43,696 nucleotides of DNA. Origin: Ereboglobus sp. (GTDB lineage: Bacteria; Verrucomicrobiota; Verrucomicrobiia; Opitutales; Opitutaceae). The stretch lies in contig JARKRC010000071.1 of NCBI GenBank assembly GCA_029974595.1, forward strand, positions 1 through 43,696, read 5' to 3'. The notes beneath the pieces are model-generated. The model searched no databases. It saw only the letters and a list, made by a program, of their open reading frames with translations, and was not told the DNA's origin. The first letter of the stretch is position 1; every line of letters begins with the position of its first letter. A program made the position numbers and the translations under genes. This document shows positions 1 through 43,696 of the stretch, one piece after another.

Positions 1-52
1 GCACGTCCCCAAAATCCGCCGATTCAAATTCTTCGTCAACCCATTCGCTCAT
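1..52 (-). CDS. IS4/Tn5-like transposase, N-terminal fragment cut by the window edge
   Basis: Seventeen codons are visible, reading MSEWVDEEFESADFGDV. The pattern W-x-x-E-E-[FL]-x-x-A-D-[FL]-G-D is the start of the Tn5-type transposase DNA-binding domain, which contacts the element ends. The catalytic DDE domain lies beyond the left edge. The ATG at 50-52 is the first in frame and sits about 70 bp inside the predicted element terminus. The assignment rests on a short but distinctive motif. Confidence 0.6.
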   Translation of the reverse strand, partial: MSEWVDEEFESADFGDV

Positions 53-104
53 CCCCCATCTCTGTGCACTTTCACCCCTCTGCCTTCCAGCTTTTATCTC
101 CCGA

Positions 105-123
105 ACTTGTGTATAAAGCCATG
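105..123. repeat. Candidate terminal inverted repeat resembling the Tn5 outside end
   Basis: Read inward on the minus strand this is CATGGCTTTATACACAAGT. The Tn5 outside end is CTGACTCTTATACACAAGT. The inner 12 bases (TTATACACAAGT) and the first base agree, and the six bases between them differ. Together with the transposase start at 52 this marks the likely right boundary of the element. Confidence 0.55.
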
Positions 124-155
124 GCGACTCGCCCATGCCACACGACCCTCTCCAG

Positions 156-191
156 CATCTGCGTTCATCTGTGTTCATCTGCGGTTAAAAA
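156..191. repeat. Interspersed repeat with CATCTGNGTTCATCTG core
   Basis: This short stretch repeats GTTCATCTG-type units and ends in GCGGTTAAAAAAA. A diverged copy of the same pattern (GCATTCATCCGCGTGCATTC, then GCGGTTTTAA) sits at about 34924-34954, upstream of the SpoU methyltransferase. It is a non-coding interspersed element of unknown function. Nothing else is recognisable between the insertion sequence end at 123 and the first gene end at 217. Confidence 0.4.
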
Positions 192-216
192 AATCCGTCC
201 CCCTGCGCGGCGAATG

Positions 217-1047
217 TTACGCGCCTAGCAATTTTTTCAGATGCGCGGCGGAATGCCCGGCTTGCTCAACGGTGCCGCATTCGACGGAAAGCACGATGTC
301 GCGGGGCGCGCGACGGCAGATGTCGATCACGCGCGCCCAGTCGATTTCGCCTTCACCACACGCGCATCCCACGGGCGTGCCCGTAACCTTGCCGCGCTCG
401 GCTTTCGATTGGCCGGAGGAAATGTCCTTTCCGTGCAGATGAACCAGGCGCGGCAGTACGCGTTCAAGCCATGCATACGGATCGTGCCCGCAAAGATAAC
501 TGTTGCCTGTGTCGAAGTTGATCCCGATCGCCGGGCTGTCCACAAGCGCGTGCATGCGGTCAAGCCCGTCGGGATGTTTGGAATACTGCTGGTGCGGCTC
601 CAAGCCGATGAAGATGCCACGCGGTTCCGCGACTTTCGCGGCTTCCATGAGCGTGTAACGCATGAGCGCGAAGTCCTCGTCTTCCGTTGTCCAGACGGGC
701 TTCGGACCCTCGTCGGTGTTTATTACCGGCGCGCCGCATTCGGCGGCAAAGCGCACCGCTTGCTTGAGGTATTCCACGCCAATCTCGGGTTTGCACAACG
801 GCGTATGAGCGGAAAGGCCGGATACTTTCACACCTGCCTTTTCGCAGGCGCGCCGGATTCTCAACGGATCATCGAGCATGGAAACGCTGTGAAAATAACC
901 CGCTTCGCTCAGCAGCTCGCGACCCCAGTGCACCATCGGCTCCACATATTCGTAGCCGAGCGACGCGGCCTTGGCCACGCCCCATTCGAACGATTTGTCC
1001 TCGTGGCGGACAAACTCCATGTTAATTCCAAGTTTAACTTTGCTCAT
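217..1047 (-). CDS. Sugar phosphate isomerase/epimerase family protein (xylose isomerase-like TIM barrel)
   Basis: This 276-residue protein matches the AP endonuclease 2/xylose isomerase-like TIM barrel family, whose members epimerise or isomerise sugars and keto-sugars. Likely metal ligands fall where the family has them: E150 in GLEPHQQ, D179 in INFDTGN, H205 in LVHLHGKD and E256 in SVECGT. No signal peptide is seen, so it is probably cytoplasmic. I chose the ATG at 1047 because the upstream in-frame extension is antisense to the oxidoreductase gene and low in sense. It is the last gene of a three-gene minus-strand operon, 41 bp behind the Gfo/Idh/MocA gene. That context suggests conversion of a keto-sugar product. 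The exact substrate cannot be read from the sequence. Confidence 0.85.
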   Translation of the reverse strand: MSKVKLGINMEFVRHEDKSFEWGVAKAASLGYEYVEPMVHWGRELLSEAGYFHSVSMLDDPLRIRRACEKAGVKVSGLSAHTPLCKPEIGVEYLKQAVRFAAECGAPVINTDEGPKPVWTTEDEDFALMRYTLMEAAKVAEPRGIFIGLEPHQQYSKHPDGLDRMHALVDSPAIGINFDTGNSYLCGHDPYAWLERVLPRLVHLHGKDISSGQSKAERGKVTGTPVGCACGEGEIDWARVIDICRRAPRDIVLSVECGTVEQAGHSAAHLKKLLGA

Positions 1048-1088
1048 AATATTCAATAGAGATTTCGAGTGTGCGCGTGAGATCGGGG

Positions 1089-2501
1089 TCAGGCGGCGAA
1101 GGTGTTCCATTTTGCGCGCAGCGGCCGGTTCAGCATCGCGTTCGCTTCGTCGTCGCCGATGATTTTTTCGGCAGCCGGATCCCATTTCAACGGGCGCGCC
1201 AGGCGGATGGCGATGTCGCCGAGGTGGCTGATGGTGTCGCTGCGGATTGCGGCCTCGAGCGGGCTGATCGTCGTCTCGCGACTGCGCATGCAATCGAAGA
1301 AATCCAGCATGTGCGTCTCGGTTTTTTTGAGGCGTTTTTCGTTTCCGGAAACTTCGAAATCCTTCGATTGGAGGCGGCGGTCGCTGGCGAGCAGCGCGCT
1401 GCGATCAACCGTGATCCATCCCTTGTCGCCGATAAAATGCGTGCCGTGCGAGGCGCGCGCGTGGATGCCGCGGCGTTTCAAAAGCGGCGCGGCAGCGCGC
1501 CAGCCGATCAGTTGCAGGCGCACGCCGTCGGCGTAGTCGCATTGCACATCGAATGATTCGAGCGAGTCCCAAAGGCGTCCCTGAGGCGGCTGCAGCCCCG
1601 TGCCTTCACAACGCACCGGACCGGTATTGTCCGCGTCGAGTCCCCATTGGGCAATGTCGAGCGGATGCGCGCCCCAGCCGGCGATGAAACCAAGCGAATA
1701 ATCGTAAATGTGGTATCCACCGAAACGCGTGCAGCGATCCACCGTGTATGGCCTTTCGGGCGCGGGGCCGAGCCAGCGGTCGTAGTCGAAACCGGCGGGC
1801 GGCTCGACCGCCTCGATGGAGCCGTAGGGCTGGACTTGCGCATGCTGGATCTCGGAGGACATGTCGGGACACCAGCAAACAACCTCCTTGATTCTGCCGA
1901 TGTAGCCGTTGCGCACGAACTCGCACGCGCGCCGGAATTGCGTCTGGCTGCCGCGTTGTTGCGTGCCGTATTGGACGACGATTTTTTTGCGCGTCGCGGC
2001 TTCGCGTAATTTGAACGACCACGCCAGCGCGGGCGAAAGCGGTTTTTCGACATACACGTCTTTCCCGGCAAGCGCGGCGGCATGGGCGAGCGGCACGTGC
2101 CAGTGGTCGGTTGTGGCGATGATCACGCCGTCGATATCCGGACGCGCGAGCAGATCGCGGTGATCCGCCACGGGCACGCACACATTTGCGCCGTAGCGTT
2201 TGTTCAGTTCCCCCGCCATCTTTTCACGACGTTCGGTGAAACAATCGCAGGCCGCCACTATCCGCACATTCGGCGCCTTGGCGGCATTGCCATAAACGAG
2301 ATTATTCGAGCGCGAGCCGCAGCCGATCACGCCGATGCGAAGATGGTTGCCGGGCGCGCTGGCGCCAAACAGCCGCGAGGGCAAAATCATCGGCGCGGCC
2401 AGCAGCGCGGCGCCGGCGAGAAACTGCCGGCGGTCGATTTGCAAGGATGGAGACTTCGGCGTTCGAGAATCAGCGGAGGCAGCGGGCGTTTTCATGGGCA
2501 T
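1089..2501 (-). CDS. Gfo/Idh/MocA family oxidoreductase with Tat signal
   Basis: The protein has about 470 residues. A twin-arginine signal (DRRQFLAGAALLAAP) near residues 23-37 is followed by a Rossmann fold with GVIGCGSRSN near residue 57, then the family EKP motif in VYVEKPLSP, then the larger C-terminal domain. The family oxidises or reduces sugars and inositols with tightly bound NAD(P). The Tat signal implies export already folded with its cofactor. The start is MPMKT at 2501, or MKT at 2495; no strong ribosome binding site separates them. It lies 34 bp after the ThuA-like gene and 41 bp before the isomerase. Oxidation of a glycoside at C3 is a reasonable inference from the ThuA neighbour, but the substrate is unknown. 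Confidence 0.85.
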   Translation of the reverse strand: MPMKTPAASADSRTPKSPSLQIDRRQFLAGAALLAAPMILPSRLFGASAPGNHLRIGVIGCGSRSNNLVYGNAAKAPNVRIVAACDCFTERREKMAGELNKRYGANVCVPVADHRDLLARPDIDGVIIATTDHWHVPLAHAAALAGKDVYVEKPLSPALAWSFKLREAATRKKIVVQYGTQQRGSQTQFRRACEFVRNGYIGRIKEVVCWCPDMSSEIQHAQVQPYGSIEAVEPPAGFDYDRWLGPAPERPYTVDRCTRFGGYHIYDYSLGFIAGWGAHPLDIAQWGLDADNTGPVRCEGTGLQPPQGRLWDSLESFDVQCDYADGVRLQLIGWRAAAPLLKRRGIHARASHGTHFIGDKGWITVDRSALLASDRRLQSKDFEVSGNEKRLKKTETHMLDFFDCMRSRETTISPLEAAIRSDTISHLGDIAIRLARPLKWDPAAEKIIGDDEANAMLNRPLRAKWNTFAA

Positions 2502-2535
2502 ATGTGGAACGGCAGACTGAAGGGAAAAGGTTATG

Positions 2536-3408
2536 TCAATGGGATGCGTTCTCTGGATTTTGAGCCTCGGCGCTTTTTGCCATTGCCGCCGCAATTTCCT
2601 CCGTGGAGGGCCAGTTGGAGTCCGGCGCAATCGTGACCTTGCCTGTCGCGGCCCATTCGGCGCCGCGCTTGAGCAGCGTGCGGAACCCCGGATTGCGCAT
2701 CGCGACCACATGGTGCCCGAGCAGCAGGCAGAAGCTTCGTCCGCGGCCATATTCCGAGGCAAAAACGATCGGGCTGGGTTTGCCGCAGCCATCGTGTTCT
2801 TTGCTCGGCGTGACATTTGCCAGCGTCTGCGCGCCGGGCTGCACCACGAGATTTTCATAAAATTCGTCATGAGTCCAAAACGCCGCCAGCCCGCGTGTGA
2901 CTGGATGATTATTGTCTTCAAAGGTCACGGGCGCGACGTGCCGTTTGCCGTGCCGCGTCCTGCCGATCGTCCATGTGGTGATGGCGAGTTTGTGATACTC
3001 GGCCCATTCGTAGAAACTGCAACTGCCCGCGTGCACGACGACAAAGCCGTGCCCTTCGCGAATGTGATTCAGAAACGCTTCGCGCACTCCGGCGTTCCAC
3101 ACTTTCTCGACGGGCACGGGGTTTTTGAATGTATTGTAATTGCTCACAATCACATCGTATTTCGCGAAGTCCGTGGCCTTCAGCGCGGAGACATCGTCGA
3201 CAACATCCACCTGAAATCGTCCGCTCTCGTGGAGAATCGCGCACAGCTCCGGCGTGGTGAGCTTCCAGTTGTGATTGCTGAGGCCGCTCAGCAGCATCAC
3301 CCGCAGCGGCACATCCGCCGCACGGGCTGTCATGGCGGTTGCGGCGAGCACGGCTGCAAGCATGGGAAAAAAGACGAGGCGGATTTTGGAGGCGGATGGC
3401 ATGCGCAT
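2536..3408 (-). CDS. Secreted ThuA-like domain protein (trehalose utilisation family)
   Basis: The 290-residue product matches the ThuA family, which has a class I glutamine-amidotransferase-like fold and takes part in trehalose and sucrose utilisation with a Gfo/Idh/MocA partner (ThuB). Visible family landmarks are VMLLSGLSNHNW near the start, a central GHGFVVVHAGS segment and the NHPVTRGL / THDEFYENL blocks. A cleavable signal peptide ends near AATAMTARA, so the protein is exported. The start is the ATG at 3408; 3402 is also possible, and the longer form from 3468 would put an odd leader ahead of the signal peptide. It heads the minus-strand operon and is divergent from the AraC regulator across about 75 bp. 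Confidence 0.8.
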   Translation of the reverse strand: MRMPSASKIRLVFFPMLAAVLAATAMTARAADVPLRVMLLSGLSNHNWKLTTPELCAILHESGRFQVDVVDDVSALKATDFAKYDVIVSNYNTFKNPVPVEKVWNAGVREAFLNHIREGHGFVVVHAGSCSFYEWAEYHKLAITTWTIGRTRHGKRHVAPVTFEDNNHPVTRGLAAFWTHDEFYENLVVQPGAQTLANVTPSKEHDGCGKPSPIVFASEYGRGRSFCLLLGHHVVAMRNPGFRTLLKRGAEWAATGKVTIAPDSNWPSTEEIAAAMAKSAEAQNPENASH

Positions 3409-3483
3409 GTGAGAAAACAACCGAAGCATGCCACAGATTTCAGTCGCCCTGCGTCCAGCATTTGCCATTGGTCAATTTCGCAC

Positions 3484-4518
3484 ATGAAGCCCTCCCCAGC
3501 CAGATTTCACGGAAGCTCGCACGCCGAGGAGTATCAGGCCGACACTTGCAAGCCGCTTCTCGCGGCCGCTGAAGCCGGGCGCGTGCAATTCTCGGCAGTC
3601 GTGCACGGGGCCTATCCCGGCATCGCGCTGCCGCCGGGCACACTGCCGCAGCTTTGCTCGGCAGGCGCGTGGAACGCGCATGACGACCAGGATTGGGGGC
3701 TCGACTGGCATCGCAACGAAGGCATCGAATTCACCTATCTTTTCAACGGACAGCTTGCATTTGCCGTCGAGGGGAAAAATTACCAGATGCGCCCCGGATG
3801 CCTGACTGTCACGCGCCCGTGGCAAAGGCATCGCGTCGGGCAGCCGTTTGTCGGGGCCTCACATCTGGCATGGCTGATTCTCGACGTGGGCGTGCGGCGC
3901 CCAAACCAAACCTGGCGCTGGCCGGAATGGCTTGTCCTTGCCCAAGAGGAGCGCAAGCGGCTCGCCACATTGCTCAGCCAGAACGAACAGCCATTGTGGA
4001 ATGTGGGACCGCGTCCCGGCGAAGCGTTCAGGCGCATCGAGGAGATCGCGCGGAGCGCGTCGGTGCGGCGTTTCGACCGGACACGCATGGTGCTCGCGGT
4101 GAATGAGCTTCTGCTCGTTATTTCCGAGGTGCTGGAGGGCATGAAAATTCCCCTCGATCACTCGGTCACATCCAACGAGCGCTGCGTGGAAATGTTCCTG
4201 TCGGACTTGCCGCGAAGGGCGGGTGAGCCATGGACGGTGGATTCGATGGCTGATGCATGCGGATTGAAACGCAGCCGTTTCACGACGTATTGCCAGCAGC
4301 TTACCAACCGTCCTCCCGCGCAATATCTTTCCTATTGCCGCGTCAAGGCGGCGGCGCGGCTGCTGCGCGAACGGCCCGACCTGCCGGTGACGGAGATCGC
4401 CTATGCGTTTGGATTTTCGTCGAGCCAGCATTTTGCCACCGCCTTTCGCGAATTCAACGGTTCCACCCCGACGCAATGGCGGAAAAGAACAACCAAAACG
4501 CCCCTTGATACTGAATAG
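3484..4518 (+). CDS. AraC family transcriptional regulator
   Basis: The 344-residue protein has an N-terminal cupin-like sensor (about residues 20-150, with YLFNGQLAFAVEGKNY and the RPGCLTVTRPWQRH loop) and a C-terminal AraC double helix-turn-helix from residue 250 to about 336. Its second helix region carries the typical VTEIAYAFGFSSSQHFATAFREFNGSTPTQWR pattern, quoted here in two parts: VTEIAYAFGFSSSQ and HFATAFREFNGSTPTQWR. The ATG at 3484 begins the recognisable protein; the longer open frame upstream is antisense to the ThuA-like gene. It is divergently transcribed from the ThuA, Gfo/Idh/MocA and isomerase operon, and the two starts share one short intergenic region. It is therefore the likely sugar-responsive activator of that operon. 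Confidence 0.88.
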   Translation: MKPSPARFHGSSHAEEYQADTCKPLLAAAEAGRVQFSAVVHGAYPGIALPPGTLPQLCSAGAWNAHDDQDWGLDWHRNEGIEFTYLFNGQLAFAVEGKNYQMRPGCLTVTRPWQRHRVGQPFVGASHLAWLILDVGVRRPNQTWRWPEWLVLAQEERKRLATLLSQNEQPLWNVGPRPGEAFRRIEEIARSASVRRFDRTRMVLAVNELLLVISEVLEGMKIPLDHSVTSNERCVEMFLSDLPRRAGEPWTVDSMADACGLKRSRFTTYCQQLTNRPPAQYLSYCRVKAAARLLRERPDLPVTEIAYAFGFSSSQHFATAFREFNGSTPTQWRKRTTKTPLDTE

Positions 4519-4580
4519 ACAGGATTAACAGGATGTGCAGGATAAAAACTTGCCAAACTCAACTCGCGATCTGGGCGCAA

Positions 4581-4724
4581 ATGCGCCACACGTTCACAGT
4601 GCTCTCCTATTACAAGGAATGGACTCCCACAAAACGCCTCACCGACGCCGAGTGGAAACAAAAACTCGACAGCCCAGCCGCTCCTCCCCCGCCCGACTGG
4701 CTCGCCCCCATCCTCGCCAAATAA
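4581..4724 (+). pseudogene. 3' remnant of a DUF3160-like gene
   Basis: The frame reads RHTFTVLSYYKEWTP, then KRLTDAEWKQKLDSP and PPPDWLAPILAK before the stop. The series tyrosine-rich strand, RLTDEEW-like helix and proline-tryptophan tail resembles the last residues of DUF3160 proteins, as I recall that family. Nothing upstream continues the homology: the preceding bases (about 4517-4555) are a generic ACAGGATTAACAGGATG-type interspersed repeat. I read this as the tail of a deleted gene and not a 63-residue protein. The following stretch to 4952 shows no convincing gene. Confidence 0.4.
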
Positions 4725-4952
4725 GGCAGCGAAGCCCGCCATTTCGTTGCGTCGTCGCGCCGTTGCGCAAAACAAAAAGACTCGCGCAACGACTGCTCCC
4801 CCTTCCGTGCGAAACTCCGCTCCGCGACACGCGCCTTGTGAATAAGAAAACGGCCCGGCGCGCACGTTTCCTGTTGAAGCCCCCCTGCAAACACAGCAAC
4901 GCTGTCGCTTTCATTTTCCAAGGTTCAAACCACTTTTCCCTTTTCCACGTCC

Positions 4953-5639
4953 ATGTTATCAATCCTGGCCTTCACCAATCCCATCGATGTCTTCCTGCGC
5001 TGCGATCCCGTCGGTCAGGCCATCACTGTCATGCTTGCCGTCTTCAGCATCGTCGCCTGGGCCGTCATGATCGGCAAGCGCAACGACCTCAAGCAGCTCC
5101 GCCGCCTCAATCTCGCCTTCGAGCAGCATCTTCACGAACAACCCTCCCTCATCGATCTTCCCGCGACCTACCGCAACAAGCGCAGCATCCCCTACGGCGA
5201 CCTCTTTGCCGACGCCATCGCCGCCTACTGGCGCGCCGCCGAGCTTGGGAAATCGAAGGGCATCGACACCAAGCAATACCGTCTCGAACACACCGAAAAC
5301 GCCCTCCAGCGCGCCCTCGCCCGTCAGGTGCTCCGCTACGAATCGAGCATGGTTTTCCTTGCCTCCATCGTCTCCGGCGCGCCCTTCATGGGACTCCTCG
5401 GCACGGTCTGGGGCGTCATGGAAGCCTTCAGCGCTGTCTCCGTGCAGCAAACCGCGAGCATCCAGACCCTCGCCCCCGGCGTATCCGCCGCGCTCCTCAC
5501 GACCATCGCCGGCCTCCTCGTCGCGATTCCTTCCGTCTTCGGCTACAATATTCTCTTCTCACGCAATAAACTTCTCATCACCGAAATCGAAAACTACGCC
5601 AGCTCCCTCTCCGACCGCATCGAGCTGGAATCAGAATAA
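4953..5639 (+). CDS. MotA/TolQ/ExbB proton channel family protein
   Basis: The 228-residue inner-membrane protein has three predicted membrane segments at about residues 22-40, 133-158 and 178-203. The conserved channel blocks are present: GAPFMGLLGTVWGVMEAF in the second segment and APGVSAALLTTIAGLLVAIP in the third. Length and layout fit TolQ (about 230 residues). With its partner at 5749 it would form a proton-driven motor acting on the outer membrane through a TonB or TolA type protein. Neither partner is encoded nearby. Whether it is Tol-type or Ton-type cannot be decided from sequence alone, so no symbol is given. Confidence 0.9.
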   Translation: MLSILAFTNPIDVFLRCDPVGQAITVMLAVFSIVAWAVMIGKRNDLKQLRRLNLAFEQHLHEQPSLIDLPATYRNKRSIPYGDLFADAIAAYWRAAELGKSKGIDTKQYRLEHTENALQRALARQVLRYESSMVFLASIVSGAPFMGLLGTVWGVMEAFSAVSVQQTASIQTLAPGVSAALLTTIAGLLVAIPSVFGYNILFSRNKLLITEIENYASSLSDRIELESE

Positions 5640-5747
5640 AAGTAGGAAGTAGAAATTAGAAATTAGGAAAGCAAACCAACACACGGCACACCACCTCCGC
5701 TCTATTCTGAATTTCTAATTCCTACTTTCTACTTCTTACTTTCCTAC
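5640..5747. repeat. Intergenic inverted-repeat cassette between exbB and exbD
   Basis: The left arm (about 5640-5670, AAGTAGGAAGTAGAAATTAG and onward) is imperfectly complementary to the right arm (about 5709-5747, ending TACTTTCTACTTCTTACTTT then CCTAC). The arms enclose roughly 38 bp. The left arm begins within the exbB stop codon and the right arm ends directly before the exbD start, so the whole gap is repeat. A transcript would form a long hairpin between the two partners. Confidence 0.75.
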
Positions 5748-5748
5748 A

Positions 5749-6177
5749 ATGGCCCGCTTCCAAAGACGCCCGCGACAGTCGCACCCGATCGCAGAGTTGA
5801 ATGTCACCAACCTGATCGATCTGGGCTTCACGCTGCTCATCATCTTCATGATCGCCACGCCCCTCATCAACCAGGAGCAGACCATTCCCGTAAACCTCCC
5901 CATCGAATCCCGCGGCGACACGCAGAAACCTCCCCCCGGCACGAGATTCATCGCCATCACCATCCGCGAACAAGGCGATTACTTCATCGACCAGCAGCAC
6001 GTCTTGCTCCCCGAACTCCGCGCCCGCCTCAAATCCCTCGGCGCAAACCCGGCCAACCTCGTCATCCGCATCCGCGCCGACGGCAGCGTGCCCTACCAAA
6101 AAATCATTTCCCTCATCGACGACCTCAAAAAAAACAATCTCAACAAAGTCACCTTCGACACGCAGGCAGGCTCGTGA
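5749..6177 (+). CDS. ExbD/TolR family biopolymer transport protein
   Basis: The 142-residue protein has a short basic cytoplasmic N-terminus, one membrane helix at about residues 22-40 and a periplasmic domain. The proton-pathway aspartate of the family is D24 in NLIDLGFTLLIIFM. The periplasmic part ends in the typical YQKIISLIDDLKKNNLNKVTF segment, read here as YQKIISLIDDLKKNN and NKVTF. It pairs with the ExbB/TolQ protein encoded 109 bp upstream. It is followed by a 262-bp gap filled with nested repeats and then der. Confidence 0.9.
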   Translation: MARFQRRPRQSHPIAELNVTNLIDLGFTLLIIFMIATPLINQEQTIPVNLPIESRGDTQKPPPGTRFIAITIREQGDYFIDQQHVLLPELRARLKSLGANPANLVIRIRADGSVPYQKIISLIDDLKKNNLNKVTFDTQAGS

Positions 6178-6181
6178 AGGA

Positions 6182-6435
6182 AAGTAGGAAGTAGGAATTA
6201 AAAATTAAGAAGTCCAATCCGGCGCTCCCGCGCCAAGAAACCAGAATCTAGAATTTAGAATCTAGAATCCAGAAGACAAACACCATGCAACCTTCCATCT
6301 CTCCAATCCTGCGGCGCAGCCGCGCTGCCGGGGCCGCAGGCCCCCGCTTCTATCTTCTAAATTCTAGATTCTAAATTCTCTTCCGGCGGCTCCGCCGCCC
6401 ACTTCTTAATTCATAATTCTTAATTCATACTTTTT
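6182..6435. repeat. Nested double inverted-repeat cassette between exbD and der
   Basis: Two families of low-complexity arms are nested symmetrically. The outer arms (6182-6212 and 6402-6435) are built on GTAGGAATTAAAAATTAAG and its complement. The inner arms (6241-6275 and 6347-6380) are built on GAATCTAGAATTTAGAATC and its complement. The core between the inner arms holds GC-rich hairpins around 6310-6345. A further hairpin (GGCGGCTCCGCCGCC) lies between the right-hand arms at 6385-6399. No coding potential is seen. Confidence 0.8.
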
Positions 6436-6439
6436 CCGC

Positions 6440-7999
6440 ATGTCTCGCACCGTCGTCATCGTAGGCCGTCCCAACGTCGGCAAAAGCCGCCTCTTCAACC
6501 GCCTCGCCCGCAAACGCATTTCCATTGTCCATGACCAGCCGGGCATCACCCGCGACGTCGTCACCACGCGCATCGCCGACGGCGACTACACCCTGCAGGA
6601 CACCGGCGGACTCGGGCTCAAGGGCGGCGAAACACCCGCGCAACTCATCGCCGCCTCCGAAAAACAAGTCTCCTTCGCCATAGACACCGCCACGCTGATC
6701 CTCTTTGTCGTCGATGGACTCGAAGGCCTCACCGCGCTCGACACCCGCATCGCCGCCGAACTTCGCAAAAGCAAAAAGGACGTCATCCTCGTCGTGAACA
6801 AAGCCGACTTCGGCGAGGAAAAAATCGACCTCTCCGAAGCCTACCGCCTCGGCCTCGGTGAACCCATCTTCATCTCCGCCGAGCACGGACGCGGCGAAAC
6901 CGATCTCCGCGAAGCCATCGCCAGCCACCTCGCCGCCCTCACCCCCGCGGCGCTCGCTCCCGGCTCCGACGAGGAAGGCATCCTGCCCCACGGGAAATCC
7001 GCCGCCGATCCCCTCTGCGTCTGCTTCATCGGACGCCCCAACGTCGGCAAATCCTCACTCTCCAACCGCCTCTTGAAAAGCGACCGCCTCATCGTCAGCG
7101 ACATCCCCGGCACCACCCGCGACGCCGTCTCCATCGACTTCAAATTTCGCGGACGCGACAAAAAACTCCACGACTTCCGCCTCATCGACACCGCCGGCAT
7201 CAAGGCAGCCACCAAGCTCGCCTCCCCCGTCGAGTATTTTTCGCGCCTGCGCTCCCTCGACTCCATCAAGGAAACCGATGTCGTCTTCATCGTCCTCGAC
7301 GCCATGGACGGCGTCACCCAGCAGGACAAAGCCATCGCCGGCGAAGCCATCAAGGAGCACAAACCCATCATCGTCGTCGTCAACAAATGGGATCTCGTGC
7401 ACAAAGCCTTCGCCGACGGCACGACCGCGGGCACCGCGCTCCGCCACTTCAGGAACGAGCGCGAATACCGCGAAAAATACGAAAAAGCCGTCTTCGAGCG
7501 CCTTTATTTCACACCCGGCGCACCGCTCATCTTCGTCTCCGCCATGAGCGGTTACGAAGTCTCGCGCATGTTGAACAGCGCCGTGAAACTCCATCGCACG
7601 CTCGACAAAAAAATCCCCACCGCGCGCCTCAACCAGCTCCTCATCCATCTCGCCGAACGAACCCCGCCCCCCGCCGTCGCCGGACGCCGCTTCCGCATCT
7701 ACTACGCCACGCAGACAAGCACGCGCCCCTTCCGCATAAAAATCTTCTGCAACCGCGAGGGCAATCTCGCCGAAAGCTACCGCCGCTACCTCGAAGCCGG
7801 CGTCGTCGAGGAATTCGATCTCCACGGCTGCCCTGTTTATTTCGACCTCGTCGGCAAAAAGAAAGACCCCGAGCGCGTGGGCGAATACAGCGAGGAAAAA
7901 CGCGCCCACCTCGCCCGTCTCAAACAAAACAAACCCGCCGGCGAAAGCGGGGGCGGCTCCGATGATGACTACCACCCCTTCGAAACCATCGAGGACTGA
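6440..7999 (+). CDS. der: Ribosome biogenesis GTPase Der (EngA)
   Basis: Der is an essential double GTPase for 50S subunit assembly. The 519-residue protein has G domain 1 with P-loop GRPNVGKS (9-16), DTGG (54-57) and NKAD (120-123), and G domain 2 with P-loop GRPNVGKS (198-205), DTAG (250-253) and NKWD (315-318). A C-terminal KH-like domain follows (about 405-490, with RIYYATQ and PFRIKIFCN). An insert after NKWD (about 322-345) and a charged 40-residue tail make it longer than the roughly 490 residues of E. coli Der. The start directly follows the nested repeat cassette. Confidence 0.97.
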   Translation: MSRTVVIVGRPNVGKSRLFNRLARKRISIVHDQPGITRDVVTTRIADGDYTLQDTGGLGLKGGETPAQLIAASEKQVSFAIDTATLILFVVDGLEGLTALDTRIAAELRKSKKDVILVVNKADFGEEKIDLSEAYRLGLGEPIFISAEHGRGETDLREAIASHLAALTPAALAPGSDEEGILPHGKSAADPLCVCFIGRPNVGKSSLSNRLLKSDRLIVSDIPGTTRDAVSIDFKFRGRDKKLHDFRLIDTAGIKAATKLASPVEYFSRLRSLDSIKETDVVFIVLDAMDGVTQQDKAIAGEAIKEHKPIIVVVNKWDLVHKAFADGTTAGTALRHFRNEREYREKYEKAVFERLYFTPGAPLIFVSAMSGYEVSRMLNSAVKLHRTLDKKIPTARLNQLLIHLAERTPPPAVAGRRFRIYYATQTSTRPFRIKIFCNREGNLAESYRRYLEAGVVEEFDLHGCPVYFDLVGKKKDPERVGEYSEEKRAHLARLKQNKPAGESGGGSDDDYHPFETIED

Positions 8000-8009
8000 T
8001 TCCCCAACC

Positions 8010-8051
8010 CGACTTAAATCGACCTAATTCGAATTAAATCGACTTAAGTCG
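8010..8051. repeat. Palindromic TTAAATCGAC-family repeat between der and fmt
   Basis: The sequence is a near-perfect palindrome centred on TTCGAA, with arms that match at 19 of 22 positions and the core GACTTAAATCGACCTAA. A second member of the same family lies between metK and ahcY at 38586-38637. It starts 11 bp after the der stop and ends 20 bp before the fmt start. It may end transcription in both directions or stabilise mRNA, but it lacks a clear T-run. Confidence 0.7.
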
Positions 8052-8070
8052 ATCCCGTCCGCCAACGCCA

Positions 8071-9108
8071 ATGACCGCGCCGCTCCGCCTCGTCTTCATG
8101 GGTTCCGACCCGATCGCGCTGCCGCTCCTCAACTGGATCGCCAGCGCCGACGGCGCTGCGCACGCGCACATCGCGGCCATCTACACGCAACCCGACCGCC
8201 CCGTCGGACGCGGCCAGAAAATCCAGCCCAACGCCATCAAACTCTGGGCCATCGAACGCGGCATCCCCGTCCTCCAACCCGAAAAGCTCACGGAGGAAAC
8301 CCCCGCCGAGCTGGCCGCCTTCGCACCCGATGTCACGCTCATCATGGCCTACGGACACATTCTCCGCGACGCCTTCATCAATACGCCCCGCTTAGGCACG
8401 CTCAACCTCCACACCTCGATCCTCCCCAAATACCGCGGCGCATCGCCGATCCAGACTGCCATTGCCAGCGGCGAACGCGAAACCGGCGTCTCGCTCATGC
8501 GCATCGTGCGCAAACTCGACGCCGGCCCCGTCGCGGACACGGGGCGCGTCCGTATTGAAACATTGGATACAGCGCTCGACGTTGAGCAAAAACTCGCCGC
8601 CGCCTGCGTCCCGCTCGTCGCCCGCGCCCTTCCCCGCCTCGCCGACGGCACGCTCGTGTTTTCCGAACAGGACGAATCCGCCGCCACTTTCTGCCGCCGC
8701 CTCGAAAAAGCCGACGGCGCGCTGGATTTCACCGCTCCCGCCGCCGTGCTCGCCGCCCGCATCAACGGCCTTTTCCCGTGGCCCGCCTGCTCCGTCGAAA
8801 TCGCCGGCCAGCCCGTCAAGTTCGGCCAGGCCGATTGTGTCGCGCAGCCCGATGATCGGGTGGCACGGGCTTCCAGCCCGTGTGGATCGGGTGGCACGGG
8901 CTTCCAGCCCGTGTCCGTCCCCGGCACCGTCCTCGCCTCCACCGACAACACCGCCCTCCACATCGCCACCGCCGACGGCATCCTGCGCATACACCGCCTC
9001 CAGCGTCCCGGTGGCAAAATGCTCCCCGCCGCCGATTTCCTTCGCGGTTTCCCGATTCCGCCCGGCACCCAATTACCCTCGCATCCCATGCCCGCGCTGG
9101 TATCGTAG
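8071..9108 (+). CDS. fmt: Methionyl-tRNA formyltransferase
   Basis: Fmt formylates initiator Met-tRNA with 10-formyl-tetrahydrofolate. The 345-residue protein has the catalytic Asn-His-Asp set at N112 and H114 (in LNLHTSILPKYRGASPI) and D150 (in RKLDAGPV), and a C-terminal OB-like domain from about residue 205 (FCRRLEKADGALDF, RINGLFPWPA). It is about 30 residues longer than the E. coli enzyme. The excess is explained by a tandem palindromic repeat inserted in frame at residues 262 to about 281, before the PGTVL strand. Upstream is der; the next gene starts 30 bp downstream. Confidence 0.95.
   Translation: MTAPLRLVFMGSDPIALPLLNWIASADGAAHAHIAAIYTQPDRPVGRGQKIQPNAIKLWAIERGIPVLQPEKLTEETPAELAAFAPDVTLIMAYGHILRDAFINTPRLGTLNLHTSILPKYRGASPIQTAIASGERETGVSLMRIVRKLDAGPVADTGRVRIETLDTALDVEQKLAAACVPLVARALPRLADGTLVFSEQDESAATFCRRLEKADGALDFTAPAAVLAARINGLFPWPACSVEIAGQPVKFGQADCVAQPDDRVARASSPCGSGGTGFQPVSVPGTVLASTDNTALHIATADGILRIHRLQRPGGKMLPAADFLRGFPIPPGTQLPSHPMPALVS
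8854..8914. repeat. Two tandem 31-bp palindromic repeats inserted in the fmt coding sequence
   Basis: Units at 8854-8884 and 8885-8914 are identical and contain the hairpin CACGGGCT-TCC-AGCCCGTG. Because 31 is not a multiple of three, the two units are read in different frames, as RVARASSPC and then GGTGFQPVS, yet the gene stays open. Related intergenic pieces occur at about 17918-17930, 26929-26940 and 40097-40116. The TGFQPV reading is one I associate with repeat insertions in Verrucomicrobia and Planctomycetes. Confidence 0.85.
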
Positions 9109-9138
9109 CCTCAATTACATTAGCAAAAGGCTTTTCCC

Positions 9139-10497
9139 ATGCTCCCCAAAATCAAAAGTCCAATCCTACCCCTGCTTCTACTTTCCCTCGCCATGACAAC
9201 TGCGGCACAGGAAAACCCTGCCGAAGCGCCGCTGCCTCCACTGAGGGAACGCTTCGCAATAGCGCTTAAAAATGTGGATCGTTTGACTATCATGTATCCA
9301 CTTGAGGGCTTCGGCAACGATGCCTACAAACAGCGCATTCTCTTTGAACTGAAAGGGAACGAGCGCATTGCATCCTTTGCTGACATCGTCGCTTTTGCTG
9401 ACGAAAAGGACTACAGTATTCCTTGCATGTGCCATGGCACGCACGACATCTGTTTCTATGAAGGCGCTCGCCTGAAGTTCCGTCTGAATTACAAGCACTA
9501 CTCCCGCTTGAGATCCCTCACTCCCGGCGGACAGCCTTTTGGCGGCGAGTTCGATCTCACGAAAGAAAGTGCCGCCGCATTTGCAGCATGGTTTCTCAAG
9601 CAAGGCTTTCCCAATTTTCAAAAAGAAATCGATGCTGAAGCGGAATGGCTGCGTCAAAATCAGGAGAAAGCCGCGCGCGTGGCGGCCATGTTTCCAGAAC
9701 CAATCCGCCGGTTTATTCCCGAACATGGCCAAAGAGAGTATTATTCTTACGAGCAAAAATCCAAAGAGAGCAAACTTGCAACCGCGTTTGGCAATATAGC
9801 AAACAAGGCTGAAATCTTGCAGATATGTTTTCGCGCCATCGGCAACGAATACGCCGGAGCATATTACGAACGATACTACTCAAACACCGAAGAACCCCAG
9901 GCAACACTTTATGACCTCATCCGCGCAACCTCGAAATCTGAACAAAACGACGCATTGACAAAAGCTGACACGACCGATGCAGCACTCATCAGGGGCGCGT
10001 TGGTTGCATTGCGCTTCAGGCTTCTCGATCAACGCAATCTGGAAGATGCCACGCTCGCAAAACTATATGCAGCAGCATGGTCGCTTCAGTCTCAGCTTGA
10101 TGATATGAGGGATGTGTTCATCCGCGTGCTGGCCTCGGCCAAGGGCTCTCAATGCATGGCTCTACGCTTGAAGATTGCCCGAAGCGGAAACCCAACGGCA
10201 ATACCCTACGAAACGCCTATTGTTCGAGAGGAGGAACCGGGCATGACAATAACCACATGCCAAATTCTCCCATTATGGCTCGACGCGTTGCTCAATTTGG
10301 CCGCGCAACGTGTTCCCGAAGCCCGCGCCATTATCACTGAAAAGCTGGCAGCCGCGCCCGATGGCCTCGATAAACTCGCATTGGAAGTGGCTCTCGCTTC
10401 TTACGACGGCATTGCAAGGTTGACTCAAGAACACCTGACAATGCGGCAGCCGCACGTCGAAGAACTTCTCGCTACGCTAAAACCAATCTCTAAGTAA
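9139..10497 (+). CDS. Secreted protein of unknown function
   Basis: The 452-residue product has a signal peptide (LPLLLLSLAMTTAAQ, cleaved near residue 23) and no recognised domain. The first third contains a CMCHGTHDICFYEGARLKF strand-turn-strand segment. A C-x-C-x-G motif before a hydrophobic strand recurs in several uncharacterised families, but I cannot name one. The rest is mostly helical and charged. Base composition looks more AT-rich than the neighbours, with more varied third positions, which could mean recent acquisition. It lies 30 bp after fmt on the same strand, yet nothing suggests a translation role. The 142 bp after its stop hold no convincing gene. Confidence 0.7.
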   Translation: MLPKIKSPILPLLLLSLAMTTAAQENPAEAPLPPLRERFAIALKNVDRLTIMYPLEGFGNDAYKQRILFELKGNERIASFADIVAFADEKDYSIPCMCHGTHDICFYEGARLKFRLNYKHYSRLRSLTPGGQPFGGEFDLTKESAAAFAAWFLKQGFPNFQKEIDAEAEWLRQNQEKAARVAAMFPEPIRRFIPEHGQREYYSYEQKSKESKLATAFGNIANKAEILQICFRAIGNEYAGAYYERYYSNTEEPQATLYDLIRATSKSEQNDALTKADTTDAALIRGALVALRFRLLDQRNLEDATLAKLYAAAWSLQSQLDDMRDVFIRVLASAKGSQCMALRLKIARSGNPTAIPYETPIVREEEPGMTITTCQILPLWLDALLNLAAQRVPEARAIITEKLAAAPDGLDKLALEVALASYDGIARLTQEHLTMRQPHVEELLATLKPISK

Positions 10498-10639
10498 AAT
10501 AATACTTTAGAGTATAGTCCGAAGCGTTTGCCTTAAAGCGCAGCCAGTGCTGAATCATGCCAACCACCAGGAACCGCTTTGGCGGATGCCGGCAATCTCT
10601 TCGATAATCACATCCTCAAGCGCGCGGTTGAAAAATACT

Positions 10640-12028
10640 TTATGAAGCCGCCTGCGGGCCCTGCCGCCACGCGAAGGCGAGTTTATTTGTGTCCAGCGAA
10701 CGGCTGACGCGGAAGACGCTCGCGGGTCGCCGCCGCCATCCCGCATAGATGAAAATGTGTTGTACACCGCGCTTCACATCGACGATGGATGCGCCCGGAT
10801 GCATGCCGTCGCGCGCGCCGTTCATGCTATAATCCGCACGTTCAACCAGTGTGCATTCGAACCGCCAGCGCGAGCTTCCGGCGAGCAATTCATCCGGGTC
10901 GATGCTCCATAGATTAAGCGTGTTGATGCGTTTTTCGGGATCAGTCTCGATTTTTCTGCCAGTGCGGCCTTCGCCGCCACCGCGCCGGTGGCTTTGCAGA
11001 CATTCGATGCGCTTGCTCACAGGATTGTAGATGAGGTCGGGCGTGTCGTGGCAATCCTGTCCAAACGCGGCGTTTCCAGCGATGTTTGTGCGCGCCGTGG
11101 TGAATTGCACCTTCTCAAATTTCGTCCCGGGAGCGCGCTTATGGACATGCTGCGTATAGCAATAAAAACCGTCGGGATTAGTTGCAAAATCCGACACATA
11201 TTCGCGGCTTACCATCGCCATGTGTCCGGGGCCCCATGTGGCGAGGGCGGGTTCGACGCTGCGCGCGGGCTGCGTGTTGCGCCAGATGGATTCCTGCCAA
11301 GTTTCGCCGGCGTCCCGTGTGCGGAGGAGCCAGTTGCGGCGGGCCTTGCCGTTTTTCTCCTGGCCGAACGCCGCGACGAGTCCGAAGTCAGGATGGTTTA
11401 TCATGCATGGCCCGCAATGCACCGCGCCGTTGAGCAAGCCGTTGAGCGCCGCCGGAATTTCGCGCCACGATTCGCCGCCGTCGTCCGAACACAATACCTG
11501 GCGCGGCGCCCCGCTCGTAACGACGATCACGCGTTCTCTCCCATCGGGCTTTTTGACGACGCCGATGCAGTGCATGCCATCGGGCGGACCGAGCCGGGCG
11601 CTTGCCGTGAAAGGAGGATGGGGAAGCCAGGTTTTTCCGTCTTGCGAATACACCGCGTAACGTCCGGCAGGCGGAAGATCGGCGGCGTGTTTGCCGGCCA
11701 GCGCATGGCCGCCGGTGGCACGCTGGTAAACGACAACGGCGAGCCCGTTCGAAAGCTGCGTTGAGATCGGCCAGCCAACGTGGTTTATGTTGCCATCCGG
11801 CGCGACGACGATCGGCTCGATGCTGAGCAGTTGCAGGTTTGCGAGATGGGCGAGCTGACGGCGTCCGAGTTCGGAGAGCCCGAGCTGCTGCGCCGTGCTC
11901 GCCCCTTCGGTCGAGACTTTGGCCGCGCCGAGGATGCCTGGCAACAGAGGCACAGCCCCCGCCAGACAGAAGGAAGATTTGATGAATCCGCGCCGGGAGA
12001 GCCGGGGTAAAGATGAATGGGAGAGCAT
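10640..12028 (-). CDS. Tat-exported exo-alpha-sialidase-like (BNR repeat) protein
   Basis: The 462-residue protein begins with a twin-arginine signal (LSRRGFIKSSFCLAGAVPLL). A six-bladed sialidase-type propeller is indicated by Asp boxes SQDGKTW, SDDGGESW and TRDAGETW. The family cleaves or binds glycans, but many such BNR proteins in this group are not true sialidases and the catalytic arginine triad cannot be assigned with certainty by eye. I chose the ATG at 12028 because it places the RR motif about ten residues from the start; the frame continues upstream to 12112. It stands alone between a plus-strand orphan and a minus-strand CorC-type gene. Confidence 0.75.
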   Translation of the reverse strand: MLSHSSLPRLSRRGFIKSSFCLAGAVPLLPGILGAAKVSTEGASTAQQLGLSELGRRQLAHLANLQLLSIEPIVVAPDGNINHVGWPISTQLSNGLAVVVYQRATGGHALAGKHAADLPPAGRYAVYSQDGKTWLPHPPFTASARLGPPDGMHCIGVVKKPDGRERVIVVTSGAPRQVLCSDDGGESWREIPAALNGLLNGAVHCGPCMINHPDFGLVAAFGQEKNGKARRNWLLRTRDAGETWQESIWRNTQPARSVEPALATWGPGHMAMVSREYVSDFATNPDGFYCYTQHVHKRAPGTKFEKVQFTTARTNIAGNAAFGQDCHDTPDLIYNPVSKRIECLQSHRRGGGEGRTGRKIETDPEKRINTLNLWSIDPDELLAGSSRWRFECTLVERADYSMNGARDGMHPGASIVDVKRGVQHIFIYAGWRRRPASVFRVSRSLDTNKLAFAWRQGPQAAS

Positions 12029-12145
12029 GAGGATACCTTGGGAAAAATCGCACCAAAAGAAGGGCCGCTGTGTGATCCTAGCGAAAGCGAATAGCCAAGG
12101 TTTTATTTCCAAGCCATGCGCTTTGCGTCAAGCGCTCCCGCGCCC

Positions 12146-13501
12146 TTATGACGTGACGGCATCCTCCGCGCTGGCGTCCGATGGCTGCGGGAGTTTGCTC
12201 ACGAGCACTTTGTCCACGCGGTGACGATCCATGTCCACAACCTCGAAGCGCCAGCCCGCGGAATCGAAATGATCGCCCGCCACCGGAATGCGTCCGAAAT
12301 TCGTCACGACAAAACCGCCGAGCGTCTGGAAATCCGCATCCTCCTCGTGCGACAGTTCATCGAGATTGAGCAGCGTCTTCAACTCGTCCGTCGTCAGCGT
12401 GGCGTCGATCAGCCATGAGCCATCTTCGCGCTGCTTTGCCGCCGGCGCCTCACGGCGGCCTTGCGAAGGCATGTCGCCGACGATCGCCTCAAGCACGTCG
12501 ATCAGCGTGACGAGCCCCTGGATCGCGCCGAATTCATCCGTCACGAGCGCGATGTGTTTCCCGGATTTTTTGAAGGCCTCCAGCAGTTGGATCGCCATCA
12601 TCGTCTCGGGAACGATGAGGGGAACGACCAGCAGGTTTTTCAGGCTTGTCGGCAGGCCGATCGCCGAGTGCGCCCACAGCGCCTTCACGGCAACCATGCC
12701 GAGGATCTGGTCGCGGCCGCCTTGGTAAACGGGAAAATATGAGTGCCCGCTCGCGACGATTTTCCGCCAGTTCACCTCGTCCGTGTCGTCGATGTTGAGA
12801 AAAACGATTTTGGGCCGCGGCGTCATGATCGCCGTCACCGCCAGCCGGTCGAGTTCCAGCACGCCCTCGACCATCTCCTGCTCGGCCTTGTTGAACACGC
12901 CCGCGTGAAGCCCTTGCTCGATGAGAATGTTGACTTCCTCGTCCGACACCGGCGCTTCCTTCGGCATCTTTTGCAAGCCGACGAGCCGCAGGAAAGATTC
13001 AGTCAGATACGTGAGCAGGCCCACAACCGGGCCGACAATGACCGCGAATTTGTTGATGATGGGCGTCGCCCACATCGCGAAACGCTCCGGAAACGCGAGC
13101 GCGAGTCGCTTGGGCACCAGTTCGCCGATCACCACCGAGCAAAGTGTCAGCGCCACGACCACCATTCCGAGCGCGAGGTGGCGCGCATACGGTTGCAGCC
13201 ATTTGAACTGTCCCAGGAATGTCGTGAAATACCCCGCGACCGTCTCGCCGCTGAACGCCGCCGTGCTGAAAACGATGAACGTGATGCCCACTTGCACGGC
13301 GGACAAAAAACGCGTGGGATGAATCGCCGTGGCAAGCGCCACCGCCGCCCGTTTGTTGCCTTCGTCGGCGAGATGCTTCAGACGCGCCTTGCGGGCCGAT
13401 ACGATGGCCATTTCGGCAAGGGCAAAAAAGCCGTTGGCCAGCAACATGAGCAAAATAATGATGATTTCGGTTGAAATGCCGGTCATGAATTGAACGGCCA
13501 C
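12146..13501 (-). CDS. Hemolysin family / CNNM-CorC type membrane protein (DUF21, CBS pair, CorC_HlyC)
   Basis: The 451-residue protein has the standard architecture of bacterial CNNM-like transporters. The N-terminal DUF21 membrane domain covers about residues 8-190, with helices near 10-30, 65-90 and 105-130 and the conserved SSVVIGELVPKRLAL-like block read here as CSVVIGELVPKRLAL. A cytoplasmic CBS pair covers about 205-335 (IMTPRPKIVFL, ALVTDEFGAIQGLVTL), and a CorC_HlyC domain about 355-435 (DATLTTDELKTLLNL, TLGGFVVTNFGRIP). Relatives act in Mg2+ or Co2+ efflux or resistance; the hemolysin label is historical. Its start at 13501 is divergent from the coiled-coil gene across 193 bp. Confidence 0.9.
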   Translation of the reverse strand: MAVQFMTGISTEIIIILLMLLANGFFALAEMAIVSARKARLKHLADEGNKRAAVALATAIHPTRFLSAVQVGITFIVFSTAAFSGETVAGYFTTFLGQFKWLQPYARHLALGMVVVALTLCSVVIGELVPKRLALAFPERFAMWATPIINKFAVIVGPVVGLLTYLTESFLRLVGLQKMPKEAPVSDEEVNILIEQGLHAGVFNKAEQEMVEGVLELDRLAVTAIMTPRPKIVFLNIDDTDEVNWRKIVASGHSYFPVYQGGRDQILGMVAVKALWAHSAIGLPTSLKNLLVVPLIVPETMMAIQLLEAFKKSGKHIALVTDEFGAIQGLVTLIDVLEAIVGDMPSQGRREAPAAKQREDGSWLIDATLTTDELKTLLNLDELSHEEDADFQTLGGFVVTNFGRIPVAGDHFDSAGWRFEVVDMDRHRVDKVLVSKLPQPSDASAEDAVTS

Positions 13502-13694
13502 TATAGCAGCGCCGGCACATCAGGCAAATACTTTGGACAAAACCCATGCAAACACATGGAAGCACCAGCCTGGCAAATACGTGCCGCAGAATCGGGCCGC
13601 GTAGCGCCCATTCACAAGGTTCCGCGCATTTGCCTTGAGAAAACTGCGCGCCCTTCCAGAACAATGTGACAGCGCAACCACACCAACACGCCCA

Positions 13695-15239
13695 ATGAAC
13701 TTTCCCGACGAGACCCCCAAGATCAATCCCCTGCCGTTCATCATCGCCGACATTGTGCTGCTCATCACGGCACTCTTCATCGCCATTGAGTCGCCCTCCC
13801 CGCTCGCCACGCTCCCCCTCGTCGCCATCACCGCCTGCGTCGCCCTCGGCGCAATCCTCGCCTGCATCCCCATCGTCCTCAATTACACCCGCCGCTGCGA
13901 CGTCCTGCTCGACGAACGCCAGGCCGAGCTTGCCGCCCTCGCGCAAACCGCCGCCGCAGCCGCCAACCAGCTCAGCATCGCCGCCTCCAGCCTTCACAAC
14001 ATCGCTGAAAGCACCGCCAGGATGCTCAAGCACGCCGACGCGCTGCCGGCGCGTCTCCAGGAAAAAATCGCCGAGTTCAAGATACAGCTCAACGAGGTGA
14101 ACATCGCCGAAAACGAAGCGCTCGAACAGGAAATCAGCACCCTGCGCACATCCGAAACCGAACGCCTCGAAACCGCCCTCGAAAACATCAAAAAAACCGC
14201 CGCCGAAATCATTTCCCACGAAACGGGCGTCCAAAAGCAATCCGACGATGCCGCCCGCCAGCTCGCGCACATTTCCGCCGAACTAAAAACCTCGCTGGAA
14301 GCCATATCGGCCCAAATCCCCGGCGCCATCGAAACCTCGCGCCGCAGCCTTGAGGAAAGCATCGTCAAATCCATCGAGACCCGGAACGCGGAAGCCTTGA
14401 AACGCCTCGCCGCCGAACTCGCGGCAATCGAAAACGGCATCAAGGAGCGACTGGCCGCATGGCTCGCGGAACAAGCCGCCAAAAAAATCCCCTCCCCTCC
14501 CCCCGAGCCCCCGCCCGCCGCTCCGGCGCATATGCAAGTGCAACCCAAGAACACCCCGAAACCCGGAGACACCGTCACATCGAATGCCGGCGACGACATG
14601 CCTGCCGCCAACAGCGAACCACCTTTCAAAAAAACACCCAGACGCCCCCCTGCCTCCGAGCGCGCCCAAGACAAAGCCAATTCGGAAAAAACCATTTTGC
14701 AGCCCGAGCCGCCGCCGGAATCTCCCGCCGCTGAAACGCCCCAACCCGAAGCCGCACCGCCCGACGAACCTCCCGCCCCGCCTCCGCCCGCCGATGAAAC
14801 CAGCGGGCAGCCCCCGCCCGAGCCGCAACCTTCTCCGCCGCCGCCAAAAAAACGCGCCGCCAAGCCGAAGCCGCCGCGCGACGAAGAACCCTCGCTCGAT
14901 CTCGATTTGCCTCCGCCTTCCGACGAGTATTCGCAGAGCGAACCCGAGGACGGCGGCTTCACCACGGCGATGTCGGCCGACGGCGTGACGCGCCTCATCG
15001 TCACCGCCTACATTGGCATTGGAAACAAGCTCCACATCCGCGGCGACGGCCCCGGCCTGAGCTGGGACAAAGGCGTGCCGCTCCAGTTTGTTTCCATCGG
15101 CAAATGGCGCTGGGAAACGCACGACGCGACCGCGCCGATCGCCTTCAAGCTCTACAAAAACGACAGTGTCGAATGCACCCGCATCGGCTCTCCGAAACTT
15201 GAGCCCGGCCACCAGCACGAAGTCACCGCCAACTTCTGA
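13695..15239 (+). CDS. Membrane-anchored coiled-coil, proline-rich protein with a C-terminal carbohydrate-binding-like domain
   Basis: I do not recognise this 514-residue protein as a named family. Two membrane helices at about residues 13-33 and 38-60 are followed by a long coiled coil (about 70-260) rich in Ala, Glu and Lys. A proline-rich linker (about 265-415) with PPPEP and PPPADE runs follows, then a compact C-terminal domain (about 425-514). That domain reads IGIGNKLHIRGDGPGLSWD, then KWRWETHDATAPIAFKLYKND, given here as KWRWETHDA and PIAFKLYKND. It resembles starch-binding or CBM48-type immunoglobulin folds. The start at 13695 places the hydrophobic N-terminus correctly. A role in cell-envelope organisation or energy-linked scaffolding is speculation. 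Confidence 0.7.
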   Translation: MNFPDETPKINPLPFIIADIVLLITALFIAIESPSPLATLPLVAITACVALGAILACIPIVLNYTRRCDVLLDERQAELAALAQTAAAAANQLSIAASSLHNIAESTARMLKHADALPARLQEKIAEFKIQLNEVNIAENEALEQEISTLRTSETERLETALENIKKTAAEIISHETGVQKQSDDAARQLAHISAELKTSLEAISAQIPGAIETSRRSLEESIVKSIETRNAEALKRLAAELAAIENGIKERLAAWLAEQAAKKIPSPPPEPPPAAPAHMQVQPKNTPKPGDTVTSNAGDDMPAANSEPPFKKTPRRPPASERAQDKANSEKTILQPEPPPESPAAETPQPEAAPPDEPPAPPPPADETSGQPPPEPQPSPPPPKKRAAKPKPPRDEEPSLDLDLPPPSDEYSQSEPEDGGFTTAMSADGVTRLIVTAYIGIGNKLHIRGDGPGLSWDKGVPLQFVSIGKWRWETHDATAPIAFKLYKNDSVECTRIGSPKLEPGHQHEVTANF

Positions 15240-15310
15240 AAAAACCTGCAAGCTGAAAACGGCGGCGTTTGTTCGTGACTTTAGCGCATCTTCGCGCCCA
15301 TTGAAAAATT

Positions 15311-15345
15311 CATTCCGCATTCCGCATTCCGCATTCCGCATTCCG
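15311..15345. repeat. Heptamer tandem repeat CATTCCG x5 abutting a start codon
   Basis: Five perfect copies of CATTCCG run from 15311 to 15345, and the sixth would begin at the CATG that contains the MFS transporter start. The repeat therefore replaces the usual ribosome-binding region. A 7-bp unit makes copy number prone to slippage, which would alter spacing to the upstream promoter but not the reading frame. Confidence 0.9.
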
Positions 15346-15346
15346 C

Positions 15347-16591
15347 ATGAAACTCCGTCTCATCGCTCTCAACTTTCTCCAGTTTTTCATCTGGGGCGCG
15401 TGGCTCATCACCATTGGAAATTATTGGTTTGGCACCCGGCAATGGGAGGGAGCCGACTTCGGCATCATTTTTTCGACGATGGGCATCTCGTCGCTCTTCA
15501 TGCCCGCCCTTGCCGGCATAATTGCCGATCGCTGGATCAACGCCGAGCGCCTCTACGGCATCCTCCACATCCTCGGCGGCGCGGCCTTCTTCTGCATTCC
15601 GCAAATCAATGATCCCGCCACATTTTTTTGGGGCATTCTCGTCGCGATGATCTTCTACATGCCCACCATCGCGCTCGCCAACTCCATCGCTTACACCGTC
15701 CTCAAAAACCGCGGCCTCGACGTGGTGAGGGATTTTCCGCCCATACGCATGTTCGGCACCGTCGGCTTCATCGCCGCCATGTGGATCACCAACCTCACCG
15801 GTAACAAGGCCTCGGCAAACCAATTCTATATCGCCGCCGCCGTGTCCGTTTTTCTCGGACTCTACGCTCTCACCATGCCCGCATGCCCGCCGCCGGGCCG
15901 CGCGCTCCAGCGCAAATCGCTCGTCCAGACCTTGGGCCTCGACGCCTTCGCGCTCTTCAAAAACCGCAGAATGGCGCTCTTCTTCCTCTTCTCCATGTGC
16001 CTCGGCGCCGCGCTCCAGCTCACCAACGCCTATGGCGACGTTTTTCTCAGCGACTTCGGCGGCAACCCCGCCTACGGCCCGGACAACCCCGTCGTGCGCT
16101 ATTCGACGCTCATCATGTCGATATCTCAGATATCCGAGACGCTCTTCATTCTCGCGATTCCTTTTTTCCTCAAAAGATTCGGCATCAAAAACGTCATGCT
16201 CATCAGCATGTTCGCGTGGGTGCTCCGCTTCGGCCTCTTCGCCTTCGGCAATCCCGCAGGCGGCCTCTGGATGATCATACTCTCGTGCATCGTTTACGGC
16301 ATGGCATTCGATTTCTTCAACATCTCCGGTTCGCTCTTCGTCGAAACCAGCACCACCCCCGCCATCCGCTCCAGCGCGCAAGGCCTCTTCATGATGATGA
16401 CCAACGGCATCGGCGCGGTGCTCGGCAGCAGCATCAGCGGCTTCGTCATCCAGAAATACTACACTGCCGCCGGCGGCGCGAAAGACTGGGCCTCGATCTG
16501 GCTCGCCTTCGCCGCCTACGTCCTCGCCGTCGCCGTGCTTTTCGCGGTGAGCTTCAAGAACAGGCAGCCCGCGCCGCAGACCGCCGGATGA
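15347..16591 (+). CDS. MFS transporter of the nucleoside:H+ symporter type (NupG/XapB-like)
   Basis: The 414-residue protein shows about twelve membrane helices. The N-terminus MKLRLIALNFLQFFIWGAW followed by GNYWFG, and the segment IFSTMGISSLFMPALAGIIADRW (read in parts: STMGISSLFMPALAG and IIADRW), are typical of the nucleoside:proton symporter branch of the major facilitator superfamily. A late block MAFDFFNISGSLFVE also fits. It would import nucleosides or related compounds across the inner membrane. No nucleoside-catabolic gene is adjacent. A heptamer tandem repeat fills the translation-initiation region. Confidence 0.88.
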   Translation: MKLRLIALNFLQFFIWGAWLITIGNYWFGTRQWEGADFGIIFSTMGISSLFMPALAGIIADRWINAERLYGILHILGGAAFFCIPQINDPATFFWGILVAMIFYMPTIALANSIAYTVLKNRGLDVVRDFPPIRMFGTVGFIAAMWITNLTGNKASANQFYIAAAVSVFLGLYALTMPACPPPGRALQRKSLVQTLGLDAFALFKNRRMALFFLFSMCLGAALQLTNAYGDVFLSDFGGNPAYGPDNPVVRYSTLIMSISQISETLFILAIPFFLKRFGIKNVMLISMFAWVLRFGLFAFGNPAGGLWMIILSCIVYGMAFDFFNISGSLFVETSTTPAIRSSAQGLFMMMTNGIGAVLGSSISGFVIQKYYTAAGGAKDWASIWLAFAAYVLAVAVLFAVSFKNRQPAPQTAG

Positions 16592-16651
16592 GCGCAGTGC
16601 ATCCGCGCCCAACCGCGCGCGCAAAACTCCCCGTTTTTTCTTATCGCGCTT

Positions 16652-16681
16652 AATGTTCAAAAAAATACTCTGAACATTTTT
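16652..16681 (+). terminator. Hairpin with short T-run after the MFS gene
   Basis: AATGTTCA (16652-16659) pairs with TGAACATT (16671-16678) across an 11-base loop and is followed by two to three more T residues. The 8-bp stem is AT-rich, so it is a weak rho-independent terminator, or equally an operator for the exbB gene that starts 50 bp downstream. Confidence 0.4.
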
Positions 16682-16730
16682 CCGAAAACCAACGTCTGAT
16701 TTCGCCACACGTTTCTCACAACACACGTCC

Positions 16731-17372
16731 ATGACGACAATTTTCTCTGTCATCGCAGCCGTTGACGGCATGCGCATCATCAAGGAAGCAGGCCTGCTCG
16801 CCTACCCGCTCGGCCTCTGCTCGGTCGCCGCCATCTTCATCATTTGCGAACGCAGCTTTGCCCTGCGCGAATCCGCCACGATTCCCATCGACCTGGCCGA
16901 CTCCGTCCTCTCCGGCGAAACCATTGTCTCCGGCACCCGCTCCGCGCTTGGCCGCATCGTCGGCTTCGTCGAACGTCACCCCGGCGACATGGAAGGCGCC
17001 AAAGCCTACGCCCGCCTCGAAGTCATGAAAATGGAACGCGGCATCAGTTACCTCGACGTCATCTACACCGCCGCGCCTCTCATCGGCCTCATCGGCACCG
17101 TGTCCGGCCTGCTCACCGCCTTCTCCAAGGTCGATCCCGACACCAAGATGCCCGACCCCGTGCAATTCACCGAAAGCGTCGGTTACGCGCTCTCCGCCAC
17201 CCTCATCGGCCTCGTCGTGGCCGTCATCGCGCTCCTCGGCAACGGCTATCTCCAGCGCCGCATCGACGCCCAGGCGGCGAAGCTCGACGTGCTCCTCGAA
17301 CGCGTGCTCCAGCACCGCAAAGGCATCCCCGGCGGCAACGCCGGCGAAACCGCGACCCCCAAGGCTTTCTGA
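16731..17372 (+). CDS. MotA/TolQ/ExbB proton channel family protein (second copy)
   Basis: The 213-residue inner-membrane protein has predicted helices at about residues 22-39, 112-132 and 151-173. The conserved blocks are AAPLIGLIGTVSGLLTAF in the second helix and GYALSATLIGLVVAVIAL in the third. It is clearly diverged from the copy at 4953 and lacks that protein's longer cytoplasmic loop. It is translationally close to an ExbD partner, with only two bases between stop and start, so the two form one operon. The ExbB/ExbD class energises TonB-dependent uptake, but no TonB gene is next to it. Confidence 0.92.
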   Translation: MTTIFSVIAAVDGMRIIKEAGLLAYPLGLCSVAAIFIICERSFALRESATIPIDLADSVLSGETIVSGTRSALGRIVGFVERHPGDMEGAKAYARLEVMKMERGISYLDVIYTAAPLIGLIGTVSGLLTAFSKVDPDTKMPDPVQFTESVGYALSATLIGLVVAVIALLGNGYLQRRIDAQAAKLDVLLERVLQHRKGIPGGNAGETATPKAF

Positions 17373-17374
17373 CC

Positions 17375-17782
17375 ATGAGCGCAATGAGTCTCCGCGCAAG
17401 ACGCCGACGGCGGCCCGAACTGCCGCTGGTGCCCCTGATCGACGTGCTCGTCATGCTCGTGCTCTTCGCGTTTGTGACGATGCGTTTCGCCAACACCCAA
17501 ACGCTCAACCTCACCCTCCCGAAAGTTGACACGGCCGGCAAAAACCAATTCAGCGCCCAGGGCGTCGCCATCGTGATCGAGAAAAACGGCGCCATTCTCT
17601 TCAACGGCAAATCCGCCACCGAGGAACAACTCGCCGCGCTCCTCCAGGAGGTGAAAAACATCAGCCGCGACATCCCCGTGCTGATCAGCGCCGATGAAAA
17701 CACGCCCCTCAAGACGCTCGCCTTTGTGATGGATACCTGCCGCAAGACCGGCCTGAACAAGTTCAGCCTGCAATCGCGATAA
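17375..17782 (+). CDS. ExbD/TolR family biopolymer transport protein (second copy)
   Basis: The 135-residue protein has an arginine-rich cytoplasmic start, one membrane helix (about residues 18-37) with the conserved aspartate D23 in LVPLIDVLVMLVLF, and a periplasmic domain ending TGLNKFSLQSR. I chose the ATG at 17375 because it follows the exbB stop by two bases, the usual coupling; a second ATG three codons later is also possible. It works with the channel protein encoded just upstream. Convergent with the LacI-type gene downstream. Confidence 0.9.
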   Translation: MSAMSLRARRRRRPELPLVPLIDVLVMLVLFAFVTMRFANTQTLNLTLPKVDTAGKNQFSAQGVAIVIEKNGAILFNGKSATEEQLAALLQEVKNISRDIPVLISADENTPLKTLAFVMDTCRKTGLNKFSLQSR

Positions 17783-17864
17783 ACGAATTTTGCGGAGGCA
17801 GAGTTGGTCGGGGAAGCGCACGCGTCCCGCCGAGCCCCGGCATGGACAGCTTGCCCGTGTCAGG

Positions 17865-18085
17865 AAGTGTGAAAGGTGAAATGTGAAGGGTGAAAATCCG
17901 AACACGCCCACGACTCGGGTGGCACGGGTCGCTCAACCCTTCCCGCGCATTGTTTTTTGCGCCTCTTGTGCCTTTTTGCGGCTATTTTATCGGTTCGTAA
18001 TTCTCTGCGTCTCCGCGTGAGCTTCAAAGGCGCGCCCCGCTCTCTCTTTTCACTCTTCACTTTTTCCACTTCACTTTTCTTTCCT
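17865..18085. repeat. Intergenic inverted-repeat cassette overlapping the end of the LacI-type gene
   Basis: The left arm (about 17865-17897) is made of GTGAAAGGTGAAATGTGAAG-type units. The right arm (about 18045-18085) is its approximate complement (CTTTTCACTCTTCACTTTTT and onward). The payload contains GGTGGCACGGGT, related to the fmt insert, and at 17954-17982 a 29-bp element that recurs with one mismatch at 40296-40324. The right arm enters the 3' end of the LacI-type gene and supplies its stop codon. Two bases of context before it (17815-17826) carry AGCGCACGCGTC, shared with 43524-43535. Confidence 0.65.
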
Positions 18086-19108
18086 TGTCGTTTCACCCTG
18101 ATTCCAATGACCGAGCATGGTATGCGTGATGGGATGGGCGGGCACTCCTTTTTCATTGCGCCCGATCTGGCTGATCAACTGATCCGCCGCAACCGCGCCG
18201 ATCGTTTCGCCATCCTGAATGATGCCGCTCAAGCGGTCGCCCGCGCCGGGCACCAGCAGCCCGACCATGCCGATGTCGCCGGGCACGGATCTGCCCGACT
18301 CGCGCACGATGGATTCCAGTTTGCCCAGCACCGGACCGACGATCACGTCGGGCTTTTCGTGCTCAAGCCAGCCGAGCACTGCATCGCGGGTCCATTCGCT
18401 GACGATGAGCGGCTTGGGCGGCCGTTTTACGCAATTATGCTTTTGCCAGAACAAATACGCCGCTTCCCAGCGGTGCTCAAGCCGCTCGGTTGTTTCCATG
18501 CGCACCGCAAAGCCCGGCCTTCGGTAGCCCAGCCTCGCGCACTGCTCCAACGCCAGGAGCATCCCCTGATAATAATCGGTCGAAACGCGGTGAAACTGCC
18601 TCGTGGACGGAGTGAGCCCGAGCACCACGACGGAAAATGGCGACCACGATATGTCCACCGTGATGCGCGTGCTCGGTATCGGAGCGAGAAGCAGCCCGGG
18701 GATGCCCCTGGCGAAGAGCATTTTCCCGAAGCGCTGGTTGCTCATGCCATCCTGGTAAAGCCAGAAGTGCTCCAGTTTGTAATTGCGCTCGGTCGCGCGG
18801 GCGAGGGCGCCGGCAAACATCTGCTGGAAAATGGGCGAAGGATGCTGCCGCCATCCGTTCGCGGTTGGGAAAGCGGTTACAAACGCGAGCGTAAGGTGGC
18901 TCGCCGGGTTGGCATTGCGGCGGCGGGCCTGCATGAGCGCGGCGACAAGCGGATTGAGCCGGTAGCGGAGTTCGCCGCATACCCGCAGCACATGCTCGCG
19001 CGTAGCCGCGGACACGTCCGGCTTGTTGGCCAGGCATTTTGAAACAGTGGCGACCGAGACGCGGGCGACCCGCGCCACATCGCGCATAGTGTTCGGGGTG
19101 TCAGGCAT
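18071..19108 (-). CDS. LacI family transcriptional regulator
   Basis: The 345-residue protein begins with a LacI-type helix-turn-helix (about residues 8-27, MRDVARVARVSVATVSKCLA) and hinge region (VSAATREHVLRVCGELRY). A periplasmic-binding-protein-like sensor domain fills the rest (about 65-330, with FSVVVLGLTPSTRQFHRVSTD in two parts FSVVVLGLTPS and FHRVSTDYYQG). The ATG at 19108 is chosen because it puts the HTH at the N-terminus. It is divergent from the sialidase-like gene at 19443 and has two adjacent perfect dyads upstream at 19163-19186, so autoregulation and control of the neighbour are likely. Its last codons lie inside an intergenic repeat arm. Confidence 0.92.
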   Translation of the reverse strand: MPDTPNTMRDVARVARVSVATVSKCLANKPDVSAATREHVLRVCGELRYRLNPLVAALMQARRRNANPASHLTLAFVTAFPTANGWRQHPSPIFQQMFAGALARATERNYKLEHFWLYQDGMSNQRFGKMLFARGIPGLLLAPIPSTRITVDISWSPFSVVVLGLTPSTRQFHRVSTDYYQGMLLALEQCARLGYRRPGFAVRMETTERLEHRWEAAYLFWQKHNCVKRPPKPLIVSEWTRDAVLGWLEHEKPDVIVGPVLGKLESIVRESGRSVPGDIGMVGLLVPGAGDRLSGIIQDGETIGAVAADQLISQIGRNEKGVPAHPITHTMLGHWNQGETTRKEK

Positions 19109-19162
19109 GAGACGGCGGAAAACGAATGGAACGAAAAAGGGCTCTAAAACGAAAAAGGTCAA

Positions 19163-19186
19163 CGTTACTTAACGATTTTCGAAAAT
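19163..19186. promoter_or_regulatory. Two back-to-back dyads, candidate LacI-type operators
   Basis: CGTTA-CT-TAACG (19163-19174) is directly followed by ATTTTCGAAAAT (19175-19186). Each is a perfect 12-bp inverted repeat, and the second has the central CG common in LacI-family operators. They lie 55-78 bp upstream of the LacI-type start within the 334-bp divergent gap. The rest of that gap shows no gene. Confidence 0.45.
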
Positions 19187-19442
19187 GGGCGCTTTCATCA
19201 CGCATCCCGCGGCCCAGAGTGGCTGTATTCGCCCCTCCCCCCGTTCCTCATCTTTCTTTTGCAACCATCATCCTGCCAAACTCTCGCCCCATGAGCAATC
19301 GCCCTGAAAAATCCTCTGATCCTTTTCTTTTTCCGGCGGCGTCTTTGTGCCTTGCGCGCGCGGCCATGTTTTATCCGAAGCCGCTTCAAGTCCGGGACTG
19401 ATTGCCGATTTCCACCGATAACAAAACCAATACAACCAAACC

Positions 19443-20747
19443 ATGCACACACACCACACCTCCCCCGCCACGGCGCTTGGAAAAACCGCGCGCCTGCTCG
19501 CCGCTTTGGCCTGTCTGCTTTTTGTCCCCGCCGCGGCATCCGCCCAGCAACCCGCGGCGCCTGCCGCGGAGAAAGCCCCGAATTTCAGCATCGACGAACT
19601 GCGCAAGATCGCCGACCTCGCACTGGCGCCGCCGGTCATCAACACCTCTCCCCTGCCGCGCTACGACATGTCCACGCAGGACTATGTGATGACGCTCACG
19701 ACGGAGCGCACGCCGAAGGGGCGCATCTGGGCGGCGTGGATTGGCGGCGAGGACGGCCCGAAAGCCTTCCTCCTGGGGGCGAGCAGCGACGACAACGGCG
19801 AAACATGGACCAAGCCGCGCCTCGTCATTGACGGACACTCGCCGGATCTGCCCCTCCCGCGCTCCGTCATCATCGGCAATTTCTGGACTGATCCGCTGGG
19901 GCGCCTCTGGCTGTTTTTCGACCAGACGATGAACCATTTCGATGGACGCGGCGGACTGTGGGCGACCATTTGCGAAAATCCCGACGACGACAACCCGGCC
20001 TGGTCGCAACCCAAACGCATTTGGCACGGCTCGATGTTGAACAAGCCCACCGTGCTCTCGTCGGGCGAATGGCTGCTGCCCTCCTACCTGTTGCAACGCA
20101 CCGGCTACGGCCCTTACAAGGCGAACGTCTTCCCCGAGCTCGATCCGCAGCGCGGCGTGAACCTGCTTGCGTCCTCCGACCAGGGAAAAACATGGCGGCT
20201 GCGCGGCATCCGCTCGTTCCCCAATCCCGACTGGCTGGAAGCCATGATCGTGGAAAAAAAGAACGGTCAACTCTGGATGATGGCGCGGACGAAAAAAGGC
20301 ATCATGGAAAGTTATTCCACCGACAAAGGCGCCACGTGGAGCGAGCCCTCGGAAACCGCCGCCAACATACAAAACATCAATGCCCGCTTTTTCTTCCGCC
20401 GCCTCGCATCGGGCCGCCTGCTGCTCGTGAAAAACGGAAGTGAACTGCACGTCAACGGCGGACGTTTCCAACTCAGCGCATGGCTGTCCGACGACGACGG
20501 CGCCACATGGAAAGGCGGCTTGCTCATCGAGGATCGCACCGAAAAGAAAACCACCTACCCCGACGGCTTCCAAGCGCCCGACGGCACGATCTACATCTCC
20601 TACGACTACAATCGCGGCCCCGGACAAATCCTCATGGGCCGGTTCACCGAGGCCGACATCCTCGCCGGGAAATTGGTCAGCCCGAATTCAAAATTAAAAA
20701 TGCTCATCACCCAGCCCGGAAAAAAGAAAGTGCGGGCGAAGAAATAA
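19443..20747 (+). CDS. Secreted exo-alpha-sialidase-like (BNR repeat) protein
   Basis: The 434-residue protein has a signal peptide (about residues 1-34, ending AAASAQ) and a sialidase-type propeller. Four Asp boxes are visible: SDDNGETW, SSDQGKTW, STDKGATW and SDDDGATW. Early blocks PLPRSVIIGNFW and GRLWLFFDQ fit the family of sialidase-like proteins that often act on plant or host glycans. It is divergent from the LacI-type regulator, which probably controls it. The last about 14 residues are lysine-rich and come from an AATTCAAAATTAAAAATG stretch like the AT-rich intergenic repeats, so the native C-terminus may have been replaced. Substrate is unknown. Confidence 0.78.
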   Translation: MHTHHTSPATALGKTARLLAALACLLFVPAAASAQQPAAPAAEKAPNFSIDELRKIADLALAPPVINTSPLPRYDMSTQDYVMTLTTERTPKGRIWAAWIGGEDGPKAFLLGASSDDNGETWTKPRLVIDGHSPDLPLPRSVIIGNFWTDPLGRLWLFFDQTMNHFDGRGGLWATICENPDDDNPAWSQPKRIWHGSMLNKPTVLSSGEWLLPSYLLQRTGYGPYKANVFPELDPQRGVNLLASSDQGKTWRLRGIRSFPNPDWLEAMIVEKKNGQLWMMARTKKGIMESYSTDKGATWSEPSETAANIQNINARFFFRRLASGRLLLVKNGSELHVNGGRFQLSAWLSDDDGATWKGGLLIEDRTEKKTTYPDGFQAPDGTIYISYDYNRGPGQILMGRFTEADILAGKLVSPNSKLKMLITQPGKKKVRAKK

Positions 20748-20907
20748 AACCCGTCCGGGCGGCCCGCCCACGCACGACGCACTCCCAAAAAAAACGTCAG
20801 CGGAACCTCGCCGGCACAATAGCGGCGTTGGATGGAACGGACGTGCTCTTCGCCGGCCCGGCCTGCCTGTCGTTTGACATACGATGAACCGGCGCCTTTT
20901 TTTCTTT

Positions 20908-20983
20908 TGGTGGACCCGATCAGATTCGAACTGACGACCTCCTCAATGCCATTGAGGCGCTCTGCCAACTGAGCTACGAGCCC
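20908..20983 (-). tRNA. tRNA-Ala (anticodon GGC), CCA encoded
   Basis: The minus strand folds into a full cloverleaf. The acceptor stem is GGGCTCG with CGGGTCC and contains the G3-U70 wobble pair that marks alanine tRNAs. The anticodon stem is CCTCA/TGAGG with loop ATGGCAT, giving anticodon GGC. The T arm carries GTTCGAATC. The 3' CCA is encoded at 20908-20910. Confidence 0.97.
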
Positions 20984-21001
20984 GTAACCAAAGAGGGCGT
21001 G

Positions 21002-21029
21002 AGAATCGAAGTTTCATGATCAAATGCAA
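21002..21029 (-). promoter_or_regulatory. Candidate promoter of tRNA-Ala
   Basis: On the minus strand TTGCAT (21024-21029) and GATTCT (21002-21007) are separated by 16 bp, a weak sigma-70-like pair. Transcription would start about 10 bp before the mature tRNA. Matches to consensus are partial. Confidence 0.25.
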
Positions 21030-21155
21030 GGACTTTTTGCCGGATTTTTTTGCGCCCCGCTCTCGGTGCAATAAACACGCCTCAAAAAAACACCCGTTCA
21101 ATTTGCCTTTTTCTTGTAACGTGTCGAACCTCGCTCATATCCATTATCTTTCCCG

Positions 21156-22793
<1,638 letters not shown>

Positions 22794-22836
22794 GCGCGGA
22801 TTACAGCACAAAAAGAAACACTTAACACAAAATAGA

Positions 22837-22880
22837 AAAACCGCTTGCCCTCCAATATGTTGGGCTGGCGGTTTTCCCTT
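22837..22880 (+). terminator. Hairpin terminator after pyrG
   Basis: AAAACCGC (22837-22844) pairs with GCGGTTTT (22868-22875), and inside it GCCC (22847-22850) pairs with GGGC (22862-22865). The stem ends in a T-rich tract (TTTTCCCTTTTT). It begins 44 bp after the pyrG stop, and the following 200 bp before the acetyltransferase start hold no other feature. Confidence 0.55.
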
Positions 22881-23093
22881 TTTATGCGACGCGATTGCCC
22901 TAAAAGGCCGTCTCCGCGCGCCGCATTTTTCAACATCTTCCAAAATTACCCGAGATATCGGCTTGGCGAGATTTTGCCCCGCGATAGAGTGCCCGCCTTT
23001 CAGTTCTACTTTCATCGCAACCAGCCACGACAAACAACCTGTTTCGCAGTCATCAGCCGGCACGTCTCGCGGGAGCGTCCCCCGGCGCCACGC

Positions 23094-23648
23094 ATGAGCA
23101 CGACCATCCTTTCCCATTCACGAGAGAAAAAAAACGGCATCAAACCCGCCATCGCAGTCTCTTTCCTGTCCAACGCGCGCCGCCTCCAGACCGTCGTCCG
23201 CATCATCCAGGAAAACACCAACACCAACTACATCACCCACTCCGAAGTCATCGAGCACCGGGCCGAGCACACACGCCGCTGGGCGCACTTCCGCCATTCG
23301 CTTCTTGCCGACGACATCAAATGCGCCATACGCCGCCTGAAAAAACGCGAAGGCGGCGTTCTTGTTGCCACACGGGGCCGCTCCATCCTCGGCGTTGCCG
23401 TCCTGCTTTTCAACAAACGCCAGCATTACGGGGTCATCGAAGACATCGTCGTGAGCGAACGTTATCGCGGCTGCGGCATCGGACACAAACTCATCGCCGC
23501 CGCCATGCATACGATGACCGACGCCAAACTCGAAAACGTGATCCTCGAATCCGGCATCCGTAACGAATCGGCGCACGGCTTCTTCCGCAGTCACGGCTTC
23601 AAAACCGCCGCCGTCATGTTCTTGAAACGCCTCGGCGACAGCGACTGA
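23094..23648 (+). CDS. GNAT family N-acetyltransferase
   Basis: The 184-residue protein carries the acetyl-CoA binding motif of the GNAT fold, VVSERYRGCGIGHKLIAAA, at about residues 119-137, followed by the NESAHGFFRSHGF block. The first 35 residues are a basic extension before a helix with HSEVIEHR. The ATG at 23094 is chosen because upstream codons lie in the hairpin and repeat-like gap after pyrG. The acceptor is unknown. Its last 58 bp overlap the end of ispE, which runs the other way. Confidence 0.82.
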   Translation: MSTTILSHSREKKNGIKPAIAVSFLSNARRLQTVVRIIQENTNTNYITHSEVIEHRAEHTRRWAHFRHSLLADDIKCAIRRLKKREGGVLVATRGRSILGVAVLLFNKRQHYGVIEDIVVSERYRGCGIGHKLIAAAMHTMTDAKLENVILESGIRNESAHGFFRSHGFKTAAVMFLKRLGDSD

Positions 23649-24580
23649 AACTCCGCGCCTCCCTGCCCCAAAATTCGCGCCTCCGTCACGAATGCATCCC
23701 GCCCCCATGCGCTCCGCACAAACGCCGTCATCTCGCGCGCCGCATCCGGCTCTGCGGCATTCTCGCGCAACAACGCAAAACACGCGCTCCCGCTCCCGCT
23801 CATGCCGGCCGCGACGCCAAACTTTTTCCGCAACTGCCCCAGCAGCACCGGCAGCGCCACGAATTTTTCAAACGCAGGCGGCTCCATGTTGTTGAACAGC
23901 AATTCCTCTGCTCCCGCGTCTCCTGCGATCCACGCCGCCAGCCGCGCCTCCGCCTCCGCCGCCGGCAAATAACCCTCTGGCGCGCGCGCCGCCAGCCGCC
24001 GGTAGGCCCACGCGGTATTCACGCTCACATCCGGCTTGAAAATCAAAAGCCGCCGCCCGATCAAACGCCGCGCCGCGCCCGCCGCCAGCCGCTCCACCTG
24101 CTCCCCGCGCCCCCGCATCACGACCGGCGCGCCGTGCAGAAACAAAGCGCAATCCGATCCGATCCGCGCCGCCGCCTCCGCCAGCCGCGCCTCGTCGAGC
24201 GGACGCCCCGCCTCCTCGTTCAACGCCCGCAGCACGCACGCCGCATTGCTGCTCCCGCCGCCAAGCCCCGCGCCCATCGGAATCCGTTTTTCGAGATGAA
24301 ACCGCGCCACTCCCCGCCAGCCGCTTGCGGCGCGAAACGCCTCCGCCGCCTTCAGAACCAGGTTCGCCCCGTCAACCGGCGTCGATGCATCCGTGCACGT
24401 CAGCGCACAATTTTCCATCGCTGCGCCGTCCGCTGTATTTGAAAACTCAATACAAATCGTGTCTCCAAACGAAACCGGCGCGACGACCGAGACCAAATCG
24501 TGAAATCCATCCGGCCTGCGCCCGGTGATTGCGAGGAACAAATTGATTTTGGCCGGGGAAAAAATGGTCGTTTTTTTCAC
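23591..24580 (-). CDS. ispE: 4-diphosphocytidyl-2-C-methyl-D-erythritol kinase
   Basis: IspE phosphorylates CDP-methylerythritol in the MEP isoprenoid pathway. The 329-residue protein has the GHMP-kinase hallmarks: SPAKINLFL near residue 8, the ATP-binding loop PMGAGLGGGSSNAA, the GSDCALFL block with the catalytic aspartate, and MSGSGSACFAL near the C-terminus. The start is a GTG at 24580 (VKKTTIFSPAKINLF); no ATG lies at the right place. About 25 residues after ARIL are encoded antisense to the acetyltransferase end and look like a read-through extension. It is divergent from the DUF1080 gene across about 180 bp. Confidence 0.95.
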   Translation of the reverse strand: MKKTTIFSPAKINLFLAITGRRPDGFHDLVSVVAPVSFGDTICIEFSNTADGAAMENCALTCTDASTPVDGANLVLKAAEAFRAASGWRGVARFHLEKRIPMGAGLGGGSSNAACVLRALNEEAGRPLDEARLAEAAARIGSDCALFLHGAPVVMRGRGEQVERLAAGAARRLIGRRLLIFKPDVSVNTAWAYRRLAARAPEGYLPAAEAEARLAAWIAGDAGAEELLFNNMEPPAFEKFVALPVLLGQLRKKFGVAAGMSGSGSACFALLRENAAEPDAAREMTAFVRSAWGRDAFVTEARILGQGGAEFQSLSPRRFKNMTAAVLKP

Positions 24581-24757
24581 GTTGCCCACATTCAAGCACA
24601 GGATCCCGCCCCCGTTGCAACACCCGGGATTTCGCGTGATTTTTTCTGGAAAGCCATGCGTCATGCTCTGGACATCCGCCGCAATCCCCCTCATGTTTTC
24701 CCACCAGTCTGCATCATCCCCTCTCAAAAACTCTCCGAACCCAGAATAAATCGCCTC

Positions 24758-25486
24758 ATGCATACACCACGATTCCTCACGACCTCCGTGCTCGCGCTAA
24801 CAGTCCTTTTTTCCTCCGCGGCCTGCGGCAAAAAAGACTCCTCCACGATCCATCTCTTCAATGGCAAGGATCTCTCGGGATGGATCATCCACGGCAAGGA
24901 CAATTCGCCCGACTCCGTCAACACCTGGGCCGTGAAAAACGGCGTCATCACCGACACGGGCAAGCCCGCCGGCTACATCCGCACCGACAAACGCTACTCC
25001 AACTACCGCCTCACCGTCGAATGGCGCTGGCTCGAAGCCCCCGTCGATGCCAAAGGAAAAGTCCGCACCCGCAACAGCGGCGTGCTTCTCCACATGCAGG
25101 GCAAGGATGAAGTCTGGCCCAAGTCCATCGAAGCCCAGCTCATGGAAAAAAATGCCGGCGACTTCTTCATCATCGGCGGCGTCGACACCAACGAACACAA
25201 AGCCAGCCGCGCCGCCGCCATCGCCGCCGCGGGCAGCGACGACGCCGCGAAGAAAAAAGCCGAGAACAACCGCCGCCTCCCCAGGAAAAATCCCACCAAT
25301 GAAAAACCCGACGGCGAATGGAACCGCTATGACATCGTCTGCCAGGGCGACACCATCACGCTCACGGTGAACGGCCTCGAACAAAACCGCGTCACCGGCG
25401 TCACCGTGCAGGAAGGCCACATCTGCCTCCAGTCCGAGGGCGCGCCCATCGAGTTCCGCAACGTCACGCTCACCCCTCTCAAATAA
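24758..25486 (+). CDS. DUF1080 (3-keto-disaccharide hydrolase family) lipoprotein
   Basis: The 242-residue protein has a lipoprotein signal with lipobox SAAC (Cys at about residue 23), so it is lipid-anchored in the envelope. The DUF1080 domain is a concanavalin-like jelly roll; landmarks are IHLFNGKDLSGW, NYRLTVEWRW, NSGVLLHMQG, KSIEAQLME and EWNRYDIVCQGDTITLTVNG. Family members cleave 3-keto-glycosides by elimination or hydrolysis, or bind glycans. An Ala-rich insert lies at about 150-170. The ATG at 24758 gives the lipobox; the frame is open further upstream. A Gfo/Idh/MocA gene follows after 21 bp, so the two form an operon. Confidence 0.88.
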   Translation: MHTPRFLTTSVLALTVLFSSAACGKKDSSTIHLFNGKDLSGWIIHGKDNSPDSVNTWAVKNGVITDTGKPAGYIRTDKRYSNYRLTVEWRWLEAPVDAKGKVRTRNSGVLLHMQGKDEVWPKSIEAQLMEKNAGDFFIIGGVDTNEHKASRAAAIAAAGSDDAAKKKAENNRRLPRKNPTNEKPDGEWNRYDIVCQGDTITLTVNGLEQNRVTGVTVQEGHICLQSEGAPIEFRNVTLTPLK

Positions 25487-25507
25487 ATTAAAAAAATCTT
25501 CGACACC

Positions 25508-26833
25508 ATGAATACAAAGCAAGCCTCCGTCACCCTGCCTCAAACCGCGCTCACGCGCCGCTCATTCCTTGGCGCCGCCGCCGCGCTCGGCGCCGTGCCG
25601 CTCCTCTCGCGCCTGCCCGCCGCCGCTTTCGCCGCCGGCTCCGACCGCATCAAGGTCGGCGTCATCGGCACCGGCGGACGCGGCATCGGCGCCATGCGCA
25701 ACTGCCTCGACTCGGATCCCTCCGTGCAAGTCTGGGCGCTCGGCGACATTTTCCCCGACCGCGTTGAAAGCGCCCTCAAAAACTTCACCGAAGGCACCCC
25801 CAAGGCCCGCACGCCCCTGCCGCCGCTGGGCCCCGACCGGCTCGCCGTCACCAAGGAGCGCTGCTTCTCCGGTTTCGACGCCTACAAGCAAGTCATCAAC
25901 TCCGGCGTTGACCTTGTCATTCTCGCCGCGCCCCCGCACTTCCGCCCCCTGCACCTCGAAGCCGCGATCCAGGCGGGAAAACACGTCTTTGCCGAAAAAC
26001 CCGTCGCGGTCGATCCCGCCGGCGTGCGCAAAATCATCTCGATCGGCGAACTCGCCGCGCAGAAAAAACTCGCCATCGTCGCCGGCACGCAGCGCCGCCA
26101 CGCTCCCAACTATATCGAAACCATGAAGCGCATCCACGACGGCGCCATCGGCGAACTCGTCGGCGGCCAGTGTTACTGGCTCCAGCAGGGCCTCTGGCAC
26201 CGCGGACGCCAACCCGAGTGGACTGAAATGGAATACCAGATCCGCAACTGGCTCTACTTCACCTGGCTCAGCGGCGACCACATTGTCGAGCAGCACGTCC
26301 ACAACATCGACGTCATGAACTGGGCCTTCGGCGGCCCCCCGGTCAAGGCCCTCGGCATGGGCGGACGCCAGGCCCGCACCGACCCGAAATACGGCGACGC
26401 CTACGACCACTTCTCCGTCGAGTTCGAGTATGCCAACGGCGCGCGCATCCAGAGCTTCTGCCGCCAGACGCCCAACACCCAGGGCCGCGTTAACGAACGC
26501 ATCGTCGGCACCAAGGGCGTCGCGATGGCCGACGGCAAGATCACCGGCGCGACAAACTGGAAATACGACGAGGACGCGCCGAGCGCCTTAATGCTCGAAC
26601 ACGTTGACCTCATCAAGAGCATCCGCGACGGCGCCCCGCTCAATCACGCCAAGCGCATTGCCGAAAGCACGCTCACCGCGATCCTCGGCCGCACCTCCGC
26701 CTATACCGGCAAGGAAATCAAATTCGAGTGGCTCCTCGAACGCTCGACGCAGGATCTCACACCGGCGAAATACGCCTTCGGCGACGCCCCTCCCGTGCAA
26801 GTTCCGGTCCCCGGCGTGACGCCGCTCGTGTGA
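25508..26833 (+). CDS. Gfo/Idh/MocA family oxidoreductase with Tat signal (second copy)
   Basis: The 441-residue protein has a twin-arginine signal (TRRSFLGAAAALGAVPLL, residues 17-34), the nucleotide-binding loop GVIGTGGRG (51-59), the EKPVAVDP motif, and the C-terminal domain with NWLYFTWLSGDHIVEQHVHN (read as NWLYFTWLSGD and IVEQHVHN). The HIVEQHVHN block is typical of the Tat-exported branch. It probably oxidises or reduces a sugar in the periplasm with tightly bound cofactor. With the DUF1080 lipoprotein just upstream, it fits a keto-glycoside cleavage pair. It differs in domain blocks from the copy at 1089. Confidence 0.92.
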   Translation: MNTKQASVTLPQTALTRRSFLGAAAALGAVPLLSRLPAAAFAAGSDRIKVGVIGTGGRGIGAMRNCLDSDPSVQVWALGDIFPDRVESALKNFTEGTPKARTPLPPLGPDRLAVTKERCFSGFDAYKQVINSGVDLVILAAPPHFRPLHLEAAIQAGKHVFAEKPVAVDPAGVRKIISIGELAAQKKLAIVAGTQRRHAPNYIETMKRIHDGAIGELVGGQCYWLQQGLWHRGRQPEWTEMEYQIRNWLYFTWLSGDHIVEQHVHNIDVMNWAFGGPPVKALGMGGRQARTDPKYGDAYDHFSVEFEYANGARIQSFCRQTPNTQGRVNERIVGTKGVAMADGKITGATNWKYDEDAPSALMLEHVDLIKSIRDGAPLNHAKRIAESTLTAILGRTSAYTGKEIKFEWLLERSTQDLTPAKYAFGDAPPVQVPVPGVTPLV

Positions 26834-26846
26834 GACATCGGAAATC

Positions 26847-27017
26847 CCAAATCCCAATTTCCAAATCCCAAATAAATCACAAAATCCAAATTACAAAAGG
26901 CGCGTATCGAAGCGCGTTAGGGCAGGTTTCCAGCCTGCCGACGAGGCAAAGCCTCGCCCTTTGTAATTTGTGATTTGTCGGTTGTGATTTATTTGGGATT
27001 TGGAAATTGGGATTTGG
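26847..27017. repeat. Inverted-repeat cassette with perfect 36-bp arms
   Basis: The arm at 26847-26882 (starting CCAAATCCCAATTTCC) is the exact reverse complement of 26982-27017. The payload between them has two compact hairpins: GGCAGG-TTTCCAG-CCTGCC at about 26930-26949 overlaps a short spacer, and CGAGGC-AAA-GCCTCG follows at about 26942-26956. The same arm family flanks the gap before metK. No coding potential is seen in this 275-bp gap. Confidence 0.9.
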
Positions 27018-27108
27018 AGTTTTCCACTCCGTCTCGCCCCCAAATCTCTTTCCCGCTCTGCCCCGCTCTTGACACCCGGATCCCGCCCTACTACTCCACC
27101 TTTCCCGT

Positions 27109-27726
27109 ATGGAGGCCGTGCTCGAACAACCCGTGTTGGTACTTAATCGCCTGTGGCAGGCGATTAACGTAATCGGCGCTAAACGCGCCTTCGCGCTGCT
27201 CGCGCGAGGGCATGCGCAAGTCGTCTATCTTCACGAAGAAGATTTCCAAACCTTCTCGATGATGGACTGGCTCGACTTCTCGCATCACAACCCGCCCCTC
27301 AAGCCCAACGAAACCGTGCGCACCCCCACGCGCGCCATCCGCCTTCCGCGCGTCATCCTCCTCACCTTCTTCGACAAACTTCCCTGCAAAGAGCTCAAGC
27401 TCACGCGCAACAACGTCTTCGAACGCGACAAAAACCAGTGTCAGTATTGCGCGAAAATCTTCCCCCGCGAAGAACTCAATCTCGATCACGTCATCCCCCG
27501 CCACTACGACGGCCGCACCACATGGGAAAACATCGTCTGCTCCTGCATCCGCTGTAACACGAAAAAAGCCAACCGCCTCCCCCACGAAGCCGGCATGCGC
27601 CTCATCCGCAAGCCACAAAAACCCAAATGGCGCCCCGTGATCAGCCTCGTTCTCACGCGCCACCACCGCGAACTCTGGAAAGACTATCTCGACCTCGCCT
27701 ACTGGAACGTCGAACTCGAAGAGTGA
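27109..27726 (+). CDS. HNH endonuclease
   Basis: The 205-residue protein has an HNH nuclease domain at about residues 100-160. Zinc ligands are C111/C114 (CQYC) and C146/C149 (CIRC). The catalytic motif is LDHVIPRHYDG with D126 and H127, then N141 (WENIVC) and N150. The N-terminal 90 residues (VLVLNRLWQAINVIGAKRA, then FALLARGHAQVVY) form the conserved domain of the common stand-alone bacterial HNH family. No methyltransferase or restriction partner is adjacent, so I do not call it a restriction enzyme. Its stop codon lies in a 20-bp direct repeat shared with the next gene's stop. Confidence 0.88.
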   Translation: MEAVLEQPVLVLNRLWQAINVIGAKRAFALLARGHAQVVYLHEEDFQTFSMMDWLDFSHHNPPLKPNETVRTPTRAIRLPRVILLTFFDKLPCKELKLTRNNVFERDKNQCQYCAKIFPREELNLDHVIPRHYDGRTTWENIVCSCIRCNTKKANRLPHEAGMRLIRKPQKPKWRPVISLVLTRHHRELWKDYLDLAYWNVELEE

Positions 27727-27739
27727 CACCGCGCGCCTC
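27720..27739. repeat. 20-bp direct repeat, left copy
   Basis: AGAGTGACACCGCGCGCCTC spans the stop of the HNH gene. The right copy at 28577-28596 matches at 18 of 20 positions and spans the next gene's stop. Confidence 0.55.
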
Positions 27740-27788
27740 CGGGTTGGCACAACCGCGCAAAATGGGTGTCCTCATTTTGCCATCCAAC

Positions 27789-28583
27789 ATGAAAACAACC
27801 CCGCGAATCCTGGCGTGTGCAGCATCCCTCATGACCGCCCCGCTCGTTTGCATCGCGCAAATTGATACATCTGGAACAGCCCCAAAAATACGCCTCCTCG
27901 AAAGCCTCGATGGTGACCCCGCCATGCAACGCATCCGCCAAGAGTCGATGAAAATGCGAGCGCTGAAAAACTCCGAACAGACGGCTGCCGATGCCACGAA
28001 AAAAGATGATTCCGCATCGACGCGGCCAATAACACCGCAACCAAGGCCAAGACTGCCCGCCCATCTGCTCCACCAGCCAAAATCGAAAACAACAACACAA
28101 CCAACGCCGCAAACACCTGCGGAGAAGCCCCGCCAAACATTTGAAGAACCCGATGTCATCATGGAAAAAATGGTCGTCACGAGCAAACGCGTGCGCGACA
28201 TCGAATTTCAGATTGCGGAAATCGACGACCTTATCAGCAAAGAAACCCGTTACACCCGGTCCACGACGCTCGATCAGATTCTCAACCACCGCAAGATCAG
28301 CTGGCTTGGCGCCTACAATTCCAGCGCGCGCGTCGCAAACGCCCAAAACACCATCCGGCATTTGGAATACCGAAAAACACTTCTCCTGATGATGCGGGCA
28401 ACGGCCGTCCGCGAGGAATACGAGCGCTACAAAAAACTCCTCGCGCAAAACCAGGCCGACCTCCGCGCAAGCGGCCCCGGGCCCTTGGGTGACCCGAAAG
28501 ACAAAACGCCGTCTGCAACGTCGCCCACCCTCGCCCCTGAGCCCACGACGACCATAATAATCCCCGTCAGCCAGAAAGAGTGA
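27789..28583 (+). CDS. Secreted protein of unknown function with a TonB-receptor-like motif
   Basis: The 264-residue product has a signal peptide (ILACAASLMTAPLVCIAQ, cleaved near residue 23), a Lys/Thr/Pro-rich low-complexity stretch (about 70-120) and a charged coiled-coil-prone C-terminal half. The segment EEPDVIMEKMVVTSKR at about residue 118 resembles the stretch just before the plug of TonB-dependent receptors in this bacterial group, but no barrel follows. Base composition is lower in G+C than the flanking HNH gene. The gene is bracketed by two 20-bp direct repeats that each cover a stop codon. I do not recognise a family. Confidence 0.6.
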   Translation: MKTTPRILACAASLMTAPLVCIAQIDTSGTAPKIRLLESLDGDPAMQRIRQESMKMRALKNSEQTAADATKKDDSASTRPITPQPRPRLPAHLLHQPKSKTTTQPTPQTPAEKPRQTFEEPDVIMEKMVVTSKRVRDIEFQIAEIDDLISKETRYTRSTTLDQILNHRKISWLGAYNSSARVANAQNTIRHLEYRKTLLLMMRATAVREEYERYKKLLAQNQADLRASGPGPLGDPKDKTPSATSPTLAPEPTTTIIIPVSQKE

Positions 28584-28596
28584 CGCCGCGCGCGTC
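28577..28596. repeat. 20-bp direct repeat, right copy
   Basis: AGAGTGACGCCGCGCGCGTC, matching 27720-27739 at 18 of 20 positions, covers the stop of the secreted orphan. The two copies bracket exactly one gene. Confidence 0.55.
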
Positions 28597-28648
28597 GTGT
28601 GTGCTCATCCGCAGTTGCCACCCGCGATCCGTCAGCTAGTCTTCGCGC

Positions 28649-29134
28649 ATGTTTGCCGAAATGGACATGCTGCAATTCTTCGAATTACTGAGCTACCTTG
28701 TCACAATCGTCGGTCTCCCGCTCGCGATTGCCTCCTACCTCATTGAAAAGAAAAAAGAGCGCCAGAACGACAATGAGGAAATCTACCAGCGGCTCTCCGA
28801 CGAATACCGCGAGTTTCTGAAACTCGTTCTCGACAACGCCGACCTGAAACTCCTCCGCACCGAGGGCGCGCAAATCGAGCTCAACGAGGAGCAAAAGGAA
28901 AGGCGCACCGCGATCTTCGGCATCCTCATCTCGCTCTTCGAGCGCGCCTATCTGCTCGTCTATGAAAACGACATGGACAAACAAAGCCTGCGCCTCTGGC
29001 GCTCGTGGGAGGACTACATGCGCGAATGGGTGCGCCGCGCCGATTTCCGCGCCGCGCTCGACACGCTGCTCGAAGGCGAAGACGAGGACTTCATCGCCTA
29101 CCTCAAAGAACTGGCACTCGAAGAAACAAAGTAA
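28649..29134 (+). CDS. Small membrane-anchored protein of unknown function
   Basis: The 161-residue protein has one N-terminal membrane helix (about residues 9-30, FELLSYLVTIVGLPLAIASYL in two parts FELLSYLVTIV and GLPLAIASYL) and a soluble, acidic, helical cytoplasmic part. Notable blocks are YQRLSDEYREFLKLVLDNADL, shown here as YQRLSDEYREFLKL and VLDNADL, then FERAYLLVYEN and LRLWRSWEDYMREWVRR. This pattern occurs in widespread uncharacterised single-helix proteins. No function is assigned. It is convergent with the esterase gene, 21 bp apart. Confidence 0.7.
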   Translation: MFAEMDMLQFFELLSYLVTIVGLPLAIASYLIEKKKERQNDNEEIYQRLSDEYREFLKLVLDNADLKLLRTEGAQIELNEEQKERRTAIFGILISLFERAYLLVYENDMDKQSLRLWRSWEDYMREWVRRADFRAALDTLLEGEDEDFIAYLKELALEETK

Positions 29135-29155
29135 AAGCGAGCCCTCTGGCCGCAT

Positions 29156-31075
29156 TCACCCTGCCTTCATGGTAATCTTCTCTGCCGACAGCCACGGCGC
29201 CGCACCGCGATTTTTCATCGGCCTCGAATAGATTCTCCCATCGGCACCCAACACATACAACGTCTTGAAGTCCTTCCCGCCGAAACAAAGCGACATCGCC
29301 GCCACGTCGCGCGGCAAAGGCAGAATCGCCGCCGTCCTTCCGTTCGCATCGCAAACCTGCACCCCCAGCGCCGTCGCCACATAGATATATCCCCACTTGG
29401 AAACCTCCGCCGCCGCATCCATCGCCCGCGCCCCGTCATCCTCGTCTTTTTTGTGCAACACGTAAAACGACTGGCCGCACGACAAACTGCCGTCCTGTTC
29501 AATCCGCCAGCTCCAGCCGCGTGTCGTCTCGCTTTCAAACCCTGCCAGCCAGTTGCCGTCGCCTGAACCAACCAACACCTGCTCCTGGCTTTGTCCACGC
29601 CGTCTCTTCGGGGAGGAATCGTTCACTCGCTTGGGCGATTGATCTTCCCTCAATAGGTAAACCTCTCCGCCGAAGTTGCCACTCGCATAGACAGCACCCC
29701 GCGTCGTGACGACTGCGGAATGCCAGTTAAAGACGCTCAGCCTTGCCCCTGCCGTCAAATGAACCGGGGAGTCGTCCGTCCCGACACGATCAATGGCTTC
29801 TATTGTGGAAACGACTCCTTTGTCGTCCTTGTTTGCCACAATCCGACCTCTTCCGTCTTTGTCAAAAGCCAACAACCGTCCCTCGCGGGCGACCTCCTCC
29901 CACTTCCCATCCCCCAAGAAACGGTAAGTAGTCCAAAAAGTGCTGACTCGCCGCGACGGAGGTGGAGGGTTGGTTTCAGGAACAATCTTCCCATCATCAG
30001 CTGGCCGGATAATATGCATCACAGACGCCCACAACTTGCCGTCCTTGTCCGAGCGAATTTTTCCAAAAGCTCCTCTGGCCCCCTGCGTGTGCCAAGGGAT
30101 CTCCTCCGGCAGGCTCCCCACCTCCGCCCATCCCTGTCCCGCCACCGCTCCCTTCAATACGTGATTCCGCGAACTCGCGCTTGCTTTCACCGGCGCCGGC
30201 CAGTCTTTCCACAAAAACCGCATCGCGCGCGGAAACAGCGCCGTGCCGTGCGCGCCCGAATGTTTTCCATTGCCAAACTCGTAATCGAACTCATACCCCG
30301 CGAACTCCAGCGCCCGCGCCATCGCGTTGTTCGCGCTCCACCAATCGCCAAACGCCGTCCACATGTCGCGCGTTCCGCTCTGCAAAAACACCCGGATCCC
30401 CTTCGGCTCCGTCTTGTGAATCAGCGTCGGATAAATGTAACTCCCTCGCAGCCCCGTGTAGGAGCCGACCGTGCTGAATACCCGCGAAAATTCCTCCGGC
30501 ATCGCCCACGCCGCATTGAACGCCGCAGCCGCGCAACTGCTTCCGCCTGCGATCATCCGATCATTCCCATTACTCGACAACCTCACCGCGCGCCCGTCGC
30601 GTGTCTTCAATTTCTCAACCTGCGGAAATATCTCCTCCAATAACATTCGCGCGAACTGTCCGTCCGGAGTATCAAACTCAAAAGTCCGGTTATGCCGCGC
30701 GCCCGAAGGATCTATCACTCCCGGCACGTCTCCGAAAGCAACACCCACGCTGATCATCACCGGAATCTCGCCCTTCGCGATCAAGTTATCAAAAACCGTC
30801 TCATACCTATAACCTCCCCCGCCGACAAACACCGCCACGCACGCTGGCGTTTTCCCGTCATACGCGCGCGGCACATACACGCTCACCTCGCGCACCGTCC
30901 CAGGAAAAATTTTCGATTCCTTCCATTCAAATTTCAACATCTCGCCCTCAACGACTCCCTCCATCCGTCTTTGGCTTACTTCATCCAGCGGAAAATTTTC
31001 ATCCGCATTCTGCGCCGGTAAACCGCCGACGATGCCCAACACCGCTGCCGCAATCAGGATTTTTCTAAGCAACAT
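29156..31075 (-). CDS. Secreted esterase (enterochelin-esterase-like) fused to an SMP-30-like propeller
   Basis: The 639-residue protein has a signal peptide (LLRKILIAAAVLGIVGGLPAQ in parts LLRKILIAAAVLG and IVGGLPAQ). An alpha/beta hydrolase of the enterochelin-esterase type covers about residues 45-300, with the nucleophile elbow AGGSSCAAAAF (likely S180) and GKHSGAHG supplying the histidine. A gluconolactonase/SMP-30-like beta-propeller covers about 310-630. Together they suggest cleavage of esters or lactones on a glycan. About residues 485-500 read NDSSPKRRRGQSQEQ, basic and unlike the rest, and look like a repeat-derived insertion. The ATG at 31075 gives a standard signal peptide. No partner gene is adjacent. 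Confidence 0.78.
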   Translation of the reverse strand: MLLRKILIAAAVLGIVGGLPAQNADENFPLDEVSQRRMEGVVEGEMLKFEWKESKIFPGTVREVSVYVPRAYDGKTPACVAVFVGGGGYRYETVFDNLIAKGEIPVMISVGVAFGDVPGVIDPSGARHNRTFEFDTPDGQFARMLLEEIFPQVEKLKTRDGRAVRLSSNGNDRMIAGGSSCAAAAFNAAWAMPEEFSRVFSTVGSYTGLRGSYIYPTLIHKTEPKGIRVFLQSGTRDMWTAFGDWWSANNAMARALEFAGYEFDYEFGNGKHSGAHGTALFPRAMRFLWKDWPAPVKASASSRNHVLKGAVAGQGWAEVGSLPEEIPWHTQGARGAFGKIRSDKDGKLWASVMHIIRPADDGKIVPETNPPPPSRRVSTFWTTYRFLGDGKWEEVAREGRLLAFDKDGRGRIVANKDDKGVVSTIEAIDRVGTDDSPVHLTAGARLSVFNWHSAVVTTRGAVYASGNFGGEVYLLREDQSPKRVNDSSPKRRRGQSQEQVLVGSGDGNWLAGFESETTRGWSWRIEQDGSLSCGQSFYVLHKKDEDDGARAMDAAAEVSKWGYIYVATALGVQVCDANGRTAAILPLPRDVAAMSLCFGGKDFKTLYVLGADGRIYSRPMKNRGAAPWLSAEKITMKAG

Positions 31076-31176
31076 GTTACCTCGAAAAATTGCGGTCTTT
31101 GGCAAAAATCACAAGTCCATTTTCCCGCCGTGACGTGGAGAGCGAAGCTCTGCGACACCCTCTAATAATCGTATCG

Positions 31177-32196
31177 TTACTCCCGCACAAATCTCTCCTT
31201 CGGCAACGGCAGCGGAAGCTCGTCCAGTTTGCCCGCCGCCGACACCACTTCATACGCCGTGCGAAAATGCAGCTTGGCAAACTCGCCCAAGGCGCGCGCG
31301 CCAAACCGCCCGACGATTTCAGCGGCTTGTTTTTTGGCAATCGGCCCCGCGCCTTTTTGAAGTTTTGCGCCAAAGCGCTTTGAGAGTTTTTGCATCTGCC
31401 GCACGTATTCCGCGCGCGCGCAGATCGACGCCGCGGCGACGACCGGGTCTTCCTCGGCCTTCGTGCGCATGCGCAACTCAAAACCCTCAATGCCTTTTTT
31501 CTTCAATTCGCGCTGCACGAGCGGCTGTTCGCTGAACTGGTCGAGCAGGCCCCACGGCACTTTTTTCTTTTCGAGCGCCGCCATCAACCCGCGCGCGTGC
31601 TGCCACGCGAGGAGCAGGTTCAGGTTCGCGCGCGGACGCATCATGAGTTCGTTGTATTTTGTCATGTATTCCCACGCGAAAACCTCTACCACCACGCCCG
31701 GCGTTTTGCGGATCATTTCGTCGAGCTTGATGATCTGCGTGTCGGCGACTTTCTTCGAGTCGCGCACGCCCGCCTTCATCCAAGCATCGACCGCCGCCTT
31801 GTCGGCGATGACCGTTGCCGTCGTGACCGGGCCGAAAAAGTCGCCCTTGCCGCTCTCGTCCAGCCCCGCGTGCGACTCGAACCAGTCGGGATGCAGCACG
31901 TCGTCGTAGCCGAGTTTCGCGGCCATGGTGATTTCCGGTTCGATCACGTCGCGCACAAAATCCTCGGTTCCTTTTCCCGCGATGACGACCTTGCCGCTCG
32001 TGTAGGCGGTCACGTTGAGTTTCAGGTGGTCGGCCTTGTATGCAAAACGTGAATACGCCACCTCGAACGGCGCCCACAGCCGCCGTTCGCAGTAGGCGCG
32101 CAGTTTTTCCATCTGCGCGTCATCGAGCTTGATGGTGTAGCTGCTGAGCTTCTTCGGTCCGTCGTTTTCCTCGGTCTTCTTTTTCTTTCCAAACAT
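31177..32196 (-). CDS. rnhC: Ribonuclease HIII
   Basis: RNase HIII cleaves RNA in RNA-DNA hybrids and single ribonucleotides in DNA. The 339-residue protein has an N-terminal TBP-like substrate-binding domain (about 15-100) and the type 2 RNase H domain. The catalytic motif is LDESGKGDFFGP, with D113 and E114 followed by the serine that replaces the second aspartate-type residue in HIII enzymes, and RDSKKVAD supplies a further acidic residue. AAASICARAEYVRQM also fits. It starts 45 bp after the uppP stop on the same strand, so the two may be co-transcribed. Between it and the esterase lie about 100 bp with a small GAGAGC-GAA-GCTCT hairpin. Confidence 0.93.
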   Translation of the reverse strand: MFGKKKKTEENDGPKKLSSYTIKLDDAQMEKLRAYCERRLWAPFEVAYSRFAYKADHLKLNVTAYTSGKVVIAGKGTEDFVRDVIEPEITMAAKLGYDDVLHPDWFESHAGLDESGKGDFFGPVTTATVIADKAAVDAWMKAGVRDSKKVADTQIIKLDEMIRKTPGVVVEVFAWEYMTKYNELMMRPRANLNLLLAWQHARGLMAALEKKKVPWGLLDQFSEQPLVQRELKKKGIEGFELRMRTKAEEDPVVAAASICARAEYVRQMQKLSKRFGAKLQKGAGPIAKKQAAEIVGRFGARALGEFAKLHFRTAYEVVSAAGKLDELPLPLPKERFVRE

Positions 32197-32241
32197 GCGT
32201 CTATACGCCGCAAAATTCCGGCAAAATCACGAGCAGAAAAA

Positions 32242-33243
32242 TCACACCAGAAACCAGGCCGCCAGCGCAACGGCCAGAAGCACGCGATAAATTGCGAAAA
32301 CACCCAGCCCGTGCCGCGACAAAAAGCTCACCAGAAATTTCACCGCAAACACCGCCGACACCGTTGCCACGACCAGCCCGAGCACGACATGCGGCCAGCC
32401 AAAGACGGCGATCATCGCGCCGCCGGAGCTCGCCCCTTTCAGCAACGACGCCCCCGCCAGCGTCGGCAAGCCCACCAGAAAGCTGAACTCCGCCGCCTTC
32501 GCCGGGCTGAGCCCGCAAAAATAACCGCCCACCATCGTCACCATCGAGCGGCTCATGCCGGGCCACAGAGCGAGGCACTGCATCAAGCCGATCCCCAGCG
32601 CCTGCTTCGCGGTGAGCGAGTCGAGGTCGCGCCGGTTGTTGCGCGTCGGCCACTGGTTCTTGCGCCACGCCTCCGCCATCCACATGAGCACCGCGCCGCT
32701 CGCCAGCGCGGCAATCACCGCCTCGATGGAAAAAAGTTTTTCGTCGATTTTGTAATGATGCAGCGCCAGCCCGATCGCCGCGCTCGGAAACACGGCGATG
32801 ATCACATTGCGCAGCAAACGCAGCCCCGCGGCATTGCGGCCCAAAAGCCCTCCAAGCATCGCGAGCATCTGCCCCCAATACACATACGCCACGGCCAGGA
32901 TCGCCCCAACTTGGATTACCACCGTGTAGGTGTCCGCCGCCAGTTTCAGCGTGAGCGGCTCGCCCGCGGGATTTTTTTCCGAAGGCTTTTTGTGCCAGAG
33001 AGGCCCGCCATCCTTGTCCATCAGCGGCGCATCCGATTCCAGTCCGAGCGCGCTGGTCGCGATGATGAGATGCCCCGTCGAGGAAATCGGCAGATACTCC
33101 GTGACGCCTTCGACAAGCCCAAGGACAACCGCATCCCGCGCGCTCAATTGCGCGGCGGGATTTTCCGCCGCTTGAACCTCAGCGCGGACAACGCCCGCGC
33201 ATGAAAAAGACAGGAAAACCATGAAAACAAGTATCCGTGACAC
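32242..33243 (-). CDS. uppP: Undecaprenyl-diphosphatase (BacA/UppP type)
   Basis: UppP dephosphorylates undecaprenyl diphosphate to recycle the lipid carrier of peptidoglycan synthesis. The 333-residue multi-pass membrane protein has both active-site motifs: LGLVEGVTEYLPISSTGHL (residues 41-59) and PGMSRS (228-233). It is longer than the usual about 270 residues for two reasons. There is an N-terminal hydrophobic signal-like segment (about 1-22), and an extra loop of about 28 residues (about 70-98, LESDAPLMDKDGG and onward) after the first motif. The start could be at residue 8 instead. It is divergent from glmM, another cell-wall precursor gene. Confidence 0.93.
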   Translation of the reverse strand: MSRILVFMVFLSFSCAGVVRAEVQAAENPAAQLSARDAVVLGLVEGVTEYLPISSTGHLIIATSALGLESDAPLMDKDGGPLWHKKPSEKNPAGEPLTLKLAADTYTVVIQVGAILAVAYVYWGQMLAMLGGLLGRNAAGLRLLRNVIIAVFPSAAIGLALHHYKIDEKLFSIEAVIAALASGAVLMWMAEAWRKNQWPTRNNRRDLDSLTAKQALGIGLMQCLALWPGMSRSMVTMVGGYFCGLSPAKAAEFSFLVGLPTLAGASLLKGASSGGAMIAVFGWPHVVLGLVVATVSAVFAVKFLVSFLSRHGLGVFAIYRVLLAVALAAWFLV

Positions 33244-33326
33244 GCGCTCTTGTGCACCAAAAGCCGCGCGTCCTGTCGAGAATATGCTTTCCGCCCCGCC
33301 GACTTTTCACTTTGGATTCGCCTCGT

Positions 33327-34697
33327 ATGTCGCAAACGCAGCGCCAGTATTTCGGCACCGATGGGATTCGCGGCCTCTTCGGAGGCCCGGTGATCAACGA
33401 AAACTTTGCCGCGCGCCTCGGTCACGCCGCCGCGCGCTTTGCCAAACGGGGTCGCGTTCTCATCGGGCGCGACACCCGCGAATCCGGCTGGATTCTCCAG
33501 CAGGCCATCGCCGCAGGCCTGGCCGCGGAAGGCATGGAACCCGTCGTGCTCGGCATCGTCCCCACCCCCGCGCTCGCGATGGCGGTCGTCGCCGAACACG
33601 CCACGCTCGGCATCATGATCACCGCCTCGCACAACCCCGCCTCGGACAACGGTATTAAATTTTTCAATGGCAACGGGCTCAAGCTCTCCGACGCGCAGGA
33701 ACTCGAAATCGAAGGCAATCTCCCCGGCGAGGCCGAGGGCCGCGCGACACTCGCCCGCCTCGCGGATCGTGAGGACGGAGCCGAGGTGCTCTGGGCGCGC
33801 GCCGAGGGCCTGCGTCCCTACCTCAGCAAAATGGCCTCGATCCTTCCCGTCCGCGCGCTCGAAGGCTGGCCTATCGTCCTCGACACCGCCAATGGGGCGA
33901 CCTGCATCACCAGCCCGCACGTCCTCGCGACACTTGGCGCAAAACTCACCGCTCTCGGCGGCGAACCCAACGGACGCAACATCAACGCCGGCGTCGGCAG
34001 CGAACACCCGCAGCAACTCGCCGCTCGTGTTCGCGAAACCGGCGCGCGCCTCGGCATCGCGCATGACGGCGACGGCGACCGCTGCATCCTTTGCGACGAA
34101 CATGGAGGCATCCTCGACGGCGACGAGATCCTCGCCATCCTCGCCCTTCACGCGCTCGGTCGCGGCTCGCTCGCCGCCGGCACCCTCGTGGCCACCATGC
34201 AAAGCAACCTCGGCCTCGACGCCGCCATTCGCAACGCCGGGGGCCGCGTTGTCCGCTCCGGCATCGGCGACCGCTACGTCGCCGAGAAAATGCGCGAGAC
34301 AGGCGCCACGCTCGGCGGCGAATCGTCCGGACACATCATTTGCTCCGACATCTCCAGTGCCGGCGACGGCCTCCTCGCCTCGCTCAAGGTGATCGAGGTC
34401 ATGCTCGCCACCGGCAAACCGCTTTCCCAACTCCGCCACGGCCTGAAAAAATTCCCTCTGGCGACAAAAAATCTCCGCGTTCGCGAAAAAATCCCGTTCG
34501 CCCGCCTCCCGCAATTAACCGCGGCCATCGCCGCCCTCGAAAAACAACTCGACCCCGATGGCCGCGTGCTCGTCCGCTATTCCGGCACCGAGGCAAAACT
34601 CCGCCTCCTCGTCGAAGGTCCGACCGACGCCGCGGTGACCGCGGGCATCGAATCGCTTGAATCCGCAGCCCGCATCGGACTGGAAGTCGAGGACTGA
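33327..34697 (+). CDS. glmM: Phosphoglucosamine mutase
   Basis: GlmM converts glucosamine-6-phosphate to glucosamine-1-phosphate for UDP-GlcNAc synthesis. The 456-residue protein has the N-terminal block YFGTDGIRG, the phosphoserine loop MITASHNP with S101, the metal-binding loop DGDGDR (D247, D249, D251), the sugar-binding GGESSGHI loop, and the C-terminal phosphate loop VRYSGTEAKLR. The ATG at 33327 matches the family N-terminus; a longer upstream frame is not needed. It is divergent from uppP across 83 bp, so two peptidoglycan precursor genes share one control region. Confidence 0.97.
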   Translation: MSQTQRQYFGTDGIRGLFGGPVINENFAARLGHAAARFAKRGRVLIGRDTRESGWILQQAIAAGLAAEGMEPVVLGIVPTPALAMAVVAEHATLGIMITASHNPASDNGIKFFNGNGLKLSDAQELEIEGNLPGEAEGRATLARLADREDGAEVLWARAEGLRPYLSKMASILPVRALEGWPIVLDTANGATCITSPHVLATLGAKLTALGGEPNGRNINAGVGSEHPQQLAARVRETGARLGIAHDGDGDRCILCDEHGGILDGDEILAILALHALGRGSLAAGTLVATMQSNLGLDAAIRNAGGRVVRSGIGDRYVAEKMRETGATLGGESSGHIICSDISSAGDGLLASLKVIEVMLATGKPLSQLRHGLKKFPLATKNLRVREKIPFARLPQLTAAIAALEKQLDPDGRVLVRYSGTEAKLRLLVEGPTDAAVTAGIESLESAARIGLEVED

Positions 34698-34720
34698 GCG
34701 ACCTCCGTGAAAAGGTGGGA

Positions 34721-34859
34721 TAACACAGAGGCCACCAAGACCTCACGCATCAACAGGCGTGCGTGATCTTTGTTTTCAAAAAAGCACCCTCGCATAAAAT
34801 CAACCCTTCAGCCGGACAGGCCTCCCCGATCTCTGTGCCCCTCCGCGCCCTCTGTGTTA
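34721..34859. repeat. Inverted interspersed repeat with TAACACAGAGG arms
   Basis: TAACACAGAGG (34721-34731) is the exact complement of CCTCTGTGTTA (34849-34859). Further partial pairing of CTCTGTG-type units lies beside the right arm (about 34830-34847). Beyond it, at about 34924-34954, comes a diverged copy of the GCATTCATCCGCGTGCATTC element seen at 156-191. The 268-bp gap between glmM and the SpoU methyltransferase shows no gene. Confidence 0.55.
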
Positions 34860-34965
34860 CCTTCCTCCCTCCCTCGCCTCTTCAGTGCGCGGAATCCGCA
34901 AGGCATTTCTTTGATTGCCACAGGGCATTCATCCGCGTGCATTCGCGGTTTTAATTTTCCGAATA

Positions 34966-35733
34966 ATGAGACCCAGAGACATACCAGTTTGCGGCCTCGC
35001 CTCCGTATCGGCGCTCTTCGCGCAAAACCCGGACGCTATCAAGCGCCTCTTCTTCGATGCGCCCTCGTCCTCCCGCGCCGGCAAAATGTCCGCCCACCTT
35101 GCGAAAATCAGGCGCCCCTATCGCATGGTTCCCTCCGCCGAACTCGAAAAAATCTCGGGCACCGTCCACCACGGGGGCATTGTCGCCATCATCGCCGCCC
35201 CGGAGCTCCGCGAGCCCACCCTCGACGAAGTCGCCACATGGGGCAAGGCCCGCGAAGGCGTTCTCATTCTCGACCGCATCGGCAACGCCCACAACCTCGG
35301 CGCGCTCGTGCGCACCGCCGCATTTTTCGGCATCCGCAAAATCGTCCTTGCCGACGACCAGCAGCAGGCCCTTCCCGGCGAATCCGCCTACCGCATCGCC
35401 GAAGGCGGCATGCAGTATGTGGACATCTTTCGCGTTTACGACCTTCCCGGCCTCTGTCGCGCCCTCGTCGAGGCGGGTTACGATGTCGCGGGAGCCGCGG
35501 TCGCCTCGCCCTCGCCTCTTCACAAGGCCGCCCGCGAAATCGGCCCCAATCGCGCCGTCGCGCTCGTCCTCGGCAACGAGGAAACCGGCATCTCCGCCAA
35601 CGTCGCCGCCGCCTGCACGCGCTTTGTCACCATCCCCGGCGCCGGCAACATCGAATCGCTCAACGTCTCCGCCGCCGCCGCCGTCCTCATGTGGGCGCTC
35701 TGGCCCGCCCGCAAAAACGCGCAGCAAGGCTGA
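34966..35733 (+). CDS. TrmH/SpoU family RNA 2'-O-methyltransferase
   Basis: The 255-residue protein has an N-terminal substrate-binding domain (about 5-85, with GTVHHGGIVAII) and the SPOUT trefoil-knot domain. The three SpoU motifs are LDRIGNAHNLGALVRTAAFF (motif 1), ALVLGNEETGIS (motif 2) and IPGAGNIESLNVSAAAAVLM (motif 3). The knot binds S-adenosylmethionine; the target is probably an rRNA or tRNA 2'-OH, as in RlmB, but RlmB and TrmH-type targets cannot be told apart here. The ATG at 34966 begins the conserved part. The SAM supply genes metK and ahcY lie 1.7 kb downstream. Confidence 0.88.
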   Translation: MRPRDIPVCGLASVSALFAQNPDAIKRLFFDAPSSSRAGKMSAHLAKIRRPYRMVPSAELEKISGTVHHGGIVAIIAAPELREPTLDEVATWGKAREGVLILDRIGNAHNLGALVRTAAFFGIRKIVLADDQQQALPGESAYRIAEGGMQYVDIFRVYDLPGLCRALVEAGYDVAGAAVASPSPLHKAAREIGPNRAVALVLGNEETGISANVAAACTRFVTIPGAGNIESLNVSAAAAVLMWALWPARKNAQQG

Positions 35734-35828
35734 CGCCGCTCTCCGCACGACAGAAGCGCTCCACATGGCCTCCGACCCTGCCTATAAGAAAAAATGCGTT
35801 GAACACGCGTCCACAAACTAAGTCTTGC

Positions 35829-35849
35829 AGGAGCCGGAAACTCCTTTTT
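35829..35849 (+). terminator. Short hairpin with T-run before the CysJ-like gene
   Basis: AGGAG (35829-35833) pairs with CTCCT (35841-35845) across a 7-base loop and runs into TTTTT. The stem is only 5 bp, so this is a weak terminator candidate for the methyltransferase transcript. Confidence 0.35.
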
Positions 35850-35869
35850 CTACTCACATCCGACTACAC

Positions 35870-37042
35870 ATGTCATCAGCAACCGAGACTGCATCAGCAT
35901 TCACGAAGAATAATCCTTTCCACGCCAAGGTTGTGGAAAACCGCCGCCTCAACCGCGTCGGTTCCGCGAAGGAGACCCGCCACATCGTCGTCAATATCGA
36001 TGGCAGCGGTCTTGTGTATAAAACCGGCGATTCCCTCGGCGTCTATCCGCAGAATCGTCCCCAGGACGTTGCCGAGATCATCAACCTCCTCGGCGCCAGC
36101 GGTGAGGAACCCGTCTCGCCCGCCCTTCTCAAACTCCCCGCGCCCGTCTCGCTCCACGAAGCCCTCCTCTCGAAACTTTCGCTCGCCGGCCCGATGCGCA
36201 AAATTCTGGAAACGCTCGCCGGCCGCGTCACCAACGACGCCGAAAAAGCCCGCCTCGCCGCGCTCCTCGCGCCCGAGTCCACCGCACAGCTCGCCGCTTA
36301 TCTCGCGGAGCGCGAATACGTTGACATCCTCTCCGAATTCCGCAGCGCCAGACTCGCCCCGCAGGAGTTTGTCGATCACCTCCGCAAACTCATGCCCCGC
36401 CTCTACTCGATCGCCTCCGCCTCGAAACAATACCCCAACGAAATCCACCTCACCGTCGCCGTCGTCCGCTATACGATGAACGGGCGCGAACGCGTCGGCG
36501 TCTGCTCCACCTTTCTCGCCGACCGCGCGGGTCTCGGCACCGCGTCCGTCCCGGTCTTCGTATCCAATTCCCATTTTGGCCCGCCCGACGACACCGCCCG
36601 CGACATCATCATGGTCGGCCCCGGCACCGGCATCGCGCCATTCCGCGCCTTCATGCAGGACCGCGTCGCCTCCCGCGCGACCGGGCGCAACTGGCTCTTC
36701 TTCGGCGACCAGCATAAAAATTGCGACTTCCTCTACGAACAGGAATGGAACAACCACCTCGCCAAAGGCATACTCACCAAGCTCTCCCTCGCCTGGTCGC
36801 GCGACCAGGCGCAAAAAATCTACGTTCAGGACAAGATGCGTGAAAACGCCACCGAACTCTGGCAATGGATTAGCAACGGCGCTTGTTTTTACGTTTGCGG
36901 CGATGCCAAACGCATGGCCAAGGACGTCGACACCGCCCTCCACGAAATCATCGCCGCACAAGGCGGCATGGATGCCTCTGCCGCCGTCGAATACGTGAAA
37001 ACGATGAAAAAGGACAAACGCTACCAACGCGACGTCTATTAA
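35870..37042 (+). CDS. Sulfite reductase flavoprotein-like FAD/NADP oxidoreductase without flavodoxin domain (CysJ C-terminal type)
   Basis: The 390-residue protein matches the reductase half of CysJ. An FAD-binding domain (about 20-235) has the family motifs GDSLGVYPQN and RLYSIASAS. The NADP-binding domain (about 245-390) has VGPGTGIAPFRAFMQDR, FFGDQHKNCDFLYEQEW and FYVCGDAKRMAKDVDTAL, and ends in the usual RYQRDVY tail. The N-terminal flavodoxin-like FMN domain of CysJ is missing. Electrons would have to pass to a separate flavodoxin or directly to a hemoprotein. It precedes metK and ahcY on the same strand, which suggests sulfur metabolism, but no cysI is nearby. Confidence 0.88.
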   Translation: MSSATETASAFTKNNPFHAKVVENRRLNRVGSAKETRHIVVNIDGSGLVYKTGDSLGVYPQNRPQDVAEIINLLGASGEEPVSPALLKLPAPVSLHEALLSKLSLAGPMRKILETLAGRVTNDAEKARLAALLAPESTAQLAAYLAEREYVDILSEFRSARLAPQEFVDHLRKLMPRLYSIASASKQYPNEIHLTVAVVRYTMNGRERVGVCSTFLADRAGLGTASVPVFVSNSHFGPPDDTARDIIMVGPGTGIAPFRAFMQDRVASRATGRNWLFFGDQHKNCDFLYEQEWNNHLAKGILTKLSLAWSRDQAQKIYVQDKMRENATELWQWISNGACFYVCGDAKRMAKDVDTALHEIIAAQGGMDASAAVEYVKTMKKDKRYQRDVY

Positions 37043-37043
37043 G

Positions 37044-37067
37044 CCGGGCGGCCTGAGCGCCGCCCGG
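37044..37067 (+). terminator. GC-rich hairpin directly after the CysJ-like stop
   Basis: CCGGGCGGC (37044-37052) pairs perfectly with GCCGCCCGG (37059-37067) across a 6-base loop, beginning two bases after the stop codon. No T-run follows, so it may act as a 3' stabiliser or part of the repeat block that continues at 37068. Confidence 0.45.
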
Positions 37068-37291
37068 AAATTCCAAATCCCAATTCCCAAATCACAAAAA
37101 AATCACAAATCCCAGCATTCAAATTCCAAAAATCCGCTGACGCTCCCACCAGCGGATTTTTTTGTGCGCTGATGGCAATCTTACCGTGAGCTTTTCCCCA
37201 ATCTTCGACTGCGCCCAGCATCTCCTCCTTTTGTAATTTGGAGTTTGGAATTTGTGTTTTTTTGGGATTTGGGAATTGGGATTTGGAATTT
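37068..37291. repeat. Inverted-repeat cassette upstream of metK
   Basis: The arm at 37068-37093 (starting AAATTCCAAATCCCAATTCC) is the exact 26-bp reverse complement of 37266-37291, and pairing continues with mismatches inward. The arms belong to the same CCAAATCCCAA family as 26847-27017. The payload includes a strong terminator hairpin at 37128-37163. The rest of the 369-bp gap to metK has only a 6-bp GCATCA/TGATGC dyad near 37304-37331 and no gene. Confidence 0.85.
37128..37163 (+). terminator. Rho-independent terminator inside the repeat cassette
   Basis: AAAAATCCGCT (37128-37138) pairs with AGCGGATTTTT (37151-37161), loop of 12 bases, with the T-run continuing to 37163. It is the best terminator candidate for the CysJ-like gene and is carried within the repeat payload. 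Confidence 0.7.
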
Positions 37292-37411
37292 TTTAACAAC
37301 GCATCACGAAATCCAGATATGTTGATGCTATATTCTTGCCCCGCGTAAAAAACATTCCAGCCTTCCCCGAATCTCCACATTCACACTTCACGCACAACAA
37401 ACGCACACATC

Positions 37412-38578
<1,167 letters not shown>

Positions 38579-38585
38579 TAGCACC

Positions 38586-38637
38586 CGGCTTAAATCGACC
38601 TAAATCGACTTATATCGATTTAAGTCGCTTTAAGCCG
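38586..38637. repeat. Long hairpin repeat of the TTAAATCGAC family between metK and ahcY
   Basis: The arms 38586-38608 (starting CGGCTTAAATCGACC) and 38615-38637 pair at 21 of 23 positions across a 6-base loop, CTTATA. It is a relative of the palindrome at 8010-8051. It fills nearly the whole gap, 7 bp after the metK stop and 15 bp before the ahcY start. It may limit read-through or protect mRNA ends. Confidence 0.85.
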
Positions 38638-38652
38638 AAACGACCAAACACC

Positions 38653-40092
38653 ATGTCCAAACCCACCTTCTCGATCACGAAAAACTACCACGTCCGCGAC
38701 GTTACCCTCGCCGATTGGGGCCGCAAGGAAATCGCCGTCGCCGAGCACGAAATGCCCGGCCTCATGAGCATCCGCCAAAAATACGCCTCGACCGCCGCGG
38801 CCAAAAAGCCGCTCGCCGGCGTGCGCGTCACCGGCTCGCTCCACATGACGATCCAGACCGCCGTCCTCATCGAAACCCTCAAGCACCTCGGCGCCGATGT
38901 CCGCTGGGCCTCCTGCAATATTTTCTCCACGCAAGACCACGCCGCCGCCGCCATCGCAAAAAGCGGCACGCCGGTCTTTGCATGGAAAGGCGAAACCCTC
39001 GAAGAATACTGGGACTGCACCCTCAAGGCCATCACCTTCCCCGGCAACAAAGGCCCGCAGCTCGTCGTTGACGACGGCGGCGACGTCACCCTCCTCATCC
39101 ACAAAGGCTGCGAGCTGGAGGAAGGTTCCGACTGGGTCAACACCCCCAGCGCCAGCCACGAGGAGCAAGTCATCAAAAACCTCCTCAAGCGCGTCCACAA
39201 AACGAACAGGCATTTCTGGCTCCCCCTCGCCCGCGAATGGCGCGGCGTCTCCGAGGAAACCACCACCGGCGTCCACCGCCTCTACCAGATGCTCGACGCG
39301 AAAAAGCTCCGCGTCCCCGCCATCAACGTCAACGACTCCGTCACCAAATCCAAGTTCGACAACCTCTACGGCTGCCGCGAATCGCTCGCCGACGGACTCA
39401 AGCGCGCCACCGACGTCATGATCGCCGGCAAAGTCGCGTGCGTCTGCGGCTACGGCGACGTCGGCAAAGGTTCCTCCCACTCCCTCCGCGGCTTCGGCGC
39501 GCGCGTCATCGTCACCGAAATCGACCCCATCAACGCCCTCCAGGCCGCAATGGAAGGCTTCGAGGTCAACACCATCGAAAGCACCCTCGGCACCGCCGAC
39601 ATCTACGTGACCACGACCGGCAACTGCGACGTCATCACGCTCGAACACATGAAGCGCATGAAAGACCAGGCCATCGTCTGCAACATCGGCCATTTCGACA
39701 ACGAAATCCAAGTCAGCCGCCTCTATAAGGAAAAAGGCGTGAAGCGCATCACCATCAAACCGCAATACGACCAGTTCGTCTTCCCGAACGGCCGCAGCAT
39801 TTATCTCCTCGCCGAAGGCCGCCTCGTGAACCTGGGATGCGCCACGGGCCACCCCTCGTTTGTCATGTCAAACAGCTTCACAAACCAGACCCTCGCGCAA
39901 ATCGATCTCTGGGCAAACCGAGACAAATACGAAGTCGGCGTGTATCGCCTGCCTAAGCACCTCGACGAGGAAGTCGCCCGCCTCCACCTCGAAAAAATCG
40001 GCGTGAAGCTGACCAAACTCACCAAAAAACAAGCCGCCTACCTCGGCGTCCCTGTGAGCGGCCCCTACAAACCCGAGCACTACCGGTATTAA
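38653..40092 (+). CDS. ahcY: Adenosylhomocysteinase (S-adenosylhomocysteine hydrolase)
   Basis: AhcY splits S-adenosylhomocysteine to adenosine and homocysteine and so removes the product inhibitor of methyltransferases. The 479-residue protein has the substrate-binding [14 protein letters not shown] and [14 protein letters not shown] blocks, the NAD loop [10 protein letters not shown], and the C-terminal dimer segment KPEHYRY. Bacterial enzymes of this length carry the extra segment seen here around [20 protein letters not shown], given as KAITFPGN and LVVDDGGD. The ATG at 38653 matches the family start. It is the second gene of a metK-ahcY operon and ends in a clear terminator. Confidence 0.98.
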
Positions 40093-40143
40093 AAAAGTGG
40101 CACAGGCTGCCAGCCCGTGTTCATAAATTCCCGATCACCACCC

Positions 40144-40174
40144 AAAGCGCGCTCCACAACAAGCGCGCTTTTTT
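40144..40174 (+). terminator. Rho-independent terminator after ahcY
   Basis: AAAGCGCGCT (40144-40153) pairs perfectly with AGCGCGCTTT (40162-40171), loop of 8 bases, then Ts to 40174. Between it and the ahcY stop lies GTGGCACAGGCTGCCAGCCC (from 40097), a relative of the fmt insert. Confidence 0.85.
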
Positions 40175-40246
40175 ATTTGCCCTCATCCGCTATCGAACGC
40201 GCCTCCAATCGTACGCCAAACATATGCGCAGATTTATTTTGAATGA

Positions 40247-40324
40247 CCGCAAAAAGGCGCGAAAAAGCGCAAAAAACAGAGCGCTCTTCTTCTCCTTTTT
40301 GTGCCTCTTGTGCCTTTTTGCGGC
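40247..40324. repeat. Inverted repeat with CCGCAAAAAGGC arms
   Basis: CCGCAAAAAGGC (40247-40258) is the exact complement of 40312-40323. The right half, 40296-40324, repeats with one mismatch at 17954-17982. The remaining sequence up to the hydrolase start at 40391 shows only short repeat-like CCATGAAAACCCGTGCAATC text and no gene. Confidence 0.7.
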
Positions 40325-40390
40325 CATCCCTTAAATCCCGTCCATGAAAACCCGTGCAATCCGCCCTTAAAAACCCATACTAAAACCATC

Positions 40391-41083
40391 ATGAAAATAA
40401 CCTACCTCGGACACTCCTGCTTCCTCGTCGAAACCTCCGCCGCCCGCCTCATCATTGACCCTTTCCTCACCGGCAATCCGAGCGCCGCCGCGCAGGCAGC
40501 CGACATCCGCTGCGACTACATCCTCATATCGCACGGCCATTGCGACCACACCGGCGACGCCCTCGACATCGCCAAGCGCAATGACGCCACGATCATTTCG
40601 AATCACGAAATCTGCAATTACTTCGCCGCCCAAGGCGCAAAAGCCCACAACATGAACCCCGGCGGCGCGTTCAATTTTCCCTTCGGACGCGTCAAGCTCA
40701 CCATCGCGCACCATTCGTCCAGCGAAGACAGCGATGCGACAAACCCGCTTCAGCCCGTTTATCTCGGCAACCCCTGCGGCATCGTCATCGAAGCCGACGG
40801 CAAACGCCTCTACCATGCCGGCGACACCGCGCTCTTTCTCGACATGCAGCTCATCGCGCGCGGCGGCCTCGACCTCGCCATGCTCCCCATCGGCGACAAT
40901 TTCACAATGGGCCCCGACGACGCCCTTGATGCGCTCGACATGCTCAAGCCCAAGGCCGGAATCCCGATGCACTACAACACCTGGCCCCCGATCGCGCAGG
41001 ACGCCTCCGCCTTCGCCGCCACCGCGAAACTGCGCAGCCACCTCGTCCACCCGCTCAAACCCGGCGAAATCGTGACAATTTGA
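40391..41083 (+). CDS. UPF0173 family metal-dependent hydrolase (metallo-beta-lactamase fold)
   Basis: The 230-residue protein has a metallo-beta-lactamase fold with the metal-binding motif SHGHCDHTGDA (H48, H50, D52, H53), an early LGHSCFLVET strand, YHAGDTALFLDM with the next metal ligands, and the C-terminal PMHYNTWPPI with a further histidine. These features and the length match UPF0173 hydrolases. The substrate of the family is not known. The ATG at 40391 is at the family N-terminus. It is convergent with tRNA-Leu and the genes that follow. Confidence 0.92.
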   Translation: MKITYLGHSCFLVETSAARLIIDPFLTGNPSAAAQAADIRCDYILISHGHCDHTGDALDIAKRNDATIISNHEICNYFAAQGAKAHNMNPGGAFNFPFGRVKLTIAHHSSSEDSDATNPLQPVYLGNPCGIVIEADGKRLYHAGDTALFLDMQLIARGGLDLAMLPIGDNFTMGPDDALDALDMLKPKAGIPMHYNTWPPIAQDASAFAATAKLRSHLVHPLKPGEIVTI

Positions 41084-41119
41084 GTTTCCTTCATTTCATC
41101 GTCTCCCCCCTCTGCGTAT

Positions 41120-41205
41120 TGGTGCCCAGAGGGGGACTCGAACCCCCATGCGATTAGGCACAGGCTTCTGAGACCTGCGTGTCTACCAATTCCACCATCT
41201 GGGCA
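41120..41205 (-). tRNA. tRNA-Leu (anticodon CAG), CCA encoded
   Basis: The minus strand folds as a class II tRNA of 86 nt. The acceptor is TGCCCAG with CTGGGCA, the D arm has GGTGGAATTGGTAGACAC typical of leucine tRNAs, and the anticodon stem CAGGT/GCCTG holds the loop CTCAGAA, giving CAG. A long variable arm follows, then GGGGGTTCGAGTCCCCC. CCA is encoded at 41120-41122. Confidence 0.96.
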
Positions 41206-41325
41206 ATGGAAAGGGCGAAACACAAACGTCCTCTCCCGCCGCCGCAAGCATAGAATTGCATCCGTTGCCTCATTCTCTTCATCGCCCGGCAATATGGCGG
41301 ATGGAATCGCGGGAAAATCGCCGCG

Positions 41326-41811
41326 TTACTTCGACCACAAATAACTTTGCTGCCTGAAAAGTTCGCTGCCATCGGCGGCCAGCAGGCGCAGGCGCCATGC
41401 GGTCGGGCGCGCGTCGGCATCCGACCAGTCGTCGCCGGTCAGTCCGGGGTTAAGCAACACCGCCCCTTTGCGAAGTGGCGGAGCGGGAAAAGTGAAGGTC
41501 TTCGGCTCGGGGGAATCGGGCGTGATGAGGTCGAGCACGATGCGCGCGCCTTCGATGCCGAAGGGCGTTTTCAGGCGGGTGAAAAAATAATAGCCCGCGC
41601 GGTTTTCGGGGCGCGTGCGGAGGATGATTTCATCGCCGGGATTTTCCTTGTTCGTGAAATATTCCGAGATGCGGTCGAACGAGGCGGCGGCGCGGTAGCC
41701 CGGCCACACGCGCACGACTTCGACATTGCCCGACTTGGGCGCATGGCCCGCGCATCCGGCGAGGGCGAGGATGCAGGCGGCGAGAAGAATGCGGGCCGGA
41801 AGAAATGTCAT
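41326..41811 (-). CDS. Small lipoprotein of unknown function
   Basis: The 161-residue product has a lipoprotein signal with lipobox LAGC (Cys at about residue 20), so it is envelope-anchored. The mature part is beta-rich: RVWPGYRAAASFDRISEYF, YYFFTRLKTP, and the Pro-rich TPDSPEPKTFTFPAPPLRKG, with a WSDADARPTAWRL stretch near the end. I recognise no family. It is 83 bp downstream of the OppA-like gene on the same strand, so co-transcription is possible. Confidence 0.75.
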   Translation of the reverse strand: MTFLPARILLAACILALAGCAGHAPKSGNVEVVRVWPGYRAAASFDRISEYFTNKENPGDEIILRTRPENRAGYYFFTRLKTPFGIEGARIVLDLITPDSPEPKTFTFPAPPLRKGAVLLNPGLTGDDWSDADARPTAWRLRLLAADGSELFRQQSYLWSK

Positions 41812-41894
41812 GCGGTTGAATTGAGCAGCAAAGTCGCGGGGACGCTAAGCAATTTTTCACGGCAAACGTCACGCCTTTGGAGCGCGGACGGCGC

Positions 41895-43478
41895 TCACTC
41901 CAGCCACACTTTCTGATAACGGTGCACGCCGAGGAGCGAGGGCACCCAGTTTTTGACGCGCGGGGAAATCAAATAGGTGCGCGCGCCGAAAAAGACCGGC
42001 GCAATGGGCGCTTCATCGAGAAGGATTTTCTCGGCGCGTTGATAAAGCTCGTGACGTTTTTTCTGATCGGAGGCGCGCCCGGCTTCGGCGATGAAGCGGT
42101 CGTATTCGGCGTTGCTCCAGTGGGTCTGGTTTTGCCCGCCGCCGGTCACAAACATGTCGAGAAACGTGATCGGGTCGTTGAAATCGCCGACCCAGCGCGA
42201 GCGGCTGATCTCGTAGTCGATGGCGCGCTGCGCGTCGAGATAGACGCGGTATTCCTTGTTTGTGAGCGTGACGGTGATGCCGAGTTCGCGCCGCCACATT
42301 TCCTGGATGGCTTCGAGCACGGTGCGGTTGACGGCGTCGTTGTTCATCTGGATGTCGAGCCTCGGAAAGCCCCTGCCCTTCGGATAACCCGCTTCCGCGA
42401 GCAGGCGGCGCGCGGCGTCGAAATCATCTGGGATGATCGTCTCACAGGTGTAGCCGCCGGTGTTCGGGGGCGTGTAGAAGCGCGCGGGCGTACGGCTGCC
42501 GTGGAGGATGCGCGCGATGGCGTCGCGATTGATGGCACGGGCAAGCGCGGCGCGCACCTTCGGATTGTCGAGCGGCGGGCGCTTGGTGTTGAAGCGCAGG
42601 AAAAAAGTTTCGAGGAGCGGGTCGATGCGGAGCGCCTGCGGATTGTTTTTGCGGTAGGCGGAAATTTTTTCCGGCAGGATGTCGTAGGTGATGTCCACCT
42701 GCCCGGCGCGGAAATTGCGCTCGTCGGCGGCGATGTCGTCGTTCGGCAGGAACACGACGGCGTCGAGTCGGTTTGCGGCGGCGTCCCAGTAGCGTGGATT
42801 TTTTGCGACGGTGATTTGTTTGTTGGGCTCCCAGCTTTTCAGTGTGAACGCGCCGTTGCTGACGATGTTGCCGGGGCGCGTCCAGGGCGTGCCGCGCCGG
42901 TCGAGTCTTCCGAAGCGCAGAATCGTGGCGGGGTGAATCGGAAACCACATCGGCTGCGCGACGATGGAGAGCAGGTGCGGCGTGGGCGCGCCGAGCGTGA
43001 GGACGAGCGTGCGCGCATCGGGCGCGGCGACGCCGACCTTGGAAAAATCGTCGGCGGCGATTTTGCCGGTGTTGTAGGCCTCGGCGTTTTTGATCGGGTA
43101 AAGCATGTAGGCGTATTCGGCGCCAAGCGCGGGCGAAAGAATGCGCTGGAATGAGGTCGCGAAATCCTGCGCGGTGACGCGGTCGCCGTTTGACCAGAAG
43201 GCATCGGCGCGCAGGTGAAACGTCCACATGAGTCCGTCCTCCGATGTCTCCCAGCGTTCGGCGACTCCGGGAACGGGCTGCGAGGTGGCCTCGCCGATTG
43301 CGACGAGTCCCTCGAAGAGCGCGATGGCGATGTTTTGGTCGGTGTAGGCCGACATCGTTTGCGGGTCCATGTCCTGCGGCTCCGCGCCATTGCCGATACG
43401 CAGGATCGATTCGGCGTCCGCAATGCAAACCTGGAAAAGCGCGGCCACGGCGACCGCAAACAGCTTGGAAACGTGCAT
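41895..43478 (-). CDS. Peptide ABC transporter substrate-binding protein (OppA-like, SBP family 5)
   Basis: The 527-residue protein has a signal peptide (about residues 1-22, ending IADAES) and the extracytoplasmic solute-binding family 5 fold. Landmarks are GNGAEPQDMDPQTMSAYTDQ near the start, LFEGLVAIGE, WSNGDRVTAQDFATSFQRIL, the signature GNIVSNGAFTLKSWEPN, and a late RRELGITVTL. It would bind oligopeptides in the periplasm for an Opp/Dpp-type importer, but no permease or ATPase gene is present in the window. The ATG at 43478 sits at the signal peptide start; 43502 is a longer option. Confidence 0.93.
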   Translation of the reverse strand: MHVSKLFAVAVAALFQVCIADAESILRIGNGAEPQDMDPQTMSAYTDQNIAIALFEGLVAIGEATSQPVPGVAERWETSEDGLMWTFHLRADAFWSNGDRVTAQDFATSFQRILSPALGAEYAYMLYPIKNAEAYNTGKIAADDFSKVGVAAPDARTLVLTLGAPTPHLLSIVAQPMWFPIHPATILRFGRLDRRGTPWTRPGNIVSNGAFTLKSWEPNKQITVAKNPRYWDAAANRLDAVVFLPNDDIAADERNFRAGQVDITYDILPEKISAYRKNNPQALRIDPLLETFFLRFNTKRPPLDNPKVRAALARAINRDAIARILHGSRTPARFYTPPNTGGYTCETIIPDDFDAARRLLAEAGYPKGRGFPRLDIQMNNDAVNRTVLEAIQEMWRRELGITVTLTNKEYRVYLDAQRAIDYEISRSRWVGDFNDPITFLDMFVTGGGQNQTHWSNAEYDRFIAEAGRASDQKKRHELYQRAEKILLDEAPIAPVFFGARTYLISPRVKNWVPSLLGVHRYQKVWLE

Positions 43479-43519
43479 GATGATTTTCTGTGCGATTATC
43501 ACCGCCCGCGCAACTCCAA

Positions 43520-43545
43520 GGGGAGCGCACGCGTCTCGCGTGCCG
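43520..43545. repeat. Interspersed GGGGAGCGCACGCGTCTCGC element
   Basis: The core AGCGCACGCGTC (43524-43535) recurs at 17815-17826 in the cassette upstream of the LacI-type gene end. It lies in the gap between the OppA-like start and the insertion sequence. Function unknown. Confidence 0.3.
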
Positions 43546-43606
43546 CGTTGGGCGTCCTGGGATTACCCTTGTATTGAAGACAGAGAGAGCAAGTGGAGGA
43601 AGCAGA

Positions 43607-43696
43607 TCAGTTGTTAAGGTTTTCGAAGTCAACCGGAGAGAGGTTTCCGATTGAGGAGTGACGGCGACGCAGGTTGTAGAAGGCTTCGATCCATTC
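43607..43696 (-). mobile_element. 3' end of an IS3-family transposase (OrfB), cut by the window edge
   Basis: The minus strand reads EWIEAFYNLRRRHSSIGN and then LSPVDFENLNN before a stop at 43607-43609. The pattern I-E-x-F-Y-N-x-x-R-x-H-S-[ST]-[IL]-G-x-L-[ST]-P is the C-terminus of IS3-type DDE transposases. The catalytic core is beyond the right edge. The element end must lie between 43607 and the OppA-like start, but I cannot place its terminal repeat. Confidence 0.85.

Follow-up and report, generated by a model that had tools for sequence, protein, structure and literature searches.

Why does the gene for methionyl-tRNA formyltransferase (fmt) carry a palindromic repeat twice, in frame, and how might the repeat have come to lie there? 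The window, that is, the whole 43,696-nucleotide stretch of DNA analysed here, lies on contig C8 of a 4.07-Mb draft genome in 77 contigs (G000), whose genus mates in our comparisons are G001, G002 and G003. The gene occupies positions 8071–9108 on the + strand and encodes 345 residues. Its product matches Formyl_trans_N (4.8e-30) and Formyl_trans_C (3.9e-18) in Pfam, and the solved structures closest to its predicted model are Fmt enzymes.

The insert in fmt is a pair of REP elements

The first-pass annotation described two identical 31-bp units within fmt. The two copies are indeed identical and in frame, but each is 30 bp long (8854–8883 and 8885–8914, + strand); with one base between them, 31 bp is the distance from start to start. 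Each copy consists of a head, GATCGGGTGG, and a hairpin, CACGGGCT-TCC-AGCCCGTG. Because of the 31-bp spacing, the second copy is read in another frame than the first, giving the peptides DRVARASSPC and GSGGTGFQPV in turn, and in the ORF translation neither copy brings a stop into the reading frame, as the annotation had also noted. Folded as single-stranded DNA, a single unit forms an 8-bp stem with a 3-nt loop (z = -3.5), and 1 of 200 shuffled sequences folds equally well. In the predicted Fmt structure (mean pLDDT 93.2), pLDDT is 54 for residues 261–270 and 49 for residues 271–280; in the model, the insert lies in a surface loop of low confidence flanked by strands 247–257 and 286–288, a location that had been raised as a possibility. 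This variable loop, from FGQAD to PGT, comprises 36 codons (8822–8929, + strand). In 30 Fmt proteins compared, it has 15–22 residues in 19 and 27–52 in 11, which agrees with the earlier estimate that the repeat adds about 20 residues. The palindrome seems to be translated along with the rest of Fmt, and the view of it as a dispersed element tolerated as coding sequence is upheld.

What kind of element is this? According to passages of PMC6006769, REP elements have GTAG or GTGG 0–2 nt 5ʹ of a 7–20-bp stem with a loop of 2–5 nt. Both fmt copies have GTGG directly before CACGGGCT, an 8-bp stem and a 3-nt loop. Other properties of the REP class are also found: the copies are many and dispersed, the same repeat flanks a RAYT (see below), and the location is mainly extragenic, from which REPs take their name. 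We conclude that the insert consists of two REP elements of the GTGG type, that is, non-autonomous hairpins. Since intragenic REPs of Opitutus terrae have already been published (PMC3733652), the fmt insert on its own belongs to a described class.

Across the whole G000 genome, 72 sites match CACGGGCTTCCAGCCCGTG with at most one mismatch, and a reversed control pattern has no match. Among 57 genomes, the number of such sites is 172 in G007, 72 in G000, 18 in G002, 5 in G003 and 3 in G001; six further genomes have one site each and 46 have none. In 270 kb fetched around genome sites, a survey that includes the window and is not a random sample, there are 113 copies with at most 4 mismatches in 22 bases. 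GTGG lies immediately 5ʹ of the stem in 104 of the 113. There is little variation in the stem; the tip varies with compensation (CTTCCAG, CTGCCAG, CATCCTG, CGACTCG). Neighbouring copies form 8 inverted pairs 31–32 bp apart and 11 direct pairs within 40 bp.

In the window, the 21-mer GGCACGGGCTTCCAGCCCGTG has three matches with at most three mismatches (shuffle mean 0.00, n = 100). The sole further copy of the fmt-type REP found there, at 40098–40119 (+ strand), has two mismatches in the 21-mer and is intergenic, between genes called at 38653–40092 and 40391–41083. The first-pass claim that relatives lie in several gaps of the window is not borne out; the other gap repeats are of different families. 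An approximately 10-bp periodic repeat, CGACTTAAATCGA, from a family other than REP, is present at 8007–8061, just upstream of fmt, and at 38573–38647. Long inverted arrays of AAATCCCAATTCCCAAATCC occupy 26839–27022 and 37065–37292, with one pair of arms 97% complementary, and arrays of AGAAATTAGAAATTAGGAAGTAG and AGAATTTAGAATCTAGAA, inverted copies among them, lie at 5634–6379. A second, putative REP-like family is also represented in the window by a single hairpin at 43521, one mismatch from the hairpin flanking the RAYT of alaS discussed below; this hairpin has six copies in the surveyed 270 kb.

REP insertions in the Fmt loop and in other genes

Is the insert peculiar to this fmt gene? Our comparison covered 30 of the Fmt loci in 55 genomes with a match, the window's included. 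A GTGG-REP hairpin within four mismatches is found in the fmt genes of G000 and G002 only among the 30, so the added residues are not ordinary sequence that all relatives have without the repeat signature. Each of these two genes has two direct REP copies at the same place, which indicates that the insertion is probably older than the split between G000 and G002. The identity of the two G000 copies suggests later homogenisation or renewed duplication. The long Fmt loops of G001 and G003 were also considered as dispersed repeats and rejected, being single-copy in their genomes and without the GTGG-REP hairpin.

Dispersed hairpins of some kind occupy the Fmt loop in 7 of the 30 proteins (G000, G002, G024, G029, G026, G004 and G006). 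In five other genera, the loop contains other dispersed palindromes, belonging to four unrelated kinds. Their dispersal was counted by matching both strands, such that one site can count twice. The hairpin TGTCACG...CGTGACA in the loops of G024 and G029 has 67 and 145 genome matches, respectively, with at most three mismatches (control 0), the G029 loop copy itself being two mismatches from the pattern. The loop hairpins of G026, G004 and G006 have 27, 24 and 18 genome matches, with control values of 1, 1 and 0. The loop hairpin of G032 was considered as an eighth dispersed case; because it is four mismatches from the TGTCACG pattern and is absent among the 32 matches of its genome, it is counted as related only. 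A hairpin shuffle test of the 30 loops gave p < 0.05 for five and p = 0.08 for G000, with 4 of 323 control segments beating all 60 shuffles. We judged this test too weak, since GC-rich shuffles pair too, and used dispersal in each loop's own genome instead. We propose that this loop of the Fmt C-domain tolerates extra residues and would for that reason be hit repeatedly by unrelated REPs. Its occupation in several genera amounts to a natural insertion experiment, marking where the enzyme tolerates new peptides.

How often are REPs found within genes? We called genes with a codon-usage-based caller made for this analysis, on stretches chosen around REP copies. The copies inside other genes, left to be counted by the first-pass annotation, can now be numbered: of 113 copies, 36 are internal to genes, 75 are intergenic and 2 are at gene edges. 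Approximately 79% of the examined bases were called coding, yet two in three copies are intergenic; hence, genic REP insertions are depleted. The internal copies use all six frames and are spread over 17 host frames; a small number of these could be spurious or joined. Ten REP-bearing host proteins were compared with NCBIfam: six pass the cut-off (aroA, sucB, lpd, mutL, ksgA and ispH), CobN and LpxB have matches that fall short of it, another protein matches activase-type models only, under their cut-offs, and one has no match at E up to 1e-10. The REP-bearing uvrA of G000 also passes its NCBIfam cut-off. Further tandem REP pairs read in two frames, as in fmt, are found in ksgA and ispH. As a separate observation, uvrA of G000 twice contains, in frame, a peptide that ends in IVNRKSEIVN; on reading, the two copies may be translated AT-rich dispersed repeats.

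Might the element be selected for being translated, as a flexible or interacting peptide, as has been proposed for Rickettsia palindromic elements? Its in-frame location in many housekeeping genes, and the fact that all six frames are open and used, are consistent with this idea. However, REP copies are depleted in genes, and the peptide changes with the frame, which leaves no one peptide for selection to act on. Moreover, the tag here is GTGG, whereas RPE-4 and RPE-6 belong to the CGTC class according to passages of PMC3733652. Although the REP unit is stop-free in every frame, so are 19% of random 30-mers at the same GC content, and we draw no conclusion from this property. Selection for the peptide seems improbable to us.

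A different view is that genic REP copies, together with the embedded RAYTs described below, are rare neutral accidents that have survived unpurged, the real biology of the element being intergenic, in the form of RNA or DNA hairpins. The excess of intergenic copies over a largely coding background is in favour of this view, and Di Nocera et al. likewise argue, in passages of PMC3733652, that insertions may be neutral. We give it an even chance. For the short REP peptides, it is largely compatible with the explanation that we favour; the evidence against it comes from the embedded RAYTs.

RAYTs in frame inside host genes

How would the REPs have been mobilised? Most likely they spread via single-stranded DNA by the action of a RAYT (REP-associated transposase, or TnpA-REP, of the HUH/Y1 type). 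A profile search found six Y1_Tnp matches in G000. The RAYT at C10:14855-15088 has three fmt-type hairpins on each side, in arrays 708 bp apart. It sits in a 744-residue frame whose parts ~1–188 and 465–743 align to a single gene in G001 and in G003. The C part of this frame belongs to the isochorismate synthase subfamily (317.8 bits, NCBIfam cut-off 224.75); we use menF as a short name only, the NCBIfam MenF equivalog cut-off not being reached. In G007, which is of another genus, a RAYT is found at the same menF-like site with the same flanking REP, and the menF RAYTs of G000 and G007 group together in a tree with 97/96 support. The two genomes with a menF RAYT are also those with the highest REP counts among the 57. 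These flanks and copy numbers make the menF-embedded RAYT the best-fitting candidate for the mobiliser of the fmt-type REP. No menF match was found in G002, which is 65% complete and has 18 REP copies. The menF genes of G001 and G003 have no RAYT, but each retains a degenerate REP pair (4–6 mismatches), for which reason we rejected them as empty sites, and in menF of G018 REPs are present and the RAYT is absent. Thus, REPs can be present there in the absence of a transposase, whether through loss of the RAYT or through several hits on the site.

We propose that REPs, and entire REP-RAYT-REP units, land at many places. Landings in genes would persist only if they leave the host's reading frame open and its protein can accommodate the added residues, as the Fmt loop is expected to do for the REP pair. 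A RAYT in frame inside a needed gene, such as alaS or menF, would probably be translated only within the host protein, although its protein sequence is conserved. As a whole, from the fmt REP pair and its mobilisation by a RAYT to persistence in a tolerant loop and translation of embedded RAYTs within their hosts, we regard this explanation as likely to be correct.

The genes that host RAYTs are alaS, the menF-like isochorismate synthase gene, a creatininase-like gene and hsdR-like genes. In G000, alaS forms a single 1133-residue frame that matches tRNA-synt_2c, tRNA_SAD, DHHA1 and Y1_Tnp, and it scores 788.7 against the NCBIfam alaS cut-off of 457.05. This RAYT-bearing gene is the only alaS match in G000, the three other matches in that genome being RAYTs. 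The same arrangement is found in G003, split over two contigs; alaS of G001 is without a RAYT and has 948 residues between match ends. In both G001 and G003, a RAYT lies between two creatininase matches. RAYTs are also found in hsdR-like frames of G043, where hsdR passes the NCBIfam cut-off, and of G002, where the frame reaches the contig end. We rejected the RAYT of G009 as a continuous fusion, since a stop after it splits off the C part of the Eco57I host, the same frame then resuming; it is left out of the continuous fusions and kept among the nine embedded RAYTs in the ATG count below. Besides the RAYT, a REP-like peptide, GADIPVC...QTGMSAPP, recurs several times in frame in this Eco57I-type gene (L168). 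In G004, the reading frame of a RAYT gene (L278) was itself seen to contain the REP of that genome. Open frames at L169, L173 and L176–L181 were taken, by reading only, for chance frames or larger transposases and not for host fusions.

All nine fusions scanned score above the Pfam cut-off for Y1_Tnp (PF01797), and the HVH (HUH-type) motif is present in the RAYT sequences inspected. The NCBIfam model NF047646 (REP_Tyr_transpos) gives 73–79 bits, with E-values of 1e-20 to 1e-22 and a cut-off of 80, for five of six fusions; the sixth, that of G002, is not listed at E up to 1e-10. The Y1_Tnp search in 120 genomes of the family, of which at least 107 have a match, served only to choose frames for inspection. 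Embedded RAYTs were found through long open frames, and RAYTs that break genes out of frame escape notice, so the share of RAYT insertions that are in frame is not estimable. A frame that is open through a needed gene is expected in any case, because selection acts on the host. On a tree built from 19 RAYTs, of which 8 are embedded, five changes are required to explain the embedded label, a value as low as that reached in 100 of 500 shuffles; thus, embedding is not limited to one clade.

Could faulty assembly or binning of draft genomes have produced the embedded RAYTs and the fmt repeat? The G000 draft comprises 77 contigs, and in G003 two contigs run out into poly-C junk where the alaS REP lies. 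In contrast, the creatininase RAYT is in frame in G001, an assembly of one contig, and so is the menF RAYT in G007, an assembly of two contigs. Furthermore, two species whose dS is near 1 share the alaS RAYT. An artefact is very unlikely.

Do the embedded RAYTs decay? Between G000 and G003, the alaS RAYT is identical at 125 of 154 residues, with no gap and an omega of 0.127; omega for the C part of AlaS is 0.277. For the creatininase RAYT of G001 and G003, omega is 0.131, with 0.282 and 0.167 for the host parts, and three free-standing RAYT pairs have values of 0.09–0.13; dS near or above 1 leaves some of these values rough. For the menF RAYT pair, dS is saturated and there is hence no value. 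The two embedded RAYT pairs tested are under purifying selection, with an omega of ~0.13. Such values, without gaps between species, argue against neutral accident for these two RAYTs, which are not decaying passengers. Their conservation could also reflect the need to fold without harming the host.

A RAYT is usually a free-standing gene with its own start, a trait that most embedded RAYTs do not share. An ATG lies within 40 codons upstream of the RAYT core in 1 of 9 embedded RAYTs, namely the stop-bearing case of G009, and in 8 of 11 free-standing RAYTs (Fisher p = 0.0098). These 20 RAYTs were taken from earlier match lists, not at random, and after orthologues are collapsed the contrast is not significant (1 of 6 vs 6 of 9, p = 0.12). 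The alaS RAYT of G000 has no ATG, GTG or TTG in the 40 codons upstream; that of G003 has no start codon in a 40-codon stretch that includes contig-end junk, and a free-standing RAYT of G044 likewise has none in 40 codons. Since an own start is mostly missing, we infer that translation of the host protein is the only source of the embedded transposases. They may be produced solely as fusion proteins, yet still work. On the basis of sequence, we infer that the fusions are translated and that both halves are active.

Comparison with known systems

How do these arrangements compare with those already described? Passages of Di Nocera et al. 2013 (PMC3733652) report that, in Opitutus terrae, most GTAG-20 REPs have a GTGG head, and that this species has the most intragenic GTAG REPs, with both of its uvrA genes hit. 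The fmt-type REP resembles these GTAG-20 elements in its GTGG head and in having uvrA as a host, a comparison by head and hosts. The terms "formyltransferase", "fmt", "alanyl" and "isochorismate" are absent from the main text of PMC3733652, and its sections 15 and 16 make no mention of RAYT genes inside other genes. REPtrons, or TnpA-REP systems, as described in passages of PMC6006769 and PMC8266576, likewise combine a Y1 transposase that has an HUH motif with a flanking array of its own REPs; here, in contrast, the transposase frame is continuous with a host gene and mostly has no nearby ATG. The RPE and WPE palindromes of Rickettsia and Wolbachia are similar in lying in frame in housekeeping genes. 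They differ in the tag, which in RPE-4 and RPE-6 is CGTC rather than the GTGG head found here, and CGTC repeats have no association with transposase genes, according to passages of PMC3733652. We found no earlier report in the open-licence literature of RAYTs in frame inside host genes or of unrelated REPs in the Fmt loop. What appears to be new, tentatively, is that unrelated REPs have landed repeatedly in the Fmt loop and that needed genes contain RAYTs in frame.

To our knowledge, how RAYT genes are maintained over the long term is an open question. The in-frame RAYT in the sole alaS found, with no nearby start and a low omega, offers a concrete route to persistence, by being tied to a needed protein. 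Inteins are selfish domains that lie in frame inside a needed protein, and embedded RAYTs resemble them in this respect. They differ in that eight fusions gave no Pfam match to an intein splicing domain at E up to 0.001, and nothing suggests that the insert is removed. It is possible, although we put it forward as a speculation that may well be wrong, that RAYTs of the Opitutales act like inteins without splicing: having given up their own start, they would be in-frame domains of AlaRS or MenF and always expressed, their loss by frameshift or nonsense mutation would harm the host, and their stop-free REPs would spread to loops such as that of Fmt.
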